Below, one piece after another: positions 1 through 64,000 of a DNA stretch of 64,000 bases. The stretch's first letter is position 1. Each line of letters opens with the position of its first letter. The stretch lies in contig NZ_CP035311.1 in assembly GCF_004114795.1 (NCBI RefSeq), positions 2,232,001 to 2,296,000 of the forward strand, written 5' to 3'. This stretch comes from Janthinobacterium sp. 17J80-10. GTDB lineage: Bacteria; Pseudomonadota; Gammaproteobacteria; Burkholderiales; Burkholderiaceae_D. Made by a program: the position numbers and the translations under genes. Under the pieces are notes generated by a model that did not search any database, was not told the origin of the DNA, and saw nothing but the letters and a program-made list of their open reading frames with translations.

Positions 1-425
1 GCATGTGGCTGACCGGCGGCCATCCGCGCGCACTCGACGGCTTGTGCAAGATCCTGAGCCTGGACATGCGGGTCATCGATCCCGCCTGGATCGGCATGAA
101 ATTACGCAAATTGCTCAATTATGCTGAGCCGCGCGGCGACTTCCTTGCCCGCATTCCTGGCAGCGAGAAGCAAGCCAGCTATCCATCCACGGTGGCCTAT
201 ATTGCCCAGCTGGTGATTCACCGGTACGCCATGCTCGGCATCCTGACGGAATCCGGCGCGCCGGTGCAAGCCATGGGTGTCGTGACGAATGAACCGGCGC
301 ATCCCGCCAGGACCAGTCCCACCATGGCGGGAAAGCTTTGTCGCGAATGTGGCAACACGACGGTGATCCGCAAGGACGGCTGTGATTTTTGTACGGCCTG
401 TGGGGCAACGGGCACGTGCGGCTGA
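1..425 (+). CDS. nrdJ: Adenosylcobalamin-dependent (class II) ribonucleotide reductase, C-terminal fragment
   Basis: This is the 3' end of a gene that begins before the window; the reading frame is open from the first base and stops at TGA 423-425. About 140 residues are visible. The tail carries a zinc-ribbon-like cysteine set (CRECGN, CDFCTACG and a final TCG), which in class II reductases is the flexible C-terminal region that re-reduces the active-site disulfide. The enzyme makes deoxyribonucleotides using coenzyme B12 and needs no oxygen. The ATG at position 3 is an internal methionine, not the start. The family call comes from the cysteine tail and the preceding GxxRGDFLARIPGSEKQASYPST stretch; the catalytic barrel lies outside the window. 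Confidence 0.8.
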   Translation, partial: MWLTGGHPRALDGLCKILSLDMRVIDPAWIGMKLRKLLNYAEPRGDFLARIPGSEKQASYPSTVAYIAQLVIHRYAMLGILTESGAPVQAMGVVTNEPAHPARTSPTMAGKLCRECGNTTVIRKDGCDFCTACGATGTCG

Positions 426-504
426 TGCGCCGAAGTGGACTTGAATTGTTTTGATGCTGTTTGAATGTTTGAATTTGATCGTTTGTATTTTTTAGGAGAT
501 GAAA

Positions 505-810
505 ATGCGTCGTTCGATGTTGATGGTAATGTTATCGGCCAGCTTGCTGCCTGGTCTGGCAATGGCGAACGCCGACCTGGCCAAGTCAAAAAACTGCCTG
601 GGCTGCCATGCAGTCAACAATAAAGTGCTTGGCCCTTCTTTCAAGGATGTGGCGACAAAATATGCCGGCCAGAAGGGCGCGGAAGACCAGCTCGTGCAAA
701 AGGTATTGAAAGGCAGCACGGGAACCTGGGGGGCAATTGCAATGCCCGCTAATAATGTGACCGAACAGGAAGCCCATACATTGGTGAAATGGATCCTTGC
801 AACCAAATAA
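505..810 (+). CDS. Small periplasmic class I cytochrome c (c551/c552-like)
   Basis: The product is about 101 residues. It has a signal peptide (RRSMLMVMLSASLLPGLAMA, cleavage near ANA) and a single haem-binding motif, CLGCH, early in the mature protein. A Met ligand is likely within AIAMPANNVT, giving the classic small monohaem electron carrier of 80-90 mature residues. It would shuttle electrons in the periplasm between a quinol-oxidising complex and a terminal reductase or oxidase. An ATG lies at 499 and another at 505; AGGAG at 494-498 abuts the first and sits six bases before the second, so 505 is preferred. A rho-independent terminator follows at 834-861. Its redox partner cannot be inferred from the neighbours. 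Confidence 0.88.
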   Translation: MRRSMLMVMLSASLLPGLAMANADLAKSKNCLGCHAVNNKVLGPSFKDVATKYAGQKGAEDQLVQKVLKGSTGTWGAIAMPANNVTEQEAHTLVKWILATK

Positions 811-833
811 GCCCGCAATAACAGACAAGGCCG

Positions 834-861
834 GCCGTCCCTTGCATGGGGCGGCTTTTTT
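834..861 (+). terminator. Rho-independent terminator after the cytochrome c gene
   Basis: GCCGTCCC (834-841) pairs with GGGGCGGC (848-855), with one T-G wobble and a 6-nt loop, and is followed directly by six T residues. It lies at the meeting point of the rightward cytochrome gene and the leftward channel gene, overlapping the stop codon of the latter. Confidence 0.85.
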
Positions 862-3304
862 ATGGTGGCGGGGATTTTACGTCTGGCGGTTGCGCTTCTG
901 CGGAAATTTCCTTTTCTTGCAGGGCATCGTTTACCGAAGTGATCAAGTCACTTTTCACCTTGAGCCACCCTTCAAAGTCACCCGTCCATACGCGCAATTC
1001 GAATTCATAGGCATCCACGCCGCGTTTGATAAAAAGCACTTCCGGCGCCGGCGTCTCGAGCACCTTCTTGTTCCAGCGGCCGACTTCCAGCAGGGTTGCC
1101 TTGAGCCGGGCGACGTTGATATCCGGCTTGGTCACGACAGGTACCGAGATCTGATGCAACTGGTTGGATAGTGTCCAGTTAGTCAGTTTTTCTGAAATCA
1201 GCTTGCCGTTCGGGATAATGACTTCCGCACCAGCTGTACTTTGGATGACGGTGGCGCGGATACCGATGTGCTGGACACGTCCGACCATGTCGTCGATCTG
1301 GATGGTGTCGCCGATCTTGACTGGCCGCTCGAACAGCACGATCAGGCCCGAGACGAAATTGTTGACGATATTTTGCAAGCCGAAGCCGATGCCGACGGTC
1401 AGCGCGCCGGCCACGATGGTGAACTTGGTCATGTCGACACCGATTGCGGCAAGCGCCATCACCAGGCCGGACAGGAGTATCACGTAATGTACCGTCGTCG
1501 ACAGGGCATAGGGCAGCCCGCGGTCGAGACGGAGCCGCGAGAATATCTCTTCTTCAAGCAGAAAGCGTGTCAAGCGTGAAATAGCATAGGTGAGCCAGAG
1601 GATCAGAATGAACAGGGCGACTTCGCTGACGGCGATTGTCAGGTTGCCGAGCTTCCAGGCGACATTCCATAATGACTCCAGCCAGGCGATGACCCGCTGC
1701 AGCAGGCCGGAGGTGAGCAGGGTGACGACGATCCAGAACAAGAATGCGATCCACTTCAGCCACTTGTTGATTCGCATGGCAATCTGCATCCGGTGCCGTT
1801 GCACACCTGCCAGAAACGACACGGGTGGCATATAAAGCAAGCCATGCACCAGGCCTTCCGCCGCGCTGCACAGCGCATACAGCAGCATGGCAGTGTAGGC
1901 GCTCGAGAGCATCGTGCGCAGCATCAGGTCCGCAAGCCTGGCGTAGCCGGATACCACCGCCGCGAGAATGATCAGCGACGCGAACAGGGTTATCCAGCCG
2001 CCATATTCAATGGCCTGCCATGCAATTTTATGGACGCGCCCTATGTCCTCGGACGCGGCCTGCCGCCGCCGCAACACCGGCAAGACGGCGAGGAAGACAC
2101 CGAGCACTTCCAGCAACAGCAGAAATCGGTACACCCCGGGCAACGGTGTAAACAGCGCGCGCGCCTTGTCGGCCAGATAGAAAATCACGACGGAAAGAAG
2201 CAAGCGATAAATCGCCGGATCGATCATGCGGCGGGCGAAGATCACCAGCGGCACGGTCGAAAGAATGCCGATCAAGAGCCACACCGGATTCGGCGCATTC
2301 GGATAAAACCAGCTGCTAAGCAGCATCGCCACAAGTGTGGCGGTCACGATCGGCATGTCGAAGATTTTTTTATTCTCGCGTAATCCGGCATCGTCCTTGA
2401 CGAGTTCGTTGACTTTCCTGCGCGCGACAGAAAGAAGTATGGTCAGCAGGACGAGAACGGATGCGTGCAGCGCAAACAGGCGCCAGGCGGACTTGAGATA
2501 CCCGGTCAAGGCGGACGCCTGGGTGCCGATATGATTCAGGGCATTGGCGGAAAAGCTGTGGATGGATTCGGTCCAGAACGTTGCGCTCCAGAGCGGCGGC
2601 CCGTCGCGATATAAGAGTCGTGTAGCAGCGCGCTCGCTGGCGACGGTCAGAAGCTGGCGTATTTCCGCCAGCCGGGTGCCGATATCGGTCGCCTGGCCTT
2701 GCAGGGCCAGCACACGCGTGCGGTGTGCCAGGACGTTTTTTCTGGTCTCGGCCATGGCCGCGGCCAGGTCCTGTGCGCGTTCAAGAATATCCGGCGGAGC
2801 CCCCGCCTTGATCGCCGCATCGATGGTGGCTGTCCAGGTTGCGTCGAGCGCCTCAAGTTGCTTGAGGTCACGGTCGATCCGCAATGCGACGTCGGTGAGG
2901 TCTCGCAGCAGCGGTGAAACCCGCTGCTCGATATTGCGTAGCTCGTCATCGACGCCACGGATTGTTTCGAGTGAAAACGCGCTAGCATCCAGGCGCTGGA
3001 GGGCCTGCAGGCGGCCGGTGGTTTCGCGCTCGAGTCCAGGTAAAGCAGCGCTGGCGCTGGCGATTTCGGCCGCGCTGCGCTCGCGGCCTTCGATCTGGCG
3101 GATGGCCGCCATTCCTGCCTCGGCTTGCTGCGCGATTTCGCCGACTGCAACCGGCTGTGGCTTGGGGCCGGCCGGCGCAGCAGCAGTTGCCTGTCGGGGC
3201 GCAGCCGGGCCTATCCCCGTGCTCGGCAAGCCCTGCGCCAGCAGCAAGCCATGGCAGGACAGTGCAAGCACCAGGGCGGCGAGGGATTTCCTCCCCAGGA
3301 TCAT
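860..3304 (-). CDS. Large MscS-family mechanosensitive channel (DUF3772/KefA-like)
   Basis: The protein has 814 residues: signal peptide (about 1-24), a long periplasmic region with helical, coiled-coil-like character (about 50-235), a series of membrane segments (about 275-620), then the MscS core. The pore-lining helix with its glycine/alanine pattern (ALTVGIGFGLQNIVNN) is at about 634-650, followed by SGLIVLFERPVKIGD and the beta domain with GRVQHIGIRAT and VIIPNGK. This matches the large KefA-type MscS relatives, which release solutes on hypo-osmotic shock. No strong Shine-Dalgarno site precedes ATG 3304, so the start is the best available rather than certain. The gene is monocistronic and faces the cytochrome c gene. 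Confidence 0.9.
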   Translation of the reverse strand: MILGRKSLAALVLALSCHGLLLAQGLPSTGIGPAAPRQATAAAPAGPKPQPVAVGEIAQQAEAGMAAIRQIEGRERSAAEIASASAALPGLERETTGRLQALQRLDASAFSLETIRGVDDELRNIEQRVSPLLRDLTDVALRIDRDLKQLEALDATWTATIDAAIKAGAPPDILERAQDLAAAMAETRKNVLAHRTRVLALQGQATDIGTRLAEIRQLLTVASERAATRLLYRDGPPLWSATFWTESIHSFSANALNHIGTQASALTGYLKSAWRLFALHASVLVLLTILLSVARRKVNELVKDDAGLRENKKIFDMPIVTATLVAMLLSSWFYPNAPNPVWLLIGILSTVPLVIFARRMIDPAIYRLLLSVVIFYLADKARALFTPLPGVYRFLLLLEVLGVFLAVLPVLRRRQAASEDIGRVHKIAWQAIEYGGWITLFASLIILAAVVSGYARLADLMLRTMLSSAYTAMLLYALCSAAEGLVHGLLYMPPVSFLAGVQRHRMQIAMRINKWLKWIAFLFWIVVTLLTSGLLQRVIAWLESLWNVAWKLGNLTIAVSEVALFILILWLTYAISRLTRFLLEEEIFSRLRLDRGLPYALSTTVHYVILLSGLVMALAAIGVDMTKFTIVAGALTVGIGFGLQNIVNNFVSGLIVLFERPVKIGDTIQIDDMVGRVQHIGIRATVIQSTAGAEVIIPNGKLISEKLTNWTLSNQLHQISVPVVTKPDINVARLKATLLEVGRWNKKVLETPAPEVLFIKRGVDAYEFELRVWTGDFEGWLKVKSDLITSVNDALQEKEISAEAQPPDVKSPPP

Positions 3305-3646
3305 TAATGCGGAGTGCCTGCCTGTTGTTGGTGGGATTTGTCGTGGCGATAGCGGGAGAAGGGCATGGATGCTTTCCTCATGATTGGCGAGGCCTGGGTG
3401 AATGGGAAGCGAAGAATTGAATCAAGCGCAACGAAACAAGCGCAACCGGCGGTTAAGCACAGCGAAATTGCGCAAATGAAATCATGCGATCACGCCACGG
3501 CACCCTTGTGTGATGCATTGCACAATAGTTAGTTCCGGCCGCCCCCTGAGGAAATTCGGTGAAAAAATTTTGCGGGGGACGAATTATGTTGTAGAATTCG
3601 GGCTCTTCGAAACGCACGGCGCTTTGAAGAAACGCCTCACCACTGC
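3305..3646. other. Intergenic region between the channel gene and the tRNA pair
   Basis: This stretch of 342 bases holds no convincing gene. Its left part must carry the promoter of the leftward channel gene, though none is clear. Its right part carries the putative tRNA promoter at 3570-3597. Confidence 0.6.
3570..3597 (+). promoter_or_regulatory. Putative sigma-70 promoter of the tRNA-Asp/tRNA-Glu operon
   Basis: TTGCGG (3570-3575), 16-bp spacer, TAGAAT (3592-3597), followed by a GC-rich discriminator (TCGGGC) of the kind found at stringently controlled stable-RNA promoters. The predicted start near 3604 lies about 40 bases before tRNA-Asp. Confidence 0.55.
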
Positions 3647-3723
3647 GGAGTGGTAGTTCAGTTGGTTAGAATACCGGCCTGTCACGCCGGGGGTCGCGGG
3701 TTCGAGCCCCGTCCGCTCCGCCA
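3647..3723 (+). tRNA. tRNA-Asp (GTC)
   Basis: The 77-nt cloverleaf has acceptor arms GGAGTGG and CCGCTCC (one G-U pair), discriminator G and an encoded CCA end. The anticodon GTC is at 3681-3683 and a standard GGTTCGAG T-loop is present. The sequence is very close to the Escherichia coli tRNA-Asp pattern. It is five bases upstream of tRNA-Glu and probably shares its transcript. Confidence 0.97.
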
Positions 3724-3728
3724 GAAAT

Positions 3729-3804
3729 GTCTCCATCGTCTAGAGGCCTAGGACATCACCCTTTCACGGTGAGTACCGGGGTTCGAATCCCCGTGGAGAC
3801 GCCA
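3729..3804 (+). tRNA. tRNA-Glu (TTC)
   Basis: The 76-nt cloverleaf has acceptor arms GTCTCCA and TGGAGAC, discriminator G and an encoded CCA. The anticodon loop CTTTCAC gives TTC at 3763-3765, on a perfect TCACC/GGTGA stem. The T-loop is GGTTCGAATCC. It is second in a two-tRNA operon ending in a strong terminator. Confidence 0.97.
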
Positions 3805-3811
3805 ATACCTG

Positions 3812-3837
3812 AAAAAAGTCCCGCAAGGGACTTTTTT
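3812..3837 (+). terminator. Terminator of the tRNA operon, probably bidirectional
   Basis: AAAAAAGTCCC (3812-3822), a GCAA tetraloop, then GGGACTTTTTT (3827-3837). The A-run before and T-run after the stem let it end both the tRNA transcript and the leftward DUF937/OmpA transcript. Confidence 0.88.
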
Positions 3838-3869
3838 CTTTTTGAGCCGCAGACAAATCCCTGGTGCGG

Positions 3870-4943
3870 CTATTGCCGGTTGATTTCAACGCGGCGCGCT
3901 TCGGCATCGTTGCCGCCGGCGCCGGTTTCGACGAAAGAGGGTGGTTGCATCCCCACGTCAGCTTCAGCAGCACCCGCGGCGATGAGCGCATCCTTGACCG
4001 CTTTGGCGCGGCTTTTGGCAAGCTCCTCATTCCTGGCGACGTCGCCGCTCTTGTCGGTGTAACCGGTAATCGCCACCTTCAGCTTGTCCCGCTTGATCAT
4101 GTCCGCGACAGCGGCAATCGTCTTGCTGCCATCGGCGTCGACGGCGGCCGAGCCGACCGCGAAGTAGACCTTGGCGGGCATCGAGATCGCAGCGCTCGCA
4201 GGCGTCGGTGCGGACGTATGGGTCGGCTTGCCACTAAACATATTCCAGAGAAATAGCAGCACGGCTGCGCCAATCAGCCATGGCAACCAGCGCGACAAGC
4301 CTGATTTGGTCGCGACGGTGGCTGCTGTGGCGGCAGAGCTCGCCGCGCCACTGGCGGCAGCCGCCTTGCCGCCAAGTCCCCCGAGGAAGGCGGACGGGCT
4401 TGCAAAGCCGAGGGCGCCAGCCATGCGGTTATCAATTGCGCCTTGCAGGTGTGGTACCTGTCCGGCCAGCAGCGATGCCAGCGAACTTGCATTGAGCCCG
4501 TTCTCGCCGATGAATTTTTTCAAGACCGTCATGACCAATGGCACCGCCATGGCGATCAGGCTCGCCGCTGATGTCGTCTTGATGCCACTTGACGAGGCCA
4601 GCGTATTTGCCACCGCTGTGCTCTTGTCGCCGAACAGGGCTGGCACCAGGCTGCCGGTACCAGCCTTCAGCAGATTATTGATCCCGGCGCCGCCGGCGCC
4701 AAAGAGACCGGCGGGATTTGCCAGTGCGCTGGTATCGAGATTGGCGCCATTGAGCAGTGATATCAGGCCTGACGCGCCATCCGGTGTCGCACCTTTGCGT
4801 GTAATGACGCCAAGCACGGCAGGCAGCAGTGAACTCAGGGCGGACTGGGTCGCGCCAGGAGATTCGCCCAGAAACTGCCCGGCGAGATTCGAAAAATCGC
4901 CGCCCAGCGCCTGCTGGACGAGAGAGAGCAGATTCGCAGTCAT
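3870..4943 (-). CDS. DUF937 protein with C-terminal OmpA-like domain
   Basis: The protein has about 357 residues if it starts at ATG 4943, where AGGAG lies nine bases upstream; the frame is open to 5003 but without support for that start. The N-terminal half (about 1-180) is glycine/alanine/serine-rich with the DUF937 (YidB-like) pattern. One membrane segment follows (RWLPWLIGAAVLLFLWNMF, near 215-235). The C-terminal part is an OmpA/MotB-type fold with the signature ITGYTDKSGD, then a helix of the NEELAKSRAKAVKDAL type that binds peptidoglycan in relatives. It is probably an inner-membrane protein reaching into the cell wall; its role is unknown. It is transcribed toward the shared terminator at 3812-3837. 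Confidence 0.82.
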   Translation of the reverse strand: MTANLLSLVQQALGGDFSNLAGQFLGESPGATQSALSSLLPAVLGVITRKGATPDGASGLISLLNGANLDTSALANPAGLFGAGGAGINNLLKAGTGSLVPALFGDKSTAVANTLASSSGIKTTSAASLIAMAVPLVMTVLKKFIGENGLNASSLASLLAGQVPHLQGAIDNRMAGALGFASPSAFLGGLGGKAAAASGAASSAATAATVATKSGLSRWLPWLIGAAVLLFLWNMFSGKPTHTSAPTPASAAISMPAKVYFAVGSAAVDADGSKTIAAVADMIKRDKLKVAITGYTDKSGDVARNEELAKSRAKAVKDALIAAGAAEADVGMQPPSFVETGAGGNDAEARRVEINRQ

Positions 4944-5085
4944 GAAGGCAGTCTCCTGGAGGTGGCAAAAAAGCAAGGGAATCGATAACATATATGCGAT
5001 CAATTTCCCGCGACCTTACATTTCTCAACTGTTTTGTCGAATTGCAGGAATCAGACAAAATTGCCATGCCTTGAATTTCTTTTCA

Positions 5086-6144
5086 TCAGTAATTTTGCCT
5101 GGATGTGCGCTCGTACCAGGGTTGGGAAGCGTTCACGACCCGCACCACCAGGAGCATCACCGGCACTTCGATCAATACCCCGACGACGGTCGCCAGTGCT
5201 GCGCCGGAGTTGAAGCCGAACAGACTGATGGCCGCGGCCACGGCCAGCTCGAAGAAATTGGACGCGCCGATCAGCGCCGAGGGACAGGCGATATTGTGTT
5301 TTTCGCCGACCGCGCGATTGAGCCAGTAGGCCAGCGCCGAGTTAAAGAATACCTGGATCAGGATGGGAACTGCCAGCAGTGCGATGACTACCGGTTGTGC
5401 CAGGATGGCTTCACCCTGAAAAGCAAACAGCAGCACAAGCGTGGCGAGCAGCGCGGCGATCGACCATGGTCCAATCTTTGCCATTGCCGCTTCAAAAGCC
5501 GCCGGGCCTCGCGCCAGCAGTGCCTTGCGCCAGAGTTGGGCCAGGATCACCGGGATCACGATGTACAGCACGACCGACGTGACAAGCGTGGCCCAGGGCA
5601 CGGTAATCGAGGAGATGCCCAGCAAAAATGCCACCAGGGGGGCGAAGGCAACGATCATGATGCCGTCGTTCAAAGCGACCTGCGACAGCGTAAACAACGG
5701 GTCGCCGCCTGTCAGCCGGCTCCACACAAAGACCATCGCCGTGCATGGCGCTGCCGCCAGCAGGATCAGGCCGGCTATGTAGCTGTCGATCTGCTCGGCT
5801 GGCAGCATCGGCGCGAACAGGTGGCGGATGAATAGCCAGCCGAGCAAGGCCATCGAGAAAGGCTTGACCAGCCAGTTGACGAACAGGGTCACGCCAATGC
5901 CGCGCATATGCTGGCGGACTTCGTGCAAGGCGCTGAAATCCACTTTCACCAGCATCGGAATGATCATTACCCAGATCAGCAGCCCCACCGGCAAATTGAC
6001 CCTGGCGACTTCCATGCGGCCGACAGCCTGAAAAACACCGGGAAACACCTGCCCGAGTGCGATGCCGGCGACGATGCAGAGAAATACCCACACGGTAAGG
6101 TAACGCTCGAACACGCTCATCGGCGCGCCGGCTGCTTTTTTCAT
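5086..6144 (-). CDS. acr3: Arsenite efflux permease of the ACR3 family
   Basis: This membrane protein of about 350 residues has roughly ten hydrophobic segments and the ACR3 hallmarks. These are the LPVGLLIWVMIIPMLVKVDF segment and the LAAAPCTAMVFVWS stretch, whose cysteine is essential in characterised ACR3 proteins. It exports arsenite (and sometimes antimonite) across the inner membrane. It is the last gene of the leftward ars operon, 80 bases after the double ArsC. The frame is open to 6204; the start MKKAAG at 6144 is preferred from family length, with only a weak Shine-Dalgarno site. Pairing with ArsA/ArsD is less usual than ArsB-ArsA but is known. Confidence 0.93.
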   Translation of the reverse strand: MKKAAGAPMSVFERYLTVWVFLCIVAGIALGQVFPGVFQAVGRMEVARVNLPVGLLIWVMIIPMLVKVDFSALHEVRQHMRGIGVTLFVNWLVKPFSMALLGWLFIRHLFAPMLPAEQIDSYIAGLILLAAAPCTAMVFVWSRLTGGDPLFTLSQVALNDGIMIVAFAPLVAFLLGISSITVPWATLVTSVVLYIVIPVILAQLWRKALLARGPAAFEAAMAKIGPWSIAALLATLVLLFAFQGEAILAQPVVIALLAVPILIQVFFNSALAYWLNRAVGEKHNIACPSALIGASNFFELAVAAAISLFGFNSGAALATVVGVLIEVPVMLLVVRVVNASQPWYERTSRQNY

Positions 6145-6224
6145 CGTAACTTCACATTGAGCTGACAAAACTATTTCCTTCCAATCGATTATCCAGAGTT
6201 GCACCTGCGGGTGGTCGCAACGAC

Positions 6225-7208
6225 TTACACTTTCATTGCGCCGATGGCCTTGATTTCCTGATTGATGCTTGTATTTTCCATCGCATGCAGGGGCAACTTC
6301 ACGAATGCATCGATGCGCTTGATGATCTGGGCAAAGACCTTGGCGAACAGCGCCTGCTTTTCTTCGTCACTGCCTTCGAGCGCAGCCGGGTCTTCATAGC
6401 CCCAATGGGCCGTGGCAGGATGTCCCGGCCAATAAGGGCATTCCTCGCCGGCAGCGTTGTCGCAGACCGTGATGATGAAATCCATCTGCGGAGCAGTTGG
6501 CAGGGAAAATTCGTCCCAGCTCTTGCTGCGCATGTTCTGGGTCGGGTAATAATGATCGAACGCCTTGATTTGTGCGATGGCAAACGGGTTAACCTTGCCG
6601 CCGGGACGACTGCCCGCGCTGAAGCCACGGAAGCGGCCCTGGCCGAGGATGTCCACCAGCGCTTCCGACATCACGCTGCGCGCTGAATTGCCGGTGCAGA
6701 CAAAGAGCACGTTGTAGACCTTGCCGATTTCCTCGACGTTTCTCTTGATTGCCAGGCGCTCGAGCTTGCTGAGCGGCAGGCTCAGGAAGATATCCAGTCG
6801 GTTCTTGATTTCGCGGCATACCCGCGCAAATGCTGCCCGCTTGCTCGCATCATCGCCCTCGACCGCCGCCGGATCCTGGAATCCCCAATGTGCATTGACG
6901 GGCTGGCCCGGCCAGACCGGGCATGTCTCGCCGGCTGCCTTGTCGCAGACAGTGATGACGAAATCCATTTGCGGCGCGTCGGCTGCGGCGAACTCGCTCC
7001 AGCTCTTGCTGCGCAGGTTTTCGGCGGCGTAGCCAATGCGGCTTATTTCATCGATGGCGTACGGGTGAACTGCGCCAGCAGGATGGCTACCGCCGCTGTA
7101 AGCGCGGAAGCGGCCACGCCCAATGGAATTCAGCAACGCTTCTGCCATGATGCTGCGCGCCGAATTGCCGGTGCAAAGAAACAGGACGTTATAGATTTTT
7201 TCAGACAT
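6225..7208 (-). CDS. Tandem-domain arsenate reductase (two LMW-phosphatase-type ArsC units fused)
   Basis: The protein has about 327 residues and contains two complete arsenate reductase units of the thioredoxin-coupled, tyrosine-phosphatase-like type. Unit 1 carries the CTGNSAR loop (Cys12) and the redox pair in VCDKAAGETC (Cys88, Cys96). Unit 2 repeats both: CTGNSAR (Cys171) and VCDNAAGEEC (Cys249, Cys257). The HWGF/HWGY-DPAA segment also appears twice. A linker of about 25 residues (near 145-165) joins them. The typical family length is 130-165 residues, so this is a true fusion with all catalytic residues kept in both halves. It reduces arsenate to arsenite for export by ACR3. The start MSEKIYN at 7208 leaves a 3-nt overlap with the end of arsA; an alternative ATG is at 7223. 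Confidence 0.92.
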   Translation of the reverse strand: MSEKIYNVLFLCTGNSARSIMAEALLNSIGRGRFRAYSGGSHPAGAVHPYAIDEISRIGYAAENLRSKSWSEFAAADAPQMDFVITVCDKAAGETCPVWPGQPVNAHWGFQDPAAVEGDDASKRAAFARVCREIKNRLDIFLSLPLSKLERLAIKRNVEEIGKVYNVLFVCTGNSARSVMSEALVDILGQGRFRGFSAGSRPGGKVNPFAIAQIKAFDHYYPTQNMRSKSWDEFSLPTAPQMDFIITVCDNAAGEECPYWPGHPATAHWGYEDPAALEGSDEEKQALFAKVFAQIIKRIDAFVKLPLHAMENTSINQEIKAIGAMKV

Positions 7209-7209
7209 C

Positions 7210-8979
7210 TCAGGATCTTTCATGAATGTTGTGGGCCAGTTCCAGCAGCCGCTCGACCCCGACCGGTTCTTCCTGCATCAGCGGCACCAGCGCATAGCGT
7301 TGCGCATGGCGCGTGGCGACCGCATCGATTTCGCGCATCTCGTTATGTGCGCGCAAGCGCAGCAAGTGCGACTGCGGTCGTGCGGCGGCCACACTGTTGT
7401 TGATCACCCACGCCCAGGGCTCGATTCCCGCACGGCGCAAATCGGCTTGCAGATTGGCCGCTTCCAGCACCGGCGTGGTTTCCGCCAGCGTCACCAGCAA
7501 GACTTTGGTCTGCTTCGGGTCTTGCAGTTGCATCATCGGCGTGACGAAATGGATACCCTTGTCGCCCATCTGGCGCACGATCTCGCGGTGATAGGCGCCG
7601 GTCGCATCGAGCAGCAGCAGCGTATGGCCAGTCGGCGCCGTATCCATGACCACGAACTTCTTGCCGGCTTCGCGAATGGCGCGCGAAAACGCCTGGAATA
7701 CCGCAATTTCCTCGGTGCAGGGCGAGCGCAGGTCTTCTTCCAGCAAGGCGCGTCCGGCATCGTCGAGCTTCGCGCCTTTGGTCTGCAGCACTTGCTGCCG
7801 ATAGCGCGCAGTTTCGGCATGCGGGTCGATGCGGCTCACGCTCAGGTGTTCCAGCGAACCGGTGAGGGTTTCGGCCAGATGCGCTGCCGGATCGGATGTG
7901 GTCAGGTGGACGGGCAAGCCACGCCGGGCAAGTTCTACTGCGATGGCCGCAGCCAGGGTGGTTTTGCCGACGCCGCCTTTGCCCATGACCATGACAAGTC
8001 CATGGCCGTCCGCCGCAATGCCATCGACCAGGTTCGACAGATCAGGCGCATCGGGTGCCACGGCTTGTTCCAGGCTTGCAGCAGACGGGATGGCCTCAGG
8101 TGAAAGCAGGTGGCGCAAGGCATCGACACCGACCAGGTTAAACGGCTTGAGATCCACCCGGTCGCCCGGCAGGTCTTCAAGAACGACAGGCATGGCTGCG
8201 ATAGCTGCCTGTTCGCGGCGGACAATTGCCGCGGCAAGCGGATCCTGTGCCACTTCGCTTGCGGGAAGGACGCCATTGATGACCAGGTACTGCTCCGAAA
8301 GTCCGATGGCAGCCAGCTCTTCATGCGTGCGGGCGGCTTCGCGCAGGGTGGATTGCTGTGCGCGTGCCACCAGCACCAGTCGCGTGCGGCGCGGATCGGC
8401 GAGGGCATCGACTGCCGCCTTGTATTGCGCGCGCTGCTTTTCAAGGCCGGCGAGAGGGCCGAGACACGAGGCATCGCCTTTGCCGGCCTCCAGAAAGCCG
8501 CTCCAGGCGCCAGGCAGTTGCAGCAGGCGAATAGTATGCCCGGTCGGCGCCGTATCGAAGATGATATGGTCGTAGCCGACAGTGAGCGCGCCGTCCGTCA
8601 GCAGCGCCGTGAACTCGTCGAAGGCGGCAATTTCAGTGGTGCATGCGCCCGACAGGGATTCCTCGATGCCCTTGACGACATCGTCGGGCAATACCCCGCG
8701 CACCGGATTGACGAGACGGTCCCGGTAGGCTTGCGCTGCCGCTTGCGGATCGATTTCCAGCGCGTGCAGTCCGGGCACGGCTGCAATGGCGGTGATGCGG
8801 TTGCCGATTTCCACGCCGAACACCTGGCCAACGTTGGAGGCCGGGTCGGTGCTGACCAGCAGCGTGCGCTTGCCGGTTTCGGCCAGGTGGATGGCGGTGG
8901 CGCAGGCCAGCGACGTTTTGCCGACGCCACCCTTACCGGTAAAAAACATGAACCGCGGCGGCGAAGTCAGGAAATGCAT
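7210..8979 (-). CDS. arsA: Arsenite-translocating ATPase ArsA (two-domain)
   Basis: The protein has 589 residues and two ATPase halves, each with a GKGGVGKT P-loop (15-22 and 333-340) and a DTAPTGHT switch motif (about 142-149 and 446-453). The three metalloid-binding cysteines of the Escherichia coli enzyme are all present, at 113 (SGACTTEIAAFDEF), 172 (GDASCLG) and 421 (RSPCTEEIAVF). ArsA hydrolyses ATP in the cytosol to drive arsenite through the membrane carrier and receives arsenite from ArsD. The frame continues upstream to 9297, but that extension overlaps arsD in another frame; ATG 8979 has GGAG five bases before it and gives the exact family N-terminus. The stop overlaps the start of the downstream arsC fusion, suggesting translational coupling. 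Confidence 0.96.
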   Translation of the reverse strand: MHFLTSPPRFMFFTGKGGVGKTSLACATAIHLAETGKRTLLVSTDPASNVGQVFGVEIGNRITAIAAVPGLHALEIDPQAAAQAYRDRLVNPVRGVLPDDVVKGIEESLSGACTTEIAAFDEFTALLTDGALTVGYDHIIFDTAPTGHTIRLLQLPGAWSGFLEAGKGDASCLGPLAGLEKQRAQYKAAVDALADPRRTRLVLVARAQQSTLREAARTHEELAAIGLSEQYLVINGVLPASEVAQDPLAAAIVRREQAAIAAMPVVLEDLPGDRVDLKPFNLVGVDALRHLLSPEAIPSAASLEQAVAPDAPDLSNLVDGIAADGHGLVMVMGKGGVGKTTLAAAIAVELARRGLPVHLTTSDPAAHLAETLTGSLEHLSVSRIDPHAETARYRQQVLQTKGAKLDDAGRALLEEDLRSPCTEEIAVFQAFSRAIREAGKKFVVMDTAPTGHTLLLLDATGAYHREIVRQMGDKGIHFVTPMMQLQDPKQTKVLLVTLAETTPVLEAANLQADLRRAGIEPWAWVINNSVAAARPQSHLLRLRAHNEMREIDAVATRHAQRYALVPLMQEEPVGVERLLELAHNIHERS

Positions 8980-9035
8980 GGGTTCTCCAGAATTTTTTGT
9001 GGAATCGACCGGGATCGGTGGCTTGCCCGTGGCCG

Positions 9036-9398
9036 TCAGCAGCAGTTCGATCCGCTGCAGCTGGCACCCGTTGGCGCTGCCGCGACAGGCAGTGCGCTGA
9101 TGCCGGCCCAGCGCGCCAGTTCGGCGCGGCGCGGATAACGGCCGGCCAGCGCCAGCTGGCCGTCGACCAGGATCAGCGGCAGCGCATCCTTGCCGGAGCG
9201 CTCCAGGAAAGCTTTGACGGTCGGGTGTTCCGCAAAGGCCATCGGCTGTTGTGCCAGGTTGAAGCGCTCGATCTGGGCGCCGTGCTGCTTGGCCCACTCG
9301 GCATCGGCAGAAAAATCCACCAGCGCCTGTTCAACCTCTACACCGCACACGCCGGTGCTGCAGCACATGGCGGGGTCATAAATCTGAATCTTGGTCAT
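9036..9398 (-). CDS. arsD: Arsenite metallochaperone ArsD
   Basis: The protein has 120 residues, the family's usual length. The chaperone cysteines Cys12-Cys13 and Cys18 lie in the expected DPAMCCSTGVCG context. A thioredoxin-like fold is suggested by LPLILVDGQLALAGRYP. The C-terminus has extra cysteines (Cys114, 119 and 120 in SCSGSNCC), as in ArsD proteins with the additional vicinal pair. ArsD binds arsenite and hands it to ArsA. It lies between arsC and arsA in the operon, 12 bases after arsC and about 56 bases before arsA. Confidence 0.95.
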   Translation of the reverse strand: MTKIQIYDPAMCCSTGVCGVEVEQALVDFSADAEWAKQHGAQIERFNLAQQPMAFAEHPTVKAFLERSGKDALPLILVDGQLALAGRYPRRAELARWAGISALPVAAAPTGASCSGSNCC

Positions 9399-9410
9399 GC
9401 CAGCTACGCC

Positions 9411-9890
9411 TTATTGATGGGTCTCTGCAATGTTGTCCATGGCTGCCTTGAGGCCGGCCTTGTCATTTTCCAGCGTTTCCAGCGGCAGTGCCAGGAAGGC
9501 TTCGATGCGCGCGCGCAGGATGCGGTACGCCTGCATGAATGCCGCATCGATTTCATCATCCGTGCCGGTGGCGTGCGCGGGATCTTCAACACCCCAGTGC
9601 GTACGCAACACGGGGCCGAGGTAAGCGGGGCAGGTTTCGCCTGCGGCGCTGGCGCACACGGTGATGACAATGTCCGGCGTGGCCGGCAAGTTGTCCCAGG
9701 ACTTGCTGAAATAGCCCTCAGTAGCAATGCCTTCTCGCGCCAGCAAGGCCAGCGAGCGGGGATGCACATAGCCGGCTGGCTTGCTGCCGGCACTCATGGC
9801 GTGCCATCCCGCCGGCGCCAGGTGGTTGAAGGTGGCTTCGCCGAGGATGGATCGGCAGGAATTGCCGGTGCAGAGAAACAGGACATTCAT
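9411..9890 (-). CDS. arsC: Arsenate reductase ArsC (thioredoxin-coupled type)
   Basis: This single-unit arsenate reductase has 159 residues. The phosphatase-type loop CTGNSCR begins at Cys7, and the redox cysteines Cys79 and Cys87 are in VCASAAGETC. It reduces arsenate to arsenite by a Cys7-Cys79-Cys87 disulfide cascade, regenerated by thioredoxin in relatives. It is the second gene of the operon, 81 bases after arsR. It is clearly diverged from both halves of the double ArsC downstream (for example NSCRS against NSARS, and PAYLG against PVWPG/PYWPG). The operon therefore encodes three ArsC active sites. Confidence 0.94.
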   Translation of the reverse strand: MNVLFLCTGNSCRSILGEATFNHLAPAGWHAMSAGSKPAGYVHPRSLALLAREGIATEGYFSKSWDNLPATPDIVITVCASAAGETCPAYLGPVLRTHWGVEDPAHATGTDDEIDAAFMQAYRILRARIEAFLALPLETLENDKAGLKAAMDNIAETHQ

Positions 9891-9971
9891 GGACGGGGCT
9901 TCCGGTTACATTAAAAAACTAAGCAAGTTCAAAAGGCGGCTGAAAATCGGGATTTTGGGCGAAGCCAAATC

Positions 9972-10310
9972 TCACCTGACAGCCGGTTCGGTGGCGCAAT
10001 CGGTCTTGCAGACAGGAGAGCATGGATTGCCGCCGCAACAATTGGCCGTCAAAAATGCCATCAAGCCATTCATCGTGTCGAAATTGGCGCAGTAATAGAC
10101 GAAACGCCCCTCCTGGCGGGACGTGACCAGGCCGGCGTGGGAAAGCTCCTTGAGGTGAAAGGACAGGGAGGAGGGCGGCACGCCAATCTGATCGCTGATC
10201 TTGCTGGCTGCCAAACCTTGGGGGCCCGTCTGCACCAGCAGGCGAAACACGGCAAGACGCGATTCCTGTGCAAGTGCCGCCAGGGCAGTGATAATGTTTT
10301 TGGTTTCCAT
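9972..10310 (-). CDS. arsR: ArsR/SmtB-family arsenic-responsive repressor
   Basis: The protein has about 112 residues from METKNIITAL; the frame is open to 10418, but the longer versions read through the operator. The winged-helix core runs from about 5 to 80, with the recognition segment IGVPPSSLSFHLKELSHAGLV. The usual ELCVCDL cysteine site of plasmid ArsR is absent. Instead there is a C-terminal cluster, Cys91-Cys92-Cys97-Cys101-Cys105 (NCCGGNPCSPVC), resembling the Acidithiobacillus-type ArsR that binds arsenite near the C-terminus. It should repress from the inverted repeat at 10336-10357 and release on arsenite binding. It is the first gene of the leftward operon. Confidence 0.93.
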   Translation of the reverse strand: METKNIITALAALAQESRLAVFRLLVQTGPQGLAASKISDQIGVPPSSLSFHLKELSHAGLVTSRQEGRFVYYCANFDTMNGLMAFLTANCCGGNPCSPVCKTDCATEPAVR

Positions 10311-10311
10311 C

Positions 10312-10339
10312 TTGAATTCCCGCATTTCGATTCTATAAT
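10312..10339 (+). promoter_or_regulatory. Rightward promoter of the ATP-grasp-like gene in the ars divergon
   Basis: TTGAAT (10312-10317), 16-bp spacer, and a perfect TATAAT (10334-10339). The predicted start near 10346 lies inside the ArsR-like inverted repeat, so repressor binding should block it. Confidence 0.6.
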
Positions 10340-10357
10340 TCGATAATAGTCGAATTA
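10336..10357. promoter_or_regulatory. ArsR-type operator between arsR and the divergent gene
   Basis: Perfect 8-bp inverted repeat TAATTCGA-N6-TCGAATTA. It overlaps the rightward -10 element and also a possible leftward -10 (TATTAT on the minus strand, 10343-10348, with CTGGCA as -35 at 10367-10372, 18-bp spacing). One repressor dimer could therefore control both directions. The half-sites are read from sequence; binding is inferred from position and the adjacent arsR. Confidence 0.65.
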
Positions 10358-10411
10358 TCGGATTAATGCCAGTGGCACGCGATGATCCACAACGAAAAGG
10401 AAGACCCTTCG

Positions 10412-11758
10412 ATGACAACAGACAGCAAGGAAGCGGTACTCACGGCCACTTCGACGTGCAATACGGCAAGTTGCGGCAGCACAGTGGCAGAAGCATTGAA
10501 TCAAGGATGTTTTTGCGTCAGCCTCGACAGTGGGGTGCTGCGCGCCGCACTTCAGTCAACGCTGAAGCCGCCATCCACGCCGCAGGAACCTGACCTGTTT
10601 GCCTTGATCGAGCAGCGCTGCCCCTATGTGTTTTCCGCTAACCCGGTGTTCATTTCACGATCGCATGTCCGCCAGATGGAGCAACTGGTGCAGGCAATCG
10701 AATCGGTCGCGGATCTGCCCGCCTACCGGACCCAGGTGCTTGCGGGCGCCCCCGAAATTGCCCGCCAGGCGCCCAACGCTGCTAAAGGAGTCTTTTACGG
10801 CTATGACTTCCATCTGCATGAAGAAAGTATCGCCCTCATTGAAGTCAATACCAATGCCGGCGGCGCGATGCTCAATGCTGCGCTGGCGCGGGCGCAGCGC
10901 GCCTGCTGCGATGCAGTGGAAAACATGCTGCCGGCGCTCGATGCGGCGCAACTGGAAAGTCGTATCGTCGAGATGTTCCGGAACGAATGGCGCCTCGGCG
11001 GGCAGTCCCGGCCATTGCAAACCATTGCGATCGTCGATGAACAGCCGTCAGAACAATACCTGTTTCCAGAATTCCTGATGTTTCAGCAGCTTTTTCGCAG
11101 CCATGGCCTGGAGGCCCTGATTGCCGATCCGGGGCAACTGGTATTTCGCGACGGCGCGCTTTGGCATGGCGCAACACGGGTAGACCTGGTGTACAACCGC
11201 TTGACGGATTTCATGCTGGAAGCGCCGTCGAGCGCGGCCATCAGCGCGGCTTACGCTGCCAATGCGGTGGTGCTGACGCCGCATCCGCAAGCCCACGCGC
11301 TGTTTGCGAACAAGCGCAACCTTGCGTTGCTGACTGACCCGGTGCGACTGGACGCCCTTGGCGTTGCCAGACCGGTGCAGGAAATCCTGCTCTCCGGGAT
11401 CCCGCGCACGGAAATCGTCGACCCGGCGCAGGGCGAACGCTTATGGGCCGAGCGCCGCAAGTTGTTCTTCAAGCCTGCCGCAGGCTACGGCAGCCGCGCG
11501 GCGTATCGCGGCGACAAGCTCACGCGGCGGGTATGGGAGGAAATCCTGGCAGGCGACTACATCGCGCAGGCAATCGTCGCGCCTGCCGAGCGCTCCACCG
11601 GGCCGGATGCGGCGGCACAGCGGCTCAAGTTCGATATCCGCGCCTATGCCTATGATGGCGCCATCCAGTGGCTGGCGGCTCGGCTCTACCAGGGGCAGAC
11701 GACAAATTTTCGCACCCCCGGCGGCGGTTTTGCACCGGTATATTGCCTTGACCTGTAG
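10412..11758 (+). CDS. Uncharacterised ATP-grasp-like protein with Cys-rich N-terminus, ars-linked
   Basis: The protein has 448 residues from ATG 10412, which has AAGGAAG eight bases upstream; an in-frame ATG at 10382 lacks such a site. The C-terminal third resembles an ATP-grasp ligase nucleotide site: FFKPAAGYGSRAAYRG (a lysine plus Gly-rich loop), then YIAQAIV and LKFDIRAYAYDG. The middle has ALIEVNTNAGGAML and LVYNRLTDFML. The first 40 residues hold four cysteines (16, 21, 33, 35) in CNTASCG and CFC patterns, which look suited to soft-metal or arsenite binding. I do not recognise a named family. It diverges from arsR and shares its operator region, so it is probably arsenite-induced. A peptide- or thiol-ligase role is a guess only. 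Confidence 0.75.
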   Translation: MTTDSKEAVLTATSTCNTASCGSTVAEALNQGCFCVSLDSGVLRAALQSTLKPPSTPQEPDLFALIEQRCPYVFSANPVFISRSHVRQMEQLVQAIESVADLPAYRTQVLAGAPEIARQAPNAAKGVFYGYDFHLHEESIALIEVNTNAGGAMLNAALARAQRACCDAVENMLPALDAAQLESRIVEMFRNEWRLGGQSRPLQTIAIVDEQPSEQYLFPEFLMFQQLFRSHGLEALIADPGQLVFRDGALWHGATRVDLVYNRLTDFMLEAPSSAAISAAYAANAVVLTPHPQAHALFANKRNLALLTDPVRLDALGVARPVQEILLSGIPRTEIVDPAQGERLWAERRKLFFKPAAGYGSRAAYRGDKLTRRVWEEILAGDYIAQAIVAPAERSTGPDAAAQRLKFDIRAYAYDGAIQWLAARLYQGQTTNFRTPGGGFAPVYCLDL

Positions 11759-11775
11759 CTTTCGGGGGCTGGCCG

Positions 11776-12321
11776 CTAGAATTCGCCACCCGGTGTGCGT
11801 GGCTTTTCGAAACCATCGGCGATCCAGGCTGCCGCACTGGTCGGTGTCAGCCTGAATTCTGCCGCGACGCGCACCTGCGCGAGCTGTTCGGCCGCTTCAT
11901 TGCAGGCGCTCAGGAGGGCGTAAGGGTTGTCCTCGTCAGGTACGATATCCAGGGTCACCTTGGTGGTTCGGGCGTCGGCAGTGATGTAGACGCACTTGTG
12001 CAGCATGGCATGACGCTGCTGCTCGTGCCTGCGGATGACTTCCGAAGCGGTCTTGACCAGGGTGGAAAATGCCGGCGCATCCAGGGGCTTGGGATTCTTC
12101 TTGTCGCGGCCCATGGTCCAGGGGCCGACCAGGGCTGGTTCGGATTCGCCATCGCGCGTCATGGCGACTGCCCAGCCGTCGTCGTCCTCGTTCTTGATGA
12201 CGCGGGCCGTCCAGCCATCGTCGCACCAGAGGCGCGCTTCATGGATTTTTGGTTCGACTTCGACCAGGGCGACATCGTCTTGCAAATCCAAATCAATATC
12301 AAACAGAGGCATGTTTTCCAT
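11776..12321 (-). CDS. Hypothetical protein, conserved-looking, acidic N-terminus
   Basis: The protein has 181 residues of unknown function, with no signal peptide or membrane segment. The N-terminal part is acidic (LFDIDLDLQDDVALVEVEPK) and is followed by a compact segment with tryptophans and a WTMGRDKKNPKPLD stretch, then a helical region (FSTLVKTASEVIRRHEQQRHAMLHKCVYI). A second in-frame ATG at 12312 may be the real start. It converges with the ATP-grasp-like gene (17-base gap) and diverges from the SOS-boxed small gene. The LexA-type box lies about 60 bases upstream of its start, so it could share SOS control. Low-complexity composition is absent and codon use matches its neighbours, supporting a real gene. 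Confidence 0.65.
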   Translation of the reverse strand: MENMPLFDIDLDLQDDVALVEVEPKIHEARLWCDDGWTARVIKNEDDDGWAVAMTRDGESEPALVGPWTMGRDKKNPKPLDAPAFSTLVKTASEVIRRHEQQRHAMLHKCVYITADARTTKVTLDIVPDEDNPYALLSACNEAAEQLAQVRVAAEFRLTPTSAAAWIADGFEKPRTPGGEF

Positions 12322-12378
12322 AGAGTGAGAGCTCGCGAATGAAATAAAGTTGGCGGGTTGGGCAGCTGACGCCTATTA

Positions 12379-12398
12379 TACTGTATGGATATACAGTT
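12379..12398. promoter_or_regulatory. LexA (SOS) box
   Basis: TACTGTATGGATATACAGTT contains a perfect CTGT-N8-ACAG core (12381-12396) with flanking T/A bases as in the LexA consensus of proteobacteria. A -10-like TATACT (12377-12382) overlaps its left edge. It sits between the 181-aa gene and the small gene at 12419. Confidence 0.75.
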
Positions 12399-12418
12399 TG
12401 AATGTGCGGGTGATCAAA

Positions 12419-12634
12419 ATGCGCATGTACGTCGTCAAAACAGATCATGGCTATCTTTATCCCTTCCGGGGGGCCGTGTCATTTACGGACAATGAGTCCC
12501 ATGCCGGGCTTTTTCTGCAGGCAGAGGAAGCGCATGTCATCGCACAAGTGTTTGGCTATACCGAAGAAAGGTATAGCGTCATTGCCGTCGAGATCGCCGA
12601 GATGCGACAAGACTCTGTAAATATTAATACTTAA
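12419..12634 (+). CDS. Small hypothetical protein, putatively SOS-regulated
   Basis: The protein has about 71 residues starting MRMYVVKTDHGYLYPFRG; the alternative start at 12425 drops two residues, and the frame is open back to 12350 across the SOS box, which argues against the longer form. There is no signal peptide, membrane segment or recognised motif. The sequence reads as a single small globular domain with a central FLQAEEAHVIAQVFGY segment. The start lies 23 bases after a perfect LexA-type box. The Shine-Dalgarno site is weak. Its function is unknown; SOS control is inferred from the box. Confidence 0.6.
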   Translation: MRMYVVKTDHGYLYPFRGAVSFTDNESHAGLFLQAEEAHVIAQVFGYTEERYSVIAVEIAEMRQDSVNINT

Positions 12635-12854
12635 AAACAGAGTGTTAGCCGTTAAAGCTTAAGTATGGCATTAGGTTTTATTTGTGCTCGCCATCATCCC
12701 CTGAGAGGCGCTTCCACGTCGTCTCGCCATGGCAAATGAGTTTCATTAGTACAATATAGGTCTTGCAAGCGCCTGCATATCGGCAGCAATCTCCCGCGCA
12801 ACACCCCGATGCTTGACTCGGCAAAGCCTTGACCTGGCCGAGAAATGGAACTGA

Positions 12855-14558
12855 ATGGAACATAACATACCGCTGATTACGACCATTGCCGCCGGCTTTG
12901 GCATCGCCCTCATTCTCGGTTTTGTGGCCGAACGCCTCAAGATTCCCGCCCTGGTTGGCTATCTGGTGGCTGGCATCATCATTGGCCCAAGCACGCCAGG
13001 CTTCGTGGCCGATGTGCACCTGGCATCGCAATTGTCTGAAATCGGCGTCATGCTGCTGATGTTCGGCGTCGGACTGCATTTTTCCCTCAATGACTTGCTC
13101 GCGGTTAAGCGGATTGCCGTGCCGGGCGCAGTAGTCCAGATGAGTCTGGCAACCGTTCTTGGCATGATCGTGGCCTGGTGGTGGGACTGGACCTGGGGCG
13201 CCGGTCTGGTGTTTGGCCTGTCGCTGTCGTGCGCCAGTACCGTGGTGCTGCTCAAGGCACTGGAAGCGCGTGGCGTGCTCGAAACCATGAACGGGCGCAT
13301 CGCCGTCGGTTGGCTGGTCGTCGAGGATCTGGCAACGGTGCTGGTCCTGGTGCTGCTGCCGCCCCTGGCCGGCGTGTTGGGCGGCACGGTGGTGGCGGAA
13401 GCCAGTGCAAGCAAGCCGTTGTGGGCAACCATCGGACTGACGCTACTGCAGGTGGCGGCCTTCATCGTCCTGATGCTGGTGGCTGGCCGCCGTGTACTGC
13501 CCTGGATGCTCTGGCACATCGCCCGCACGGGCTCGCGCGAACTGTTCACCCTGTCGGTGATTGCTGCTGCCATCAGCATTGCCTACGGCGCTGCGCAATT
13601 GTTCAGCGTATCGTTTGCCCTCGGCGCCTTCTTTGCCGGCATGGTGATGCGCGAATCGGAGTTCAGCCACCGTGCCGCGGAAGAGTCCTTGCCCTTGCGC
13701 GACGCCTTCTCCGTGCTTTTTTTCGTGTCCGTCGGCATGCTTTTCGAGCCCGCGATCCTGCTCGAAAAGCCCTTGCAGGTGCTGGGTGTCGTGGCCATCA
13801 TTATCTTCGGCAAGTCCGTCGCCGCGCTGGCGATTGTCCTGGCATTCCGCTATCCCCTGAACACCGCATTGACGGTATCGGCCAGCCTGGCGCAGATCGG
13901 CGAATTTTCTTTCATTCTGGCCGGCCTCGGCGTCACGCTCGGCTTGCTGCCTGCCGAAGGGATGAGCCTGGTGCTGGCTGGCGCCTTGATTTCCATCGCC
14001 TTGAATCCCGTCCTGTTTTCGGCTGTCGAGCCGTTGCGCCGCTGGATTCTTGCCCGCTCCGAACTGGCGCGTCACCTGGAACAGCGAGGTGATCCCTATG
14101 CCGAACTGCCGATGTCGACCGAGCGCAAGTATCTGGAAGGCCAGGTCGTGCTGGTAGGCTACGGGCGCGTCGGCAAGCGCATTGCCAGTGAACTGGTGGC
14201 GCGGGGCATCCCCTATGTGGTGGCGGAGCAGAACCGCGAGCTGGTAGAAATCCTGCGCAAAAATGGCGTGGTTGCCGTATCAGGCAATGCCGCCGATCCG
14301 GCGGTGCTGATCCAGGCGCACATTGCCAATGCGGCCATGCTGGTGGTAGCCACAGCCGATCCGCTCAATGTGCGGCAAATGGTCGAGACGGCGCGCACGC
14401 TCAACCCCGGCATTGAAATCGTCTTGCGCACGCATAGCGAGGAAGAGTCGCAGATGTTGCGCAAGGAGGGGATCGGCACGGTGTTTTTTGGCGAGGAAGA
14501 GTTAGCCAAGGGGATGAGCAGCCATGTCCTCGAACGTTTTGCGCCGGCGGTGGCGTAA
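12855..14558 (+). CDS. YbaL/KefB-type cation:proton antiporter with TrkA-N domain
   Basis: The protein has 567 residues. A CPA2-type membrane domain (about 1-390, 12 or so segments) shows GYLVAGIIIGP, LLMFGVGLHFSL, LSCASTVVLLKAL and GWLVVEDLATVLVLVLLPPL. It is followed by a Rossmann RCK/TrkA-N domain (from about 425) with the nucleotide loop GYGRVGKRIASEL. The GVGLHFS and C-terminal features fit YbaL more than glutathione-gated KefB/KefC. It would exchange K+ (or Na+) for protons under nucleotide control. The upstream 220 bases hold no gene. It is monocistronic. Confidence 0.9.
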   Translation: MEHNIPLITTIAAGFGIALILGFVAERLKIPALVGYLVAGIIIGPSTPGFVADVHLASQLSEIGVMLLMFGVGLHFSLNDLLAVKRIAVPGAVVQMSLATVLGMIVAWWWDWTWGAGLVFGLSLSCASTVVLLKALEARGVLETMNGRIAVGWLVVEDLATVLVLVLLPPLAGVLGGTVVAEASASKPLWATIGLTLLQVAAFIVLMLVAGRRVLPWMLWHIARTGSRELFTLSVIAAAISIAYGAAQLFSVSFALGAFFAGMVMRESEFSHRAAEESLPLRDAFSVLFFVSVGMLFEPAILLEKPLQVLGVVAIIIFGKSVAALAIVLAFRYPLNTALTVSASLAQIGEFSFILAGLGVTLGLLPAEGMSLVLAGALISIALNPVLFSAVEPLRRWILARSELARHLEQRGDPYAELPMSTERKYLEGQVVLVGYGRVGKRIASELVARGIPYVVAEQNRELVEILRKNGVVAVSGNAADPAVLIQAHIANAAMLVVATADPLNVRQMVETARTLNPGIEIVLRTHSEEESQMLRKEGIGTVFFGEEELAKGMSSHVLERFAPAVA

Positions 14559-14846
14559 GCATTTGGATAGTCTCAGGTAAGCGGCATGCCTGGCGCCAGA
14601 AAAAGGCGCAGTTATGTGCCTCTAGCCAAGTATTTTACTTCCGGCACAGCTGTTGCGAGGGAACGCTATAAGAATTCAATGGCGTTTGTCGGATGTCAAA
14701 GGAGGCGTAAGGGACTGGCTCGGCCAAAGGAATATCCTGCGACACTTGACTAAGACATTCATCCCGACGCGCCGGAGGCAAGTCGTGGCGCCGTTGGCGA
14801 CATACCGGTAGTGCCGTCGTTTCACAGTGAGTGAAGGGGTTACCTG
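14559..14846. other. Intergenic region upstream of the bd oxidase operon
   Basis: No gene is seen in these 288 bases. A small hairpin (GCGCC 14593-14597 with GGCGC 14605-14609) lies just after the antiporter gene but has no T-run. No FNR-type box could be found here by eye, in contrast to the formate dehydrogenase promoter. Confidence 0.5.
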
Positions 14847-16259
14847 ATGACTGAGCTGCCTAATGCCCTGCTGCTGGCACGTATCCAGTTCGCCTTCACG
14901 ATAAGTTTCCATTTCCTTTTCCCGGCGATCACCATCGGACTTGCCAGCTATCTGGCCGTGCTCGAAGGCCTGTGGCTGAAGACGGGAAGGGCCGAATACA
15001 TGGATCTCTTTCGCTACTGGATAAAGATCTTTGCGCTGGTATTCGGCATGGGTGTTGTCTCCGGCATTGTCATGTCGTACCAGTTCGGCACCAACTGGGC
15101 GGCATTCGCCGACAGGGCCGGACCCATCATCGGCCCGCCCATGGCCTATGAAGTCCTCACGGCTTTTTTCCTGGAAGCCGGCTTTTTGGGCGTCATGCTG
15201 TTCGGCATGAACCGTGTCGGCAAGGGGTTGCATTTCATGGCCACGCTGATGGTCGCCATCGGCACCTTTATCTCGGCTTTCTGGATTCTGTCGGTCAATA
15301 GCTGGATGCAAACGCCTGCCGGCTATGCCATGAATGCCGAGGGCCAGTTCATCCCGGCGGGCAGCTGGCTGCACATCATTTTCAATCCCAGCTTTCCCTA
15401 CCGCCTCGTGCATACTGTCTCGGCGGCGTATCTCACCACTGCATTCATCGTGGCGGGCGTGGGCGCTTGGCATCTGTTGCGCAACCGCGAGAATGGCCAT
15501 TCCCGCATCATGTTTTCCATGGGGATGTGGATGGCAGCCATCGTTGCTCCCATCCAGATCGGGCTTGGCGACCTGCATGGCTTGAATACGCTCGAACATC
15601 AACCGGTGAAGATCATGGCCATGGAAGGGCATTATCAAAGCCATCCCGAGGGCGCGCCGCTTATCCTGTTCGGATTGCCGAATGCCGCCGAGAACCGCGT
15701 CGATTATGCGATTGAAATTCCCAAGCTGTCATCACTCATCCTGAAACACGACCTGAATGCGCCGCTGGCGGGGCTTGATACCATGCCGGTCGAGAACCGC
15801 CCGCCTGTCGCGATCGTGTTTTGGGCCTTCAGGATCATGGTGGGCCTGGGCTTCCTGATGGCCGGGATCGGCATGCTCAGCCTGTATGCGCGCGTGCGCG
15901 GCACGCTCTATACCTGGAAGCCGTTGCATCGTTTTGCCTTGATGATGGCGCCGTCCGGTCTGCTCGCAGTGCTGGCCGGCTGGGTGACGACCGAGGTCGG
16001 GCGCCAGCCCTGGACAGTCTACGGCTTGATGCGCACCGCCGAATCCGCCTCGCCGCTGGCTGCGCCGGCGCTGGCGGCTTCGCTGGCAGCATTCGTGGTT
16101 GTCTACTTTGTCGTCTTTGGCGCCGGTGTCCTCTACATCCTGAAGCTGATGGCGAAGCCGCCGCAGGCGCACGAGACGGCTCCGCCGAACATACCGGTGC
16201 GCAGCGCAGGCATTACGCCCGGGCCGGCGCTCAAGCCCGATTTCATCCAGCACAACTAG
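14847..16259 (+). CDS. cydA: Cytochrome bd-type ubiquinol oxidase subunit I (short Q-loop, CIO-like)
   Basis: The protein has 470 residues and multiple membrane segments. The conserved N-terminal R-Q-F-x-F-T stretch holds the haem-ligand His region (ISFHFLFPAITIG). SFxFGTNWAxFxxxxGxIxGPPMAYE, HPEGAPL and the signature GWVTTEVGRQPWTVYG are present. The Q-loop is short, as in cyanide-insensitive oxidases (CioA). With CydB it oxidises ubiquinol and reduces O2 to water with high oxygen affinity or tolerance to respiratory inhibitors. It is the first gene of a cydA-cydB-DUF2474 operon; the next gene starts 12 bases downstream behind AGGAGG. Confidence 0.95.
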   Translation: MTELPNALLLARIQFAFTISFHFLFPAITIGLASYLAVLEGLWLKTGRAEYMDLFRYWIKIFALVFGMGVVSGIVMSYQFGTNWAAFADRAGPIIGPPMAYEVLTAFFLEAGFLGVMLFGMNRVGKGLHFMATLMVAIGTFISAFWILSVNSWMQTPAGYAMNAEGQFIPAGSWLHIIFNPSFPYRLVHTVSAAYLTTAFIVAGVGAWHLLRNRENGHSRIMFSMGMWMAAIVAPIQIGLGDLHGLNTLEHQPVKIMAMEGHYQSHPEGAPLILFGLPNAAENRVDYAIEIPKLSSLILKHDLNAPLAGLDTMPVENRPPVAIVFWAFRIMVGLGFLMAGIGMLSLYARVRGTLYTWKPLHRFALMMAPSGLLAVLAGWVTTEVGRQPWTVYGLMRTAESASPLAAPALAASLAAFVVVYFVVFGAGVLYILKLMAKPPQAHETAPPNIPVRSAGITPGPALKPDFIQHN

Positions 16260-16271
16260 GAGGCCGGCGCA

Positions 16272-17276
16272 ATGGACATTGACCTCGCCATGGTCTGGGC
16301 ATTCATTATTGTGTTTGCCGTCTTTGTCTACGTGATCATGGATGGATTCGACCTCGGGATTGGCATTCTCTTCCCGTTCTTCAAGGTGGGGCATGACCGC
16401 GATACCGCGATGAACAGTATCGCGCCGGTCTGGGACGGCAACGAGACCTGGCTGGTTCTGGGCGGCGGCGGCTTGCTTGCCGCCTTTCCGCTCGCCTATG
16501 GCGTCATCTTCTCCGGCCTGTATGCGCCCATCATCGCGATGCTTCTGGCGCTGGTTTTCCGGGGCGTCGCCTTTGAGTTTCGCTGGCGTGATCCCGCGCA
16601 CCGGGCGGCATGGGACCTGGCGTTTACCGGAGGATCCTTTATTGCGGCGCTGTCGCAAGGCGTTGTGCTGGGCGCGCTGCTGCAGGGAATCAAGGTAAGC
16701 AACCGTACTTATGCAGGTGGCTGGTGGGACTGGCTGACACTGTTTTCAATTCTTACCGGAGTCGGGGTCGTCATTGCCTATGCATTGCTGGGCGCGACCT
16801 GGCTCATTCTCAAGACCGAGGGCGGTATGCAACGCCAATGCGTGCGCCTGGCCTGGCGGCTGGGCGCGGCGACGCTTGCCGCCATCATCATTGTCAGCAT
16901 TGCCACGCCGTTTCTTGCGGGCGCCTATTACGAGCGCTGGTTCTCCTATCCGAACATTCTCTTCGCCGGGTTCGTGCCGCTTCTGGTTGGCGTCGCCAGC
17001 CTGGCATTCGTACGCAGCATGAGGGCAGGGCGCGAACTGGCGCCTTTTTTGCTCGCGCTGTTTATTTTCCTGCTGTGCTTCGTCGGACTGGCAATCAGCA
17101 TCTACCCCTTTGTCGTCCCGGGTGCCGTGACCATCTGGGAAGCCGCAACCCATCGCAGCAGCCAACTCTTCATGCTGGTTGGTACGGTCATCATCATGCC
17201 GCTGATCCTGATCTACACCGGCTGGTCTTACTGGGTCTTTCGCGGCAAGGTGCGTGCCGAAGGCTACCACGCATGA
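16272..17276 (+). CDS. cydB: Cytochrome bd-type ubiquinol oxidase subunit II
   Basis: The protein has 334 residues and about eight membrane segments. It begins MDIDLAMVWAFIIVFAVFVYVIMDGFDLGIGILFPF, the standard CydB/CioB N-terminus, with VWDGNETWLVLGGGGLLAAFP shortly after and a conserved AVTIWEAATHRSSQLFMLVG near the end. It has a clear AGGAGG site seven bases before ATG. It partners CydA in the inner membrane. Its stop codon overlaps the start of the small DUF2474 gene (ATGA), so the small subunit is translationally coupled. Confidence 0.95.
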   Translation: MDIDLAMVWAFIIVFAVFVYVIMDGFDLGIGILFPFFKVGHDRDTAMNSIAPVWDGNETWLVLGGGGLLAAFPLAYGVIFSGLYAPIIAMLLALVFRGVAFEFRWRDPAHRAAWDLAFTGGSFIAALSQGVVLGALLQGIKVSNRTYAGGWWDWLTLFSILTGVGVVIAYALLGATWLILKTEGGMQRQCVRLAWRLGAATLAAIIIVSIATPFLAGAYYERWFSYPNILFAGFVPLLVGVASLAFVRSMRAGRELAPFLLALFIFLLCFVGLAISIYPFVVPGAVTIWEAATHRSSQLFMLVGTVIIMPLILIYTGWSYWVFRGKVRAEGYHA

Positions 17277-17434
17277 AATGGCGAAGGATCCTGTCGCCAC
17301 GGCGCGAGGATATGCAGTCACGCCATCCATCGCCGCTTTACGTGCGCCTGCTGTGGATGGCCGCGATCTGGGCCGGCAGCGTCATCGCGCTGCTTGCCGT
17401 GGCAGGCCTATTGCGCCTGGTGATGCGGCAGTGA
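17273..17434 (+). CDS. Small DUF2474/CydX-like oxidase-associated membrane protein
   Basis: The protein has 53 residues and overlaps the cydB stop by ATGA. It has one membrane segment (RLLWMAAIWAGSVIALLAVAGLLRLVM) preceded by a basic, Pro/Ser-containing leader. The pattern PLYVRLLWMxxIWxxSVxAL matches the DUF2474 small proteins that end cydAB operons in proteobacteria and probably stabilise the oxidase, as CydX does in Escherichia coli. Met14 (17312) could be an alternative start giving 40 residues. Nothing but the operon position and the single helix supports the role, but both are typical. Confidence 0.8.
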   Translation: MKWRRILSPRREDMQSRHPSPLYVRLLWMAAIWAGSVIALLAVAGLLRLVMRQ

Positions 17435-17600
17435 TGTCGCCTGCGCCTGGGCTTGAAAAGCAGGCGGCAATTCGCGCCCAACGGGTATTCGCCCTGAAGT
17501 AGAATTGCGACATGCATCTTCTCACAGCCAAATTGCCGTTGCAGCGTATCGACAAGGCATGCCCCAGGCGTTTGCCCATCCTCAGGGCATCAGCACGGGC

Positions 17601-18812
17601 ATGACATCGATCAGAAAATCGCCTCCGCCAGTCTGGGTCATGCTTGCCACCGGCTTGCTGGTGGTCGTGGTGGCACTGGTATTCGCCCGCCTGGCTTACG
17701 GGCTGATCCTGCCGTTCATGCGCGAGAGCCTGGGGCTCAATTATCAGCAAGCCGGCAATCTCGGAACTGCTGCCGCATTAGGCTACCTTTGCCTGATCAT
17801 GGCGTCGGGTGTTTTTGCCGCACGATGGGGCGGTCAGATCACCATCGTGATCGGCGTGCTTTTGACGGCCATCGGGTTTTGCGGATTAAGCCTCAGTTCG
17901 CATTATCTATTGCTGGTCGTATGGATGACCCTGCTGGGCTTCGGTACCGCGTTTTCCTATACCCCGACGATATCGCTTCTGGTCGGCTGGTTTCCGCAGC
18001 GGCGCGCAGCGGTCATCGGCGCCGTCAACAGCGGCGCAGGGATTGGCATGCTGCTGGTCGGCGCCATGGTCCCCTACCTGCAGGGAGCCTTTGGCGATAG
18101 TAGCTGGCGGCTGGCCTGGGGCATCTTTGCACTGGCTGGCATGCTGACTGCAGCGGCCGTGCTGCTCTTCCTGCCGAATCCGGCCGCGCCGGATGCCGTC
18201 CAGCAGCAACGCACGGGAATCAAGGCCATTTACCGCAACCGCGAAGTCATCCGCATTGGACTTCTGTACGCCATCATTGGCAGCACCTACGTCGTGCAGG
18301 CGATTTTCATGTACAGCTTTGCGCTTGCTGGCGGGCTGAGCCCGGTCGTTGCGGGACGCCTGGCGGCAATGTCCGGCATTCTTTCCATTTTTTCCGGCCC
18401 GCTATGTGGCGCGCTTGCCGACCGTTTCGGCCGTCGCAGGGTGATCCAGTTGCTGGTATTTGCCGACCTTATTGGCACCGGCATTCCACTGCTCTGGCCT
18501 GGCCTGCCTGGCTTTGCCTTGCATTACATCATTATCGGCGCGACGATGTCCGGCCTGTTTACCGTCGTGCTTGCGACCACCACCGAGGCGGTGAGCGCAC
18601 GGGAGGCGTCCATTGCTGTCAGCTACGTGACGATGTTCTATGCGGTTGCCCAGCTGATTTGTCCGGCTGCCGCCGGCCTGGTGATCGAGCGCTCAGGCGG
18701 GTTTTCCAGCGCCTTTACTGGAAGCGTCGTATTGATTGCCGTGGCGTTTATACTGAGCTGGCACATGACACCCGACAGGCTGGGCGGCTCGCAGCCGGCA
18801 AAAATAATGTAG
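17601..18812 (+). CDS. Major facilitator superfamily transporter (YbfB/YjiJ-like)
   Basis: The protein has about 403 residues from MTSIRKSPPP and 12 predicted membrane segments. The motif A equivalent between TM2 and TM3 is weak (GVFAARWGGQ), with a clearer copy in the second half (GALADRFGRRRV). The FARLAYGLILPFMRESLGLNYQQAGNLGT opening and YTPTISLLVGWFPQRRAAVIG resemble the YbfB/YjiJ family of unknown substrate. The frame opens at 17505, but the extra 32 residues are hydrophilic and unlike the family. No operon partner: it is 167 bases after the oxidase genes and converges with the flavoprotein gene. Confidence 0.82.
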   Translation: MTSIRKSPPPVWVMLATGLLVVVVALVFARLAYGLILPFMRESLGLNYQQAGNLGTAAALGYLCLIMASGVFAARWGGQITIVIGVLLTAIGFCGLSLSSHYLLLVVWMTLLGFGTAFSYTPTISLLVGWFPQRRAAVIGAVNSGAGIGMLLVGAMVPYLQGAFGDSSWRLAWGIFALAGMLTAAAVLLFLPNPAAPDAVQQQRTGIKAIYRNREVIRIGLLYAIIGSTYVVQAIFMYSFALAGGLSPVVAGRLAAMSGILSIFSGPLCGALADRFGRRRVIQLLVFADLIGTGIPLLWPGLPGFALHYIIIGATMSGLFTVVLATTTEAVSAREASIAVSYVTMFYAVAQLICPAAAGLVIERSGGFSSAFTGSVVLIAVAFILSWHMTPDRLGGSQPAKIM

Positions 18813-18845
18813 GCGTTGTGCCGGCAAACGCTTCGGCCGCCACGG

Positions 18846-20279
18846 TCATGCATCGGCCACGGGCGTCAACCCGAAAGGGTAGGGGGACTTGCATTCACTC
18901 TGGCGCACGATCTCCTGCAATGCCGTTTGCAGCATTTCTTCGAGTACAGGATGGTAAAAGGGCAATTGCAGCAGGCTTGCCGCAGTTTCCCGTCGCTGGA
19001 TTGCCCATGCCAGCAAATGCGCAAGATGCTCGCCGCCGGCGGCAACCATGGCGCCCCCCAGCAATTGACCGGTGCTGGCGTCTGCGTACAGGCGCAACAG
19101 GCTTTCCGCACCGTCGAGGATCACTGCGCGGCCGTTATCACCGCCATCGGCATTGCCGATAATGATGCTGTCCGCATCCAGTGTGTCCAGCCGGGCGCCG
19201 ACACTGGCTACATCCGGATCGCAGAATGCGATCGCGAGCGGCACCTTGCGCTGGAATCGTACCGGCGTGCCGGATATGCCATGTGCGGCGTTGTAGCCAG
19301 CAATGCTGCCTTCATCGGCGGCCTCATGCATCAGGGGACGGTCGCTATTGGCGTCGCCGGCAATGAAAACCGGCAGATCGCCTATTTGCATGGTCTCAGG
19401 ATCGAATGCCGGGATGCCTTGCTCATCCAGCGCAAAACCAGCCGCGGCCAGGTTGAGTCCATCGACGTTCGGCCGTCGCCCGAGAGCCGCCAGCAACATC
19501 TCGACCTTGGCTTCCCTGTCGCCAGCACGCAGCATTACGCCATTTCCATGCGGCTCCACGCTCGTCTTTTCGCCCAGCCAAAGTGGCAACTCCTTGCCGA
19601 ATCGCTCAAACGCCCGCTCGGCGATCACGGGATCGATGATGCCGCCAACCGTTGAGGCGAGGTCCGCGCCGACCACCCTGACCCCAAGGCGGGCAAGTGC
19701 CAATCCCATTTCCAGGCCGATAGCGCCGAGCCCGAGAATGCCGATGGAGGCGGGCAGAATGTCGAGCTCATACAGCGCATCGGTACTGATGGTGCGTGAT
19801 CTGACCGGCTCCAGCCAGTCCGGCATTACTGGACGCGAACCGCTGGCGATGACGACCGATCTCGCCCTGACCAGGGTGGCCCCGCCGGGACACGCCACCT
19901 CCAGCAGCGTTGGTTCCAGAAAGCGCGCGCGACCGTCCAGCAGCTTTTCACCGGCGGTGCTGCGTGCCTTGTCGGCGGCGCTGGCAGTAAATCGGTCGCG
20001 ATGCCTGCGCAATGCCTCCCAGGTCAGGCGCAAATCGATACGCAGTTGCTCCATGCCGGATACGCCGATGGCGGCGAAGTCCTTGCGTGCAGCCCATTGG
20101 GCGCCCGCATGCAAGGCGACCTTGGATGGCATGCAACCGACACGCGCACAGGTTGTGCCCAGCGGGCCGCAATCGATCAGAACGAAATCCTGGTGAGCGC
20201 GGCGTACCTCGCGCAGGGCGTAAAGGCCGGCGCTGCCCGCGCCAATGATGGCAACGTCGGTTTGCAATTCTTTAGCCAT
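18846..20279 (-). CDS. Dihydrolipoamide dehydrogenase-like flavoprotein disulfide oxidoreductase
   Basis: The protein has about 477 residues from MAKELQTDVAIIGAG. FAD-binding IIGAGSAGLYALREVR lies at the N-terminus, the redox-active pair C-x4-C is in GTTCARVGCMPSK, an NAD site ILGLGAIGLEMGLALARLG sits mid-protein, and the C-terminal dimer interface has the conserved catalytic His-Pro (YHPVLEE). All class I disulfide reductase elements are present. It is not beside 2-oxoacid dehydrogenase genes, so it may be a stand-alone dihydrolipoamide dehydrogenase-type enzyme of unknown partner rather than the pyruvate dehydrogenase E3. GGAAG precedes the start. The frame extends to 20309 without better support. 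Confidence 0.85.
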   Translation of the reverse strand: MAKELQTDVAIIGAGSAGLYALREVRRAHQDFVLIDCGPLGTTCARVGCMPSKVALHAGAQWAARKDFAAIGVSGMEQLRIDLRLTWEALRRHRDRFTASAADKARSTAGEKLLDGRARFLEPTLLEVACPGGATLVRARSVVIASGSRPVMPDWLEPVRSRTISTDALYELDILPASIGILGLGAIGLEMGLALARLGVRVVGADLASTVGGIIDPVIAERAFERFGKELPLWLGEKTSVEPHGNGVMLRAGDREAKVEMLLAALGRRPNVDGLNLAAAGFALDEQGIPAFDPETMQIGDLPVFIAGDANSDRPLMHEAADEGSIAGYNAAHGISGTPVRFQRKVPLAIAFCDPDVASVGARLDTLDADSIIIGNADGGDNGRAVILDGAESLLRLYADASTGQLLGGAMVAAGGEHLAHLLAWAIQRRETAASLLQLPFYHPVLEEMLQTALQEIVRQSECKSPYPFGLTPVADA

Positions 20280-20580
20280 AGCATCTTCCGATCTGTCGGT
20301 TACGTCCACTGGTGAATGCAGTCAGCCAGATAGCGTAGCGCGTTCGGTAAGACCCCACCCGAACAGTCCCGCCAGATCTTGATCCATTTCACACATTATG
20401 ACCATGCGCGGGAAAATGCCCGGCAAGACCTGGACAGTGGCGCCGGCACTCCCAACCCGCCTGGAAACCGGGATCCTGGCGTAGCGGCGCGCCCGCCAAA
20501 GCCAAATACCCGCGTAATGAAGCACCATTCTCCTATACAATAAGTGACTCTTTTAGCATTGAACTTTAACCAGCCGCATC
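20280..20580. other. Divergent intergenic region between the flavoprotein and degenerate kinase genes
   Basis: 301 bases. A TACAAT -10-like hexamer (20536-20541) lies 40 bases before the kinase start, but no matching -35 is visible. A 72-codon leftward open frame (20322-20540) looks fortuitous. No other feature was seen. Confidence 0.45.
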
Positions 20581-21744
20581 ATGCGTCATCCGAAAAGCGC
20601 TGCAGATTTTTTGCAAAATCAATGCCTGGCGCTTGGCGCCTTTATCAGGGAAAACGCTGATGCCATTATCTTGCGATGGGCCGTAGAGTCATTCGCCGAA
20701 CCAACTCAAGCCAGCCGGTCAATCCAGGAACGTTTGCATGCCGAAGTGAAGGCTTTACTGGATGCGGTAGCCGGATACCTGCCGGGTAGCGAGATGCGGC
20801 AGGACCAATTCGCACTCGGGGCAGTTTCCCTGAACATTTCCGCGGAGCGCTGTGCGGTCAGTCATTTGACCAATGGCCTGACGGAAGCCCAGCTGGTTCT
20901 GACGTTTCAGTCATTGCGAAAAGTCGTGCTGCAGCTTTGGATGGAAAGTCCTGGCGTCAGCGATTTGCACATGCTCGAAGCGATAATGCGTGCGAATCAA
21001 GCCTTCGACAATGCATTGTCTGCCGCCGTGGACCATTACAGCCATATCAAGGACCGGTGTCACGGGCTCTTCCTGAAGACGCTGGCGCATGACTTTCGCA
21101 ATCATCTTGGCGGACTTGAGCTTGCGGCACGAATAATGCAGCAAAACACAAGCCATCCCGCCGGCGGACTTCACAAGATCGCATCCAGCATGAGCCGGTC
21201 TGTCGACAATGTGATGAGAGTCGCGGCCGACATCCATGATGTCGGTAATGTGCGCGAAGGGCAGGGAATATCGGTCAAGCCGGTCAAACTCGACGGGGCC
21301 GCATTGTGCCGGAAGCTGGTGGAGGAATTCCTGGCGCGCAATCCGGATCAGACGATAGTCCTGGAAGCCTCCGGCCCGCTGACCGGCGCCTTTGATGAGC
21401 CAAGATTAACACAAGCGTTTTCCAATCTGATCGCCTATGCCGTGCGTTACTCAGCCAAGGGAAATCCGGTGACGGTCAGGCTGCAGGCCGAGCCCGGATC
21501 GCTGGTGTTTTCGGTGCGCTATCTTTCCGAACGCCCGATAGCGGGCGAAACCGAAGCGATGTTTGCCCCAATGCGCCGGTATGCTGCTCACGTGCTGACG
21601 AAAAAAGGGCCGATATCCGAGCTCGGCATGCACTTGTATCTGGCGCGTGAAATCATCAATGCACACGAAGGCGAACTGAATGCAATCGCCGATCAGGGCG
21701 GGATCAGGTTTGAAGCGCGCCTGCCGCACGGCGCGAACCCATGA
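20581..21744 (+). CDS. Histidine-kinase-like protein with degenerate ATPase domain
   Basis: The soluble protein has 387 residues. The N-terminal 150 residues are helical and resemble the RsbR/sensor helical bundles of stand-alone kinases. The phospho-acceptor helix is LAHDFRNHLGGLELAARIM, with His in HDFRNHL. The ATPase domain keeps the N-box start (AFSNLIAYAVRYS), but the second conserved Asn is Tyr. No DxGxG box is visible where RYLSERPI stands, and the GLGL box reads ELGMHLYLAREI. It may not bind ATP normally and could act as a phosphotransfer or scaffold protein. It converges with the hybrid kinase gene, with only two bases between stop codons. Confidence 0.75.
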   Translation: MRHPKSAADFLQNQCLALGAFIRENADAIILRWAVESFAEPTQASRSIQERLHAEVKALLDAVAGYLPGSEMRQDQFALGAVSLNISAERCAVSHLTNGLTEAQLVLTFQSLRKVVLQLWMESPGVSDLHMLEAIMRANQAFDNALSAAVDHYSHIKDRCHGLFLKTLAHDFRNHLGGLELAARIMQQNTSHPAGGLHKIASSMSRSVDNVMRVAADIHDVGNVREGQGISVKPVKLDGAALCRKLVEEFLARNPDQTIVLEASGPLTGAFDEPRLTQAFSNLIAYAVRYSAKGNPVTVRLQAEPGSLVFSVRYLSERPIAGETEAMFAPMRRYAAHVLTKKGPISELGMHLYLAREIINAHEGELNAIADQGGIRFEARLPHGANP

Positions 21745-21746
21745 AT

Positions 21747-24155
21747 TCAAACCTTCATGTCGTTTGCAACGATCTTTGCCAGGACTTTTTGCAATAGCTC
21801 CAGGTCATAGGGCTTTGGGAGCGATGCAAACTGGTGCTTGAATTCGTCTTCTCCAATGGCGCCAATGCCCGAGGAGAAGATTATTTTCAAATCGCCATCT
21901 TCCTCAACGAGCTGCTTTGCAAGCTCGATGCCGGAGATGCCGGGCAGGTGTATGTCGGTCAACAGGACATCATACTTTTGGGCAGAAAATGCCTGAATCG
22001 CCGCATCCGAATCGCCGACGCCGTGCGGCCTGTGGCCCAAGGCCATCAACACCTCGCACAAGATCGTGCGCACTTCCGCATTGTCTTCCACGGTCAGGAT
22101 ACGCAGGGGAGAAGCGGCTTTTTCCAAGGAGATTGCATCCTCCTGCAAGATTGTTGGCATCGGCGCGATGACTTGCAGCCTGTTTGCGAGCATGTGACGG
22201 ATCTTGCGCGCAAGATCTTCCCTGCGATAGGGCTTGCTGATCAGGTCCACGCCCGGATCGAGACGACCGCCGTGGACGATGGCATTCTGCGTGTAGCCAG
22301 ACGTAAACAGAACTTCAATATCGGGGAACAGCTGTTTTGCCATGCGCGCCAGTTCCGGACTGCGTAGAGGCCCCGGCATGACAACGTCAGTGAAAAGCAA
22401 ATCGATGGCCAGGCCGCTTTGGAGTATGGTCAGCGCACTCTGGCCATCTGCGGCCTTGAGCACGTTATAGCCCAGGCCGGATAACATGTCGACGGCAGTC
22501 GCCTGTACGATGGGGTCGTCCTCCACCACGAGGATGGTTTCAGCGCCGCCAACAACCGGGCCTGAGCGTACATCAGGCATTTCCACTTCAGCCTGATGCG
22601 AGCGCGGCAGATAAATCTTGATCGTCGTGCCATTGCCAAGTTCGCTATAGATCCGGATATGGCCATTACTCTGCTTGATGAAGCCATATGCCATGCTCAG
22701 GCCAAGGCCAGTACCTTCGCCTTCGCGCTTGGTCGAATAGAATGGTTCGAATGCACGTGCCATCACCTCCGGTGACATGCCGCCCCCCGTGTCGGAAACC
22801 GCAAGCATCACATACTGGCCGGGAGATACATCCGGTTCGTTCAAGACATAATGCTCGTCCAGAATTGCGTTGCCCAGTTCCAGGGTAAGCTTGCCGTCTT
22901 CTTTCATGGCGTCGCGGGCATTGATTGCGAGATTAAGAATGACGTTTTCAAGCTGGTTCGGGTCGACCAGCGTGTTCCACAATCCGCCGGCGACCACTGT
23001 TTCGATATGAATCGAATCGCCCAGGGCGCGCCGCAGCAATTCATCCATGTTACGCAGGACGCGCCCGAGATTGGTAGAGACTGGCTGCAATGGCTGGCGG
23101 CGTGCAAATGACAGTAATTGCGACGCCAGCTTTGCCCCGCGATCGGCGGCAAATGCAGCGCCTTTCAGGCGCCGTTGCGTTTCAGGGTTTACCGCAGGAT
23201 GCATTTGCAGCAGCTGCAAATTACCGGAGATAACTTGCAGTACATTATTGAAGTCATGCGCCACGCCGCCGGTAAGCTGGCCGATCGCCTCCAGTTTTTG
23301 CGACTGGCGCAGCTGTTCATGCGCGCGCTCCAGGTCAGCAGTGCGGGCAAGAATTCTCGCCTCCAGCGTGCCATTGAGTTGCCTGAGCGCGTCTTCTGCG
23401 CCAATACGTTCTTGCATCTCACGCTGCAACGATGCGTTGGAAGTCTCAAGCGCCCGGGTGCGCTCCCCGACCTCGGCAAGCATGATATTGAATGCGTCGA
23501 CCAGTACGCCGGTTTCATCTTCGGTCGTTTTCGCAACGCGCATGGAAAAATCGCGCTTGCCGATTGTCTGGTTCACCGCTTCGGTCAATGCACGGATTGG
23601 CCTGGTGACAGCAGACTGCAGCCAGTATGAAACCAGGGCGGCAAACAAAAGGCTGAGGCCCATGATCAGGCCGAGGATGGAAAGGTAACTTCTGATGCGC
23701 TCGGCGACCGGGTACTGGGAATGCAGAAATACCGTGCCCAGGTGTTCGCCATCTTTTTCGATGGGCTGGAAAAGCGTGATGCTGTCGCTGTTGACGATAT
23801 AGCCCCCGGAAGCAGGCTGCTGCGGGAAACTGAACGCCGCAATGCCATCAGGCTTATAGGTCGCAAACAGCGTGCCGTCGTGCGAATAGATCGCTGCTGC
23901 AGTGATCATCGGCCGGACTTTGAGCTGGTCCAGGTTTTCCTTGGCAACTTTAATATCGTTGAATTCGAGCGCAGGTGCATTGACTCGCGCAAGGATATTC
24001 GCTTGCGACTGCAAATTGTTCGTCCAGGACTTTTGAAAGGTATGGATGTCATAAGCCAGCATGCCAGTGCCAGCCAGTAGCAAGGCCAAAAAAGTCGTTG
24101 CCATGACCGCAAACATGAACTTTTTTGCAATCTTGCGCTTGATAGCGTGAATCAT
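21747..24155 (-). CDS. CHASE8-like hybrid sensor histidine kinase with two receiver domains
   Basis: The protein has 802 residues. Order: TM1 (about 12-35), a periplasmic sensor of about 120 residues with the CHASE8 pattern (QANILARVNAPALEFND, later AAIYSHDGTLFATY), TM2 (about 158-180), HAMP, coiled coil, HisKA with His300 (GGVAHDFNNVLQV), HATPase, then receiver 1 (EDDPIVQ, FTDVVMP) and receiver 2 (EDNAEVR, LTDIHLPG). CHASE8 is the sensor of the cyclase YfiN, which YfiR inhibits; here it is joined to a kinase. The start overlaps the stop of the YfiR-like gene, so the two are coupled. Output would go through the receivers to an unlinked partner; none is encoded nearby. Confidence 0.9.
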   Translation of the reverse strand: MIHAIKRKIAKKFMFAVMATTFLALLLAGTGMLAYDIHTFQKSWTNNLQSQANILARVNAPALEFNDIKVAKENLDQLKVRPMITAAAIYSHDGTLFATYKPDGIAAFSFPQQPASGGYIVNSDSITLFQPIEKDGEHLGTVFLHSQYPVAERIRSYLSILGLIMGLSLLFAALVSYWLQSAVTRPIRALTEAVNQTIGKRDFSMRVAKTTEDETGVLVDAFNIMLAEVGERTRALETSNASLQREMQERIGAEDALRQLNGTLEARILARTADLERAHEQLRQSQKLEAIGQLTGGVAHDFNNVLQVISGNLQLLQMHPAVNPETQRRLKGAAFAADRGAKLASQLLSFARRQPLQPVSTNLGRVLRNMDELLRRALGDSIHIETVVAGGLWNTLVDPNQLENVILNLAINARDAMKEDGKLTLELGNAILDEHYVLNEPDVSPGQYVMLAVSDTGGGMSPEVMARAFEPFYSTKREGEGTGLGLSMAYGFIKQSNGHIRIYSELGNGTTIKIYLPRSHQAEVEMPDVRSGPVVGGAETILVVEDDPIVQATAVDMLSGLGYNVLKAADGQSALTILQSGLAIDLLFTDVVMPGPLRSPELARMAKQLFPDIEVLFTSGYTQNAIVHGGRLDPGVDLISKPYRREDLARKIRHMLANRLQVIAPMPTILQEDAISLEKAASPLRILTVEDNAEVRTILCEVLMALGHRPHGVGDSDAAIQAFSAQKYDVLLTDIHLPGISGIELAKQLVEEDGDLKIIFSSGIGAIGEDEFKHQFASLPKPYDLELLQKVLAKIVANDMKV

Positions 24156-24781
24156 TACTGCGGTCCTTTTATGACTGAATGCGCGACGCCCAGCATCCTC
24201 GAACTCAATTTCAGTCCGGATTGTTCTGCCGGTGTGAGCGCGACTTCAAATCGCACCCGCTCGTCAACGATCCGGAAATTAATCATGCTTCCTTGCGCGA
24301 GAGCATCGTCGGCATCGCTCACCAGGAGCACCGGTTGCTGCTGCAAGGATTTGAACGATTGCACCATGCGGCCACGTTCAGCGGCGCCGACAAACAGGAT
24401 ATGCAATCCATTCAGCGAGTCGTTCGCCTGCAGGCGCCTGACAATAACCGGACGGCTGCCGATCGTCCGGCCTGCCGACAGCAACGTCAGTTCTTCCGCA
24501 ATGCCATCCGCACGAAGGACGCCAACGATATAAGGGGAATCCGGCCTGGAAAAGGCCGTGGCAGGCCAATCCACGTAGCCGATGAATCGGAACAGAAATG
24601 CCGCCTTGATCCGCTCTTCGCTGAGCCCGGAAGGATTGCCCAGGACCGAGGTCTGGGCAAGGCAGGCAGGCGCCATGGCACTCGACAAGAAAGCCAGTGC
24701 CAAAACGTGCAACAGCAGGCTGCCCTTCAAGAGCAGCCGCAATCGGACGTAAAGCTTTAACAGGTAGCCGGAATTTATCAT
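24155..24781 (-). CDS. YfiR-family (DUF4154) periplasmic regulator
   Basis: The protein has 208 residues: a long signal peptide (hydrophobic LLLHVLALAFLSSAMAPACLA, cleavage near residue 43) followed by the DUF4154 core. The typical opening RIKAAFLFRFIGYVDWP is present, then GVLRADGIAEEL, LHILFVGAAERGRM, LLVSDADDALAQGSMINFRIVDERVRFEV and the end segment SGLKLSSRMLGVA. In Pseudomonas, YfiR holds the CHASE8 domain of YfiN inactive in the periplasm and responds to redox through disulfides. The mature part here contains no cysteine, so that redox switch cannot operate. It lies between the TonB receptor gene (27 bases) and the hybrid kinase gene (overlap). Confidence 0.9.
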   Translation of the reverse strand: MINSGYLLKLYVRLRLLLKGSLLLHVLALAFLSSAMAPACLAQTSVLGNPSGLSEERIKAAFLFRFIGYVDWPATAFSRPDSPYIVGVLRADGIAEELTLLSAGRTIGSRPVIVRRLQANDSLNGLHILFVGAAERGRMVQSFKSLQQQPVLLVSDADDALAQGSMINFRIVDERVRFEVALTPAEQSGLKLSSRMLGVAHSVIKGPQ

Positions 24782-24808
24782 CGATTGAACTTGTCGCTGC
24801 CGGTCGCC

Positions 24809-26797
24809 TTACCTGCGCCAGACCGCCTTTATGAATACGCTGCGTTCATATTCGCTTCGCCCTGGCGCCGCGCCCCATTCAGGATGCCTGGGGTCGAACA
24901 GATTCTGGCCGATAACCGAGAGCTCCAGGTCCGGCCGCACCCGCCAGCCGTACCGCAGGTCCACAGCCGTGTAGGCTGGCACAAGCGGGCGTTCGAGCTT
25001 GCCGGTATGACAGATGGTGATATCGATTTCCTGTCCACGGGCAAAGTCGAACTGGGACCGCAACGTCCAGAAATTGCTCGGGTCACGGGTGGCCAGGCCC
25101 GTTGCGCCAGAAATATCCAGGCTGCCCGGCTTGAGCGCGGTATCCGTATGCTGCGCGACGAACCCGGCGGACAGGCGCCAACGGGAAGTCGCCTGCCAAT
25201 TTCCCCACATTTCAATGCCACGTGCCGTGCCCTCGGCCATATTCCCAAAGGTAAAACCCGGACCGCTGGGATTGGGCTCAAGTGTTCGCAACCGGTTGAA
25301 TTGGGTATAAAACGCCGTGGCAGAATAGGACGTAGTCTTGGTTGGCTGGACACGATAACCCAGTTCGACGACATTGGCGATCTCGGACGCGAAATTCGGC
25401 CCGCCGGCAAATACATATTGAGGAACGCCGCCAGCGATCGGCGGATTGCTCGGACTATGGAAGTCGCGGTCGATGCGTGACGGGGTGCGTACCGCTCGCG
25501 ACGCCGAAGCCCAGAGAAGATTGTTTTTAGCCGGATTCCAGGCAAGGCGCAGGCTAGGGAGGAATTCCGCGCCGGTATAGTTGTTATCTTCGATCTTGGC
25601 GCCGGCGGTAAGACGCAGGTCGTCGTTCAGCCTGATCTCGTCCTGGATGAAGATATTTCCCCAATGCATGTTGAGCGAAGCAGGGAGAAATGCAAAGAAT
25701 ACATCGTTTTTGATACGATCAAATCCCTTGCGGTAACCCGCACCCCAGATGACATCGTGTGCACTTGCCATATTGAGCGAATGCTGGAATTGGAAATCGA
25801 GGGTGTTCAAATGCTCGTTGAACGCATTGGGTTGATTGCGTTCAGTAAAATCCCAATAGGCTTGAACACTGAGACTGGAACCGTCCGCCAGTCGGGCATT
25901 GGTACGCCCAAGCAAGTTGGCGCCTGTGGTTTCGATATCCCGTGTGCCAGCCTGGTGCAAAGAGCCGGTATAGGCGTCGCCCTGGAAGGTAAATGTTTGT
26001 GCGCCGCTGTCCCAGTCAGTGCGAAAACCGGCTTGCCTGCGCCGCCATCCGGTCGAGTCGGGCGCGTTGCTTGCGAGACGCGTATCGTCATTGCCGGCAT
26101 ATTTGCCATAGACGCGATAATGGCCGCCGTTTTCGAGTGCGCCGCCAAACCGGAAGGCGCCATTTCTTTCGCTGCTGCTGCCAACGGCCGCAACCAGGGC
26201 CCCTTGCGTATCAGCGGAAGACCTGGTGATGACATTGATGACGCCATTGACTGCGTTACTGCCCCAGAGCGTTGCGCCCGGACCGCTGATGACTTCGATA
26301 CGTTCCACGTCTTCGAGCACAACATCCTGAGCATCCCAGAATACCCCTGAGAAAAGTGGGGAATACACCGTGCGGCCATCGATCAGCACAAGCAGCTTGT
26401 TTTCAAAAGGGCTGTTGAATCCGCGGGCAGTGATTGCGTAATTGCGCGCATCGACCCGCGAAACCTGGAGATTTGGCGCAAGGCGCAGTACTTCAGGCAG
26501 CGTTGATGCGCTTGAGCGGCGGATGTCTGCGGCGGAAATTACAAAAATGGATCCTGGCGCATTGGCGAGGGACTCGGGCCTTTTGGAAACCGATGAAACC
26601 CTGATATTGCCCAGTTCTTCGAGATCGAGCTCCGCAATACTTTTTTTATCCATTGCGACAGCTTGCGATGCCGCCGAAATCGCCAATAAAACACCCGCAA
26701 GCCGGGCGGATGGAGAGCGGAAATGGCGCTGCATGGATGACGCACCCAATGCGCAAAAGGATTCACTGCTGCGGCGTCGTGGGCTGCGGCTCGCCAT
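24809..26797 (-). CDS. TonB-dependent outer-membrane receptor
   Basis: The protein has about 662 residues from ATG 26797, or 641 from Met22 (26734), which precedes a cleaner signal peptide. A plug domain follows (SIFVISAADIRRS, LRLAPNLQVSRVDARNYAITARGFN, LVLIDGRTVYSPLFSGVFWDAQD, VERIEVISGPGATLWGSNAVNGVINVITR), then a beta barrel to the end. A TonB-box-like stretch may be ELDLEELGNIRVSS. It most resembles the siderophore/vitamin receptor family with unknown substrate. The three-gene operon with YfiR and a CHASE8 kinase suggests it is a ligand sensor or uptake input for that signalling system. Confidence 0.9.
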   Translation of the reverse strand: MASRSPRRRSSESFCALGASSMQRHFRSPSARLAGVLLAISAASQAVAMDKKSIAELDLEELGNIRVSSVSKRPESLANAPGSIFVISAADIRRSSASTLPEVLRLAPNLQVSRVDARNYAITARGFNSPFENKLLVLIDGRTVYSPLFSGVFWDAQDVVLEDVERIEVISGPGATLWGSNAVNGVINVITRSSADTQGALVAAVGSSSERNGAFRFGGALENGGHYRVYGKYAGNDDTRLASNAPDSTGWRRRQAGFRTDWDSGAQTFTFQGDAYTGSLHQAGTRDIETTGANLLGRTNARLADGSSLSVQAYWDFTERNQPNAFNEHLNTLDFQFQHSLNMASAHDVIWGAGYRKGFDRIKNDVFFAFLPASLNMHWGNIFIQDEIRLNDDLRLTAGAKIEDNNYTGAEFLPSLRLAWNPAKNNLLWASASRAVRTPSRIDRDFHSPSNPPIAGGVPQYVFAGGPNFASEIANVVELGYRVQPTKTTSYSATAFYTQFNRLRTLEPNPSGPGFTFGNMAEGTARGIEMWGNWQATSRWRLSAGFVAQHTDTALKPGSLDISGATGLATRDPSNFWTLRSQFDFARGQEIDITICHTGKLERPLVPAYTAVDLRYGWRVRPDLELSVIGQNLFDPRHPEWGAAPGRSEYERSVFIKAVWRR

Positions 26798-27131
26798 AAT
26801 AACTCGCTTGGTTAGTGAGGATGTAACAGATCCGGGCGGATGCGCCCTGTAAACAAATTACGCCGCTGGTGGCCGCAATTCTTTCATGGCGTCAATTTTA
26901 CAGGAACGATTGCATTCTAAAAATTCTTTGCAATCGAATTGTTACATTCCCATGCGACGGGGAAAAGCGCCCCAGGGGCTTTCAATTTGTTCGTTGCAAG
27001 GTTGAACTATACACAACTTCCATGATAGCTTTGCAGTAGAATTATTACGCGACTTTTCAAGCGAGTTCGGGGCACGGTCAGGCGCCCTTTCAAACGACTG
27101 TTTTTCCTGCAGCAATACTACTCAAGGTTCT
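26798..27131. other. Divergent intergenic region between receptor operon and four-PAS kinase
   Basis: 334 bases, relatively AT-rich in the middle. Holds no gene that I can support. It must carry the promoters of both divergent units. I saw no clear -35/-10 pair, FNR box or LexA box. Confidence 0.45.
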
Positions 27132-30086
27132 ATGCCACAAGAATCAGCTGTGGATGCACAGCGACTCAGTCTCTCCCGCCGTTATGAACTTCTGGTTGAA
27201 AGCGTCACGGATTACGCGATCTACATGCTCACGCCAGAAGGGATCGTCAGCACCTGGAATCCGGGCGCTGCCCGTTTCAAAGGCCACACTGCAGCTGAGA
27301 TCGTCGGGCTACCGTTCTCGCTTTTTTATACGGAAGAAGACCGCCTGGCGCAGTTGCCCCGGCGCGCGCTCGAGATCGCTGAGCGCGAGGGTAAATTTGA
27401 GAGCGAAGGGTGGCGCGTTCGCAAGGACGGCTCAAGATTTTGGGCCAGCGTCGTCATTGATCCTGTTCGGGATGAATCAGGCGAACTGCTGGGATTTGCC
27501 AAGGTAACACGGGATATTTCGGATAAAAGGGCGGCGCAGGAAGCATTGCTGGCGAGTGAGCGCCGCTTTCGCTATCTGGTTAAAGGCGTCACCGACTACG
27601 CAATCTATATGCTTTCCCCGGAGGGGGAAGTTACCAACTGGAACCCGGGTGCGCATCGCATCAAGGGTTACACCGATGAAGAAGCCATCGGCATGCACTT
27701 TTCCAGCTTTTATACAGATGAAGACCGTGCGGCCCGGATGCCGCAGCGCGCGCTTGCAACTGCGCTCCGTGAAGGCCGCTTTGAAGCGGAGGGCTGGCGG
27801 CTGCGCAAGGACAGAAGCCGGTTCTGGGCCAGCGTCGTCATTGATCCGGTCTACGACGACAGCGGAGCACTGCTTGGCTTTGCCAAGGTCACCCGCGACA
27901 TTACGGAGAGGCGCGAGGCGATGCTCACGGTTGAGCGCGCGCGCGAGGCGGCACTGCAGGCAAAAACCGCCGAATACGAAGACCTGGTCCGACTGTTCGA
28001 TCAGGCGCACGGCTTCATCTGCTTTTTTCGTGGCCCCGAGCATGTCTATGAACTGGCAAATGAAGCCCATGCCCAGCTTGCCCAGTATCGGGACGTGATA
28101 GGAAAACCTGTCCGTCAGGCATTGCCCGAGCTGGAAGGACAAGGATTCTTCGAGTTGCTGGATCGGGTTTTCAGCAGTGGCGAGCCGTTTATCGGCCGTT
28201 CCAGCCCGATCACCGTCAACAAAGTCCCGGATGAGCCGGGAGAGATCCGCTATATCGACTTTGTTTACCAGCCAATTTTTGACAACGACAACAAGGTCAT
28301 CGGCATTTTTTCTCAAGGCAGCGATGTAACCGATCGTGTACGCGCGCAAGAACAGGTCGAACGCAAGCAGGAAGCATTGGAAAAGCTGATTGTCGAGCGC
28401 ACCGATGCCTTGAACAAGGCGGAACTGGCGCTTCAGCGGGCGCGTCAGCTTCAGGGGGATAAAACGCATTTGCTTGCCTTATTCGATCAGGCGCCAGGCT
28501 TTATTTGCGTTCTAATGCAACGCAATCATGTCATCGAGCTGGCCAACAAGGCTTATTACCAGTTGGTGGGACATCGTAACCTGATCGGCAGGCCGGCACA
28601 GGAAGCCTTGCCGGATATCGCCGGCCAGGGTTTTCTCACGCTGCTTGACGAAGTGTTTGAAACAGGCAAGCCGTATATCGGCGAAGACCTTCCGATTACG
28701 TTCCAGGAGCACCCGGAACGGCCCAAAAGAACCCGTTACCTGGATTTCGTTTACCAGCCAATTACCGGCGAAGATGGAAAGGTGATCGGCATTTTCGTTC
28801 AAGGCAACGATGTCACCAACCGAAAACTCGCGCAGGATGAACTCAAGCGTTACCAGGCCGAGCTGGAAACGATCATCGCGGAACGCACCAGGGCTCTGGA
28901 AGACGCGCATACAGCGCTCCACAATGCCCAAAAACTGGAGTCCATCGGCAAGCTGACTGGGGGTGTCGCGCATGATTTCAATAACATCCTCCAGGTTATT
29001 GGTGGCAATTTGCAGCTTTTGCAATTCCAGCTCGGCAGTAACGAGATGGCTGCCAAGCGCCTCGAGGCCGCAAATGCCGCTGTCGAGCGCGGCGGAAAAT
29101 TGTCATCGCAGCTGCTAGCCTTCGCCCGGCGCCAACCGTTGCAGCCGGTGATCGTCAACCCGGACAAGATCATCCACGGCATGGATGACATGTTAAAACG
29201 CGCCCTTGGCGAAGAAATTACGGTCAAGACTGTAATCGCTGCCGGTATCTGGAATATGTCGGTCGACCCGCACCGGCTTGAAAATGCATTGCTGAACCTC
29301 GCCTTCAATGCCAGGGATGCCATGCCAAATGGCGGCATGCTGACCATCGAAGTGATTAACTCGGTGCTGGACGAGCACTACGTTGCCCCTTTCCTTGACG
29401 TTTCCCCGGGGTCCTATGTCATGTTTGCCGTGTCGGATTCAGGAACCGGCATGCCCTCCGAGATCGTTGCAAAAGCGTGTGACCCTTTCTTCACCACGAA
29501 GGCGGAAGGGGAAGGGACGGGATTGGGACTGCCCATGGTTTACGGATTTGTCAAACAAAGCGGCGGCCATTTTCAGATCCACAGCGCGGTTGGCTACGGC
29601 ACTACGATCATGATGTATTTTCCCCGCTCCCTGGAATCGGAGTCCGATGTGCCAGGACATGACGCCGGCCCAATTGCCGGCGGGAGCGAAACAATTCTCG
29701 TGGTCGAGGACGATATTGCCGTGCAGGCGACGGTGGTGGAGATGCTGACCAGCCTGGGCTATCGTGTATTGAAGGCACAGAATGCAGCAAGCGCCCTGGT
29801 TATCCTCAAGAGCGGTGTTTCAGTGGACGTGTTGTTTACCGATGTCGTGATGCCCGGCGAATTGCGCAGTCCGGATCTGGCAAGACAGGCAAAGACCTTG
29901 GTCCCGAATATCGTCATCTTGTTCACCTCTGGTTATACGCAAGATGTCATCGTGCACGGCGGCCGGCTGGACGCAGGCGTACACTTGATAAGCAAACCCT
30001 ATCGCCGCGAAGAACTGGCGCAAAAGATTCGACATTTGCTGTCCGGCCGCGAGCAGGGCGCATTGGCAGAGAACGAATTCAGATGA
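27132..30086 (+). CDS. Soluble hybrid histidine kinase with four PAS-type domains
   Basis: The protein has 984 residues and no membrane segment. PAS 1 and PAS 2 are near-copies (each with VTDYAIYML, TWNPGA/NWNPGA, FYTEEDR/FYTDEDR, SRFWASVVIDPV and LLGFAKVTRDI). PAS 3 and PAS 4 are a second duplicated pair of a PAS4-like type (each with FDQAxGFIC, FGVI/IGxP, RYxDFVYQPI and GIFxQGxDVT). HisKA (GGVAHDFNNILQV), HATPase and one receiver (EDDIAVQ, FTDVVMPG) follow. The kinase-receiver part is strikingly similar to that of the hybrid kinase at 21747-24155. It is a cytosolic sensor of unknown signal, diverging from the receptor operon. Confidence 0.9.
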   Translation: MPQESAVDAQRLSLSRRYELLVESVTDYAIYMLTPEGIVSTWNPGAARFKGHTAAEIVGLPFSLFYTEEDRLAQLPRRALEIAEREGKFESEGWRVRKDGSRFWASVVIDPVRDESGELLGFAKVTRDISDKRAAQEALLASERRFRYLVKGVTDYAIYMLSPEGEVTNWNPGAHRIKGYTDEEAIGMHFSSFYTDEDRAARMPQRALATALREGRFEAEGWRLRKDRSRFWASVVIDPVYDDSGALLGFAKVTRDITERREAMLTVERAREAALQAKTAEYEDLVRLFDQAHGFICFFRGPEHVYELANEAHAQLAQYRDVIGKPVRQALPELEGQGFFELLDRVFSSGEPFIGRSSPITVNKVPDEPGEIRYIDFVYQPIFDNDNKVIGIFSQGSDVTDRVRAQEQVERKQEALEKLIVERTDALNKAELALQRARQLQGDKTHLLALFDQAPGFICVLMQRNHVIELANKAYYQLVGHRNLIGRPAQEALPDIAGQGFLTLLDEVFETGKPYIGEDLPITFQEHPERPKRTRYLDFVYQPITGEDGKVIGIFVQGNDVTNRKLAQDELKRYQAELETIIAERTRALEDAHTALHNAQKLESIGKLTGGVAHDFNNILQVIGGNLQLLQFQLGSNEMAAKRLEAANAAVERGGKLSSQLLAFARRQPLQPVIVNPDKIIHGMDDMLKRALGEEITVKTVIAAGIWNMSVDPHRLENALLNLAFNARDAMPNGGMLTIEVINSVLDEHYVAPFLDVSPGSYVMFAVSDSGTGMPSEIVAKACDPFFTTKAEGEGTGLGLPMVYGFVKQSGGHFQIHSAVGYGTTIMMYFPRSLESESDVPGHDAGPIAGGSETILVVEDDIAVQATVVEMLTSLGYRVLKAQNAASALVILKSGVSVDVLFTDVVMPGELRSPDLARQAKTLVPNIVILFTSGYTQDVIVHGGRLDAGVHLISKPYRREELAQKIRHLLSGREQGALAENEFR

Positions 30087-30139
30087 ACTGTTAAGGCGCC
30101 AGTTTCAGTCGTCTAGGTCAGTTCGATTTTGCCTACGAA

Positions 30140-32419
30140 ATGATGTGCAGATCCATATACCTTCAGACGGGCATCTCTGCGGCTCTGCTATTGGTCGGCG
30201 GGGTGCTGCGTCATCTAGGGCATGCCGACATTGCCGATCGACTGTGGCTGCTTGCCTCAGCCGTGGTGCTGACGGGCGCGCTGATCGATACTTTCATGGC
30301 GATTTTGCGCCGGGAGATCGGCCTGGACGTGATCGCACTGCTGTCGATTGGCGGCGCCATCGCGCTGCAAGAATACTTTGCCGGCGCCGTTATTGCGTTG
30401 ATGTACGCGAGCGGGCGCACCCTGGAGCAATACGCTGAAAATCGCGCGCGCCGCGAAATGTCTGCATTGCTTGGCCGTGCCCCACGCACCGCCAACCGAT
30501 ATGAAGCCACGGGCCTGGCGCAGGTAAGCCTGGAAGCCATCCAGCCGGGCGACCGCATCCTCGTGCGCGCCGGCGATATCGTGCCGATTGACGGGCAACT
30601 GCTTTCCGATGTCGCCGCAGTAGACGAATCGGCCTTGACCGGGGAGTCATTGCCCGTATCCTATGCAAAGGGCAGCATGCTGGCGAGCGGCATCATCAAT
30701 GCCGCCGACGCGTTTGACATGCTGGCAACGCGCAAGGCGGAAGACAGCACCTATTCCCACATTGTTCACCTGGTCGAGAAAGCGCAGCAATCGAAGGCGC
30801 CAGTCGCGCGCCTGGCGGACCGCTATGCCGTGCTCTTCATTCCCCTGTCTCTGGGCATTGCCGGCATCGCCTGGCTGGCAACCGGTGACGCGGTTCGGGC
30901 GCTGGCCGTGATCGTTGTCGCCACGCCTTGCCCCCTGATATTGGCCGTGCCGGTCGCGCTGTTTTGCGCGATGTCGCGCTGTGCCCAGCACGGTGTGCTG
31001 ATCAAGCATGGCAGTGCCATCGAGCAAATGGCCCAGGTAAAAACTTTATTTTTCGACAAGACCGGGACACTCACCGGCGGCAAGGCGCGGCTGTCCGGTA
31101 TCCTTGCCGCGCCATGGGTCACCCAGGAAGAAGTGCTCAGGCTGGCCGCCTCGCTTGAGCAGATGTCGAGTCATGCGATTGCCCAGGCGATCGTCGCGGC
31201 GGCCCATGAGCGAGGACTGGAGCTGACGATTCCAACAAGTGTCACCGAAGAGCCTGGCGCGGGCCTTGCAGGCCGTGTTGGCAATGTCAGTGTTGCGGCA
31301 GGGACCCGCGCGTACGTGTCAGCGCAGTGTGAAAAGCCGGCGTGGCCGGCCGATCTCATGGCGCAAACCGGCGAAGAAGGCAATGCCGCGGTTTGCGTTG
31401 CCATCGACGGCAAGATGAGCGGCCTGCTGCAAATGGCGGACGAAGTCCGGCTGGATACGCCCCGTGCGATGCGGCTGCTGCGCGCCGCGGGAATTGGCCG
31501 GATTGTCATGTTGACGGGGGACCGGAGCGATGTTGCCGACGCAATTGGCGGCTTGCTCGGCGTAGACAAGGTGATGGCGCAGCAGACCCCGGCGTCCAAG
31601 CAGGAAACGATTGCCTTGGCGCGTGCTGACGGCGCCGTCATGATGGTCGGTGACGGCATCAATGATGCTCCTGCGCTAGCCGCCGCAAATGTTGGCGTGG
31701 CAATGGGCGCGCGCGGTGCGGCTGCCGCCGCCGAATCGGCGCAGTTGGTGCTGCTGGTGGACCGCCTGGACAGGCTGGCATCAGGCGTGCGCATTTGCCG
31801 CAAAGCGCGCGCAATTGCCATCCAGAGCGCCATTGCCGGCATGGGCTTGTCGGTTGGCGCCATGCTGATTGCCGCATTTGGCTATTTGCCGCCAGTGGCC
31901 GGCGCAATCCTGCAAGAAGCAATTGACGTTGCCGTCATTCTCAATGCCTTGCGCGTGCTCCGGCTGGAGAAAACCAGCCCCGCGGCAAGGCTGCCGCACG
32001 ATGAAGTCAGGCGACTGAATGCGGAGCACGCACGCCTCGTGCCGATCATCGACCGCATTCGCCGGCTGGCAGACCGGATTTCCGCGTTGCCGCCGCCCGC
32101 GATTGCGCAAGAACTCCTGTGGCTAAATGATGCGCTTCATGAAGAATTACTGCCGCATGAATCCAGCGATGAGAGGCATGTCTATCCGCGCGTGGCAAGC
32201 CTGATTGGCGGCGATGACCCTCTGGCGTCGATGAGTACCGCCCATCGTGAAATATTTCGCCTTGGCCGCAAGGTTGAAACACTTGCCAGAAACTTGCTCA
32301 GTGATGGCCAGAGCGAGACGGCGTTGCATGAATTACGACACTTGCTCTATGCGCTGGAAGCCATACTGCGTCTGCATTTCTGTCAAGAAGAAGAGATGTA
32401 CCATAATTTGTCTGCCTGA
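30140..32419 (+). CDS. P1B-5-type metal-transporting ATPase with C-terminal hemerythrin domain (Nia-like)
   Basis: The protein has 759 residues. It has no N-terminal metal-binding domain. Actuator LTGES is near 167, the metal-site motif TPCP is at 262-265 in place of the usual CPC, the phosphorylation site DKTGTLTG starts at Asp306, and a GDGINDAPA hinge is present. After the last membrane pair a hemerythrin-like bundle begins (about 620-755): His in ALHEELLPHE and ERHVYP, AHREI, and the HFCQEEEMYH helix. TPC plus a C-terminal hemerythrin domain defines the P1B-5 group, whose studied Sinorhizobium member is activated by Ni2+ and Fe2+. The substrate here is inferred from family. No clear Shine-Dalgarno site precedes ATG 30140/30143. 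Confidence 0.9.
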   Translation: MMCRSIYLQTGISAALLLVGGVLRHLGHADIADRLWLLASAVVLTGALIDTFMAILRREIGLDVIALLSIGGAIALQEYFAGAVIALMYASGRTLEQYAENRARREMSALLGRAPRTANRYEATGLAQVSLEAIQPGDRILVRAGDIVPIDGQLLSDVAAVDESALTGESLPVSYAKGSMLASGIINAADAFDMLATRKAEDSTYSHIVHLVEKAQQSKAPVARLADRYAVLFIPLSLGIAGIAWLATGDAVRALAVIVVATPCPLILAVPVALFCAMSRCAQHGVLIKHGSAIEQMAQVKTLFFDKTGTLTGGKARLSGILAAPWVTQEEVLRLAASLEQMSSHAIAQAIVAAAHERGLELTIPTSVTEEPGAGLAGRVGNVSVAAGTRAYVSAQCEKPAWPADLMAQTGEEGNAAVCVAIDGKMSGLLQMADEVRLDTPRAMRLLRAAGIGRIVMLTGDRSDVADAIGGLLGVDKVMAQQTPASKQETIALARADGAVMMVGDGINDAPALAAANVGVAMGARGAAAAAESAQLVLLVDRLDRLASGVRICRKARAIAIQSAIAGMGLSVGAMLIAAFGYLPPVAGAILQEAIDVAVILNALRVLRLEKTSPAARLPHDEVRRLNAEHARLVPIIDRIRRLADRISALPPPAIAQELLWLNDALHEELLPHESSDERHVYPRVASLIGGDDPLASMSTAHREIFRLGRKVETLARNLLSDGQSETALHELRHLLYALEAILRLHFCQEEEMYHNLSA

Positions 32420-32441
32420 CTGGATTGCCGGATGCCGCCGC

Positions 32442-35090
32442 TTAGAGCCGATTGACGCGCACGGCAGTCACTTTGTATTCCGGCGATTTCACCATGCGAT
32501 CACGGTACGGTGACGTAATACGGTTGATCAGCAGCTCAGCGCGATGAAAGCTCGTGAACAATTCGCCAGGCTTGACCGTGCCGGATATACGCAGCGGCAA
32601 GACGGCACTGCCGTGACGGCTGACGAGTTGCACGATTTCACCGCTCTGCAAACCAAGCCTCTGCGCATCACTCAATGCCATGTCAAGCGTATCGGACGCC
32701 TGCAACACCGCATTGGGTGTGCGGTAAGTCATGGTGCCGGCGTTGAAATGGGCGAGCGTGCGACCCGTGGTGAGCATGAACGGGTAGTCGGCGTCGCACT
32801 GTTCGGCCGAGGGGATGTCCGCAATGCACGCCAGCGTCGCGCGCGGGCCAATCGCAAACTGTCCGCCATGCAGGAATGGCGTGCCGGGATGGTCTTCGGC
32901 AGGGCAGGGCCAGTTGATGCTCTCATGCTCCAGGCGGGCATATGACAATCCGGCGCCGGCTGGCCAGACAGTCCTGATTTCATTCCAGATGGCTTGCGGG
33001 CCAGCGAACGAAAATTGGCTGGCGTGCCCCATGCGCGCTGCCAGCTGCTGGATGATCCACCAATCTGGCCGGGAATCGCCGTAGGGCGGGATGGCTTGAC
33101 GCACCCGCTGCACGCGCCGGTCCGAATTCATGAAGGTGCCGTCTTTTTCAAATACGCTGGCAGCGGGCAGGAAGACATGGCCGAAGGCGCGCCCGGTTTC
33201 ATTCATGAACAGGTCCTGAATGATCACCAGGGACAGGTTTCCCAGCGCATGGCCGGTCTGGTTGGCGTTCGCAAGCGTAAGGTACACGTCATAGCCAAAG
33301 GCCCACAATGCCTTGAGCTTGCCCGCAGACGCGGCGTCCATCATCTCCATGAGGTCAAGTCCATGGCTTTCCGGAATCGGCGCCTGCCAGATTGATTCAA
33401 ACCGGGCGCGGGACTGCGGAATCGACTGCGCGCCCGTCAGCGAATTCGGATCACAGCCCATCTGCGCGGCGCCTTGCACATTGTTCTGGCCGCGCAGGGG
33501 ATTGATGCCGGCGCCCGGCTTGCCCAGATTGCCTGTCAGGAGCGCAAGATTGATCAGCGCCATCACACCTTCCGTGCCTTGCGTATGCTCGGTCACCCCC
33601 AGCCCATGAAAACACATGGCAGGCCTGGTGCCTGCGTACAGGCGGGCGGCGGCACGGATCGTGGCGGCAGGAATGCCGCACGCCTGCGCCACTTTTTCCG
33701 GCGCATAGTCGCGAATGAAGGCAGAAAACTTGTCCAGCCCGTCGACGCGCCCGGCGGCAAAATCCTGGTCCAGCAAGCCTTCCTCGACAATCGCTGCCGC
33801 CATGGCATTGAACAGCGCGATATTGTGGCCGATACGCACCGGCAGGTGCAGCGTGGCGTAATCTGCCAGCTCGATGCGGCGCGGGTCGATGACGATCAGT
33901 TGCGCGCCATTGCGCACCGCCTGCTTGACGCGGGCGCCGACGATGGGATGGTTCTCGGTCGGATTGCAACCGCACAGAAGAAAAAGCTGCGTGCGCTCGA
34001 TATCGTCGAAGGAATTGGTCGCCGCGCCGGTGCCCAGCATGGTCTTCAATGCCTTGGCCGAAGGCGTGTGGCAGACGCGGGCGCAGCAATCGACATTGTT
34101 CGTTCCCAGCACCACGCGGGCGAATTTCTGCGCCAGGTAATTTTCCTCGTTGGTGGCGCGGGCCGAACCGAGCACGCCAATGGCATCGGCGCCGTCGCGC
34201 TCCACGATATCCTGCAATCTGGCGGCGGTGTAATCGAGGGCCTCTTCCCAGCTGACAGCTTGCCATTCACCATCCTGGCGCAGCATCGGCGTCGAAGCCC
34301 GGTCCGTAGCATGGTTGAATTCGAAAGCATAACGCCCCTTGACGCACAGGTGCCCGCGGTTGACCGGGCTGTCGGCAGGGCGCACCTGCACCACGCGGTC
34401 GTTTTGGCTGCCGACTTCCATCTGGCAGCCGACGCCGCAGTAGACGCAAGTGCTGCGGGTCCAGCGCTCCGGCGCCGAGCTGCGCTTGTCGAACAGCGCG
34501 CCGCTGGGACAACTGTCGACGCAAGCGCCACAGGAGACGCAGCCACCTTCGAGCAGCGTCTCGGCATCGGGCGCGACGTGCGTCTGTTCGCCGCGTTGCC
34601 AGGTCCACCAGACCGACTGCCCCTGCACCTCATCGCAGATCCGCACGCAACGGTAGCAGCTAATGCAACGGTCCATGTCGACGCCAAGATACGGGTGGCT
34701 ATCGTCATGAAACAGGGCGGGACGCGCCTGGTTGCCCGGAATAACGCCGTATTCGTCGAGCAGGCGATGGAAGGGATGGGCCGGATCCTGCATTACCGCA
34801 TCGGCGGGGTAGTGAGCCGCGAGCAGGGACAGATTGGTGCGGCATAGCGCGCGTAACGCGGGCGTGTCAGTACGGATTGCCATGCCCTCTACCGGCCGTG
34901 CCGTGCAGCTCGCGACCGGACGCGGCTCGCCCGCGACTTCCACCAGGCACAGCCGGCAGGCGCCAGCGGGCTTCAAGCGGGCGTCATGGCAAAGCGCCGG
35001 AATATTGCAGCCGCTTGCCTGGAGCGCCTGCAGAAGCGTTGCGTCGGCGGAACATGCCATTGGCGCGCCATTCAGCGTCAGGCGAAGCAT
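32442..35090 (-). CDS. NAD-type formate dehydrogenase, catalytic (alpha) subunit
   Basis: The protein has 882 residues from MLRLTLNGAP; the frame runs on to 35162 inside the upstream gene. A [2Fe-2S] domain is marked by Cys34, 45, 48 and 62. Two [4Fe-4S] clusters follow (Cys142/145/148/152 and 184/187/190/194), then the bis-MGD enzyme core with its own cluster (Cys215/218/222 and 249). The catalytic pair is Cys340-His341 in ARVCH, a cysteine rather than selenocysteine enzyme. The His/Cys3 cluster site that usually follows the [2Fe-2S] domain is not seen; HYPADAVM stands in its place. It oxidises formate to CO2. It overlaps the upstream flavoprotein subunit gene by 13 bases. Confidence 0.93.
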   Translation of the reverse strand: MLRLTLNGAPMACSADATLLQALQASGCNIPALCHDARLKPAGACRLCLVEVAGEPRPVASCTARPVEGMAIRTDTPALRALCRTNLSLLAAHYPADAVMQDPAHPFHRLLDEYGVIPGNQARPALFHDDSHPYLGVDMDRCISCYRCVRICDEVQGQSVWWTWQRGEQTHVAPDAETLLEGGCVSCGACVDSCPSGALFDKRSSAPERWTRSTCVYCGVGCQMEVGSQNDRVVQVRPADSPVNRGHLCVKGRYAFEFNHATDRASTPMLRQDGEWQAVSWEEALDYTAARLQDIVERDGADAIGVLGSARATNEENYLAQKFARVVLGTNNVDCCARVCHTPSAKALKTMLGTGAATNSFDDIERTQLFLLCGCNPTENHPIVGARVKQAVRNGAQLIVIDPRRIELADYATLHLPVRIGHNIALFNAMAAAIVEEGLLDQDFAAGRVDGLDKFSAFIRDYAPEKVAQACGIPAATIRAAARLYAGTRPAMCFHGLGVTEHTQGTEGVMALINLALLTGNLGKPGAGINPLRGQNNVQGAAQMGCDPNSLTGAQSIPQSRARFESIWQAPIPESHGLDLMEMMDAASAGKLKALWAFGYDVYLTLANANQTGHALGNLSLVIIQDLFMNETGRAFGHVFLPAASVFEKDGTFMNSDRRVQRVRQAIPPYGDSRPDWWIIQQLAARMGHASQFSFAGPQAIWNEIRTVWPAGAGLSYARLEHESINWPCPAEDHPGTPFLHGGQFAIGPRATLACIADIPSAEQCDADYPFMLTTGRTLAHFNAGTMTYRTPNAVLQASDTLDMALSDAQRLGLQSGEIVQLVSRHGSAVLPLRISGTVKPGELFTSFHRAELLINRITSPYRDRMVKSPEYKVTAVRVNRL

Positions 35091-36544
35091 TTTTCCAGCT
35101 CCAGGGGGTAATGCCGCTCGATTGCGCGCGCAAACTCCGCCAATCCCCGTCCGTGGCCGCACAGGCTGGTTGCCAACAGCGCATCGATGAGCGCATCCCA
35201 GCGTGGCCGGCTAATGCGTTCGCCGGCCACAGCGGCTTGCCACATGCGCGCCAGTTCCGGGCTGCCGAGATGGCAGGGCGTGCATTTTCCGCATGATTCC
35301 AGCGCGCCGAAGCGGAATACTTCCGCCATTATTTCTGGAATCGTCGTGTCGTCGGCAAAGGCAATCATGCCGCCATGCCCGACCGCGCAGCCGATGCGTT
35401 GCAGTTCTTCGTGGCAGAAGGGCGTGTCGAGCAGGGCGGGCGGCACCAGGCCGGCGAGCGGACCACCAACCATGAGGCCCAGCAGGCGGCCGCGCTTCAA
35501 GCCGCCGCCGGCCTCGTCGACGATGTGCCGCAGTGGCATGCCGAATTCCACTTCAACCAGGCCCGGGCGACGGAACAGGGAATTCAACGAAACCAGCTTG
35601 GTGCCGCGGCTTGCCAACGTGCCCAAACGGGCGTATGCCTGGGCGCCATGCGTCACGATCCAGGGCACGGCACACAGGGTTTCGACATTGTTGACCAGGG
35701 TCGGCAGATTGAACAGGCCGTATTCGGCAATCTGCGGCGGGCGCAGACGTACTTCCGGGCGCTTTCCTTCGATCGCGTTCAGCATGGCGGTTTCCTCGCC
35801 ACAGACATAGCTGCCCTGGCCGATGATCATTTCGATCTCGAAGCGATGCGGTGAATCCAGCACCTGCGGCCCCAGCCATCCTGCTTCATGCGCTTGCTGC
35901 AGCGCCGAAGCCAGGCTCGCCTGTGCACCCGGGTATTCCTTGCGCAGGTAGATATAGCCATGTTCGGCGCCCACCGCCAGTGCGGCGATCAGCATGGCTT
36001 CGATCAGGAGAAACGGGTCGTCTTCCATCAGCATGCGGTCGCTGAAGGTGCCCGGATCGCCTTCATCGGCATTGGCCACGACATATTTGCGGGGGCCGCT
36101 TGCCGCCGCCACCGCAGCCCACTTCCGTCCGGTGGGAAAGCCGGCGCCGCCGCGTCCGCGCAAGCCTGATTCGGCGATCGAAGCGATCAAGGCGGCAGGG
36201 GGCATGTCCAGGGCTTGTCGCAGCGCCGCGCCGCCGCCGTTCGCCAGGTACGACGCCAGGCTGTGTACACCGCCATTGCGGAGATTGCCTAAAAGAACAG
36301 TCTCGCGTGCCAGCGCTTCGACATGGGGGCGGGCGTTGTCGCCGAATGCTGCGGGCGCCTGGTAGCAACGACCAAGGCAATAAATGGCCGGCATGCGGGC
36401 ATGCGCCTGCGCCCAGCGCTGCGAATCTTCCTTGCGCGCGGCAAAGCACGCAAGGCCCTGGCAGGCATGGCCAGTCAGCGGCACCTGATTCAGGTGGTAA
36501 TAGCTGCGGTTGGGACCGTGCGGCAACGTCGCGGAATGCGCCAT
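35078..36544 (-). CDS. NAD-type formate dehydrogenase, flavoprotein (beta) subunit with short NuoE-like head
   Basis: The protein has 488 residues from MAHSATLP; GGAGAG lies six bases before the start. The head carries Cys28-x4-Cys33 and Cys56-x3-Cys60, the NuoE [2Fe-2S] spacing but with a shortened gap between pairs and no full thioredoxin-like fold. The NuoF-like part follows: GLRGRGGAGFPTGRKW (NADH site), ANADEGDPGTFSDRMLMEDDPFLLIEAM, GQGSYVCGEETAM and the [4Fe-4S] site SCGKCTPC. It takes electrons from the catalytic subunit to NAD+. No separate gamma subunit or fdhD was seen here. It is first in the operon, behind an FNR box at 36604-36617. Confidence 0.92.
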   Translation of the reverse strand: MAHSATLPHGPNRSYYHLNQVPLTGHACQGLACFAARKEDSQRWAQAHARMPAIYCLGRCYQAPAAFGDNARPHVEALARETVLLGNLRNGGVHSLASYLANGGGAALRQALDMPPAALIASIAESGLRGRGGAGFPTGRKWAAVAAASGPRKYVVANADEGDPGTFSDRMLMEDDPFLLIEAMLIAALAVGAEHGYIYLRKEYPGAQASLASALQQAHEAGWLGPQVLDSPHRFEIEMIIGQGSYVCGEETAMLNAIEGKRPEVRLRPPQIAEYGLFNLPTLVNNVETLCAVPWIVTHGAQAYARLGTLASRGTKLVSLNSLFRRPGLVEVEFGMPLRHIVDEAGGGLKRGRLLGLMVGGPLAGLVPPALLDTPFCHEELQRIGCAVGHGGMIAFADDTTIPEIMAEVFRFGALESCGKCTPCHLGSPELARMWQAAVAGERISRPRWDALIDALLATSLCGHGRGLAEFARAIERHYPLELEKCFA

Positions 36545-36576
36545 TTTCTCTCCGCTTTGGGAGTGGGAGAACGCCG

Positions 36577-36582
36577 ATGGTA
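36577..36582 (-). promoter_or_regulatory. Possible -10 element of the formate dehydrogenase operon
   Basis: TACCAT on the minus strand. Its predicted start (near 36570) puts the FNR box centre at about -41, the classic class II activator position. The hexamer alone is weak. Confidence 0.4.
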
Positions 36583-36603
36583 AGAGTTGGCGCATCTCGG
36601 CTT

Positions 36604-36617
36604 TTGATGAAAATCAA
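36604..36617. promoter_or_regulatory. FNR/Crp-family box, perfect consensus
   Basis: TTGAT-GAAA-ATCAA matches the FNR/ANR consensus TTGAT-N4-ATCAA at all ten defined positions. It lies 60 bases before the formate dehydrogenase start and 142 before the ABC transporter start, so low-oxygen activation of the leftward operon is the simplest reading. Confidence 0.8.
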
Positions 36618-36723
36618 AGTAGATTCTGCTCGAACGCCAAGACCATTTTTGAATAGCGATATCTAATCGGAATCAACCGGGCTCGCCATATGCTTGCCGG
36701 CATGAACTGAAAGGAGTGCAGCA

Positions 36724-36756
36724 ATGGCGCAATTCCGTCGGCGTGGGCAGGACTAG
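36724..36756 (+). CDS. Ten-residue leader peptide upstream of the ABC exporter
   Basis: ATG to TAG encodes [16 protein letters not shown] (36711-36716) lies seven bases before it, a better site than that of the ABC gene, whose ATG (36759) begins two bases after this stop codon and has only AGGA (36749-36752) inside the leader. This arrangement could couple exporter translation to leader translation. It may be coincidental. Confidence 0.4.
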
Positions 36757-36758
36757 CC

Positions 36759-37496
36759 ATGGTTGGCCAGGCCAAGCCGGAAGCGGCCGTGCCACGCCCG
36801 GTCTTCGAAGCCCGCGGCCTTACCAAGGTCTATCAAATGGGGGATGTGCAAGTGCAGGCATTACGCGGCGTCGATCTTGATCTGTACGCAGGCGAGCTGG
36901 TTGTGCTGCTGGGCCCGTCGGGAAGCGGCAAGTCGACCCTGCTCAATATCCTGGGCGGCCTGGATACGCCGACCAGCGGGACATTGCGGTATGCCGGGCG
37001 CGAGCTGAATCTGGCGGATGACGCCGCAATGACCCAGTATCGGCGCACGTACATCGGCTTTGTATTCCAGTTTTACAACCTCATTCCCAGCCTCACCGCG
37101 CGGGAAAACGTCGCTTTGGTAACCGAGATCGCCACCAATCCGATGTCGCCGGAAGAAGCGCTTTCCCTGGTGGGGTTGGGCGAACGCCTCGATCATTTCC
37201 CGGCCCAGATGTCCGGCGGCGAGCAGCAGCGTGTCGCCATCGCCCGGGCAGTCGCCAAGCGCCCGCAGGTGCTGTTGTGCGACGAGCCAACCGGTGCGCT
37301 CGACGCCCAGACCGGCGTGATGGTGCTTGACGTCATTGCCCGCGTCAATCGCGATCTCGGCACGACCACTGTGGTGATCACGCACAATGCCGTGATTGCC
37401 GCCATGGCCGATCGCGTCCTTTATTTCGGCAACGGGCTGGTGACGCGTATCGAGCGCAACCTGCAAAAAAAGCTTGCCGCGGAGCTGAGCTGGTGA
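36759..37496 (+). CDS. ABC exporter ATP-binding subunit (LolD/MacB/DevA-like)
   Basis: The protein has 245 residues. Walker [12 protein letters not shown], the [13 protein letters not shown] segment typical of the MacB/LolD group, signature [14 protein letters not shown] and Walker [13 protein letters not shown] are all present. It powers the FtsX-type permease downstream; the stop overlaps the permease GTG start (GTGA). With the permease and the adaptor it forms a three-gene export system resembling DevABC or MacAB-type pumps that act on substrates at the periplasmic face. The substrate is unknown. It is preceded by a possible 10-residue leader. Confidence 0.92.
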
Positions 37497-39856
37497 AGGC
37501 GCTGAACCGAAAGCTATGGCGCGACCTGGCGCAAATGAAGAGCCAGGCGCTGGCAATTGCCTTGGTGGTGACATGCGGCGTCGCCACCTTCGTCATGTTC
37601 TTGAGCACACTTGCGGCGCTGCGCGCAACGCAGGAAAGCTTTTACCGCGAATACCGCTTTGCCGAGGTGTTTGCCACGCTCAAGCGCGCGCCGGAATCGC
37701 TGCGTCAGCGCCTGCAGGATATTCCAGGCGTGGGCCAGGTGGAAACCAGGGTGGTGGCGCAAGTGCGCCTGGACATGCCGGACTTTCCCCAGCCGGTGGC
37801 GGCCCTGATGGTGTCGGTGCCGGACAGCGGCAGCCACGGCTTGAATGCATTGTATTTGCGCGAGGGTCGGTTGCCGCTCGCCGGGCGGCCGGATGAAGTG
37901 GTGGCGAGCGCGCCGTTTGCCCAGGCGCACGGCTTGCAACCGGGCGCCCGGTTTTATGCCATTCTGAATGGCCGACGCCAGCAGTTGACGATGGTGGGCA
38001 CGGCGCTGTCGCCGGAATTCATCCAGCAGATGCGGCCGGGCTCGGCGTTCCCCGATTACAAGCGTTATGGCGTGATGTGGATGGGGCGGCGCGCGCTCGG
38101 CCAGGCATACGACATGCATGGCGCCTTCAATGACTTGACGCTGAGCCTGAGCCAGGGCGCGGGCAGCCAAATCGTCATCGATCGCATCGACGAATTACTG
38201 AAACCCTTTGGCGGGCAGGGCGCCTACACCCGCAAGGATCAGCTCTCGCATCGTTTCCTCAGCCAGGAGTTGCAGCAATTGGGCGTTCTGGCAAGCCTGT
38301 TCCCGGTCATTTTCATGGGGATCGCGACGTTTTTACTGAATGTGGTGATCGGGCGGCTCGTGACGCTGCAGCGCGAGCAGGTCGCCACACTCAAGGCTTT
38401 TGGCTACAGCAATATTGAAGTGCTGGGGCATTACCTGAAGATGGTGTCGGTGATCGTCCTGCTGGGCGCAGCAGGCGGAATTCTGTTTGGGGTCTGGCTG
38501 GGCAAGGCGCTCGCCGGCATCTATATGGCGTTCTACCACTTTCCCTATTTGCGGTTTGCCTTGCAGCCTGTAACGCTGCTGGAAGCGGTTGCAGCCAGCC
38601 TGGCGGCGGCGGTTTCAGGCACCGTATTTGCCGTATGGCGTGTGGCCACCTTGCGGCCTGCCGAGGCAATGCGTCCCGAGCCGCCGCAACGCTATCGCGA
38701 GACCTGGCTGGAAAAGCTGGGAGTCAAGCGCTGGCTGTCGCAGCCTGCGCGCATGATCGTTCGCCACATCCAGCGACAGCGAATCAAATCCTTGCTCACC
38801 GTGTTCGGCATTGCCCTGGCCGGCGGGATTATCCTCACATCCTTGTTCCAGCGTGATACGGTGAGCTACATGGTCGACATCCAGTTCGGCAGGGCGCAGC
38901 GCCAGGATCTCATGATCGTTTTTACAGATCCGACCGCTTATCGCGCCCGTTTCGATTTGCTTGGCTTGCCGGAAATAAAGCACGTGGAGGTATTCAGGGC
39001 AGTACCGGTTCGCCTGCGTCATGGATCTCGCAGTTATCGCACGAATATACAGGGCATGGAGCCGCGCGGCGATCTCCAGCGCCTGCTTGACACCAATCTG
39101 CATCCCGTCGATTTGCCTGCGGAAGGGCTCCTGCTGACCGATTTTCTTGCCACTTTGCTCGATGTGCGCGTCGGCGACGCCGTCGTAGTGGAGGTGCTGG
39201 AAGGCGCCCGGCCTGTGCGCGAGACGGTTGTCGCCGGCGTGGTAAAGGAGTACCTGGGGGTGTCCGGGTATCTGGACCTCGCCGCCCTGAACCGCTTCAT
39301 GCAGGAGGGGCCGACGCTTTCCGGGGCCTATCTCAGCGTTGATCGGGACCATTTCGATACGCTATATGCCAGGCTGAAGAACATGCCGCGCGTGGCAACC
39401 ATCACCGAGCGCATCCAGGAGATTCGCAACTTTCACCGCGTGATGCAGGAAACCATGCTGTTTTTTACTTATATCGCCACCGTTTTTTCGATCATCATTG
39501 CTTTCGGCGTCATCTACAACAGCGCCCGCATCGCCCTTGCCGAACGCGGGCGCGAACTCGCCAGCCTGCGGGTCATGGGATTTACCCGGGCCGAAATCGC
39601 CTACATCTTGCTCGGTGAGCTTGGCATACTCACCCTGATTGCGATTCCTTTCGGCCTGTGGCTCGGGCGATTGATGTGCCATTACATCGCGCATACCATG
39701 CAAAACGACCTGTTTCGCGTGCCAGTGGTGCTGGTGCCGCAAACCTATGCCTTTGCCACGGTAGTGGTGCTGGCCTCAGCGCTGTTGTCGGGACTGGCGG
39801 TGCGGCGCCGCCTCGACCAGCTTGACCTGATTGGCGTTCTGAAGGCGGCGGAATAA
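37493..39856 (+). CDS. Large FtsX-type ABC permease, two FtsX units
   Basis: The protein has 787 residues, starting at GTG 37493 inside the upstream stop. An N-terminal membrane segment ([22 protein letters not shown]) is followed by a periplasmic domain of about 200 residues. A first FtsX unit (from about [41 protein letters not shown]) is then followed by a second periplasmic domain and a second FtsX unit ([44 protein letters not shown]). The doubled layout matches large macrolide-type permeases that work with a HlyD adaptor. It lies between the ATPase and adaptor genes with no gap of note. Confidence 0.9.
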
Positions 39857-39858
39857 AA

Positions 39859-41055
39859 ATGTCCACTGTCGTGCAATGGCGTCGCGCCACCTTCCTTGTA
39901 CTGATCACGGCCCTCATCGCCTGGGGCTTGTATATCGGATTTCGGCGGCAACCCGTCGAAGTGGAAGTCGGTACAGCGCGCCATGGGCCATTGCAAGTCA
40001 CCGTGCAGCAAGAGGGGCGAACGCGCGTCGTTGACAGGTATGCCGTTACCGCACCGGTAAGCGGCTATGCGCGACGCATTCAATTGGCGGTGGGGGACGC
40101 CGTCGAACGTGGCGCCATGCTGGTTGAGCTGGAGCCGGCACGCGCTGAAATCCTGGATGCGCGGCGACGCGCCGAGGCACAAGCCCGCATCGCCGCCGCG
40201 GCAACGAACGTCAATGTTGCCGAGCAGCGTGTCAGTGCGGCAGTCAGCAATGCCGACATTGCTCAAAAGGAGCTCCAGCGCGTGCGTGCATTGCGCCAGG
40301 GCGGCCATGTCAGTGCAGCAGCCGAAGACCGCGCCGCCACAACGGCCCAAAGCAGTGCTGCGGAATTGCGCTCCGCCCGGTTTTCCGTTTCCACGGCACG
40401 TTATGAACTTGAAGCGGCGCGTACGGCATTGAAGTATGCTGCCCTTGGCGGCACGGGCACACCGATTGCCGTTCGCTCTCCCGAGAGCGGGCAGGTACTC
40501 AAGATCGCGCACAAGAGCGAGGGCACGGTTGCAGCCGGCCAGCCGCTGATCGAAATCGGCAACCCGCGCGCACTGGAGGTGGAAGTGGATTTGCTGTCGG
40601 CGGACGCCGTGCGCATTCATCCGGGAACACGCGTCTTATTCGAACGCTGGGGCGGCGATGGCGTGCTTGAAGGCGTAGTCAAGGTTGTCGAGCCAGGCGC
40701 CTTTACCAAAATTTCCGCCCTGGGCGTGGAAGAGCAGCGTGTGTGGGTGATTGTTGCCTTCACGTCGCCGTCCGCGACATGGCAGCGGCTGGGCGACGGG
40801 TACCGGGTCGAAGCCAGCTTTATCATTTGGGAAGGCAACGATGTCTTGCAAATCCCTGCCAGCGCTTTGTTTCGTGATGGCAATGGCTGGGCAGCGTATG
40901 TCGTCATGCAGGACCACGCTGTCAAGCGGCGCGTGGAGATCGGCAAACGCAATGCCCTGGCCGCGCAAGTGCTAGCGGGAATCAGGGCGGATGAACAAGT
41001 CATTGTCCATCCGGACGACCGGGTGCGGGAGAACGTGACAGTTGCGGCAAAGTAG
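39859..41055 (+). CDS. HlyD/MFP-family periplasmic adaptor of the ABC exporter
   Basis: The protein has 398 residues: an N-terminal membrane anchor (FLVLITALIAWGLYIGF, about 11-27), a biotinyl-lipoyl-like half motif (APVSGYARRIQLAVGDAVERGAMLVELEP), a helical hairpin (about 95-180), the second lipoyl half (RSPESGQVLKIAHKSEGTVAAGQPLIEIG), then beta-barrel and membrane-proximal domains. It bridges the permease to an outer-membrane channel; no TolC-type gene is present here. ATG follows the permease stop by two bases, so it is co-translated. The family is DevB/MacA-like. Confidence 0.9.
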   Translation: MSTVVQWRRATFLVLITALIAWGLYIGFRRQPVEVEVGTARHGPLQVTVQQEGRTRVVDRYAVTAPVSGYARRIQLAVGDAVERGAMLVELEPARAEILDARRRAEAQARIAAAATNVNVAEQRVSAAVSNADIAQKELQRVRALRQGGHVSAAAEDRAATTAQSSAAELRSARFSVSTARYELEAARTALKYAALGGTGTPIAVRSPESGQVLKIAHKSEGTVAAGQPLIEIGNPRALEVEVDLLSADAVRIHPGTRVLFERWGGDGVLEGVVKVVEPGAFTKISALGVEEQRVWVIVAFTSPSATWQRLGDGYRVEASFIIWEGNDVLQIPASALFRDGNGWAAYVVMQDHAVKRRVEIGKRNALAAQVLAGIRADEQVIVHPDDRVRENVTVAAK

Positions 41056-41117
41056 CTGGTTACAATGCGCGGTGCCAGCAACGAGGCAAGCATCCAGCGG
41101 AAAAAGCGCCGGTTTGG

Positions 41118-42077
41118 CTAATGCAATTCCGACGTGCCGGGCGCATGGATCTGGTATCTGTTGCCGCCCGCTTTTTTTGCCTGGTACATTGCCTTGTCTG
41201 CCTGGCTCAGCAACACTTCCGGGTCGTCACAGCCGTTCGGATAGATGGCGATACCCACGCTCGCATAGGTATGGATAATTTGTCCATCGAGCACGAATTG
41301 TTGGGAAAGCCCCTCCAGAAGCTTATTGGCCATGGCCAAAATAACCTCGATTCCCTGGATATCCTTGACCAGTATGGCAAATTCATCTCCCCCCATTCGC
41401 GCGATCACATCGTCCTTCCTGACCGCAGAGCGCAACCTTTCGGCGACGGCTACCAGCAATCCATCGCCAATCGAATGCCCGAGCGTATCGTTAATGTCCT
41501 TGAAGCGGTCAAGATCGATGAACAGAAGCCCAAGCGTGCGTTGGTTTCGCTTCGCCTGAAACATCGCTTGCTGCTGTTCACTCAGAAAGTAGGCGCGATT
41601 CGACAATCCCGTGAGGACGTCATGGTAGGCGAGAAAGGATTCCCGTTCCTGCTCCTGGGAGCGAGGAGTAATGTCATGCTGGATGGCGATGAAATGCGTA
41701 ATGTTACCGTCGTTATCGTGTAAAGGCGTGATGATTTCGTCGACCGTGTACAGCATGCCGTCCTTGCGCCGGTCGACCAGAATGCCGCGCCAGGTCTTGC
41801 CGGACATGATCGTATGCCACATGTCACTGTAAAACATATGGCTTTGCTTTCCGGAGTTCAGCTTGGCCGGAGAACAGCCGATAAGTTCCGCTTCAGAATA
41901 GCCGGACAATTGGCTAAAAGCCTCGTTCGCCCAAACGATTTTGCCCGCTTGATCGGTAATGACAACGGCGTTGGCAGTACATTTAAAAGCCTTCGCCAGC
42001 GTTGCATCGGCAATTGGCTGAAAAACTGGCCTGGAAAGAGCGGGTTCCGTTTGCATGGGCGAAGTCTGTTGAAGCAA
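41118..42077 (-). CDS. PAS-GGDEF diguanylate cyclase
   Basis: The protein has 319 residues (or 312 from Met8, 42056). A PAS domain (about 30-140, with TDQAGKIVWANEAFSQLSGYSEAELIG and FIAIQHDIT) precedes a GGDEF domain with the intact active-site motif GGDEF and an inhibitory I-site, RKDD, five residues before it. It should make cyclic di-GMP and be subject to product inhibition. There is no membrane segment, so it is cytosolic. It is convergent with the ABC exporter operon. Confidence 0.92.
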   Translation of the reverse strand: MLQQTSPMQTEPALSRPVFQPIADATLAKAFKCTANAVVITDQAGKIVWANEAFSQLSGYSEAELIGCSPAKLNSGKQSHMFYSDMWHTIMSGKTWRGILVDRRKDGMLYTVDEIITPLHDNDGNITHFIAIQHDITPRSQEQERESFLAYHDVLTGLSNRAYFLSEQQQAMFQAKRNQRTLGLLFIDLDRFKDINDTLGHSIGDGLLVAVAERLRSAVRKDDVIARMGGDEFAILVKDIQGIEVILAMANKLLEGLSQQFVLDGQIIHTYASVGIAIYPNGCDDPEVLLSQADKAMYQAKKAGGNRYQIHAPGTSELH

Positions 42078-42244
42078 TGGAATACATGCACATGGGATTA
42101 AAGCAGCCCAATGGCAATTGCCAAGCGAGTGCCCATTCCAAGTGACACATTAGACAGGAAAACAGTTAAAGAAGTCCCGGTGGTCAAGTCCGGGGCAGCC
42201 TATACCGGCAAATAGGCACGTCGAGATTGGCGTTGCTGCAGGGG

Positions 42245-42520
42245 CTAGGCAAAGAGACCGGACTGCAGTAGCGGGACCGGGCTGCAACCCTTTTTTTCAA
42301 GAGACTTGGAAATCCTGGCGAGTTCGACGATTCCTTCGTCGACGCTGGCGACCAGTTTCCTGGCTTGCCCCCACGATCGCATGATGAACCAGTCGCCCAT
42401 CAGATCTTGAATCAGATGCGCAGTGAACATGCCCGCCTCGCCAGCATAGCGCACGCTGTGCGGGCAGGGCGCTGTCACTGGCAGTGGCAAGGTAATACCG
42501 TCGTCGGCGGGATCAATCAT
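42245..42520 (-). CDS. Small hypothetical protein with WGR-like segment
   Basis: The protein has 91 residues. The central part, AHLIQDLMGDWFIMRSWGQARKLVASVDEGIVELARISKSLEKKGCSP, resembles a minimal WGR domain (W-x-x-x-R-x-WG), a fold found in DNA-repair-associated and poly-ADP-ribose polymerase proteins. The glycine and arginine after WG are here Gln and Ala, so the match is loose. No signal peptide. Codon use and the hydrophobic pattern support a real protein. Function unknown; isolated between the cyclase gene and the hemerythrin gene. Confidence 0.55.
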   Translation of the reverse strand: MIDPADDGITLPLPVTAPCPHSVRYAGEAGMFTAHLIQDLMGDWFIMRSWGQARKLVASVDEGIVELARISKSLEKKGCSPVPLLQSGLFA

Positions 42521-42710
42521 GTTTGGCAGCCGCTTAGTATCGGCATATGCACGAATAAAAAGCGATCTGAATGGTTATTGGAGTGCAATTATAGGGATAG
42601 CGGCGAATTTACGCCAACCTCAATCTTATCTTCGTTTCATTGCCAATTTAACAAGGCGGTTCGATTGCGCCTATGAAATGGTTTCCAGAAGCATATATCA
42701 CTTTAAAAAT

Positions 42711-42728
42711 CCTTAATCTGGATTAAGG
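42711..42728. promoter_or_regulatory. Crp/FNR-like palindrome upstream of the hemerythrin gene
   Basis: CCTTAATC-TG-GATTAAGG is a perfect 8-bp inverted repeat. Its core TTAAT-N4-ATTAA matches the FNR box layout with both G:C positions changed symmetrically to A:T. A GACAAT -10-like element (42750-42755) would put its centre at about -42 from a start near 42762, the usual activator position. Confidence 0.5.
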
Positions 42729-42737
42729 AATATACAT

Positions 42738-42776
42738 CCTCCGAGGGATGACAATACGCATTCAATTCCTCGGAGG
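42738..42776 (+). repeat. Inverted CCTCCGAGG/CCTCGGAGG pair including the Shine-Dalgarno site
   Basis: CCTCCGAGG (42738-42746) is the exact reverse complement of CCTCGGAGG (42768-42776), with 21 bases between. The right copy contains the GGAGG Shine-Dalgarno site of the hemerythrin gene, so in RNA the pair would form a 9-bp stem hiding it. If transcription starts near 42762 the left copy is not in the RNA, and the pair is more likely a DNA operator. Confidence 0.5.
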
Positions 42777-42784
42777 GACAGGTC

Positions 42785-43306
42785 ATGCAAACCATTTGCG
42801 AGTATCTGGCATACGATCACCAGCGCTGCGACGATCTCTTTCTGAAAGTCGAGGCCAGCATTGCGCAACAAGACTGGCACCAGGCCGAAAGTGACTTCCA
42901 GGCGTTTTGCCAAGCCTGGCTGGGCCATATCGATAGCGAGGAAAGGATCGTGTTTCCAGCCATGGAAAAGGTCACGTTCAATGCCGGCGCCCCGCTTGCC
43001 ATGCTGCGCCTGGAGCACCAGCGCATGAGGGGGCTTGTCGCCCGACTGGACGATGCCGTGCGGCGGCATGATCCTGCCGACTTTCTCCTGCATGCGGAGA
43101 CCCTGACCATCCTGGCGCAGCAGCATGGCTTGAAGGAAGAGGAAATGCTGTATCCGCTGCTGGACCGTATCCTTTCCGGGAAGAATGTGCAGCATATCGT
43201 GGATGCCTTGCGCGAGGCCATCGATGCCCGTGGCGTGGCTGGCGGCAACCTGGCGCCGCATTCTCCCGCAGGTTCTCCGCACATTCCGGTCGCTGCACAG
43301 ACATGA
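42785..43306 (+). CDS. Hemerythrin (HHE)-domain protein
   Basis: The protein has 173 residues forming one four-helix bundle. Metal ligand candidates: His12 in YDHQRCD, His48 and Glu52 in LGHIDSEERIVFP, His80 in RLEHQRMRG, His114 in QQHGLKEEEMLYP. The LFLK, EERxxFPAME and LKEEEMLYPLLD patterns are typical of bacterial hemerythrin-like proteins that bind a di-iron centre and sense or scavenge O2 or NO. The C-terminal 25 residues are Pro/Ala-rich. Strong Shine-Dalgarno GGAGG (42772-42776), eight bases before ATG. A palindromic box and an inverted repeat precede it. Confidence 0.88.
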   Translation: MQTICEYLAYDHQRCDDLFLKVEASIAQQDWHQAESDFQAFCQAWLGHIDSEERIVFPAMEKVTFNAGAPLAMLRLEHQRMRGLVARLDDAVRRHDPADFLLHAETLTILAQQHGLKEEEMLYPLLDRILSGKNVQHIVDALREAIDARGVAGGNLAPHSPAGSPHIPVAAQT

Positions 43307-43337
43307 TGAATGGTTTTTTTCATCCTCCTCCCGTCCT

Positions 43338-43354
43338 CGATCTTAAGGAGATCG
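43338..43354. repeat. Small hairpin before ccoG
   Basis: CGATCT-TAAGG-AGATCG, 6-bp stem. There is no T-run directly after it, so it is not a classic terminator. It lies 30 bases after the hemerythrin stop codon. A second short hairpin GCACT-GTGA-AGTGC is at 43430-43443. Confidence 0.35.
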
Positions 43355-43511
43355 CAACTCCCATCTGATACGTATTTTTTCACAGGAACTGCATCTGTTT
43401 TCTTCCGGGCTTAGGGAAGACAATCCTTTGCACTGTGAAGTGCGTAATCCGACCTGAACCCTTGGGTTACCTGCTGCCAGTCTCACTCAATTTACCGGGA
43501 CTTAATGCATC

Positions 43512-44909
43512 ATGAGTAACCAAGAGCAGATCGTTTCTTTCACCCCAATGTACACACCGCGCGTCCAGATATATGCGCGTGAAGCGCGCGGGTGGTATGC
43601 GAACTGGCGCTGGGTCTGTGTCTGGCTGACCCAGATCGTTTTTTATGGCCTTCCGTGGCTACAGTGGAACGGGCGCCAGGCCATCCTGTTTGACCTGGCA
43701 GCGCGCAAATTCTATCTGCTGGGTCTGGTGCTTTGGCCGCAAGACCTGATTTACCTTGCGGTATTGCTCATCATCTGTGCGTTTTCCCTTTTCTTGTTCA
43801 CGGCCGTTGCAGGGCGGGTGTGGTGCGGCTTCGCTTGCCCCCAGACGGTCTACACCGAGATCTTCATGTGGATCGAGCGGAAAATCGAGGGTGAGCGGAG
43901 TGCGCGCATGCGGCTCGACAAGCAAGCCTGGGCTGCAGCCAAGCTCGCCAAAAAATGCGCCAAGCATCTCGCCTGGGGTGTATTCGCTCTTTGGACCGGC
44001 TTTACCTTTGTCGGATACTTCACGCCGATTGAACAGCTTGGGCTCGAAATCGCCACGTTTGCGTTCGGTCCCTGGCAGCTTTTTTGGGTACTGTTCTACA
44101 GTTTCGCCACCTATGGCAATGCGGGCTGGATGCGCGAGCAGGTGTGTCGCTACATGTGCCCGTATGCGCGTTTTCAGAGTGCGATGTTTGATGCCGACAC
44201 GCTGATCGTCAGCTACGACAAGGAACGAGGCGAGCCGCGTGGCGCCTTGAGCAAATCCGCTGCCGCCCAATCCGCAAGCGGAACGTGCATCGACTGCTCA
44301 TTGTGTGTGCAGGTATGTCCGACAGGGATCGATATCCGCAACGGCTTGCAGTACGACTGTATTGGCTGTGCGGCCTGCATCGATGCCTGCGACAGCGTGA
44401 TGGACAAGATTGGCGCGCCACGCGGCCTGGTACGCTTTACCACTGAAAATGCAGTGATGAACAAGTGGCGTCCCGCGCAGATCAGGCAACGGATGTACCG
44501 ACCGCGCATCCTGATCTACAGTGCAATCCTGCTGCTGGCAGTGGGCGCGTTAATTGCAGGACTGGCGAACCACACGCCGTTGAAAATGGATGTCATTCGA
44601 GACCGTGGCGTCATGGCCAGGGTGGTGGAAGACGGCATGGTAGAGAATGTGTATCGCCTGCAGATCATGAATGCTGACGAGCAGGTGCACCGTTACCGGA
44701 TTGACGTCAGTGGCATCGATGGGATTCAGCTCGTCACGCCTGGCGAGGTGGCGTTCAGAGCGACAGAATCCCGCCTGGTACCCGTCACGGTTCGTATTCC
44801 GGCTGAAAGCGGCAAGCCGGGCACGAACAGGATATATTTTGTGTTGAGCGATCAATCGGACAAATCGCTGCGGGTCAGGGAAAAGTCGATGTTTTTTGTC
44901 CCCAGATAG
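43512..44909 (+). CDS. ccoG: CcoG (RdxA/FixG) cytochrome cbb3 oxidase assembly ferredoxin
   Basis: The protein has 465 residues. Five or so membrane segments are interrupted by CGFACPQTVYTEIF and a cytosolic ferredoxin-like loop with two [4Fe-4S] sites (CIDCSLCVQVCP and CIGCAACIDACD). The C-terminal periplasmic Ig-like domain follows (from about residue 365, with PVTVRIPAE). The family supplies copper-reduced iron-sulfur electron transfer needed for cbb3 oxidase copper-site assembly. No ccoNOPQ genes are in view. Starts at ATG 43512, with an in-frame start region lacking a strong Shine-Dalgarno site. Confidence 0.93.
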   Translation: MSNQEQIVSFTPMYTPRVQIYAREARGWYANWRWVCVWLTQIVFYGLPWLQWNGRQAILFDLAARKFYLLGLVLWPQDLIYLAVLLIICAFSLFLFTAVAGRVWCGFACPQTVYTEIFMWIERKIEGERSARMRLDKQAWAAAKLAKKCAKHLAWGVFALWTGFTFVGYFTPIEQLGLEIATFAFGPWQLFWVLFYSFATYGNAGWMREQVCRYMCPYARFQSAMFDADTLIVSYDKERGEPRGALSKSAAAQSASGTCIDCSLCVQVCPTGIDIRNGLQYDCIGCAACIDACDSVMDKIGAPRGLVRFTTENAVMNKWRPAQIRQRMYRPRILIYSAILLLAVGALIAGLANHTPLKMDVIRDRGVMARVVEDGMVENVYRLQIMNADEQVHRYRIDVSGIDGIQLVTPGEVAFRATESRLVPVTVRIPAESGKPGTNRIYFVLSDQSDKSLRVREKSMFFVPR

Positions 44910-45107
44910 CGGAAATGTATGGATATTTATGCAAAAAACCGGACGGGGCGCACATGCAAAGGATCGCGCTGTGTGACTGACACGCTTCTTACAATCAAAG
45001 GCTTGCGCATCCGTTGCAGATAGGAGAGTATTGACCAGAAGAAACCAAGCCGACATACCAAAATGATCGGTGTAGTAAACACAATAATAATGGCAGGGGA
45101 CAGAGTA

Positions 45108-46073
45108 ATGAAAAATGTGCAGCAGGAGATCGACGAGCGCACGCGGCTGGTCGGGCAGAACAAATTTGAAATGATGCTGTTTCGGCTTGGGAAAGCGGGC
45201 GCTTCCGACCAGAGCGCCCTGTATGGCATCAATGTCTTCAAGATCCGGGAGTTGCTCGACATTTCCAGTGTGAAGATCACCCCCATCGCCGGCGCATCAC
45301 CCCTGATCCTGGGGGTGGTTAACGTGCGGGGGCAGATCATCCAGGTAATCGATTTGCCCGCCGCAGTTGGCTGCGTGCCGGCGGAAATGAAAATCCTGAT
45401 GCTCACTGAATATGCGGGAACGACCCAGGCATTTGCCGTGGAAAACGTCGATGACATCGTTCGCCTCGACTGGAGTCGCGTCAAGCCCGCCGAAGGCGTC
45501 TCTGGCGGCTCGGGAACCGTGACGAGCATTGCGCACCTTGAAGGGGAAAACGGCGAGGCCACGCTTGCCCAGGTCCTCGATGTCGAGCAGATCCTGCGTA
45601 CCGTGAACGGGGATGGCAAAATCAAGGTGGATGCATCGGAAGTTGGCGGCGGCGTGCAGCTTCCTGAGGGTGCAATCATCCTGGCGGCCGACGACTCCGG
45701 GGTTGCCCGCATGATGATTGAGGAAGGCTTGCGGGCCATGGACCTGCCATTCGTTATGACCAAGAGCGGCAAGGAAGCCTGGGAGCGCTTGCAGGAGTTG
45801 GCCGCAGTCGCGGAAAAGACCGGCAAAGGTATCCGCCAAAGTGTGGCGCTGGTGTTGACCGACCTGGAAATGCCGGAAATGGACGGTTTTACATTGACCA
45901 AGTGCATCAAGAACGATTCCCGCCTCAAAGATATCCCGGTCGTCATTCACTCATCGCTGTCCGGCGCCACCAATGAGAGCCATGTCAGGAGTGCAGGCGC
46001 CAATGGCTACGTCGCCAAGTTCAATCCGCATAAGCTGGCGGAAGCCTTGCGCTCAGCATTAATGGCTGCCTGA
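45108..46073 (+). CDS. cheV: CheV-type chemotaxis coupling protein (CheW-receiver)
   Basis: The protein has about 321 residues from ATG 45108, preceded by AGGGGA seven bases upstream; the frame opens earlier at 45063 without a ribosome site. CheW-like domain (about 15-160, with NKFEMMLFRL, YGINVFKIREL, ILGVVNVRGQIIQVIDLP), then a receiver domain with acidic pocket AADDSG and phospho-acceptor DLEMPEMDGF. CheV couples chemoreceptors to CheA and adapts by phosphorylation. It stands alone with no other che gene nearby. 198 bases separate it from ccoG. Confidence 0.92.
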   Translation: MKNVQQEIDERTRLVGQNKFEMMLFRLGKAGASDQSALYGINVFKIRELLDISSVKITPIAGASPLILGVVNVRGQIIQVIDLPAAVGCVPAEMKILMLTEYAGTTQAFAVENVDDIVRLDWSRVKPAEGVSGGSGTVTSIAHLEGENGEATLAQVLDVEQILRTVNGDGKIKVDASEVGGGVQLPEGAIILAADDSGVARMMIEEGLRAMDLPFVMTKSGKEAWERLQELAAVAEKTGKGIRQSVALVLTDLEMPEMDGFTLTKCIKNDSRLKDIPVVIHSSLSGATNESHVRSAGANGYVAKFNPHKLAEALRSALMAA

Positions 46074-46103
46074 CCGGGTGAGGCAGCCGCACCGGCCATT
46101 GCT

Positions 46104-47276
46104 TCAAGAACCGGCAGTCGATGCGTCGGCATGGACTTCAAAGCGATTTCTGCCGCCGCTCTTTGCCTTGTAAAGTTCGTGGTCAGCCCGCTCAATCAGA
46201 ATTCCCCAATTGTGTTTTTCGTCATCGAGACGCGATAGGGCGATTCCCACGCTGATCGTCACATTTTCGGCAATCTCGAAACGACACTGATTGACCGCGG
46301 ACACGAGACGCTGGCCGACGACGTGACATTTTTCCATGTCCATGTTGGGAAAAATTATACAAAATTCCTCGCCGCCGTAACGGCCGATCAAATCGATATC
46401 GCGGCAGGCGCCTTTTAGCGCCTGGGCGACCTGAAACAAGACACGGTCGCCTACCGCATGGCCGAACCTGTCATTAATCTCCTTGAAATGATCAATGTCC
46501 ACAAAAGCAATCGCCATCGGTTTCCGCAGCCGCCTGGCTACCGAAATCTCTCTTTGTCCGCTGGTATCGATAGCACGCCTGTTAAATACCTTGGTAAGTT
46601 CATCATGGGTGGCCAGATGATCTTTATCGGCGACTATCCGCTCGAAATACAGCAGCAGCAGTGCGCTCGACAACAAGAGCGTACCGACGACCGGGACGAA
46701 GTAAAGCAGCGTAACGGAAATCAGTGAATTCGTGCGCGGGAGTATTTCGGCCACCTGGAATGCTGCAAGTGCGACGCGCCCCCCATAGGAAATCAGCAAG
46801 GCTGCAACGGCAGTCGTAGCAAGCAGTCTTGCGAAACTCCATTTCTGCACTTGTGCTGACAATAGCTCATACATGTACAGGAGCAGCATCAAAAAAATGG
46901 CGATCGCCGCGAGCAGTCCGCGGACTGAAATCGTGGCGTTTTGAATTAACGACAGGGCATACGCCATGAAGAATAATCCGCCGACTATCCAGCCGGCTTT
47001 GCTGGGCGGCCGTCTGTAAAACGCCCGCAGGCCCGTCCACTGATAGATCAGGCCGAGAATCAGGAGGTTATTCCCCAAAATTAGAATCAGGTATCTCGGC
47101 GCGCCGGCATTCACAATCACCATAGTCAGGCCAATGCCGACACATAGACCGGAAAGTGCCCAATGCCGGGTGCATTTTTCTGTCGGCAGTGCAAAGAAGA
47201 GCCCGGCCATAACCAGGCTCACGGAGAATTGCACCAATATAAGCGCGGTGCCCGCAGTGAGAGCATCAAACTGCAC
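46104..47276 (-). CDS. Membrane-bound GGDEF diguanylate cyclase
   Basis: The protein has 390 residues with about six or seven membrane segments in the first 220 residues (7TM-like sensor region), then a GGDEF domain with active-site GGEEF and an I-site RDID five residues before it. GTG 47276 is the start; no strong Shine-Dalgarno site is seen. The gene lies 10 bases after the OsmC-YcaO gene in the same direction, so it is probably its operon partner. It makes cyclic di-GMP. Confidence 0.9.
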   Translation of the reverse strand: MQFDALTAGTALILVQFSVSLVMAGLFFALPTEKCTRHWALSGLCVGIGLTMVIVNAGAPRYLILILGNNLLILGLIYQWTGLRAFYRRPPSKAGWIVGGLFFMAYALSLIQNATISVRGLLAAIAIFLMLLLYMYELLSAQVQKWSFARLLATTAVAALLISYGGRVALAAFQVAEILPRTNSLISVTLLYFVPVVGTLLLSSALLLLYFERIVADKDHLATHDELTKVFNRRAIDTSGQREISVARRLRKPMAIAFVDIDHFKEINDRFGHAVGDRVLFQVAQALKGACRDIDLIGRYGGEEFCIIFPNMDMEKCHVVGQRLVSAVNQCRFEIAENVTISVGIALSRLDDEKHNWGILIERADHELYKAKSGGRNRFEVHADASTAGS

Positions 47277-47286
47277 GGATGAATAA

Positions 47287-49497
47287 TTAAAGTGTCATGG
47301 ATGTGGCCGCCACATTGGCCCGCGCCACGTGCAGTTTTTTGAAGCTGTCGATCAGCCGCTGGTGCCGGTCGAGCCCCTCCAGTTTCATGCTCGTTGGCGT
47401 CAAGCCGAAGAAGCGCACGCTGCCGTCCACAGATCCCATCACCGCGTCCATCCGCGGGTTGCCAAACATCCGGCGGAAATTGACCTCGTAATCGTCCAGT
47501 TCCATGTCTTCATCCAGCAGCACCTCCAGCACCACGTTCAAGGCCTGATAAAACAAGCCGCGCTCGAGCGTGTTGTCGTTGTATTGCAGGAAGGCTCCCA
47601 CCAGATCATGCGCCGCTTCAAACTGCTTCAGGGCGAGATGAATGAGCAATTTCAACTCCAGAACGGTCAGCTGCCCCCAGTCCGTATTCTCGTCAAATTC
47701 GATGCCGATCAGAGTGGCGATGTCGCCATAATCGTCCAGCTCATTGTTCTCCAGACGCTCAAGCAATGCTTCCAGGCCGGCGTCGTCCAGGCGATGCAAG
47801 TTCAAAATATCGGTGCGGAACAACAGCGCCTTGTTGGTGTTATCCCAGATTAAATCATCGATAGGATAGACTTCCGAATAACCGGGCACCAAGATCCGGC
47901 AAGCAACGGCGCCTAGCTGGTCATACACCGCCGTGTACACTTCTTTACCCATGTCTTCAAGAATGCCGAGCAAGGTCGCGGCTTCGTCGGCATTGGAGTT
48001 TTCACCCTGGCCAGAAAAATCCCACTCGACAAAATCGAAATTCGCCTTGGCGCTGAAAAAGCGCCACGACACGATACCGCTGGAATCAATGAAGTGTTCG
48101 ACAAAGTTGTTGGGTTCAGTCACGGCTTCACTTGCAAAGGTGGGCCGGGGTAAATCGTTCAGGCCTTCAAAACTGCGCCCCTGCAGCAATTCCGTCAGGC
48201 TGCGTTCCAGCGCCACCTCGAAGCTTGGGTGCGCGCCGAACGAAGCAAACACGCCGCCGGTTCGCGGGTTCATCAAGGTGACGCACATCACCGGGTACAC
48301 CCCGCCCAGCGACGCATCCTTCACCAGCACCGGGAAGCCTTGCTCTTCCAAGCCCTGAATGCCGGCCAGGATGCCAGGGTATTTCGCCAGCAAGTCGTGC
48401 GGCACGTCCGGCAAGGCGATTTCGCCTTCGAGGATTTCGCGTTTTACCGCCCGTTCGAAAATCTCGGACAGGCATTGCACCTGCGCTTCGGCCAGCGTAT
48501 TACCGGCACTCATGCCATTGCTGACGTAGAGATTTTCGACCAGGTTGGACGGGAAATACACAGCCGCGCCGTCCGACTGCCGTACAAAGGGGAGGGAACA
48601 GATACCGCGCTGCACATTGCCCGAGTTGGTGTCGACCAGGTGCGAGCCACGCAGCTCGCCATCGGGATTGTAAATTTGCAGGCAGTACTCATCGAGAATT
48701 TCAGCCGGCAGCGCATCTTTACGGCCTGGCTTGAACCAGCGCTCGTTCGGGTAATGGACAAACGCCGCGTTGGCGATGTCTTCGCCCCAGAACGACCCGG
48801 CGTAGAAATGGTTGTTATTCAGTCGCTCGATATATTCTCCCAACGCCGACGCCAACGCGCTTTCTTTGGTCGCTCCCTTGCCATTGGTAAAACACATCGG
48901 CGAGTGCGCATCGCGGATATGCAGCGACCACACATTCGGAACAATATTGCGCCACGAAGCGATTTCAATCTTGATGCCCAAGGCCGCCAGAACGCCCGAC
49001 ATATTGGCGATGGTCTGCTCCAATGGCAGGTCCTTGCCCACGATATAGGTGCTGGCATCAGATGCGGGCTTCAAGGTCAGCAAGGCCTGCGCATCGGCAT
49101 CCAGGTTTTCGACCTCTTCAATCACAAACTCGGGCCCGGCTTGCACGACTTTTTTGACCGTGCATCGGTCGATGGAGCGCAGAATACCCTGGCGGTCCTT
49201 GGCTGAAATATCCGCCGGCAGCTCGACCTGAATCTTGAAAATCTGCTGGTAGCGGTTTTCCGGGTCAACAATATTATTCTGCGACAGGCGGATATTTTCG
49301 GTCGGAATATTGCGTGTATTGCAGTACAACTTTACAAAGTAAGCCGCGCACAAGGCCGATGAGGCCAGAAAGTAATCGAAGGGGCCAGGCGCCGAGCCGT
49401 CGCCCTTATAGCGGATAGGCTGATCGGCCACCACCGTAAAATCATCGAACTTGGCTTCGAGACGAAGCTTGTCGAGAAAGTTGACCTTAATTTCCAT
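47287..49497 (-). CDS. OsmC-YcaO fusion protein
   Basis: The protein has 736 residues. The N-terminal 140 residues are OsmC/Ohr-like (GDGSAPGPFDYFLASSALCAAYFVKLYC, with one cysteine of the usual pair region visible). The rest is a YcaO-type ATP-dependent cyclodehydratase/thioamide-type fold: GKGATKESALASALGEYIERLNNN (ATP/Mg site), VQCLSEIFERAVKREILEGE and ALERSLTELLQGR. A TPR-like tail follows (about 600-730). It is like the Escherichia coli YcaO arrangement (which acts with RimO) rather than azoline peptide clusters; no precursor peptide was seen. It starts an operon with the downstream GGDEF gene. Confidence 0.9.
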   Translation of the reverse strand: MEIKVNFLDKLRLEAKFDDFTVVADQPIRYKGDGSAPGPFDYFLASSALCAAYFVKLYCNTRNIPTENIRLSQNNIVDPENRYQQIFKIQVELPADISAKDRQGILRSIDRCTVKKVVQAGPEFVIEEVENLDADAQALLTLKPASDASTYIVGKDLPLEQTIANMSGVLAALGIKIEIASWRNIVPNVWSLHIRDAHSPMCFTNGKGATKESALASALGEYIERLNNNHFYAGSFWGEDIANAAFVHYPNERWFKPGRKDALPAEILDEYCLQIYNPDGELRGSHLVDTNSGNVQRGICSLPFVRQSDGAAVYFPSNLVENLYVSNGMSAGNTLAEAQVQCLSEIFERAVKREILEGEIALPDVPHDLLAKYPGILAGIQGLEEQGFPVLVKDASLGGVYPVMCVTLMNPRTGGVFASFGAHPSFEVALERSLTELLQGRSFEGLNDLPRPTFASEAVTEPNNFVEHFIDSSGIVSWRFFSAKANFDFVEWDFSGQGENSNADEAATLLGILEDMGKEVYTAVYDQLGAVACRILVPGYSEVYPIDDLIWDNTNKALLFRTDILNLHRLDDAGLEALLERLENNELDDYGDIATLIGIEFDENTDWGQLTVLELKLLIHLALKQFEAAHDLVGAFLQYNDNTLERGLFYQALNVVLEVLLDEDMELDDYEVNFRRMFGNPRMDAVMGSVDGSVRFFGLTPTSMKLEGLDRHQRLIDSFKKLHVARANVAATSMTL

Positions 49498-49645
49498 GAA
49501 AGAATTCCAAAATAGCGTTCAAAATGATTTAGCCGCTATTATCCGGGTTTTTTCAACTGCAATCCTCTGCATCCGTCTGGGAATGAAAGACTCCGGCGAG
49601 GAGGAGGCCCAAGGGAAGGGGGGGGCCCATCTCATCAGCAGGCCT

Positions 49646-50581
49646 CTACCACATGATTTTCTTGTCTTTATTTTCCGGCTTGCCGTCGGTCCGGTATTGT
49701 GCAAAGGCCTCGAGCATGAAATCCACCATTACCCGGGTTTTTGCCAGCAGATGCGTCCTGGTCGGGAAAAGAAGGTAAATATCCGCAGACGGCGGCTCCC
49801 AGTCCTCGAGGATGGCGCGCAACCGCCCGGATCGCAAGTAGGGTGCAACATCCCATTCTGAACGAAGCACGATGCCATGCGCATCCAGGGCCCAGGACAA
49901 GGCGACTTCACCGTTATTGGAGCTGAGCGCGCCACGGACTTTGACTGTCTCTTGCCTGGCGCCAGAACGAAAGCTCCAGCTGCCATAAGTCTCATCGCGT
50001 TCACGTATCACAATGCATTGATGCTTTTGCAAATCGCGTGGTGAGGCAGGCACGCCCCATTTTTTCAGGTAAGCCGGGGAGGCACACAAGAAACGCCGGT
50101 TATCCGCCAGCTTTCTTGCAGTGATCCGGGCATCCGGTTGTTCGCCAAAACGAAACGCCAAGTCAAACGCCTGTTCTACCAGGTTGACAGGACGCTCACT
50201 GAGATGCAACTGGGCTTCAACATCAGGATATTGACGGGCAAATCGGGAGAGCTGCGGCGCAATGTGCTGACGACCGAATCCAAAGGTTGCATTAATCTTC
50301 AGCAAACCTTTTGGAACGCTTTCTCCTCCCGAGATTCTTTGTTCCAGTGCTTCCAGATCTGCAACAATTCTTTCCCCTTCTGAAAAGTATGCCTCTCCTT
50401 CCGGAGTAAGGCTCATCCGCCGTGTCGTCCTATTCAGCAGTCGGACGTTCAGTCTCCCTTCAATTTGCGCGAGACGTTTGCTGACTGCCGGTGGCGTGAT
50501 GCCTAATTCCTGTGCCGCTGCTGCAAGAGTGCCGCGTTTAACAAGCAGGGCGAAAAAGGCAAGATCTGATAGTGCGTCCAT
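49646..50581 (-). CDS. LysR-family transcriptional regulator
   Basis: The protein has 311 residues. N-terminal winged helix-turn-helix (LAFFALLVKRGTLAAAAQELGITPPAVSKRLAQIEGRLNVRLLNRTTRRMSLTPEGEAYF), then a periplasmic-binding-protein-like effector domain (LLKINATFGFGRQHIAPQLSRFARQYPDVEAQLHLSERPVNLVEQAFDLAFRFG). It diverges from the TauE/SafE gene, a common pairing in which LysR controls the divergent transporter. Effector unknown. The intergenic region (136 bases) is AT-rich and would hold the operator. Confidence 0.92.
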   Translation of the reverse strand: MDALSDLAFFALLVKRGTLAAAAQELGITPPAVSKRLAQIEGRLNVRLLNRTTRRMSLTPEGEAYFSEGERIVADLEALEQRISGGESVPKGLLKINATFGFGRQHIAPQLSRFARQYPDVEAQLHLSERPVNLVEQAFDLAFRFGEQPDARITARKLADNRRFLCASPAYLKKWGVPASPRDLQKHQCIVIRERDETYGSWSFRSGARQETVKVRGALSSNNGEVALSWALDAHGIVLRSEWDVAPYLRSGRLRAILEDWEPPSADIYLLFPTRTHLLAKTRVMVDFMLEAFAQYRTDGKPENKDKKIMW

Positions 50582-50717
50582 TCATAACCTTTGCGACCGA
50601 ATGAAGTTCCATTAATTTAATTATATCCCGTTAGATTACGAATAATATGACTTGCACTCGCAGCGGTTGAGCTTTCAACCGCAAATTTTTTCTAAAGTAA
50701 GTAAGTTCAGGAAAACC

Positions 50718-51482
50718 GTGACCGCCCAACTTGTTCATGCAGTTTTGCTCGATTTGGCTTTGGGCGTCTGTCTAGGTACCGCAGGAGGTATGCTCGGCAT
50801 CGGTGGCGGCTTGATCGCCATTCCTGTGCTGGGAATCTTATACGGCATGGATCAACATCTGGCCCAGGGCACCGCACTGGTGATGATTGCGCCGAACGTC
50901 TTGATCGGATTTCTGCGCTATCGCCAGCGTAACCATATCGACATGCGCGCCACGCTGTGGATGGGCATGCTCGCCACCATCTCTTCCTACATTGGCGGAC
51001 GAATTGCATCGCATTTAAATGCCCAACTCCTCCAGTCCGCTTTCGCTACATTCCTGATCGTGCTTGCGACTTATTTCGTATTGCAGCAGCGCTTTGGGCA
51101 CTCGGGCGAGGGCAGGGCTCCCATCCTGTCAAAAAAGCTCTTGCCAGTTTTGGGCGTGGCTAGCGGTGGCATGTCTGGCGTATTTACCGTTGGTGGCGGC
51201 CTGATAGTTGTCCCTGCGCTGGTCACGCTATTTGGCTTGACGCAGACCCAGGCTCAAGGCGTGGCGTTGGCTTTGGTCGTGCCAGGGGCAGTCGCTGCCT
51301 TGTTCTCCTACGCACAAGGCGGCCACGTGGACTGGATGGTGGGTATTCCTTTGGCATTGGGAGGGATTGCCAGTGTTTCGTGGGGCGTGGCGCTTGCCCA
51401 TAAATTTCCGCCTGAACGCCTGCGCTTGCTATTCTGCGTAGTGCTCTACGGAACTGCTGGCATGATGCTGGCATTGAGATAA
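50718..51482 (+). CDS. TauE/SafE-family (TSUP) sulfite/organic anion exporter
   Basis: The protein has about 254 residues from GTG 50718, with AGGAA a few bases upstream; a TTG at 50652 would add 22 unlikely residues. Eight or so membrane segments and the repeated TSUP motifs GTAGGMLGIGGGLIAIPVL and GGMSGVFTVGGGLIVVPALV. Exports sulfite or related sulfur or organic anions in characterised members. Divergent from a LysR gene, suggesting regulation by it. Converges with the frameshifted porin, 39 bases between stops. Confidence 0.88.
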   Translation: MTAQLVHAVLLDLALGVCLGTAGGMLGIGGGLIAIPVLGILYGMDQHLAQGTALVMIAPNVLIGFLRYRQRNHIDMRATLWMGMLATISSYIGGRIASHLNAQLLQSAFATFLIVLATYFVLQQRFGHSGEGRAPILSKKLLPVLGVASGGMSGVFTVGGGLIVVPALVTLFGLTQTQAQGVALALVVPGAVAALFSYAQGGHVDWMVGIPLALGGIASVSWGVALAHKFPPERLRLLFCVVLYGTAGMMLALR

Positions 51483-51521
51483 CTGCCAGTTGGCGACTCG
51501 TCCCTTGGAAGTGGCAGACCG

Positions 51522-52729
51522 TCAGAATACATGCTTGATGCCCAACGCCATGGTCGTAACGGATTCACCTGCAACGACTGTTGACCCTGTCATGCTGGTG
51601 CCTGCATTAAACGGGTTGTACACACCCTGTGCGTCATTCTTCAATTGGCTGTAAAAGACGCCAACGTTCGTGCGTCTGGATAAAGAATAGTCATACCCAA
51701 GGCTAACAAGCTTGGCACCGGTGCGTCCTGGCGTATTGGAAATATTCCCTGCGCGGGTGTAGTGGGCCAGAACAGTATTTTTGCCGAATGTATAGCTGAC
51801 CGGAACTTCCCATGCCGTACGCGTGCGGTCAGCACCGCCAGTGCGATCGGCAACCCGGCCTACTTGCAGCAATGAGGTGCGATCATATTGCACGCCTGCT
51901 TTCCATCCATTCTGGAAACGATAAAAACCAGAAAAACGCGCAGCGCGCGTATGGCGGCATTCGGCAACAATGCGCCAGCAGGGTTGGCAACAGTAATACC
52001 GCTACTGACCGGGCGGCCCTCTCTTTTATGATCCCAGTAGGCCAAAGCCAGATATATCGGCCCATTGGAATATGTGCCTGTAAGGACAAATACACCGCCA
52101 TCGGAATAGGCCTTGGCCGGCGCGCCGATACCGGCATTACCGGCCGTGCCTTCCGTGCCGTTAGCACTCGTTGAATAGGCCGCGGCCCCTGTAAAGCCGG
52201 CATAACTGGGAGTGGCGTAGCGGAGGACGTTGGATACGCGTGTATTGGAGATGACTGTGCCGCCCACGTAGGAAAGAATGGTTAGCGTTGCGGTCATGTT
52301 GGTCGGCATGGCCGTGATATTGCCGTTATCCAGTAAGGCTTCTGCTATAAAGCCCTGGCTGCTCCACAACGCATGCTTGCCAAGCGTGATTTGTCCGAAT
52401 CCGCCTTTGAGACCCACCCATGTATCGCCGTCAGCGAGGCCAGCGCCGGTTGCAAGACCAGTCGATTGACGTTGGTCGGTAGTGAAACGATTTTCAATAT
52501 TAAAAATCGCGGAAAGACCGCCACCCAAATCTTCGGATCCGGCTATCCAGAACCGCGAAGTGTAGTCATCGTCAAGCCGCAACTCAGTGGAAGCGGCGCG
52601 AGTCGTATTGCCGATCTTGTAGCGCTTCAAGTCGGCCTGGATAACGCCGCCAATCCTGATATTCGTTTGCGCCTGGATCGCAGGGGACAGTGCGCCGAGA
52701 ACGGCTAAAGTAATCAGGGATTTTTTCAC
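51522..52729 (-). pseudogene. Gram-negative porin, frameshifted
   Basis: Two overlapping frames together form one Burkholderia-type porin: the N-terminal frame (51860-52729) has the signal peptide MKKSLITLAVLGALSPAIQA and barrel start TNIRIGGVIQADLKRY; the C-terminal frame (51522-51893) ends TMALGIKHVF, the standard Phe-ending strand. The join is near 51931-51950, where the plus strand reads ACGCGCAGCGCGCGT. Dropping one GC dinucleotide there restores a plausible IRAARFSGFYRFQNGWKAGVQYDRT. This suggests slippage in a GC repeat, a sequencing error or a true pseudogene. Restored length is about 400 residues. It would be a general outer-membrane diffusion channel. Confidence 0.82.
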
Positions 52730-52806
52730 CCAATAGTCTCCATTTAATTATTTGATTTGTAATTCGGAACACGTGGGCAGCAAAAGAAACCGAATAGCCT
52801 ATTTTA

Positions 52807-52822
52807 CATAATATAAATTATG
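52807..52822. repeat. AT-rich inverted repeat upstream of the porin
   Basis: CATAAT-ATAA-ATTATG, a perfect 6-bp repeat in a strongly AT-rich stretch about 80-90 bases before the porin start. Could be an operator or promoter-bending element. Confidence 0.35.
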
Positions 52823-52887
52823 CGAAATATTATATATTTTCGTACCGCCCAATTTCGAGCCCAAAACATCCTCCAGCCCGCTAGGCA

Positions 52888-54360
52888 TCACTTTCCAGCC
52901 CCGGCAAGTTGCTGTATCTCCGGCACAAACGCCTCCTGAAACCTGGGATTGAGCACATGGCCGACGTTGAAGCGGCACCAGGCACTCGAAGCCTGCCCAT
53001 CCACGGAAAAAATGGCGCCTGGCGCCAGTGCCACGTTGCGTTTCAACATTGCGCGCGCCAAATCGCTTGCGTTATCAATCCCGGGAAACCTCGCCCAGAT
53101 AAACAGGCTTTGTGGCGACTCACAAAAAATCTCGGCACGGTTTGACTTCAGAAATTCGCCTGCTGCGCCATTGGCTTGCCTTACGCGTTCCTGCAGCCGC
53201 ACCGCGTACCTAAGGAACTGCCCATCCGCCAGCACAGCATCCACCAAGCGCTCACAGTACTCCGATGTGCTGACATGCATGAGCATTTTGACATCAGCCA
53301 GATCGTTTGCGAGGTCTGGGCTGCAAGCCAAAAATCCCACCCGCAGTGCCGGTGCGAGCGACTTCGAGAACGTGCCGATATAAATGGTGCGGGATAACTG
53401 GTCCAGTGCCGAGATGCGCGTCGCACTGGGCTTATGGAAATCCGCCAGCGGATCGCTCTCCACGATGACCAGGTTGTATTTCTCGGCGAGTTGCAGAATC
53501 CGATGCGCCTTGGCCGGCGAAATGTCCGATCCGGTGGGATTATGGCCGACCGATTGGGTAAAAAACAACCGTGCATTGGTGGCTTTGATCCTTTCCTCAA
53601 GGACTGCGACGTCGGGACCATCCGCCTGGCGCGGCACCCCGCCAACGCGAGCGCCATGCAGTTTCAGTTTGCCGAACAGCGGATAGTAGCCAGGATCGTC
53701 GACCAGTGCCGCGTCGCCGGCCTTGAGGAAATAATGGATGACAGCGTTGAGCGCCATGTTGGCGCCGTGGGTGAGCACGATCTGACCCGGACTTGCATCA
53801 ATTCTCAGATGCGCGAGCTTTTGCACGATATGCTGGCGTAACGGCAGATAACCATGGCGACTGCCGTAGCGATACAGGTAGTTGCGCCCTGCCCGGTCAA
53901 GCCTTTGCTGGTAGCGTGAAAGCTTGTTCTCGATTAGCCACTCCACTGGAGGAAAACCATCGCCCGACGGCAAATGCGTGGCGATCGGGCGCACCTGCTC
54001 GCGCATCAGCCAGACAATATCCATCGCGCGTTCAAGCGAGTTGGACTCGTCCTCGGCGTCAGGAATAGTGCGCTCGACGGCATAATAGCCGGAGCCTCTT
54101 TTTGGCTTGATCAAGCCTTTTGAAGCCAGGACTTCAAATGCGCTCACGACGGTGTTAATGGAGTGATGATGCATGACGGCGTATTGTCGGATTGAAGGCA
54201 GCCGGTCACCCGGCCGAATCGCGCCTTCGACAATTTGCCGCTCGATGGAGTCGCTGATGCTGGCAACGAGCGTTTTACCTTTTGTTTTCACTTTCGCATT
54301 GTCCGGCAATATCCTTGGTTCGAGTATACAAGATCGCTTTTCCGGAATGGCTCGACCCAA
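52888..54360 (-). CDS. MocR-type (GntR-aminotransferase) transcriptional regulator
   Basis: The protein has 490 residues. GntR winged helix (about 30-100: IERQIVEGAIRPGDRLPSIRQYAVMHHHSINTVVSAFEVLASKGLIKPKRGSGYYA), then a fold-type I aminotransferase domain with ALVDDPGYYPLFGKL, QSVGHNPTG, VESDPLADF and the PLP-lysine motif GTFSKSLAPALRVGF. MocR proteins use PLP adducts as signals; targets often lie nearby. Candidates are the porin downstream or the substrate-binding protein and ligase genes upstream. All expected catalytic-type residues (Asn-Pro-x-Gly, Lys) are visible. Confidence 0.92.
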   Translation of the reverse strand: MGRAIPEKRSCILEPRILPDNAKVKTKGKTLVASISDSIERQIVEGAIRPGDRLPSIRQYAVMHHHSINTVVSAFEVLASKGLIKPKRGSGYYAVERTIPDAEDESNSLERAMDIVWLMREQVRPIATHLPSGDGFPPVEWLIENKLSRYQQRLDRAGRNYLYRYGSRHGYLPLRQHIVQKLAHLRIDASPGQIVLTHGANMALNAVIHYFLKAGDAALVDDPGYYPLFGKLKLHGARVGGVPRQADGPDVAVLEERIKATNARLFFTQSVGHNPTGSDISPAKAHRILQLAEKYNLVIVESDPLADFHKPSATRISALDQLSRTIYIGTFSKSLAPALRVGFLACSPDLANDLADVKMLMHVSTSEYCERLVDAVLADGQFLRYAVRLQERVRQANGAAGEFLKSNRAEIFCESPQSLFIWARFPGIDNASDLARAMLKRNVALAPGAIFSVDGQASSAWCRFNVGHVLNPRFQEAFVPEIQQLAGAGK

Positions 54361-54427
54361 GAAAACGGGGCGGCATCCAGCCGCCCCCCTGACGTCACCC
54401 CGGCAGTTTAATGCCGCAGCCTGTTCA

Positions 54428-55645
54428 TTACTTCCATAGCGCGCATTTGCTCTCGGACTTGGAAAGGAATGCCTGGTCGCCGGGTATCGTCTGCAGCAAC
54501 TTGTAGTAATCCCAGGGATACTTCGATTCGCCCGGCTTCTTCACCTGCATGAGGTACATGTCGTGCACCATGCGGCCATCCGGGCGCACAGCGCCATCCT
54601 TGACGAACATGTCGTTCAGTTTCGACTTGCGGATCTGCGCGAGCACCTTGTCGGCATCGTCGGTGCCTGCATCCTTGACGGCCTTGAGATATTGCAAGGC
54701 CGCAGAATAATCGCCGGCCTGCAGGCTCGACGGCATTTTTTTCATGCGCGCAAAGTATGCTTTCGCCCAAGTGCGGCTTGCATCATCCTTGTCCCAGTAC
54801 CAGCTGTCGGTCAGGTACATGTCCTGGGCCTGGTTCAGGCCGATCGAATGGATATCGTTGATGAACATGAGCAGTCCGGCCAGCTTCATGGTCTTGACGA
54901 CGCCAAATTCATTGGCTGCCTTGATCGAGTTGATCGTGTCGCCGCCCGCATTGGCGAGGCCCAGGATCTGCGCTTTGGAGGATTGTGCCTGCAGCAGGAA
55001 TGACGAGAAATCCGAAGCGGCGATCGGGTGCTTGACCGAGCCGACCACGGTGCCACCCGATGCCTTGACGATGTCAGCCGTGTCTTTTTCCAGCGAAGCG
55101 CCAAAGGCGTAATCGGCGGTCAGGAAGAACCATGACTTGCCACCCTGCTTGACGACTGCGCCACCGGTGCCGCGGGCCAGCGCAATGGTGTCGTAGGCAT
55201 AGTGCACCGTGTAAGGCGAACATTCCTCGTTGGTCAGGCGTGAACTGCCCGCCCCGACTGCAAAGAATGGCTTCTTCTTTTCAGTGGCGACCTTGGCCAT
55301 CGCCAGGCTGGTGGCGGAATTGGTGCCGCCGATCAGGACATCCACGCCCTGCTGGTCGAACCATTCGCGCGCCTTGCTGGCAGCAACGTCGGCCTTGTTG
55401 AGGTGGTCAGCATATACCACCTCGATTTTCTTGCCATTGATGCTGCCGCCCATTTCCTGGATCGCCATGCGGATGGCTTCGACGCCACCGGGGCCGTCGA
55501 TATCGGCATAGGTGCCCGAAATATCGGTAATAAAGCCGATTTTCACGACGTCGCCTGACACCTGGGCGCTGGCGATGGTGTTAAAGGCAAGTCCGGCAAA
55601 TGCCGCGCCAATGAGGCATGTCATTCTGGTTTTGTTCAATTGCAT
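54428..55645 (-). CDS. Branched-chain-type ABC transporter substrate-binding protein
   Basis: The protein has 405 residues. Signal peptide (MTCLIGAAFAGLAFNTIASA, cleavage near AQ), then a type I periplasmic binding fold with VKIGFITDISGTYADIDGPGG, GVEAIRMAIQEMGG, VDVLIGGTNSATSLAMAKVA and a C-terminal aromatic-rich lobe. Proteins of this type bind amino acids, amides or aromatic acids. No permease or ATPase genes of a Liv system are in view, so it may work with a distant system or as a sensor partner. The gene lies 54 bases after the acyl-CoA synthetase gene in the same direction. Confidence 0.88.
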   Translation of the reverse strand: MQLNKTRMTCLIGAAFAGLAFNTIASAQVSGDVVKIGFITDISGTYADIDGPGGVEAIRMAIQEMGGSINGKKIEVVYADHLNKADVAASKAREWFDQQGVDVLIGGTNSATSLAMAKVATEKKKPFFAVGAGSSRLTNEECSPYTVHYAYDTIALARGTGGAVVKQGGKSWFFLTADYAFGASLEKDTADIVKASGGTVVGSVKHPIAASDFSSFLLQAQSSKAQILGLANAGGDTINSIKAANEFGVVKTMKLAGLLMFINDIHSIGLNQAQDMYLTDSWYWDKDDASRTWAKAYFARMKKMPSSLQAGDYSAALQYLKAVKDAGTDDADKVLAQIRKSKLNDMFVKDGAVRPDGRMVHDMYLMQVKKPGESKYPWDYYKLLQTIPGDQAFLSKSESKCALWK

Positions 55646-55699
55646 TTTGTCTCCTTTGTATGGATGGTTTACTGCAAGTCTTGAATTGAATCGTTTTTT

Positions 55700-57352
55700 T
55701 TATTGGGCGATGGTGCCCGCGCCGGATTCTTCCTGCTGCTTCAAAGCGCGGCGCATGATCTTGCCCGTCGGCGTGGTCGGCAAGGCATCGACAAAAGCGA
55801 TGTCCCTGGGGTATTCGTGTGCGGCAAGGCGGTCCCGCACGAACCCCTGGATTTCCTTGAAGAGGCTTTGCGATGGCAAGAATCCGTCACGCAGCACGAT
55901 GAATGCCTTGACGATTTCGGTCCGGACCTCGTCTTTTACGCCGATGACCGCAGCGAGCTTCACCGCCGGATGGCGCATGAGGCATTCTTCAATCGGCGCC
56001 GGGCCGATGCGGTACCCTGCGCTGGTGATGACATCGTCGTTGCGGCCGAGGTAAGTGATGTAACCTTCGGTATCCATCGAGCCGAGATCGCCCGTCACGA
56101 GGAATTCGCCGGCGAATTTTTCCCTGGTCGCTTCGGGGTTTTGCCAATAGCCAAGGAACATGACCGGGTCGGGACTGCGCACCGCGATATTGCCGGTGGC
56201 TCCGGCGGCAAGGATATTTCCCTGGTCGTCGACGATCTGCACGTCGTGCCCCGGAACTGCCCGGCCCATGCTGCCGGACTTGGGCGGATACAGCGGCGCG
56301 CAGGACGACACGACCAGGTTGCATTCTGTCTGGCCATAGAACTCATTGATGGTGACGCCAAAGACTTGCTGCCCCCAGGCGATCAGGTCGCTGCCCAGGG
56401 ACTCGCCACCGCTGGCGACGGAGCGCAAGCGGTAGCGCCATTTCTCATGCGGCGTTTCAACGACGCGCAACATCTTCAGTGCGGTTGGCGGGAAAAATAC
56501 ATTGCGTACCTGGTGGCGCGCCAGCAGATCAAAAACGGCTTCCGGCTCGAATTTTTCCAGCCTTTTTGCCAGCACCGGGATGCCGTGGTAGAGCGAAGGC
56601 ATGAGCACATCGAACAGCCCGCCAATCCAGGCCCAGTCGGCGGGCGTCCAGAACAAGTCGCCAGCCTGCGGAAAACCATCGTGCGAGACTTCGACGCCGG
56701 GCAAATGGCCAAGCAGGATGCGATGGCTGTGCAAGGCGCCTTTGGCCTTGCCGGTGGTGCCCGAGGTATAGATGATGATGGCTGGGTCATCGGCCAGTGT
56801 ATCGAGTGTCGTGAATTCCACAGACTCTGTCCGCACGCTGCGCCAAAAGCCATGTGCGCCATCCGGCACTTCCTCGTCGGCCTCCTCCACATACACGACG
56901 TGCTGCAGCGTGGTCAATTCATCGCGCACCGCAGTGACCTTGCCCATGCCGGCGGCATCGGTGATCAACACCTTTGCAGCACTATTGTTCAGGCGATAGC
57001 TGATGGCATCGGGTCCAAACAGGTAAAACAGCGGCACCGTGATGGCCCCGATCTTGTAGGCAGCGATATGGGATATCAGCGTTTCGACGCCTTGCGAAAG
57101 GAATATGCCGATGCGGTCGCCGCGCTGCAGTCCTGCCCTGGTCAGCGTGTTTGCCAGCTGGTTCGACAGTGCCTTGATCTGGTCGAAGGTATACGTCGTG
57201 ACCTTGCCGGCCTTGTCTTCATAGATCAGTGCCGGCCTGCCACTGCCGTCTGCCCATTTGTCGCAGACTTCCCGTGCCATATTGAAACGCTCGGGAACAT
57301 GCCATTGGTAATCGACCTTGTCTTGCAGTCGGTAATGTTCCGGTCCGATCAT
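55700..57352 (-). CDS. AMP-forming acyl-CoA synthetase (acetyl-/medium-chain type)
   Basis: The protein has 550 residues. ANL-superfamily motifs in order: IIYTSGTTGKAKGALHSH (phosphate loop), FWTPADWAWIGGL, ASGGESLG, INEFYGQTECNLV, TGDLGSMDTEGYITYLGRNDDVITSAGYRIGPAPIEE (hinge) and the C-terminal acetylatable lysine motif PTTPTGKIMRR. It activates a carboxylic acid to its CoA thioester; medium- or short-chain substrate class is inferred from overall resemblance. It is transcribed just before the substrate-binding protein gene, suggesting uptake and activation of the same carboxylic compound. Confidence 0.92.
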   Translation of the reverse strand: MIGPEHYRLQDKVDYQWHVPERFNMAREVCDKWADGSGRPALIYEDKAGKVTTYTFDQIKALSNQLANTLTRAGLQRGDRIGIFLSQGVETLISHIAAYKIGAITVPLFYLFGPDAISYRLNNSAAKVLITDAAGMGKVTAVRDELTTLQHVVYVEEADEEVPDGAHGFWRSVRTESVEFTTLDTLADDPAIIIYTSGTTGKAKGALHSHRILLGHLPGVEVSHDGFPQAGDLFWTPADWAWIGGLFDVLMPSLYHGIPVLAKRLEKFEPEAVFDLLARHQVRNVFFPPTALKMLRVVETPHEKWRYRLRSVASGGESLGSDLIAWGQQVFGVTINEFYGQTECNLVVSSCAPLYPPKSGSMGRAVPGHDVQIVDDQGNILAAGATGNIAVRSPDPVMFLGYWQNPEATREKFAGEFLVTGDLGSMDTEGYITYLGRNDDVITSAGYRIGPAPIEECLMRHPAVKLAAVIGVKDEVRTEIVKAFIVLRDGFLPSQSLFKEIQGFVRDRLAAHEYPRDIAFVDALPTTPTGKIMRRALKQQEESGAGTIAQ

Positions 57353-57414
57353 TGTTTTGTCTCCATCATCCAGTTGCTTCGATCCCTGTTGCCGAGGTCA
57401 CAATAGCACTTACT

Positions 57415-57433
57415 GTACCCATGAAAAAGGTAC
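57415..57433. repeat. Short inverted repeat upstream of the acyl-CoA synthetase
   Basis: GTACC-N9-GGTAC, about 60-80 bases before the start of the ligase gene. A 5-bp arm is small enough to arise by chance; position is the only support for a regulatory role. Confidence 0.25.
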
Positions 57434-57507
57434 ACTTTTACCAGACAGTTGGTTTGCTGTATTCAATTGCTTGAGTGCATTCGGCTTGTCAACGGAACAT
57501 TGTGTGA

Positions 57508-58311
57508 TCAGGGGGAAGTTTGCGACGGCTTGCCGAGGGTGATGACCTTCGCTTCTTGCCCGATGCGCCATTGATGCGCAAACGTTGCCTTTGTGACGGC
57601 ATCGCGATCCAGCAAAAGTTGTTTGAGTAATTTCCTGGTATGCCGCAGCAAGGCCGGATCGTGCGCATCGCGTGGATGGAGGCTAAGCCGGACCAGCGGT
57701 GAATTCCTGAGAAAAAGGCTCAGAAGATTGATCCATTGTGGCGAAAGCAGGCGGCCAACTGCATTGCGAGCTGTATAGACCAGGCTCGGCGAAGCAATCC
57801 AATCCCGTCCATTGGAAAAATTCGTTCGTGGCAGAAGATAAAAGCGCCCTAACGTGGTTGTGTATTCAAACGGGAATTCGGACAGGACTGACCATGTCCC
57901 CGCTCCGATCAACCACGCAGGCGCGATGAATCCCTGCACGGGCCATTGACGCTGACGGAACCATGCCAATCCCATGGCAATGCGTTGACGCGCTTCGGCA
58001 GGATCCAGAGCGGCAAATTCGCCTTCGCGCTGGGTATAGATCGTCCGAAGCATGCGGCTATACAGGCTGCCGCGAACCGGGAGGGTGTCCAGATGGGTAT
58101 AGCCATGCAAGGCGAGCTCATGTCCCTGGGACAGCAGTTTCTCCAGCATGCGTTCGTAGCCGGCAGGACTGCCCTGGCGGCCGTGATACCGGGGAATGAC
58201 CAGAAGCGTGAGCGGAATATCGGCAACCGAGCGTACCGTTTCCAGCAAACGCTGGCATTCGGTCCAGTTGGCTGGCGCCACATCATGAATGGAAACGCAC
58301 AGCGATTTCAT
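57508..58311 (-). CDS. DUF2334-type polysaccharide deacetylase-like protein
   Basis: The protein has about 267 residues from MKSLCVSIHDVAPA, which starts one base after the glycosyltransferase stop codon; the frame extends to 58503 but inside the upstream gene, and an ATG at 58326 is also possible. The N-terminal VSIHDVAP motif is the DUF2334 version of the NodB metal-binding Asp; HELALHGYTHLD gives the two histidines. A late RLSLHPRDAHDP may complete the site. The enzymes of this group act on surface glycans. Coupled to the glycosyltransferase gene, it probably works in the same exopolysaccharide or lipid-glycan pathway. Confidence 0.82.
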   Translation of the reverse strand: MKSLCVSIHDVAPANWTECQRLLETVRSVADIPLTLLVIPRYHGRQGSPAGYERMLEKLLSQGHELALHGYTHLDTLPVRGSLYSRMLRTIYTQREGEFAALDPAEARQRIAMGLAWFRQRQWPVQGFIAPAWLIGAGTWSVLSEFPFEYTTTLGRFYLLPRTNFSNGRDWIASPSLVYTARNAVGRLLSPQWINLLSLFLRNSPLVRLSLHPRDAHDPALLRHTRKLLKQLLLDRDAVTKATFAHQWRIGQEAKVITLGKPSQTSP

Positions 58312-58312
58312 G

Positions 58313-59530
58313 TCACTTGGCACCATAGGCGATTCCCGCCTCCGCTTCCAGTTCCTCGCGTTGATTCGTTGCCAGCAAGCCGGCGTAAAGACGCAGCAAT
58401 TGTGGCACGATCCGGTCCCATGCGTACTGGCTGGTCGCAATTTGGCGCGCGTTGTTTCCCATCTGTACAAGATCCGTGCGGAAAACTGCCTCGATGCCTT
58501 CACTCAGGCTTGCCGCACTGTTCGGCGGCACCAGAATGCCGGTTTGCTCGCTCACCAGTTCGCCGACACCACCTGCGCTCGTCCCCACGATCGGCAAGCC
58601 GCATGCCATGGCTTCCAGAATCACCAGGCCGAAAGTTTCGCAATCACCGGGGTGTAGCAACACATCGCAACTGGAAATCAATTGGGCCAGCAACCGGGGA
58701 TCCCGCATGAACGGGATGTAGGTGGTTTGTCGCGTCCGCGGCAACTCTTCACCGCTGCCGATCAGTATCAGGTGATAGGGTTTGCCCAGCTTGCGTACGG
58801 CTTCAATCGCCAGCAGCAGCTTTTTTTCCGGCGAAAAACGGCCGGCATAGACCAGAAGGCGGGTGTTTGGCGGCAAGCGCAATTGCGCACGCAAGGTGGC
58901 ATCGCGCCGCTGCGGGCAAAAAACCCAGGTATCCACCCCAAGTGGCTGGTGGCGCACATTGTTCAATCCCATTGCGTGGAGTTGCTGAACCATCAAATTG
59001 CTTGGTGCAAGCACCATGTCGAATTTTTGATAAACATGCCGCAGATACGCTTGCGCCGCCTGTTGGGCCAGCGAGCCAAAGCGGCAACCGATCAGATGCT
59101 GCATGTCCGAGTGATAGAACGCCACAAGCGGGATATGATGCCGGCGCTTCATGCGCAGTGCCGCCCAGGCGCACGTTGAGGCATCGCCGACCTCGATCAG
59201 GTCCGGCTGCAGGCGTTCGAGTGCGCGATACGCCGAGCCAATCGACAGCGGCAAGCGATAACCTCTGATCCCCGGTATCGGCAGGCCGGGAATCGCCAGC
59301 ACAGCCTGGTCGTGTTCGGCGGCGCGGATGCTTGGGCTGACAATGGTGTGCTCGATGCGGCTGCGACGCGCAAGCCACCGTGCCTTGGCGTTCAGGTAGG
59401 AGCGCACGCCACCGCCTTCGGTGGCATAGAACATCGTGATGTCGACCAGGTGCACGGGGAGAAAGATAAGTTTGCCTGCCCTAGAGTAGCGTTGAGGATA
59501 TGGGGATGAACTGAGCTTCCTCAATTCCAA
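58313..59530 (-). CDS. GT4-family glycosyltransferase
   Basis: The protein has 405 residues. GT-B fold: N-terminal GGGVRSYLNAKARWL and PDLIEVGD; C-terminal LLVYAGRFSPEKKLLLAIEAV, LILIGSGEEL and the E-x7-E nucleotide-sugar motif in DCETFGLVILEAMACGLPIVGTSAGGVGE. It adds a hexose-type sugar in a cytosolic or membrane-surface step. An internal Met33 (59434) could be the start if the first 32 residues are not translated. It is directly coupled to the DUF2334 gene. Confidence 0.9.
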   Translation of the reverse strand: MELRKLSSSPYPQRYSRAGKLIFLPVHLVDITMFYATEGGGVRSYLNAKARWLARRSRIEHTIVSPSIRAAEHDQAVLAIPGLPIPGIRGYRLPLSIGSAYRALERLQPDLIEVGDASTCAWAALRMKRRHHIPLVAFYHSDMQHLIGCRFGSLAQQAAQAYLRHVYQKFDMVLAPSNLMVQQLHAMGLNNVRHQPLGVDTWVFCPQRRDATLRAQLRLPPNTRLLVYAGRFSPEKKLLLAIEAVRKLGKPYHLILIGSGEELPRTRQTTYIPFMRDPRLLAQLISSCDVLLHPGDCETFGLVILEAMACGLPIVGTSAGGVGELVSEQTGILVPPNSAASLSEGIEAVFRTDLVQMGNNARQIATSQYAWDRIVPQLLRLYAGLLATNQREELEAEAGIAYGAK

Positions 59531-59637
59531 TATGATCGACAGGATATTGCTATCGCGTGAAAAATTGACGCTACACTAGTGTCCCATGGACTGCTATGGC
59601 GCATACTGTGCGTACAGGCATTGGTCGCGGGAAAAAC

Positions 59638-61650
59638 ATGGCATGGCCCAAACAATCCGGCAATGAGCGTGGCATGCGCGGCTCCCCCGCCGGGAATCGC
59701 CCCGCGCCTGATGACAACAACTGGCAAAATGGCTTGCCGCGCAAGGCCTGGCTGGTCTTTCTCGGGGTATTGCTGGCCAACTACCTGCTGATGCGTTTCC
59801 TGTTTCCAGTGCAGGACGAGCCGCTCACCATTCCCTATACGGTTTTTAAGGCCGAAGTTGCCAAAGGAAATGTCACCGCGATTTTCAGCCAGGGAGCAGG
59901 CATCGAAGGGCGCTTTACGGCCCCGGTAACCTGGCCAGGCCCCGATGAGCAGAGTGGCGCAACGCGTGGCCGCGCCCTGCCAAAGCCGCGCACGGCGCAT
60001 ACCTTCACCACCACCCTGCCCCAATTTGTCGGGCCTGAACTGGAAGCATTCCTGATCGAACACGACGTCGAGATCAGCGCCGTGCCTATCCAGAGTGGCA
60101 ATGGCTGGGCTACCTTACTCTTCGGCTTCGGGCCGGCGATCCTGCTGATTGCCTTTTACGTCTGGCTATACCGGCGTACGATGGCGCAGACTGGCGGCGG
60201 CCTGGGCGGTGGCGTGTTCGGCATCGGCAAAAGCAAGGCGCGCCGCTACGACCAGGAAAACAATGCCCGGGTGACCTTCGACGACGTCGCCGGCATCGAC
60301 GAAGCTGAAAACGAGTTGATCGAAATCGTCGACTTCCTTCGCAATCCCGCCAAGTACACGCGCCTTGGCGGCGCCGCGCCGAAAGGGGTCTTGCTGATTG
60401 GCGCGCCCGGCACCGGCAAGACATTGCTGGCCAAGGCGGTCGCCGGCGAAGCCGGCGTGCCTTTTTTTTCGATGAGCGCTGCCGAATTCGTTGAAATGAT
60501 CGTTGGCGTTGGCGCCGCACGCGTGCGCGACCTGTTCAAGCAGGCGCGCGAAAATGCCCCCGCCATCATTTTTATTGACGAGATCGACAGTATCGGCCGC
60601 GCCAGGGGCCAGGTCGTACTGGGCGGATCGAGCGAACAGGAACAGACCCTGAACCAGATCCTGACAGAAATGGATGGCTTCTCCAGCCGTGAGGGCATCA
60701 TCGTTCTGGCGGCGACCAACCAGCCTGACGTGCTCGACAAGGCCTTGCTGCGGCCCGGTCGCTTTGACCGGCGCGTGGTGCTCAACTTGCCGGACAGAAT
60801 CGGCCGCGAAGCCATCCTTGCAGTGCATACCCGCAAGGTGCCCCTGGCTGCAGACGCCAGCCTGATGGATCTCGCCGCCAGTACGCCTGGCCTTTCCGGC
60901 GCCGACCTCAGGAACCTGGTCAACGAGGCTGCGCTGCTGGCGGCACGGCGCGAGCAAAACGAAGTGCATCAAAAGGATTTCATCGATGCGCTGGAAAAGA
61001 TTGTCCTTGGGCCTGAACGGCCGTTGCTGCTGACGCATGCCGATCGCGAGCGCATCGCTTATCATGAAAGCGGCCATGCCATTCTCGGCCTGGTCGTGCC
61101 TGGCGCCGACCCGGTCAATCGTGTGACCATCGTGCCGCGCGGGCAGTCGCTGGGCGTGACTTACCAGCGCCCGCAAACCGACCGCTACAACTATCCGGAA
61201 GCCTACCTGCGCGCGCGGATTGTCGGCATGCTGGGCGGCCGTGCCGCAGAGGAGATCGTCTTTGGCAACAAGACCACGGGCGCCGAAAGCGACATCGAAC
61301 AAGCCACCCTACTCGCCCGCAACATGGTGACGCGCTGGGGCATGAGCGACGCACTCGGCATGGTGCAGCTGGCGCCACGCGAAAACACGTTTCTCGGCAC
61401 CGAGCTTGGCGGCTCGCGCAACATCAGCGAGGACACGGCGCGCCGCATCGATGCAGAAGTATTACGGATCATCGATGAGTGCCATGCGCAGGCCAGGCGG
61501 CTGCTGGAACAGCATCGAATGCAACTCGACCTCCTGGTGGGCGCCCTGCTGGCGCGCGAAACCCTCGACGAGCATGAAATCCTTGAGGCCACCGGCTTGC
61601 CGCCAGCGCCGGCGCTGGAATACCGCCCCATCAAACCGGCCGGTAGCTGA
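59638..61650 (+). CDS. FtsH-family membrane ATP-dependent zinc metalloprotease (second-type paralogue)
   Basis: The protein has about 670 residues from MAWPKQSG; the frame opens at 59596. TM1 (about 37-55), periplasmic part (56-155), TM2 (157-177), AAA domain with Walker A GAPGTGKT (255-262), Walker B IIFIDEID (310-317), pore loop region FVEMIVGVG and arginine finger LRPGRFDRR, then protease motif HESGH (476-480) and the distal Glu/Asp in [10 protein letters not shown]. It degrades membrane and unfolded cytosolic proteins. It has no usual ftsH partner (rlmE/ftsJ, folP) beside it and the long periplasmic insert with [20 protein letters not shown] is unusual, so it is probably an accessory paralogue rather than the housekeeping gene. 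Confidence 0.9.
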
Positions 61651-61784
61651 CCTGCAACACTGCCGTCATATTTGCCGACACCGCCCGTGGCTTCTTGAGG
61701 CCAATCAGTATGCCCGCGATTGAAATCAGGCAAGCTTGTTGACACAAGGGGAGCAAGCGAGTTTCCCCGTCAGCGGAGACAGGC

Positions 61785-62807
61785 ATGCGCGATTCCCAAA
61801 GCACGATATCGACCCATCTGCGCAATTTCTCGGTATTCGCCGCTGCCGCCATCCTGCTCCTGGCCGGCCTGTCATATTTCAGATCGCATGCTCCTGGCGG
61901 CGCCGCAGAAGCCAGTCTTGCCGGCGTTTTCCTGTTCCTGCTCAAGGCCGGCGTCAAACTGCTGCCCTTGCTGTTGACGCTGCTGGTGGAATTCGGCCTG
62001 GCGCTGAACAAGCGGGAATTCCTGATGCGCCTGACAGCCTGGAGAAAGTCGCGCCGAATCGACCTGTATGGCTTTATCCTGAGCCATCTGCACAAGTTAA
62101 TGGCGTTGCTGAAGATCGCTTTCACCCTGGGCATCCCGCTGCTGCTCGACTACCTGGTCCGGGACGGCATGCCATCCGAATTCAGCCTGTTTGTGTTATT
62201 CGAGCGTCTGGCCGGTTATCCTCTGGCGATCCTGGCGTTCGTGCTGATCGCGACCTTCTGCAACTACTGGGAACACCGCCTCTGGCACAGTGCCCTCCTG
62301 TGGCCGATTCATCGCTTCCATCATTCAGCGACGGATTACAACGTGCTGATCGAAACGCGCAAGCATTTTACCGAGGTGCTCATGACGCCGCTTTTCTTTA
62401 CCTTGCCCATGATCCTGCTCGGAGCCCCCCTGGAATTCGTGCTTGCGTACCTCGCGCTCGTGCTCTTTCAGGGATTCATGAGCCATACCGATCAGTCAAT
62501 CAGCTATGGCTGGATCGGACAGTTCCTGTGGATCGATCCCGTTTATCACAAGCTGCATCATTCTCTATCACCCGATCATATCAACAAGAATTTTTCCGGC
62601 ACCCTGCCCTTGTGGGACAGGCTGTTTGGCACGTATGCCCATGCAGACCACCCGATCGAAGTTGGTGTCAGCGATGGGCCGCATTACGCCACCCAGCCAA
62701 TCTGGAAAATTTACCTGATCGATTTTTCGGAATTGCTGCAAAACCTTGGCGGTGCAGTCAAGGAAGCGCTTGGACGCCGCGGTGGAATCCAAGCGGCGGA
62801 GGAATAA
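61785..62807 (+). CDS. Sterol desaturase/fatty acid hydroxylase-family membrane protein
   Basis: The protein has 340 residues with four to five membrane segments. Three diiron His clusters: HRLWH (HX3H), HRFHH (HX2HH) and HKLHH (HX2HH), with a further His pair region KHFTE. The set is typical of integral-membrane non-haem diiron hydroxylases acting on lipids. Its substrate cannot be read from sequence. It converges with the last glycosyltransferase (31 bases between stops). The FtsH gene upstream is in the same direction, 134 bases away. Confidence 0.88.
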   Translation: MRDSQSTISTHLRNFSVFAAAAILLLAGLSYFRSHAPGGAAEASLAGVFLFLLKAGVKLLPLLLTLLVEFGLALNKREFLMRLTAWRKSRRIDLYGFILSHLHKLMALLKIAFTLGIPLLLDYLVRDGMPSEFSLFVLFERLAGYPLAILAFVLIATFCNYWEHRLWHSALLWPIHRFHHSATDYNVLIETRKHFTEVLMTPLFFTLPMILLGAPLEFVLAYLALVLFQGFMSHTDQSISYGWIGQFLWIDPVYHKLHHSLSPDHINKNFSGTLPLWDRLFGTYAHADHPIEVGVSDGPHYATQPIWKIYLIDFSELLQNLGGAVKEALGRRGGIQAAEE

Positions 62808-62838
62808 CTGGCTGCCACTTGTTGCTGCGGCAGATATT

Positions 62839-64000
62839 TCAATGCATTTCGCTGGATGGCCGGTCTTGCAAAGTAATGGGGTCGTCAAAGCGGGAGCGGG
62901 CATTCTTGCAAGGGGCGCCGGCATCCAGATGCAAGGCCCGGATTGCCTGCAGAAATGTTGGCTCGATTCTTTCCCAGAGGTATTGATTTCCGCTCATCCG
63001 GGCGCGGGTTTTCATTTCATGCAATTCCCGGCGTCGCCTGGCCAGGTGGCGAATGGCCTTGCCGAGACTGAAACTGTCGTACTTGAAAATCAGGCCGTTG
63101 CGGCCATGAGAAACATATTGGGTATGGGTGCGAATGTCGCTGGCCAGCACAGGCAGCCCCGACACCAGGTATTCGAAGAGCTTCGTGGGCGGGTTGAAGC
63201 GCCACCAGGGCTGGTCTTCCCACAAGCACAATCCGGCATCCGCTGCCTTCATAATCGCAGGAATTTCTGTTCCAGAAACTCGGCCGCAGACAGTGACTGC
63301 GCTGGCAATGCCAAGCCGGATGGCATAGCGGCGGCAATAGGCGACTTCCTCATCGCTGGCGCCGATTAAGGTGAGGTGTGCCACCGCCCCTTCCCGATTG
63401 GCCAGCCTGATTGCTTCAAGCATCAGGTCACGGCCACGCGGCTTGCTGACCGTACCGACATAGACCAGGCGCAGGGGAGAATCCGCCGCTACCGGCTGCT
63501 CGGGCAGCCGTTCCGCGAAAGCCTTGTCGACCCCCATGTAGATCAGCTTGACACGATGCGGAGCGCATCCCTGTTCCAGCAAGTCGTCACGGTGCGCTTC
63601 GCCGATTGGCATGACCAGCGTTGCGCGGCGTGCTGGCTCGAAGAACAGCCAGCGCAAGGCGAGTTTGCGTGCCATGCGCTTTAGCATGGGATGGGAAGGG
63701 GGAGATGCGGTGAAGCGGCTCGGATGTTCATTCCAGTAAAGTGCCGTGGGAATCCGCCCGAGCAGCCACACCATTGGCGCCAGGAGGGAATGCAACAGGA
63801 CCACGCAGGCGGGCTGTCGCGCCCGTAGCAATCGGGCGCAGGCAAGGATGTACTGGCACCAGCCTTTACGGCCCTCGCCGTGCGGTAGAACGATGTATTC
63901 GATGCCGTCCATCAGCAAAGCCGGATCAATCAGCGGCGCATGACTGATTACGGAAACCTGATATTGCTTGGCCAGCGCCCTGATCCGGTAAGAAAAATCC
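62839..64000 (-). CDS. GT4-family glycosyltransferase, 5' end beyond the window
   Basis: At least 387 residues. The first in-window start candidate is a TTG at 63918, but the frame stays open to the window edge and reads DFSYRIRALAKQYQ followed by VSVISHAPLIDPALLMDGIEY, a sensible glycosyltransferase N-terminal sequence, so the gene starts outside. C-terminal GT-B domain: LRLVYVGTVSKPRGRDLMLEAI, HLTLIGASDEE, VCGRVSGTEIPAIMKAADAGLCLWEDQ, NPPTKLFEYLVSGLPVLASD. It resembles the GT4 group but lacks a clean E-x7-E (FEYLVSG). Part of a surface-glycan locus continuing to the right. Confidence 0.85.
   Translation of the reverse strand, partial: DFSYRIRALAKQYQVSVISHAPLIDPALLMDGIEYIVLPHGEGRKGWCQYILACARLLRARQPACVVLLHSLLAPMVWLLGRIPTALYWNEHPSRFTASPPSHPMLKRMARKLALRWLFFEPARRATLVMPIGEAHRDDLLEQGCAPHRVKLIYMGVDKAFAERLPEQPVAADSPLRLVYVGTVSKPRGRDLMLEAIRLANREGAVAHLTLIGASDEEVAYCRRYAIRLGIASAVTVCGRVSGTEIPAIMKAADAGLCLWEDQPWWRFNPPTKLFEYLVSGLPVLASDIRTHTQYVSHGRNGLIFKYDSFSLGKAIRHLARRRRELHEMKTRARMSGNQYLWERIEPTFLQAIRALHLDAGAPCKNARSRFDDPITLQDRPSSEMH

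Follow-up and report, generated by a model that had tools for sequence, protein, structure and literature searches.

A circularly permuted ATP-grasp ligase-like gene apparently switched from the arsR operator in Janthinobacterium sp. 17J80-10, with homologues in copper, ars, mer, and molybdenum-cofactor gene clusters

What is made by the gene that stands back to back with an arsenic-resistance operon in Janthinobacterium sp. 17J80-10, is it controlled together with that operon, and does its role concern arsenic at all? In the window, i.e., the whole stretch of 64,000 nucleotides that was analysed, the arsR gene lies on the minus strand (9972–10310) and matches the metalloregulator ArsR/SmtB model NF033788 above cut-off. 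The rest of the ars operon occupies 5086–9890 of the same strand and was assigned by NCBIfam matches as acr3, double arsC, arsA, arsD, and arsC, of which acr3, arsA, and arsD score above cut-off and the arsC genes below it. Within this operon, a 332-aa open reading frame (6225–7223) joins two LMW-phosphatase-type ArsC domains in tandem. The gene under study, here called gene X, is a lone gene divergent from the operon, with a circularly permuted ATP-grasp ligase-like protein as its product; its open reading frame (10382–11758, plus strand) gives 458 residues from the ATG at 10382. The ATG at 10412 is the likelier start, with a predicted product of 448 residues, because a run that reads as Shine–Dalgarno-like, AAGGAAG (10397–10403, plus strand), stands before it. 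Convergent with gene X, a 181-aa protein without an NCBIfam match is encoded at 11776–12321. Plasmid records that annotate homologues of gene X label them “hypothetical protein”. Some plasmid homologues (L111, 7013–8620; L117, 6989–8647; L263, 5989–7695) carry a C-terminal extension of about 100–130 residues with an RLADWYVA-like motif, for which there is no Pfam match.

The promoter reading into gene X, TTGAAT-N16-TATAAT (10312–10339, plus strand), has 10 of 12 matches, and two promoter-like sites were found in the region versus 0.3 expected. The earlier note placed the -10 element inside an ArsR-type inverted repeat, and this was confirmed. The repeat (10330–10363), a putative operator common to arsR and gene X as judged from position and symmetry, consists of 14-nt arms at 10330–10343 and 10350–10363 that are 86% complementary; the -10 of gene X falls within the left arm, so that the promoter is overlapped by the putative operator. 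The operator core, ATTCGATAATAGTCGAAT, occurs as a single exact copy in the 64 kb window. The same kind of inverted repeat, diverged in sequence, is also located between arsR and a divergent homologue of gene X in five other genomes (L149, L150, L158, L182, L185), where, read by eye, it is approximately TCTATAATTCsATAATAATCGAAATATAGA. Conservation of the repeat, taken alone, could be compatible with service to arsR only. The control of gene X by ArsR is argued because the gene’s own -10 sits in the repeat, and gene X is apparently switched from the DNA site that controls the arsenic-resistance operon.

No family of Pfam (at gathering cut-off) or NCBIfam covers the gene X product, and sequence searches against the PDB returned chance matches only, e.g., nitric oxide synthase with an E-value of 0.12. 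The sole Pfam model touching the protein is CP_ATPgrasp_2 (PF14403), whose weak match is collinear over residues 234–425 and, with 17.4 bits versus a cut-off of 32, leaves the protein outside the family; the best-scoring relative reaches 26.2 bits, also below the 32-bit cut-off, and a true PF14403 member is encoded elsewhere in the same genome. For the eukaryotic-type glutathione synthetase model (PF03917), there was no match to gene X with E up to 10, nor to any protein of its own genome, and the glutathionylspermidine synthetase model (GSP_synth, PF03738) did not match the product either. When HMMs were compared with each other, no usable alignment resulted for CP_ATPgrasp_2, GspS, or a eukaryotic-type glutathione synthetase; the settings are possibly at fault, and no weight is placed on this outcome. 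In these HMM–HMM comparisons, gshB alone was aligned, partly and in permuted register.

The ATP-grasp fold expected by the earlier note is borne out at the level of predicted structure. The AlphaFold2 model, built from an alignment of 80 sequences, is confident (pLDDT 90.7, pTM 0.90) and has whole-length matches among solved structures: YgiC (Z 27.6), YjfC (26.5), homoglutathione synthetase (26.1), human GSS (25.6), glutathionylspermidine synthetase GspS (25.5), and Cp1B (22.5). The matches to RimK and GshB cover the C-terminal half only (Z 8–9), and in Foldseek, the best E-value (3e-14) was obtained for eukaryotic-type glutathione/homoglutathione synthetases. The product belongs to the circularly permuted ATP-grasp fold group, with the E-x-N motif located N-terminal to the KP-G-G loop. 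The motifs of the permuted C-terminal half, GYDFH (140–144) and LIEVNTNAGG (152–161), constituting the Mg/acyl-phosphate motif (10799–10864, plus strand), are invariant and come before FFKPAAGYG (362–370). In gshB of the same genome, the order is opposite, with GLDVIG...TEVN last; the reversed order in gene X therefore indicates circular permutation. When the earlier note let the protein “end in” a nucleotide site, it was right as to the presence of the loop at 362–370 and missed that the halves are swapped and the metal motif (140–161) comes first.

The ATP-binding Lys364 and the Gly-rich loop lie in FFKPAAGYGSRAAYRG (362–377; 11465–11512, plus strand), with invariant positions, and the remaining core is formed by K416-D418-R420 and GQTTNFRTPGGGFA (438–451; 11627–11734, plus strand), which likewise have invariant positions and are aligned with gshB. 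Conservation of the Lys and the Gly-rich loop, on which the earlier reading depended, holds throughout the 80 sequences: in FFKPAAGYGS (residues 362–371), F362, F363, K364, P365, G368, and G370 are invariant. The conserved ATP and Mg ligands are K364, K379, K416, D418, R420, R434, E154, and N156. Since the residues of the ATP/Mg motifs are invariant or nearly so, a distant short clade included, the gene X product is very likely a working ligase.

The E. coli YgiC and YjfC proteins (PDB 7uka, 7uk8, 7uk6) are described as peptidylpolyamine synthetases, i.e., peptide–spermidine ligases (PMC12568646). They have a permuted fold like that of the gene X product (Z 26.5–27.6 over 343–354 aligned residues), but identity is 10–12%, and gene X stands apart by its Cys motifs, by its gene contexts, and by an additional segment at the N-terminus. 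The eukaryotic-type glutathione and homoglutathione synthetases (PDB 3kal, 2hgs, 5oes) are alike in fold, permutation, and E-x-N motif, with identity of 11–14%. A third relative by fold, Cp1B (PDB 9cjn; Z 22.5, 15% identity), is a ligase of the fungal E-64 pathway encoded in a biosynthetic cluster without a metal context. Cp1B is an amide-forming ATP-grasp enzyme that needs R139, D141, E163, and N165 (PMC12568646). By motif, D141, E163, and N165 correspond to D142, E154, and N156, which are retained in the gene X family, whereas the catalytic Arg, which precedes the conserved Asp by two positions, is not kept: R139-x-D141 of Cp1B is G140-Y-D142 in gene X. Read by motif, the product likewise differs here from the eukaryotic-type glutathione synthetases, G140 standing at the Arg position that was considered among their gamma-glutamylcysteine-binding residues. 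The replacement of Arg by Gly140 suggests a different acceptor. A substitute glutathione synthetase was considered and rejected: the genome has an ordinary gshB, so that gene X does not serve the usual synthesis of glutathione. In the open-access literature on ATP-grasp enzymes in arsenic or copper resistance, on arsR operons, and on permuted ATP-grasp proteins, no description of the gene X family was found. The fold group is known, and the new element is the combination of a permuted ATP-grasp protein with conserved cysteines and recurrent placement in cop, ars, mer, and molybdenum-cofactor clusters.

The cysteines drew attention in the earlier note, which counted four of them near the N-terminus and proposed that As(III) might be carried on them. 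All four exist; C43 and C45 are conserved, and C26 and C31 do not keep their positions in the alignment. The C43-F-C45 motif (codons at 10508–10516, plus strand) is near-invariant, both residues being found in 116–117 of 118 aligned sequences. A second conserved pair, C175-C176 (10904–10909, plus strand), is absent from that note; C175 is present in 117/118 and C176 in 113/118 of the sequences, a conservation that the short clade does not share. With C43, C45, and C175, the protein has the three conserved cysteines expected at the least of a soft-metal (thiolate) binding protein. A conserved metal site at the C26-NTAS-C31 pair (10457–10474, plus strand) was rejected in this form, as the pair varies in position, and gave way to the reading of one extra pair in either tail. 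Many members have such a pair in the N tail (CNTASC in gene X; L031, L072) or in the C tail (e.g., ACCRNVC; L168, L175, L183), never in both. Outside the molybdenum-cofactor clade, 68 loci were readable, of which 19 have the pair in the N tail, 19 in the C tail, and none in the two together, as if either tail might complete the same site. As(III) carriage is therefore weakened as far as the 26/31 pair is concerned, and a thiol site built from C43, C45, C175, and C176 is plausible. Because CxC and CC tend to co-occur across clades, it is suggested that they form one joint site. In the distant clade of proteins of about 360 residues from other proteobacteria (L209–L228), CxC is missing and positions 175/176 hold no conserved Cys, while the ATP-grasp residues are retained. 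In L206, C175, C176, and part of CxC are gone, and L207 keeps CxC without CC. This co-occurrence and the isolated bridge residues 48 and 172 in the AlphaFold2 model are weak hints on proximity of the cysteines. The tail Cys state changes at least 15 times on the tree. The extra tail pair is present in 28/46 metal-linked members versus 1/51 of the molybdenum-cofactor clade; the naive Fisher p of 3e-11 overstates this contrast because it comes down, in essence, to a single split of the tree.

The gene neighbourhoods of homologues answer the question of arsenic. Two of the locus samples share a few genomes (e.g., L031 = L149); gene calls were heuristic and the tree was quick. Within six genes of the same-family loci (n = 46), copper-resistance genes were found at 24, ars genes at 7, and neither at 16, the last number being an upper limit since labels come from BLAST against a limited labelled set; other two-component systems may be among those labelled CopR/CopS, which is a broad label. 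Of the genome-contig loci (n = 80), molybdenum-cofactor genes accompany 46, copper-resistance genes 24, and ars genes 6, and among more distant loci (n = 14), 4 have copper and 2 ars. The homologues near arsR that the earlier note proposed to count are recurrent and include arsR-X-acr3 and arsR-X-arsC-acr3 operons with all genes on one strand (L044 and L048). Of 148 long-form loci, around 13 have an ars link, and these fall on four branches or more; the ars label requires at least seven changes on the tree of 121 sequences, four of which are imposed by branches with good support. No support was obtained for a role peculiar to arsenic: an arsenic-specific gene was rejected because copper neighbours are commoner and a large clade is tied to molybdenum-cofactor operons. 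The commonest metal context is copper resistance, where the homologue in many loci comes immediately after a Cu(I) P-type ATPase, one of which was confirmed by NCBIfam. Neighbours include Cu ATPase, CueR, CopRS, mer, or ars genes. Many copies are plasmid-borne, and the first eight plasmids looked at comprised seven with copper and one with mer genes. Some plasmid copies are exceptions without a metal neighbour. One lies by ATP synthase genes, the homologue of plasmid pSCD (L262) being directly 5' of an F-type ATP synthase operon, with atpD first, which sets it apart from the other contexts; another has RND efflux only.

In Rhodocyclales and relatives (e.g., L042, L050), the 46 molybdenum-cofactor loci have the order dinG-X-mobB-moeA-moaD-moaE. 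Gene X overlaps dinG by 3–7 nt in most of them and mobB by 4 nt in 24/33 readable loci, and the arrangement is a real operon. These loci form one tree group, of which the branch support is weak. The short clade adjoins housekeeping genes; in L220, L222, L224, L225, and L226, the gene is followed by glycosyltransferases, and those after the L222 gene match the NCBIfam “arsenosugar biosynthesis” families TIGR04283 and TIGR04282. The molybdenum-cofactor and the alphaproteobacteria-like short clades speak against a necessary tie between the predicted ligase activity and metal resistance.

The explanation that we prefer, and to which we give about an even chance, is that gene X encodes a soft-metal-associated permuted C–N ligase of the glutathione-synthetase/peptide–polyamine-synthetase fold group, derepressed from ArsR and equipped with a thiolate site, whose product is a thiol, peptide, or polyamine conjugate that buffers metals. 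In this mechanism, arsenite entering the cell would release gene X and the ars operon together from ArsR repression. As can be expected from the fold and the invariant motifs, ATP would phosphorylate the carboxyl of an acceptor, and attack by an amine would yield an amide. The thiolate site of C43, C45, and C175, often with C176 and the tail pair, may bind As(III), Cu(I), Hg(II), or a substrate thiol. The product, e.g., a conjugate of glutathione or gamma-glutamylcysteine, would buffer soft metals or protect cytoplasmic targets. In view of the relatives, a glutathione, gamma-glutamylcysteine, peptide, or polyamine derivative is the most economical idea of this product. It is also conceivable, though distinctly less probable than not, that the metal-gated ligase makes an undescribed low-molecular-weight compound with which cells defend themselves alike against As(III), Cu(I), and Hg(II) and which is tied to molybdenum-cofactor assembly as well.

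The ligase might instead modify a protein, adding an amino acid or polyamine to a metal transporter, a chaperone, or MoaD. RimK and LysX, which modify proteins, do appear lower in the fold list, and the Rhodocyclales operon with mobB, moeA, moaD, and moaE, joined to mobB by 4-nt overlaps, would speak for this reading; however, the best full-length fold matches act on peptides, polyamines, and small acids, and no partner protein common to all contexts was found, which makes protein modification rather unlikely. It has also to be considered whether the cysteines are structural or redox-active and the metal neighbourhoods result from hitch-hiking on mobile metal islands by a gene with an unrelated metabolic role. 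Such a history would fit the many plasmid copies, including the one by ATP synthase genes, the 16/46 same-family loci without a recognised metal gene, and the housekeeping neighbours of the short clade. It is hard to reconcile with the tight, repeated placement behind Cu ATPases, between arsR and acr3 or arsC, and beside mer, with the shared arsR operators, and with the frequency of an ArsR-family gene as immediate neighbour, seen in 6/46 loci versus approximately 0.3% by chance (the genome has five ArsR-family genes); we regard hitch-hiking as unlikely.

A protein that mainly binds soft metals or acts as their chaperone, its ATP-grasp core no longer forming amides, would account for the conserved CxC and CC and the recurrent extra Cys pair in one tail. 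The core Lys, Gly loop, E-x-N, Asp, and Arg are, however, invariant even in members without the cysteines, which is unexpected for a dead enzyme, and this explanation seems quite improbable. Least credible is a role in molybdenum-cofactor chemistry, such as protection or modification of the dithiolene, with the metal-resistance copies guarding this step against poisoning by Cu or As: the dinG-X-mobB-moeA-moaD-moaE order would speak for it, but it is confined to one weakly supported clade, and the metal-linked clades have no molybdenum-cofactor genes nearby.

The gene X family is widespread in proteobacteria and appears to represent an enzyme that metal-resistance clusters of three kinds (ars, cop/cue, and mer) have recruited repeatedly. 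The conserved cysteines and the operator make the proposal of a metal-buffering conjugate directly testable. If it is true, the known ars and cop systems, comprising efflux, reduction, and sequestration proteins, would gain a biosynthetic arm.
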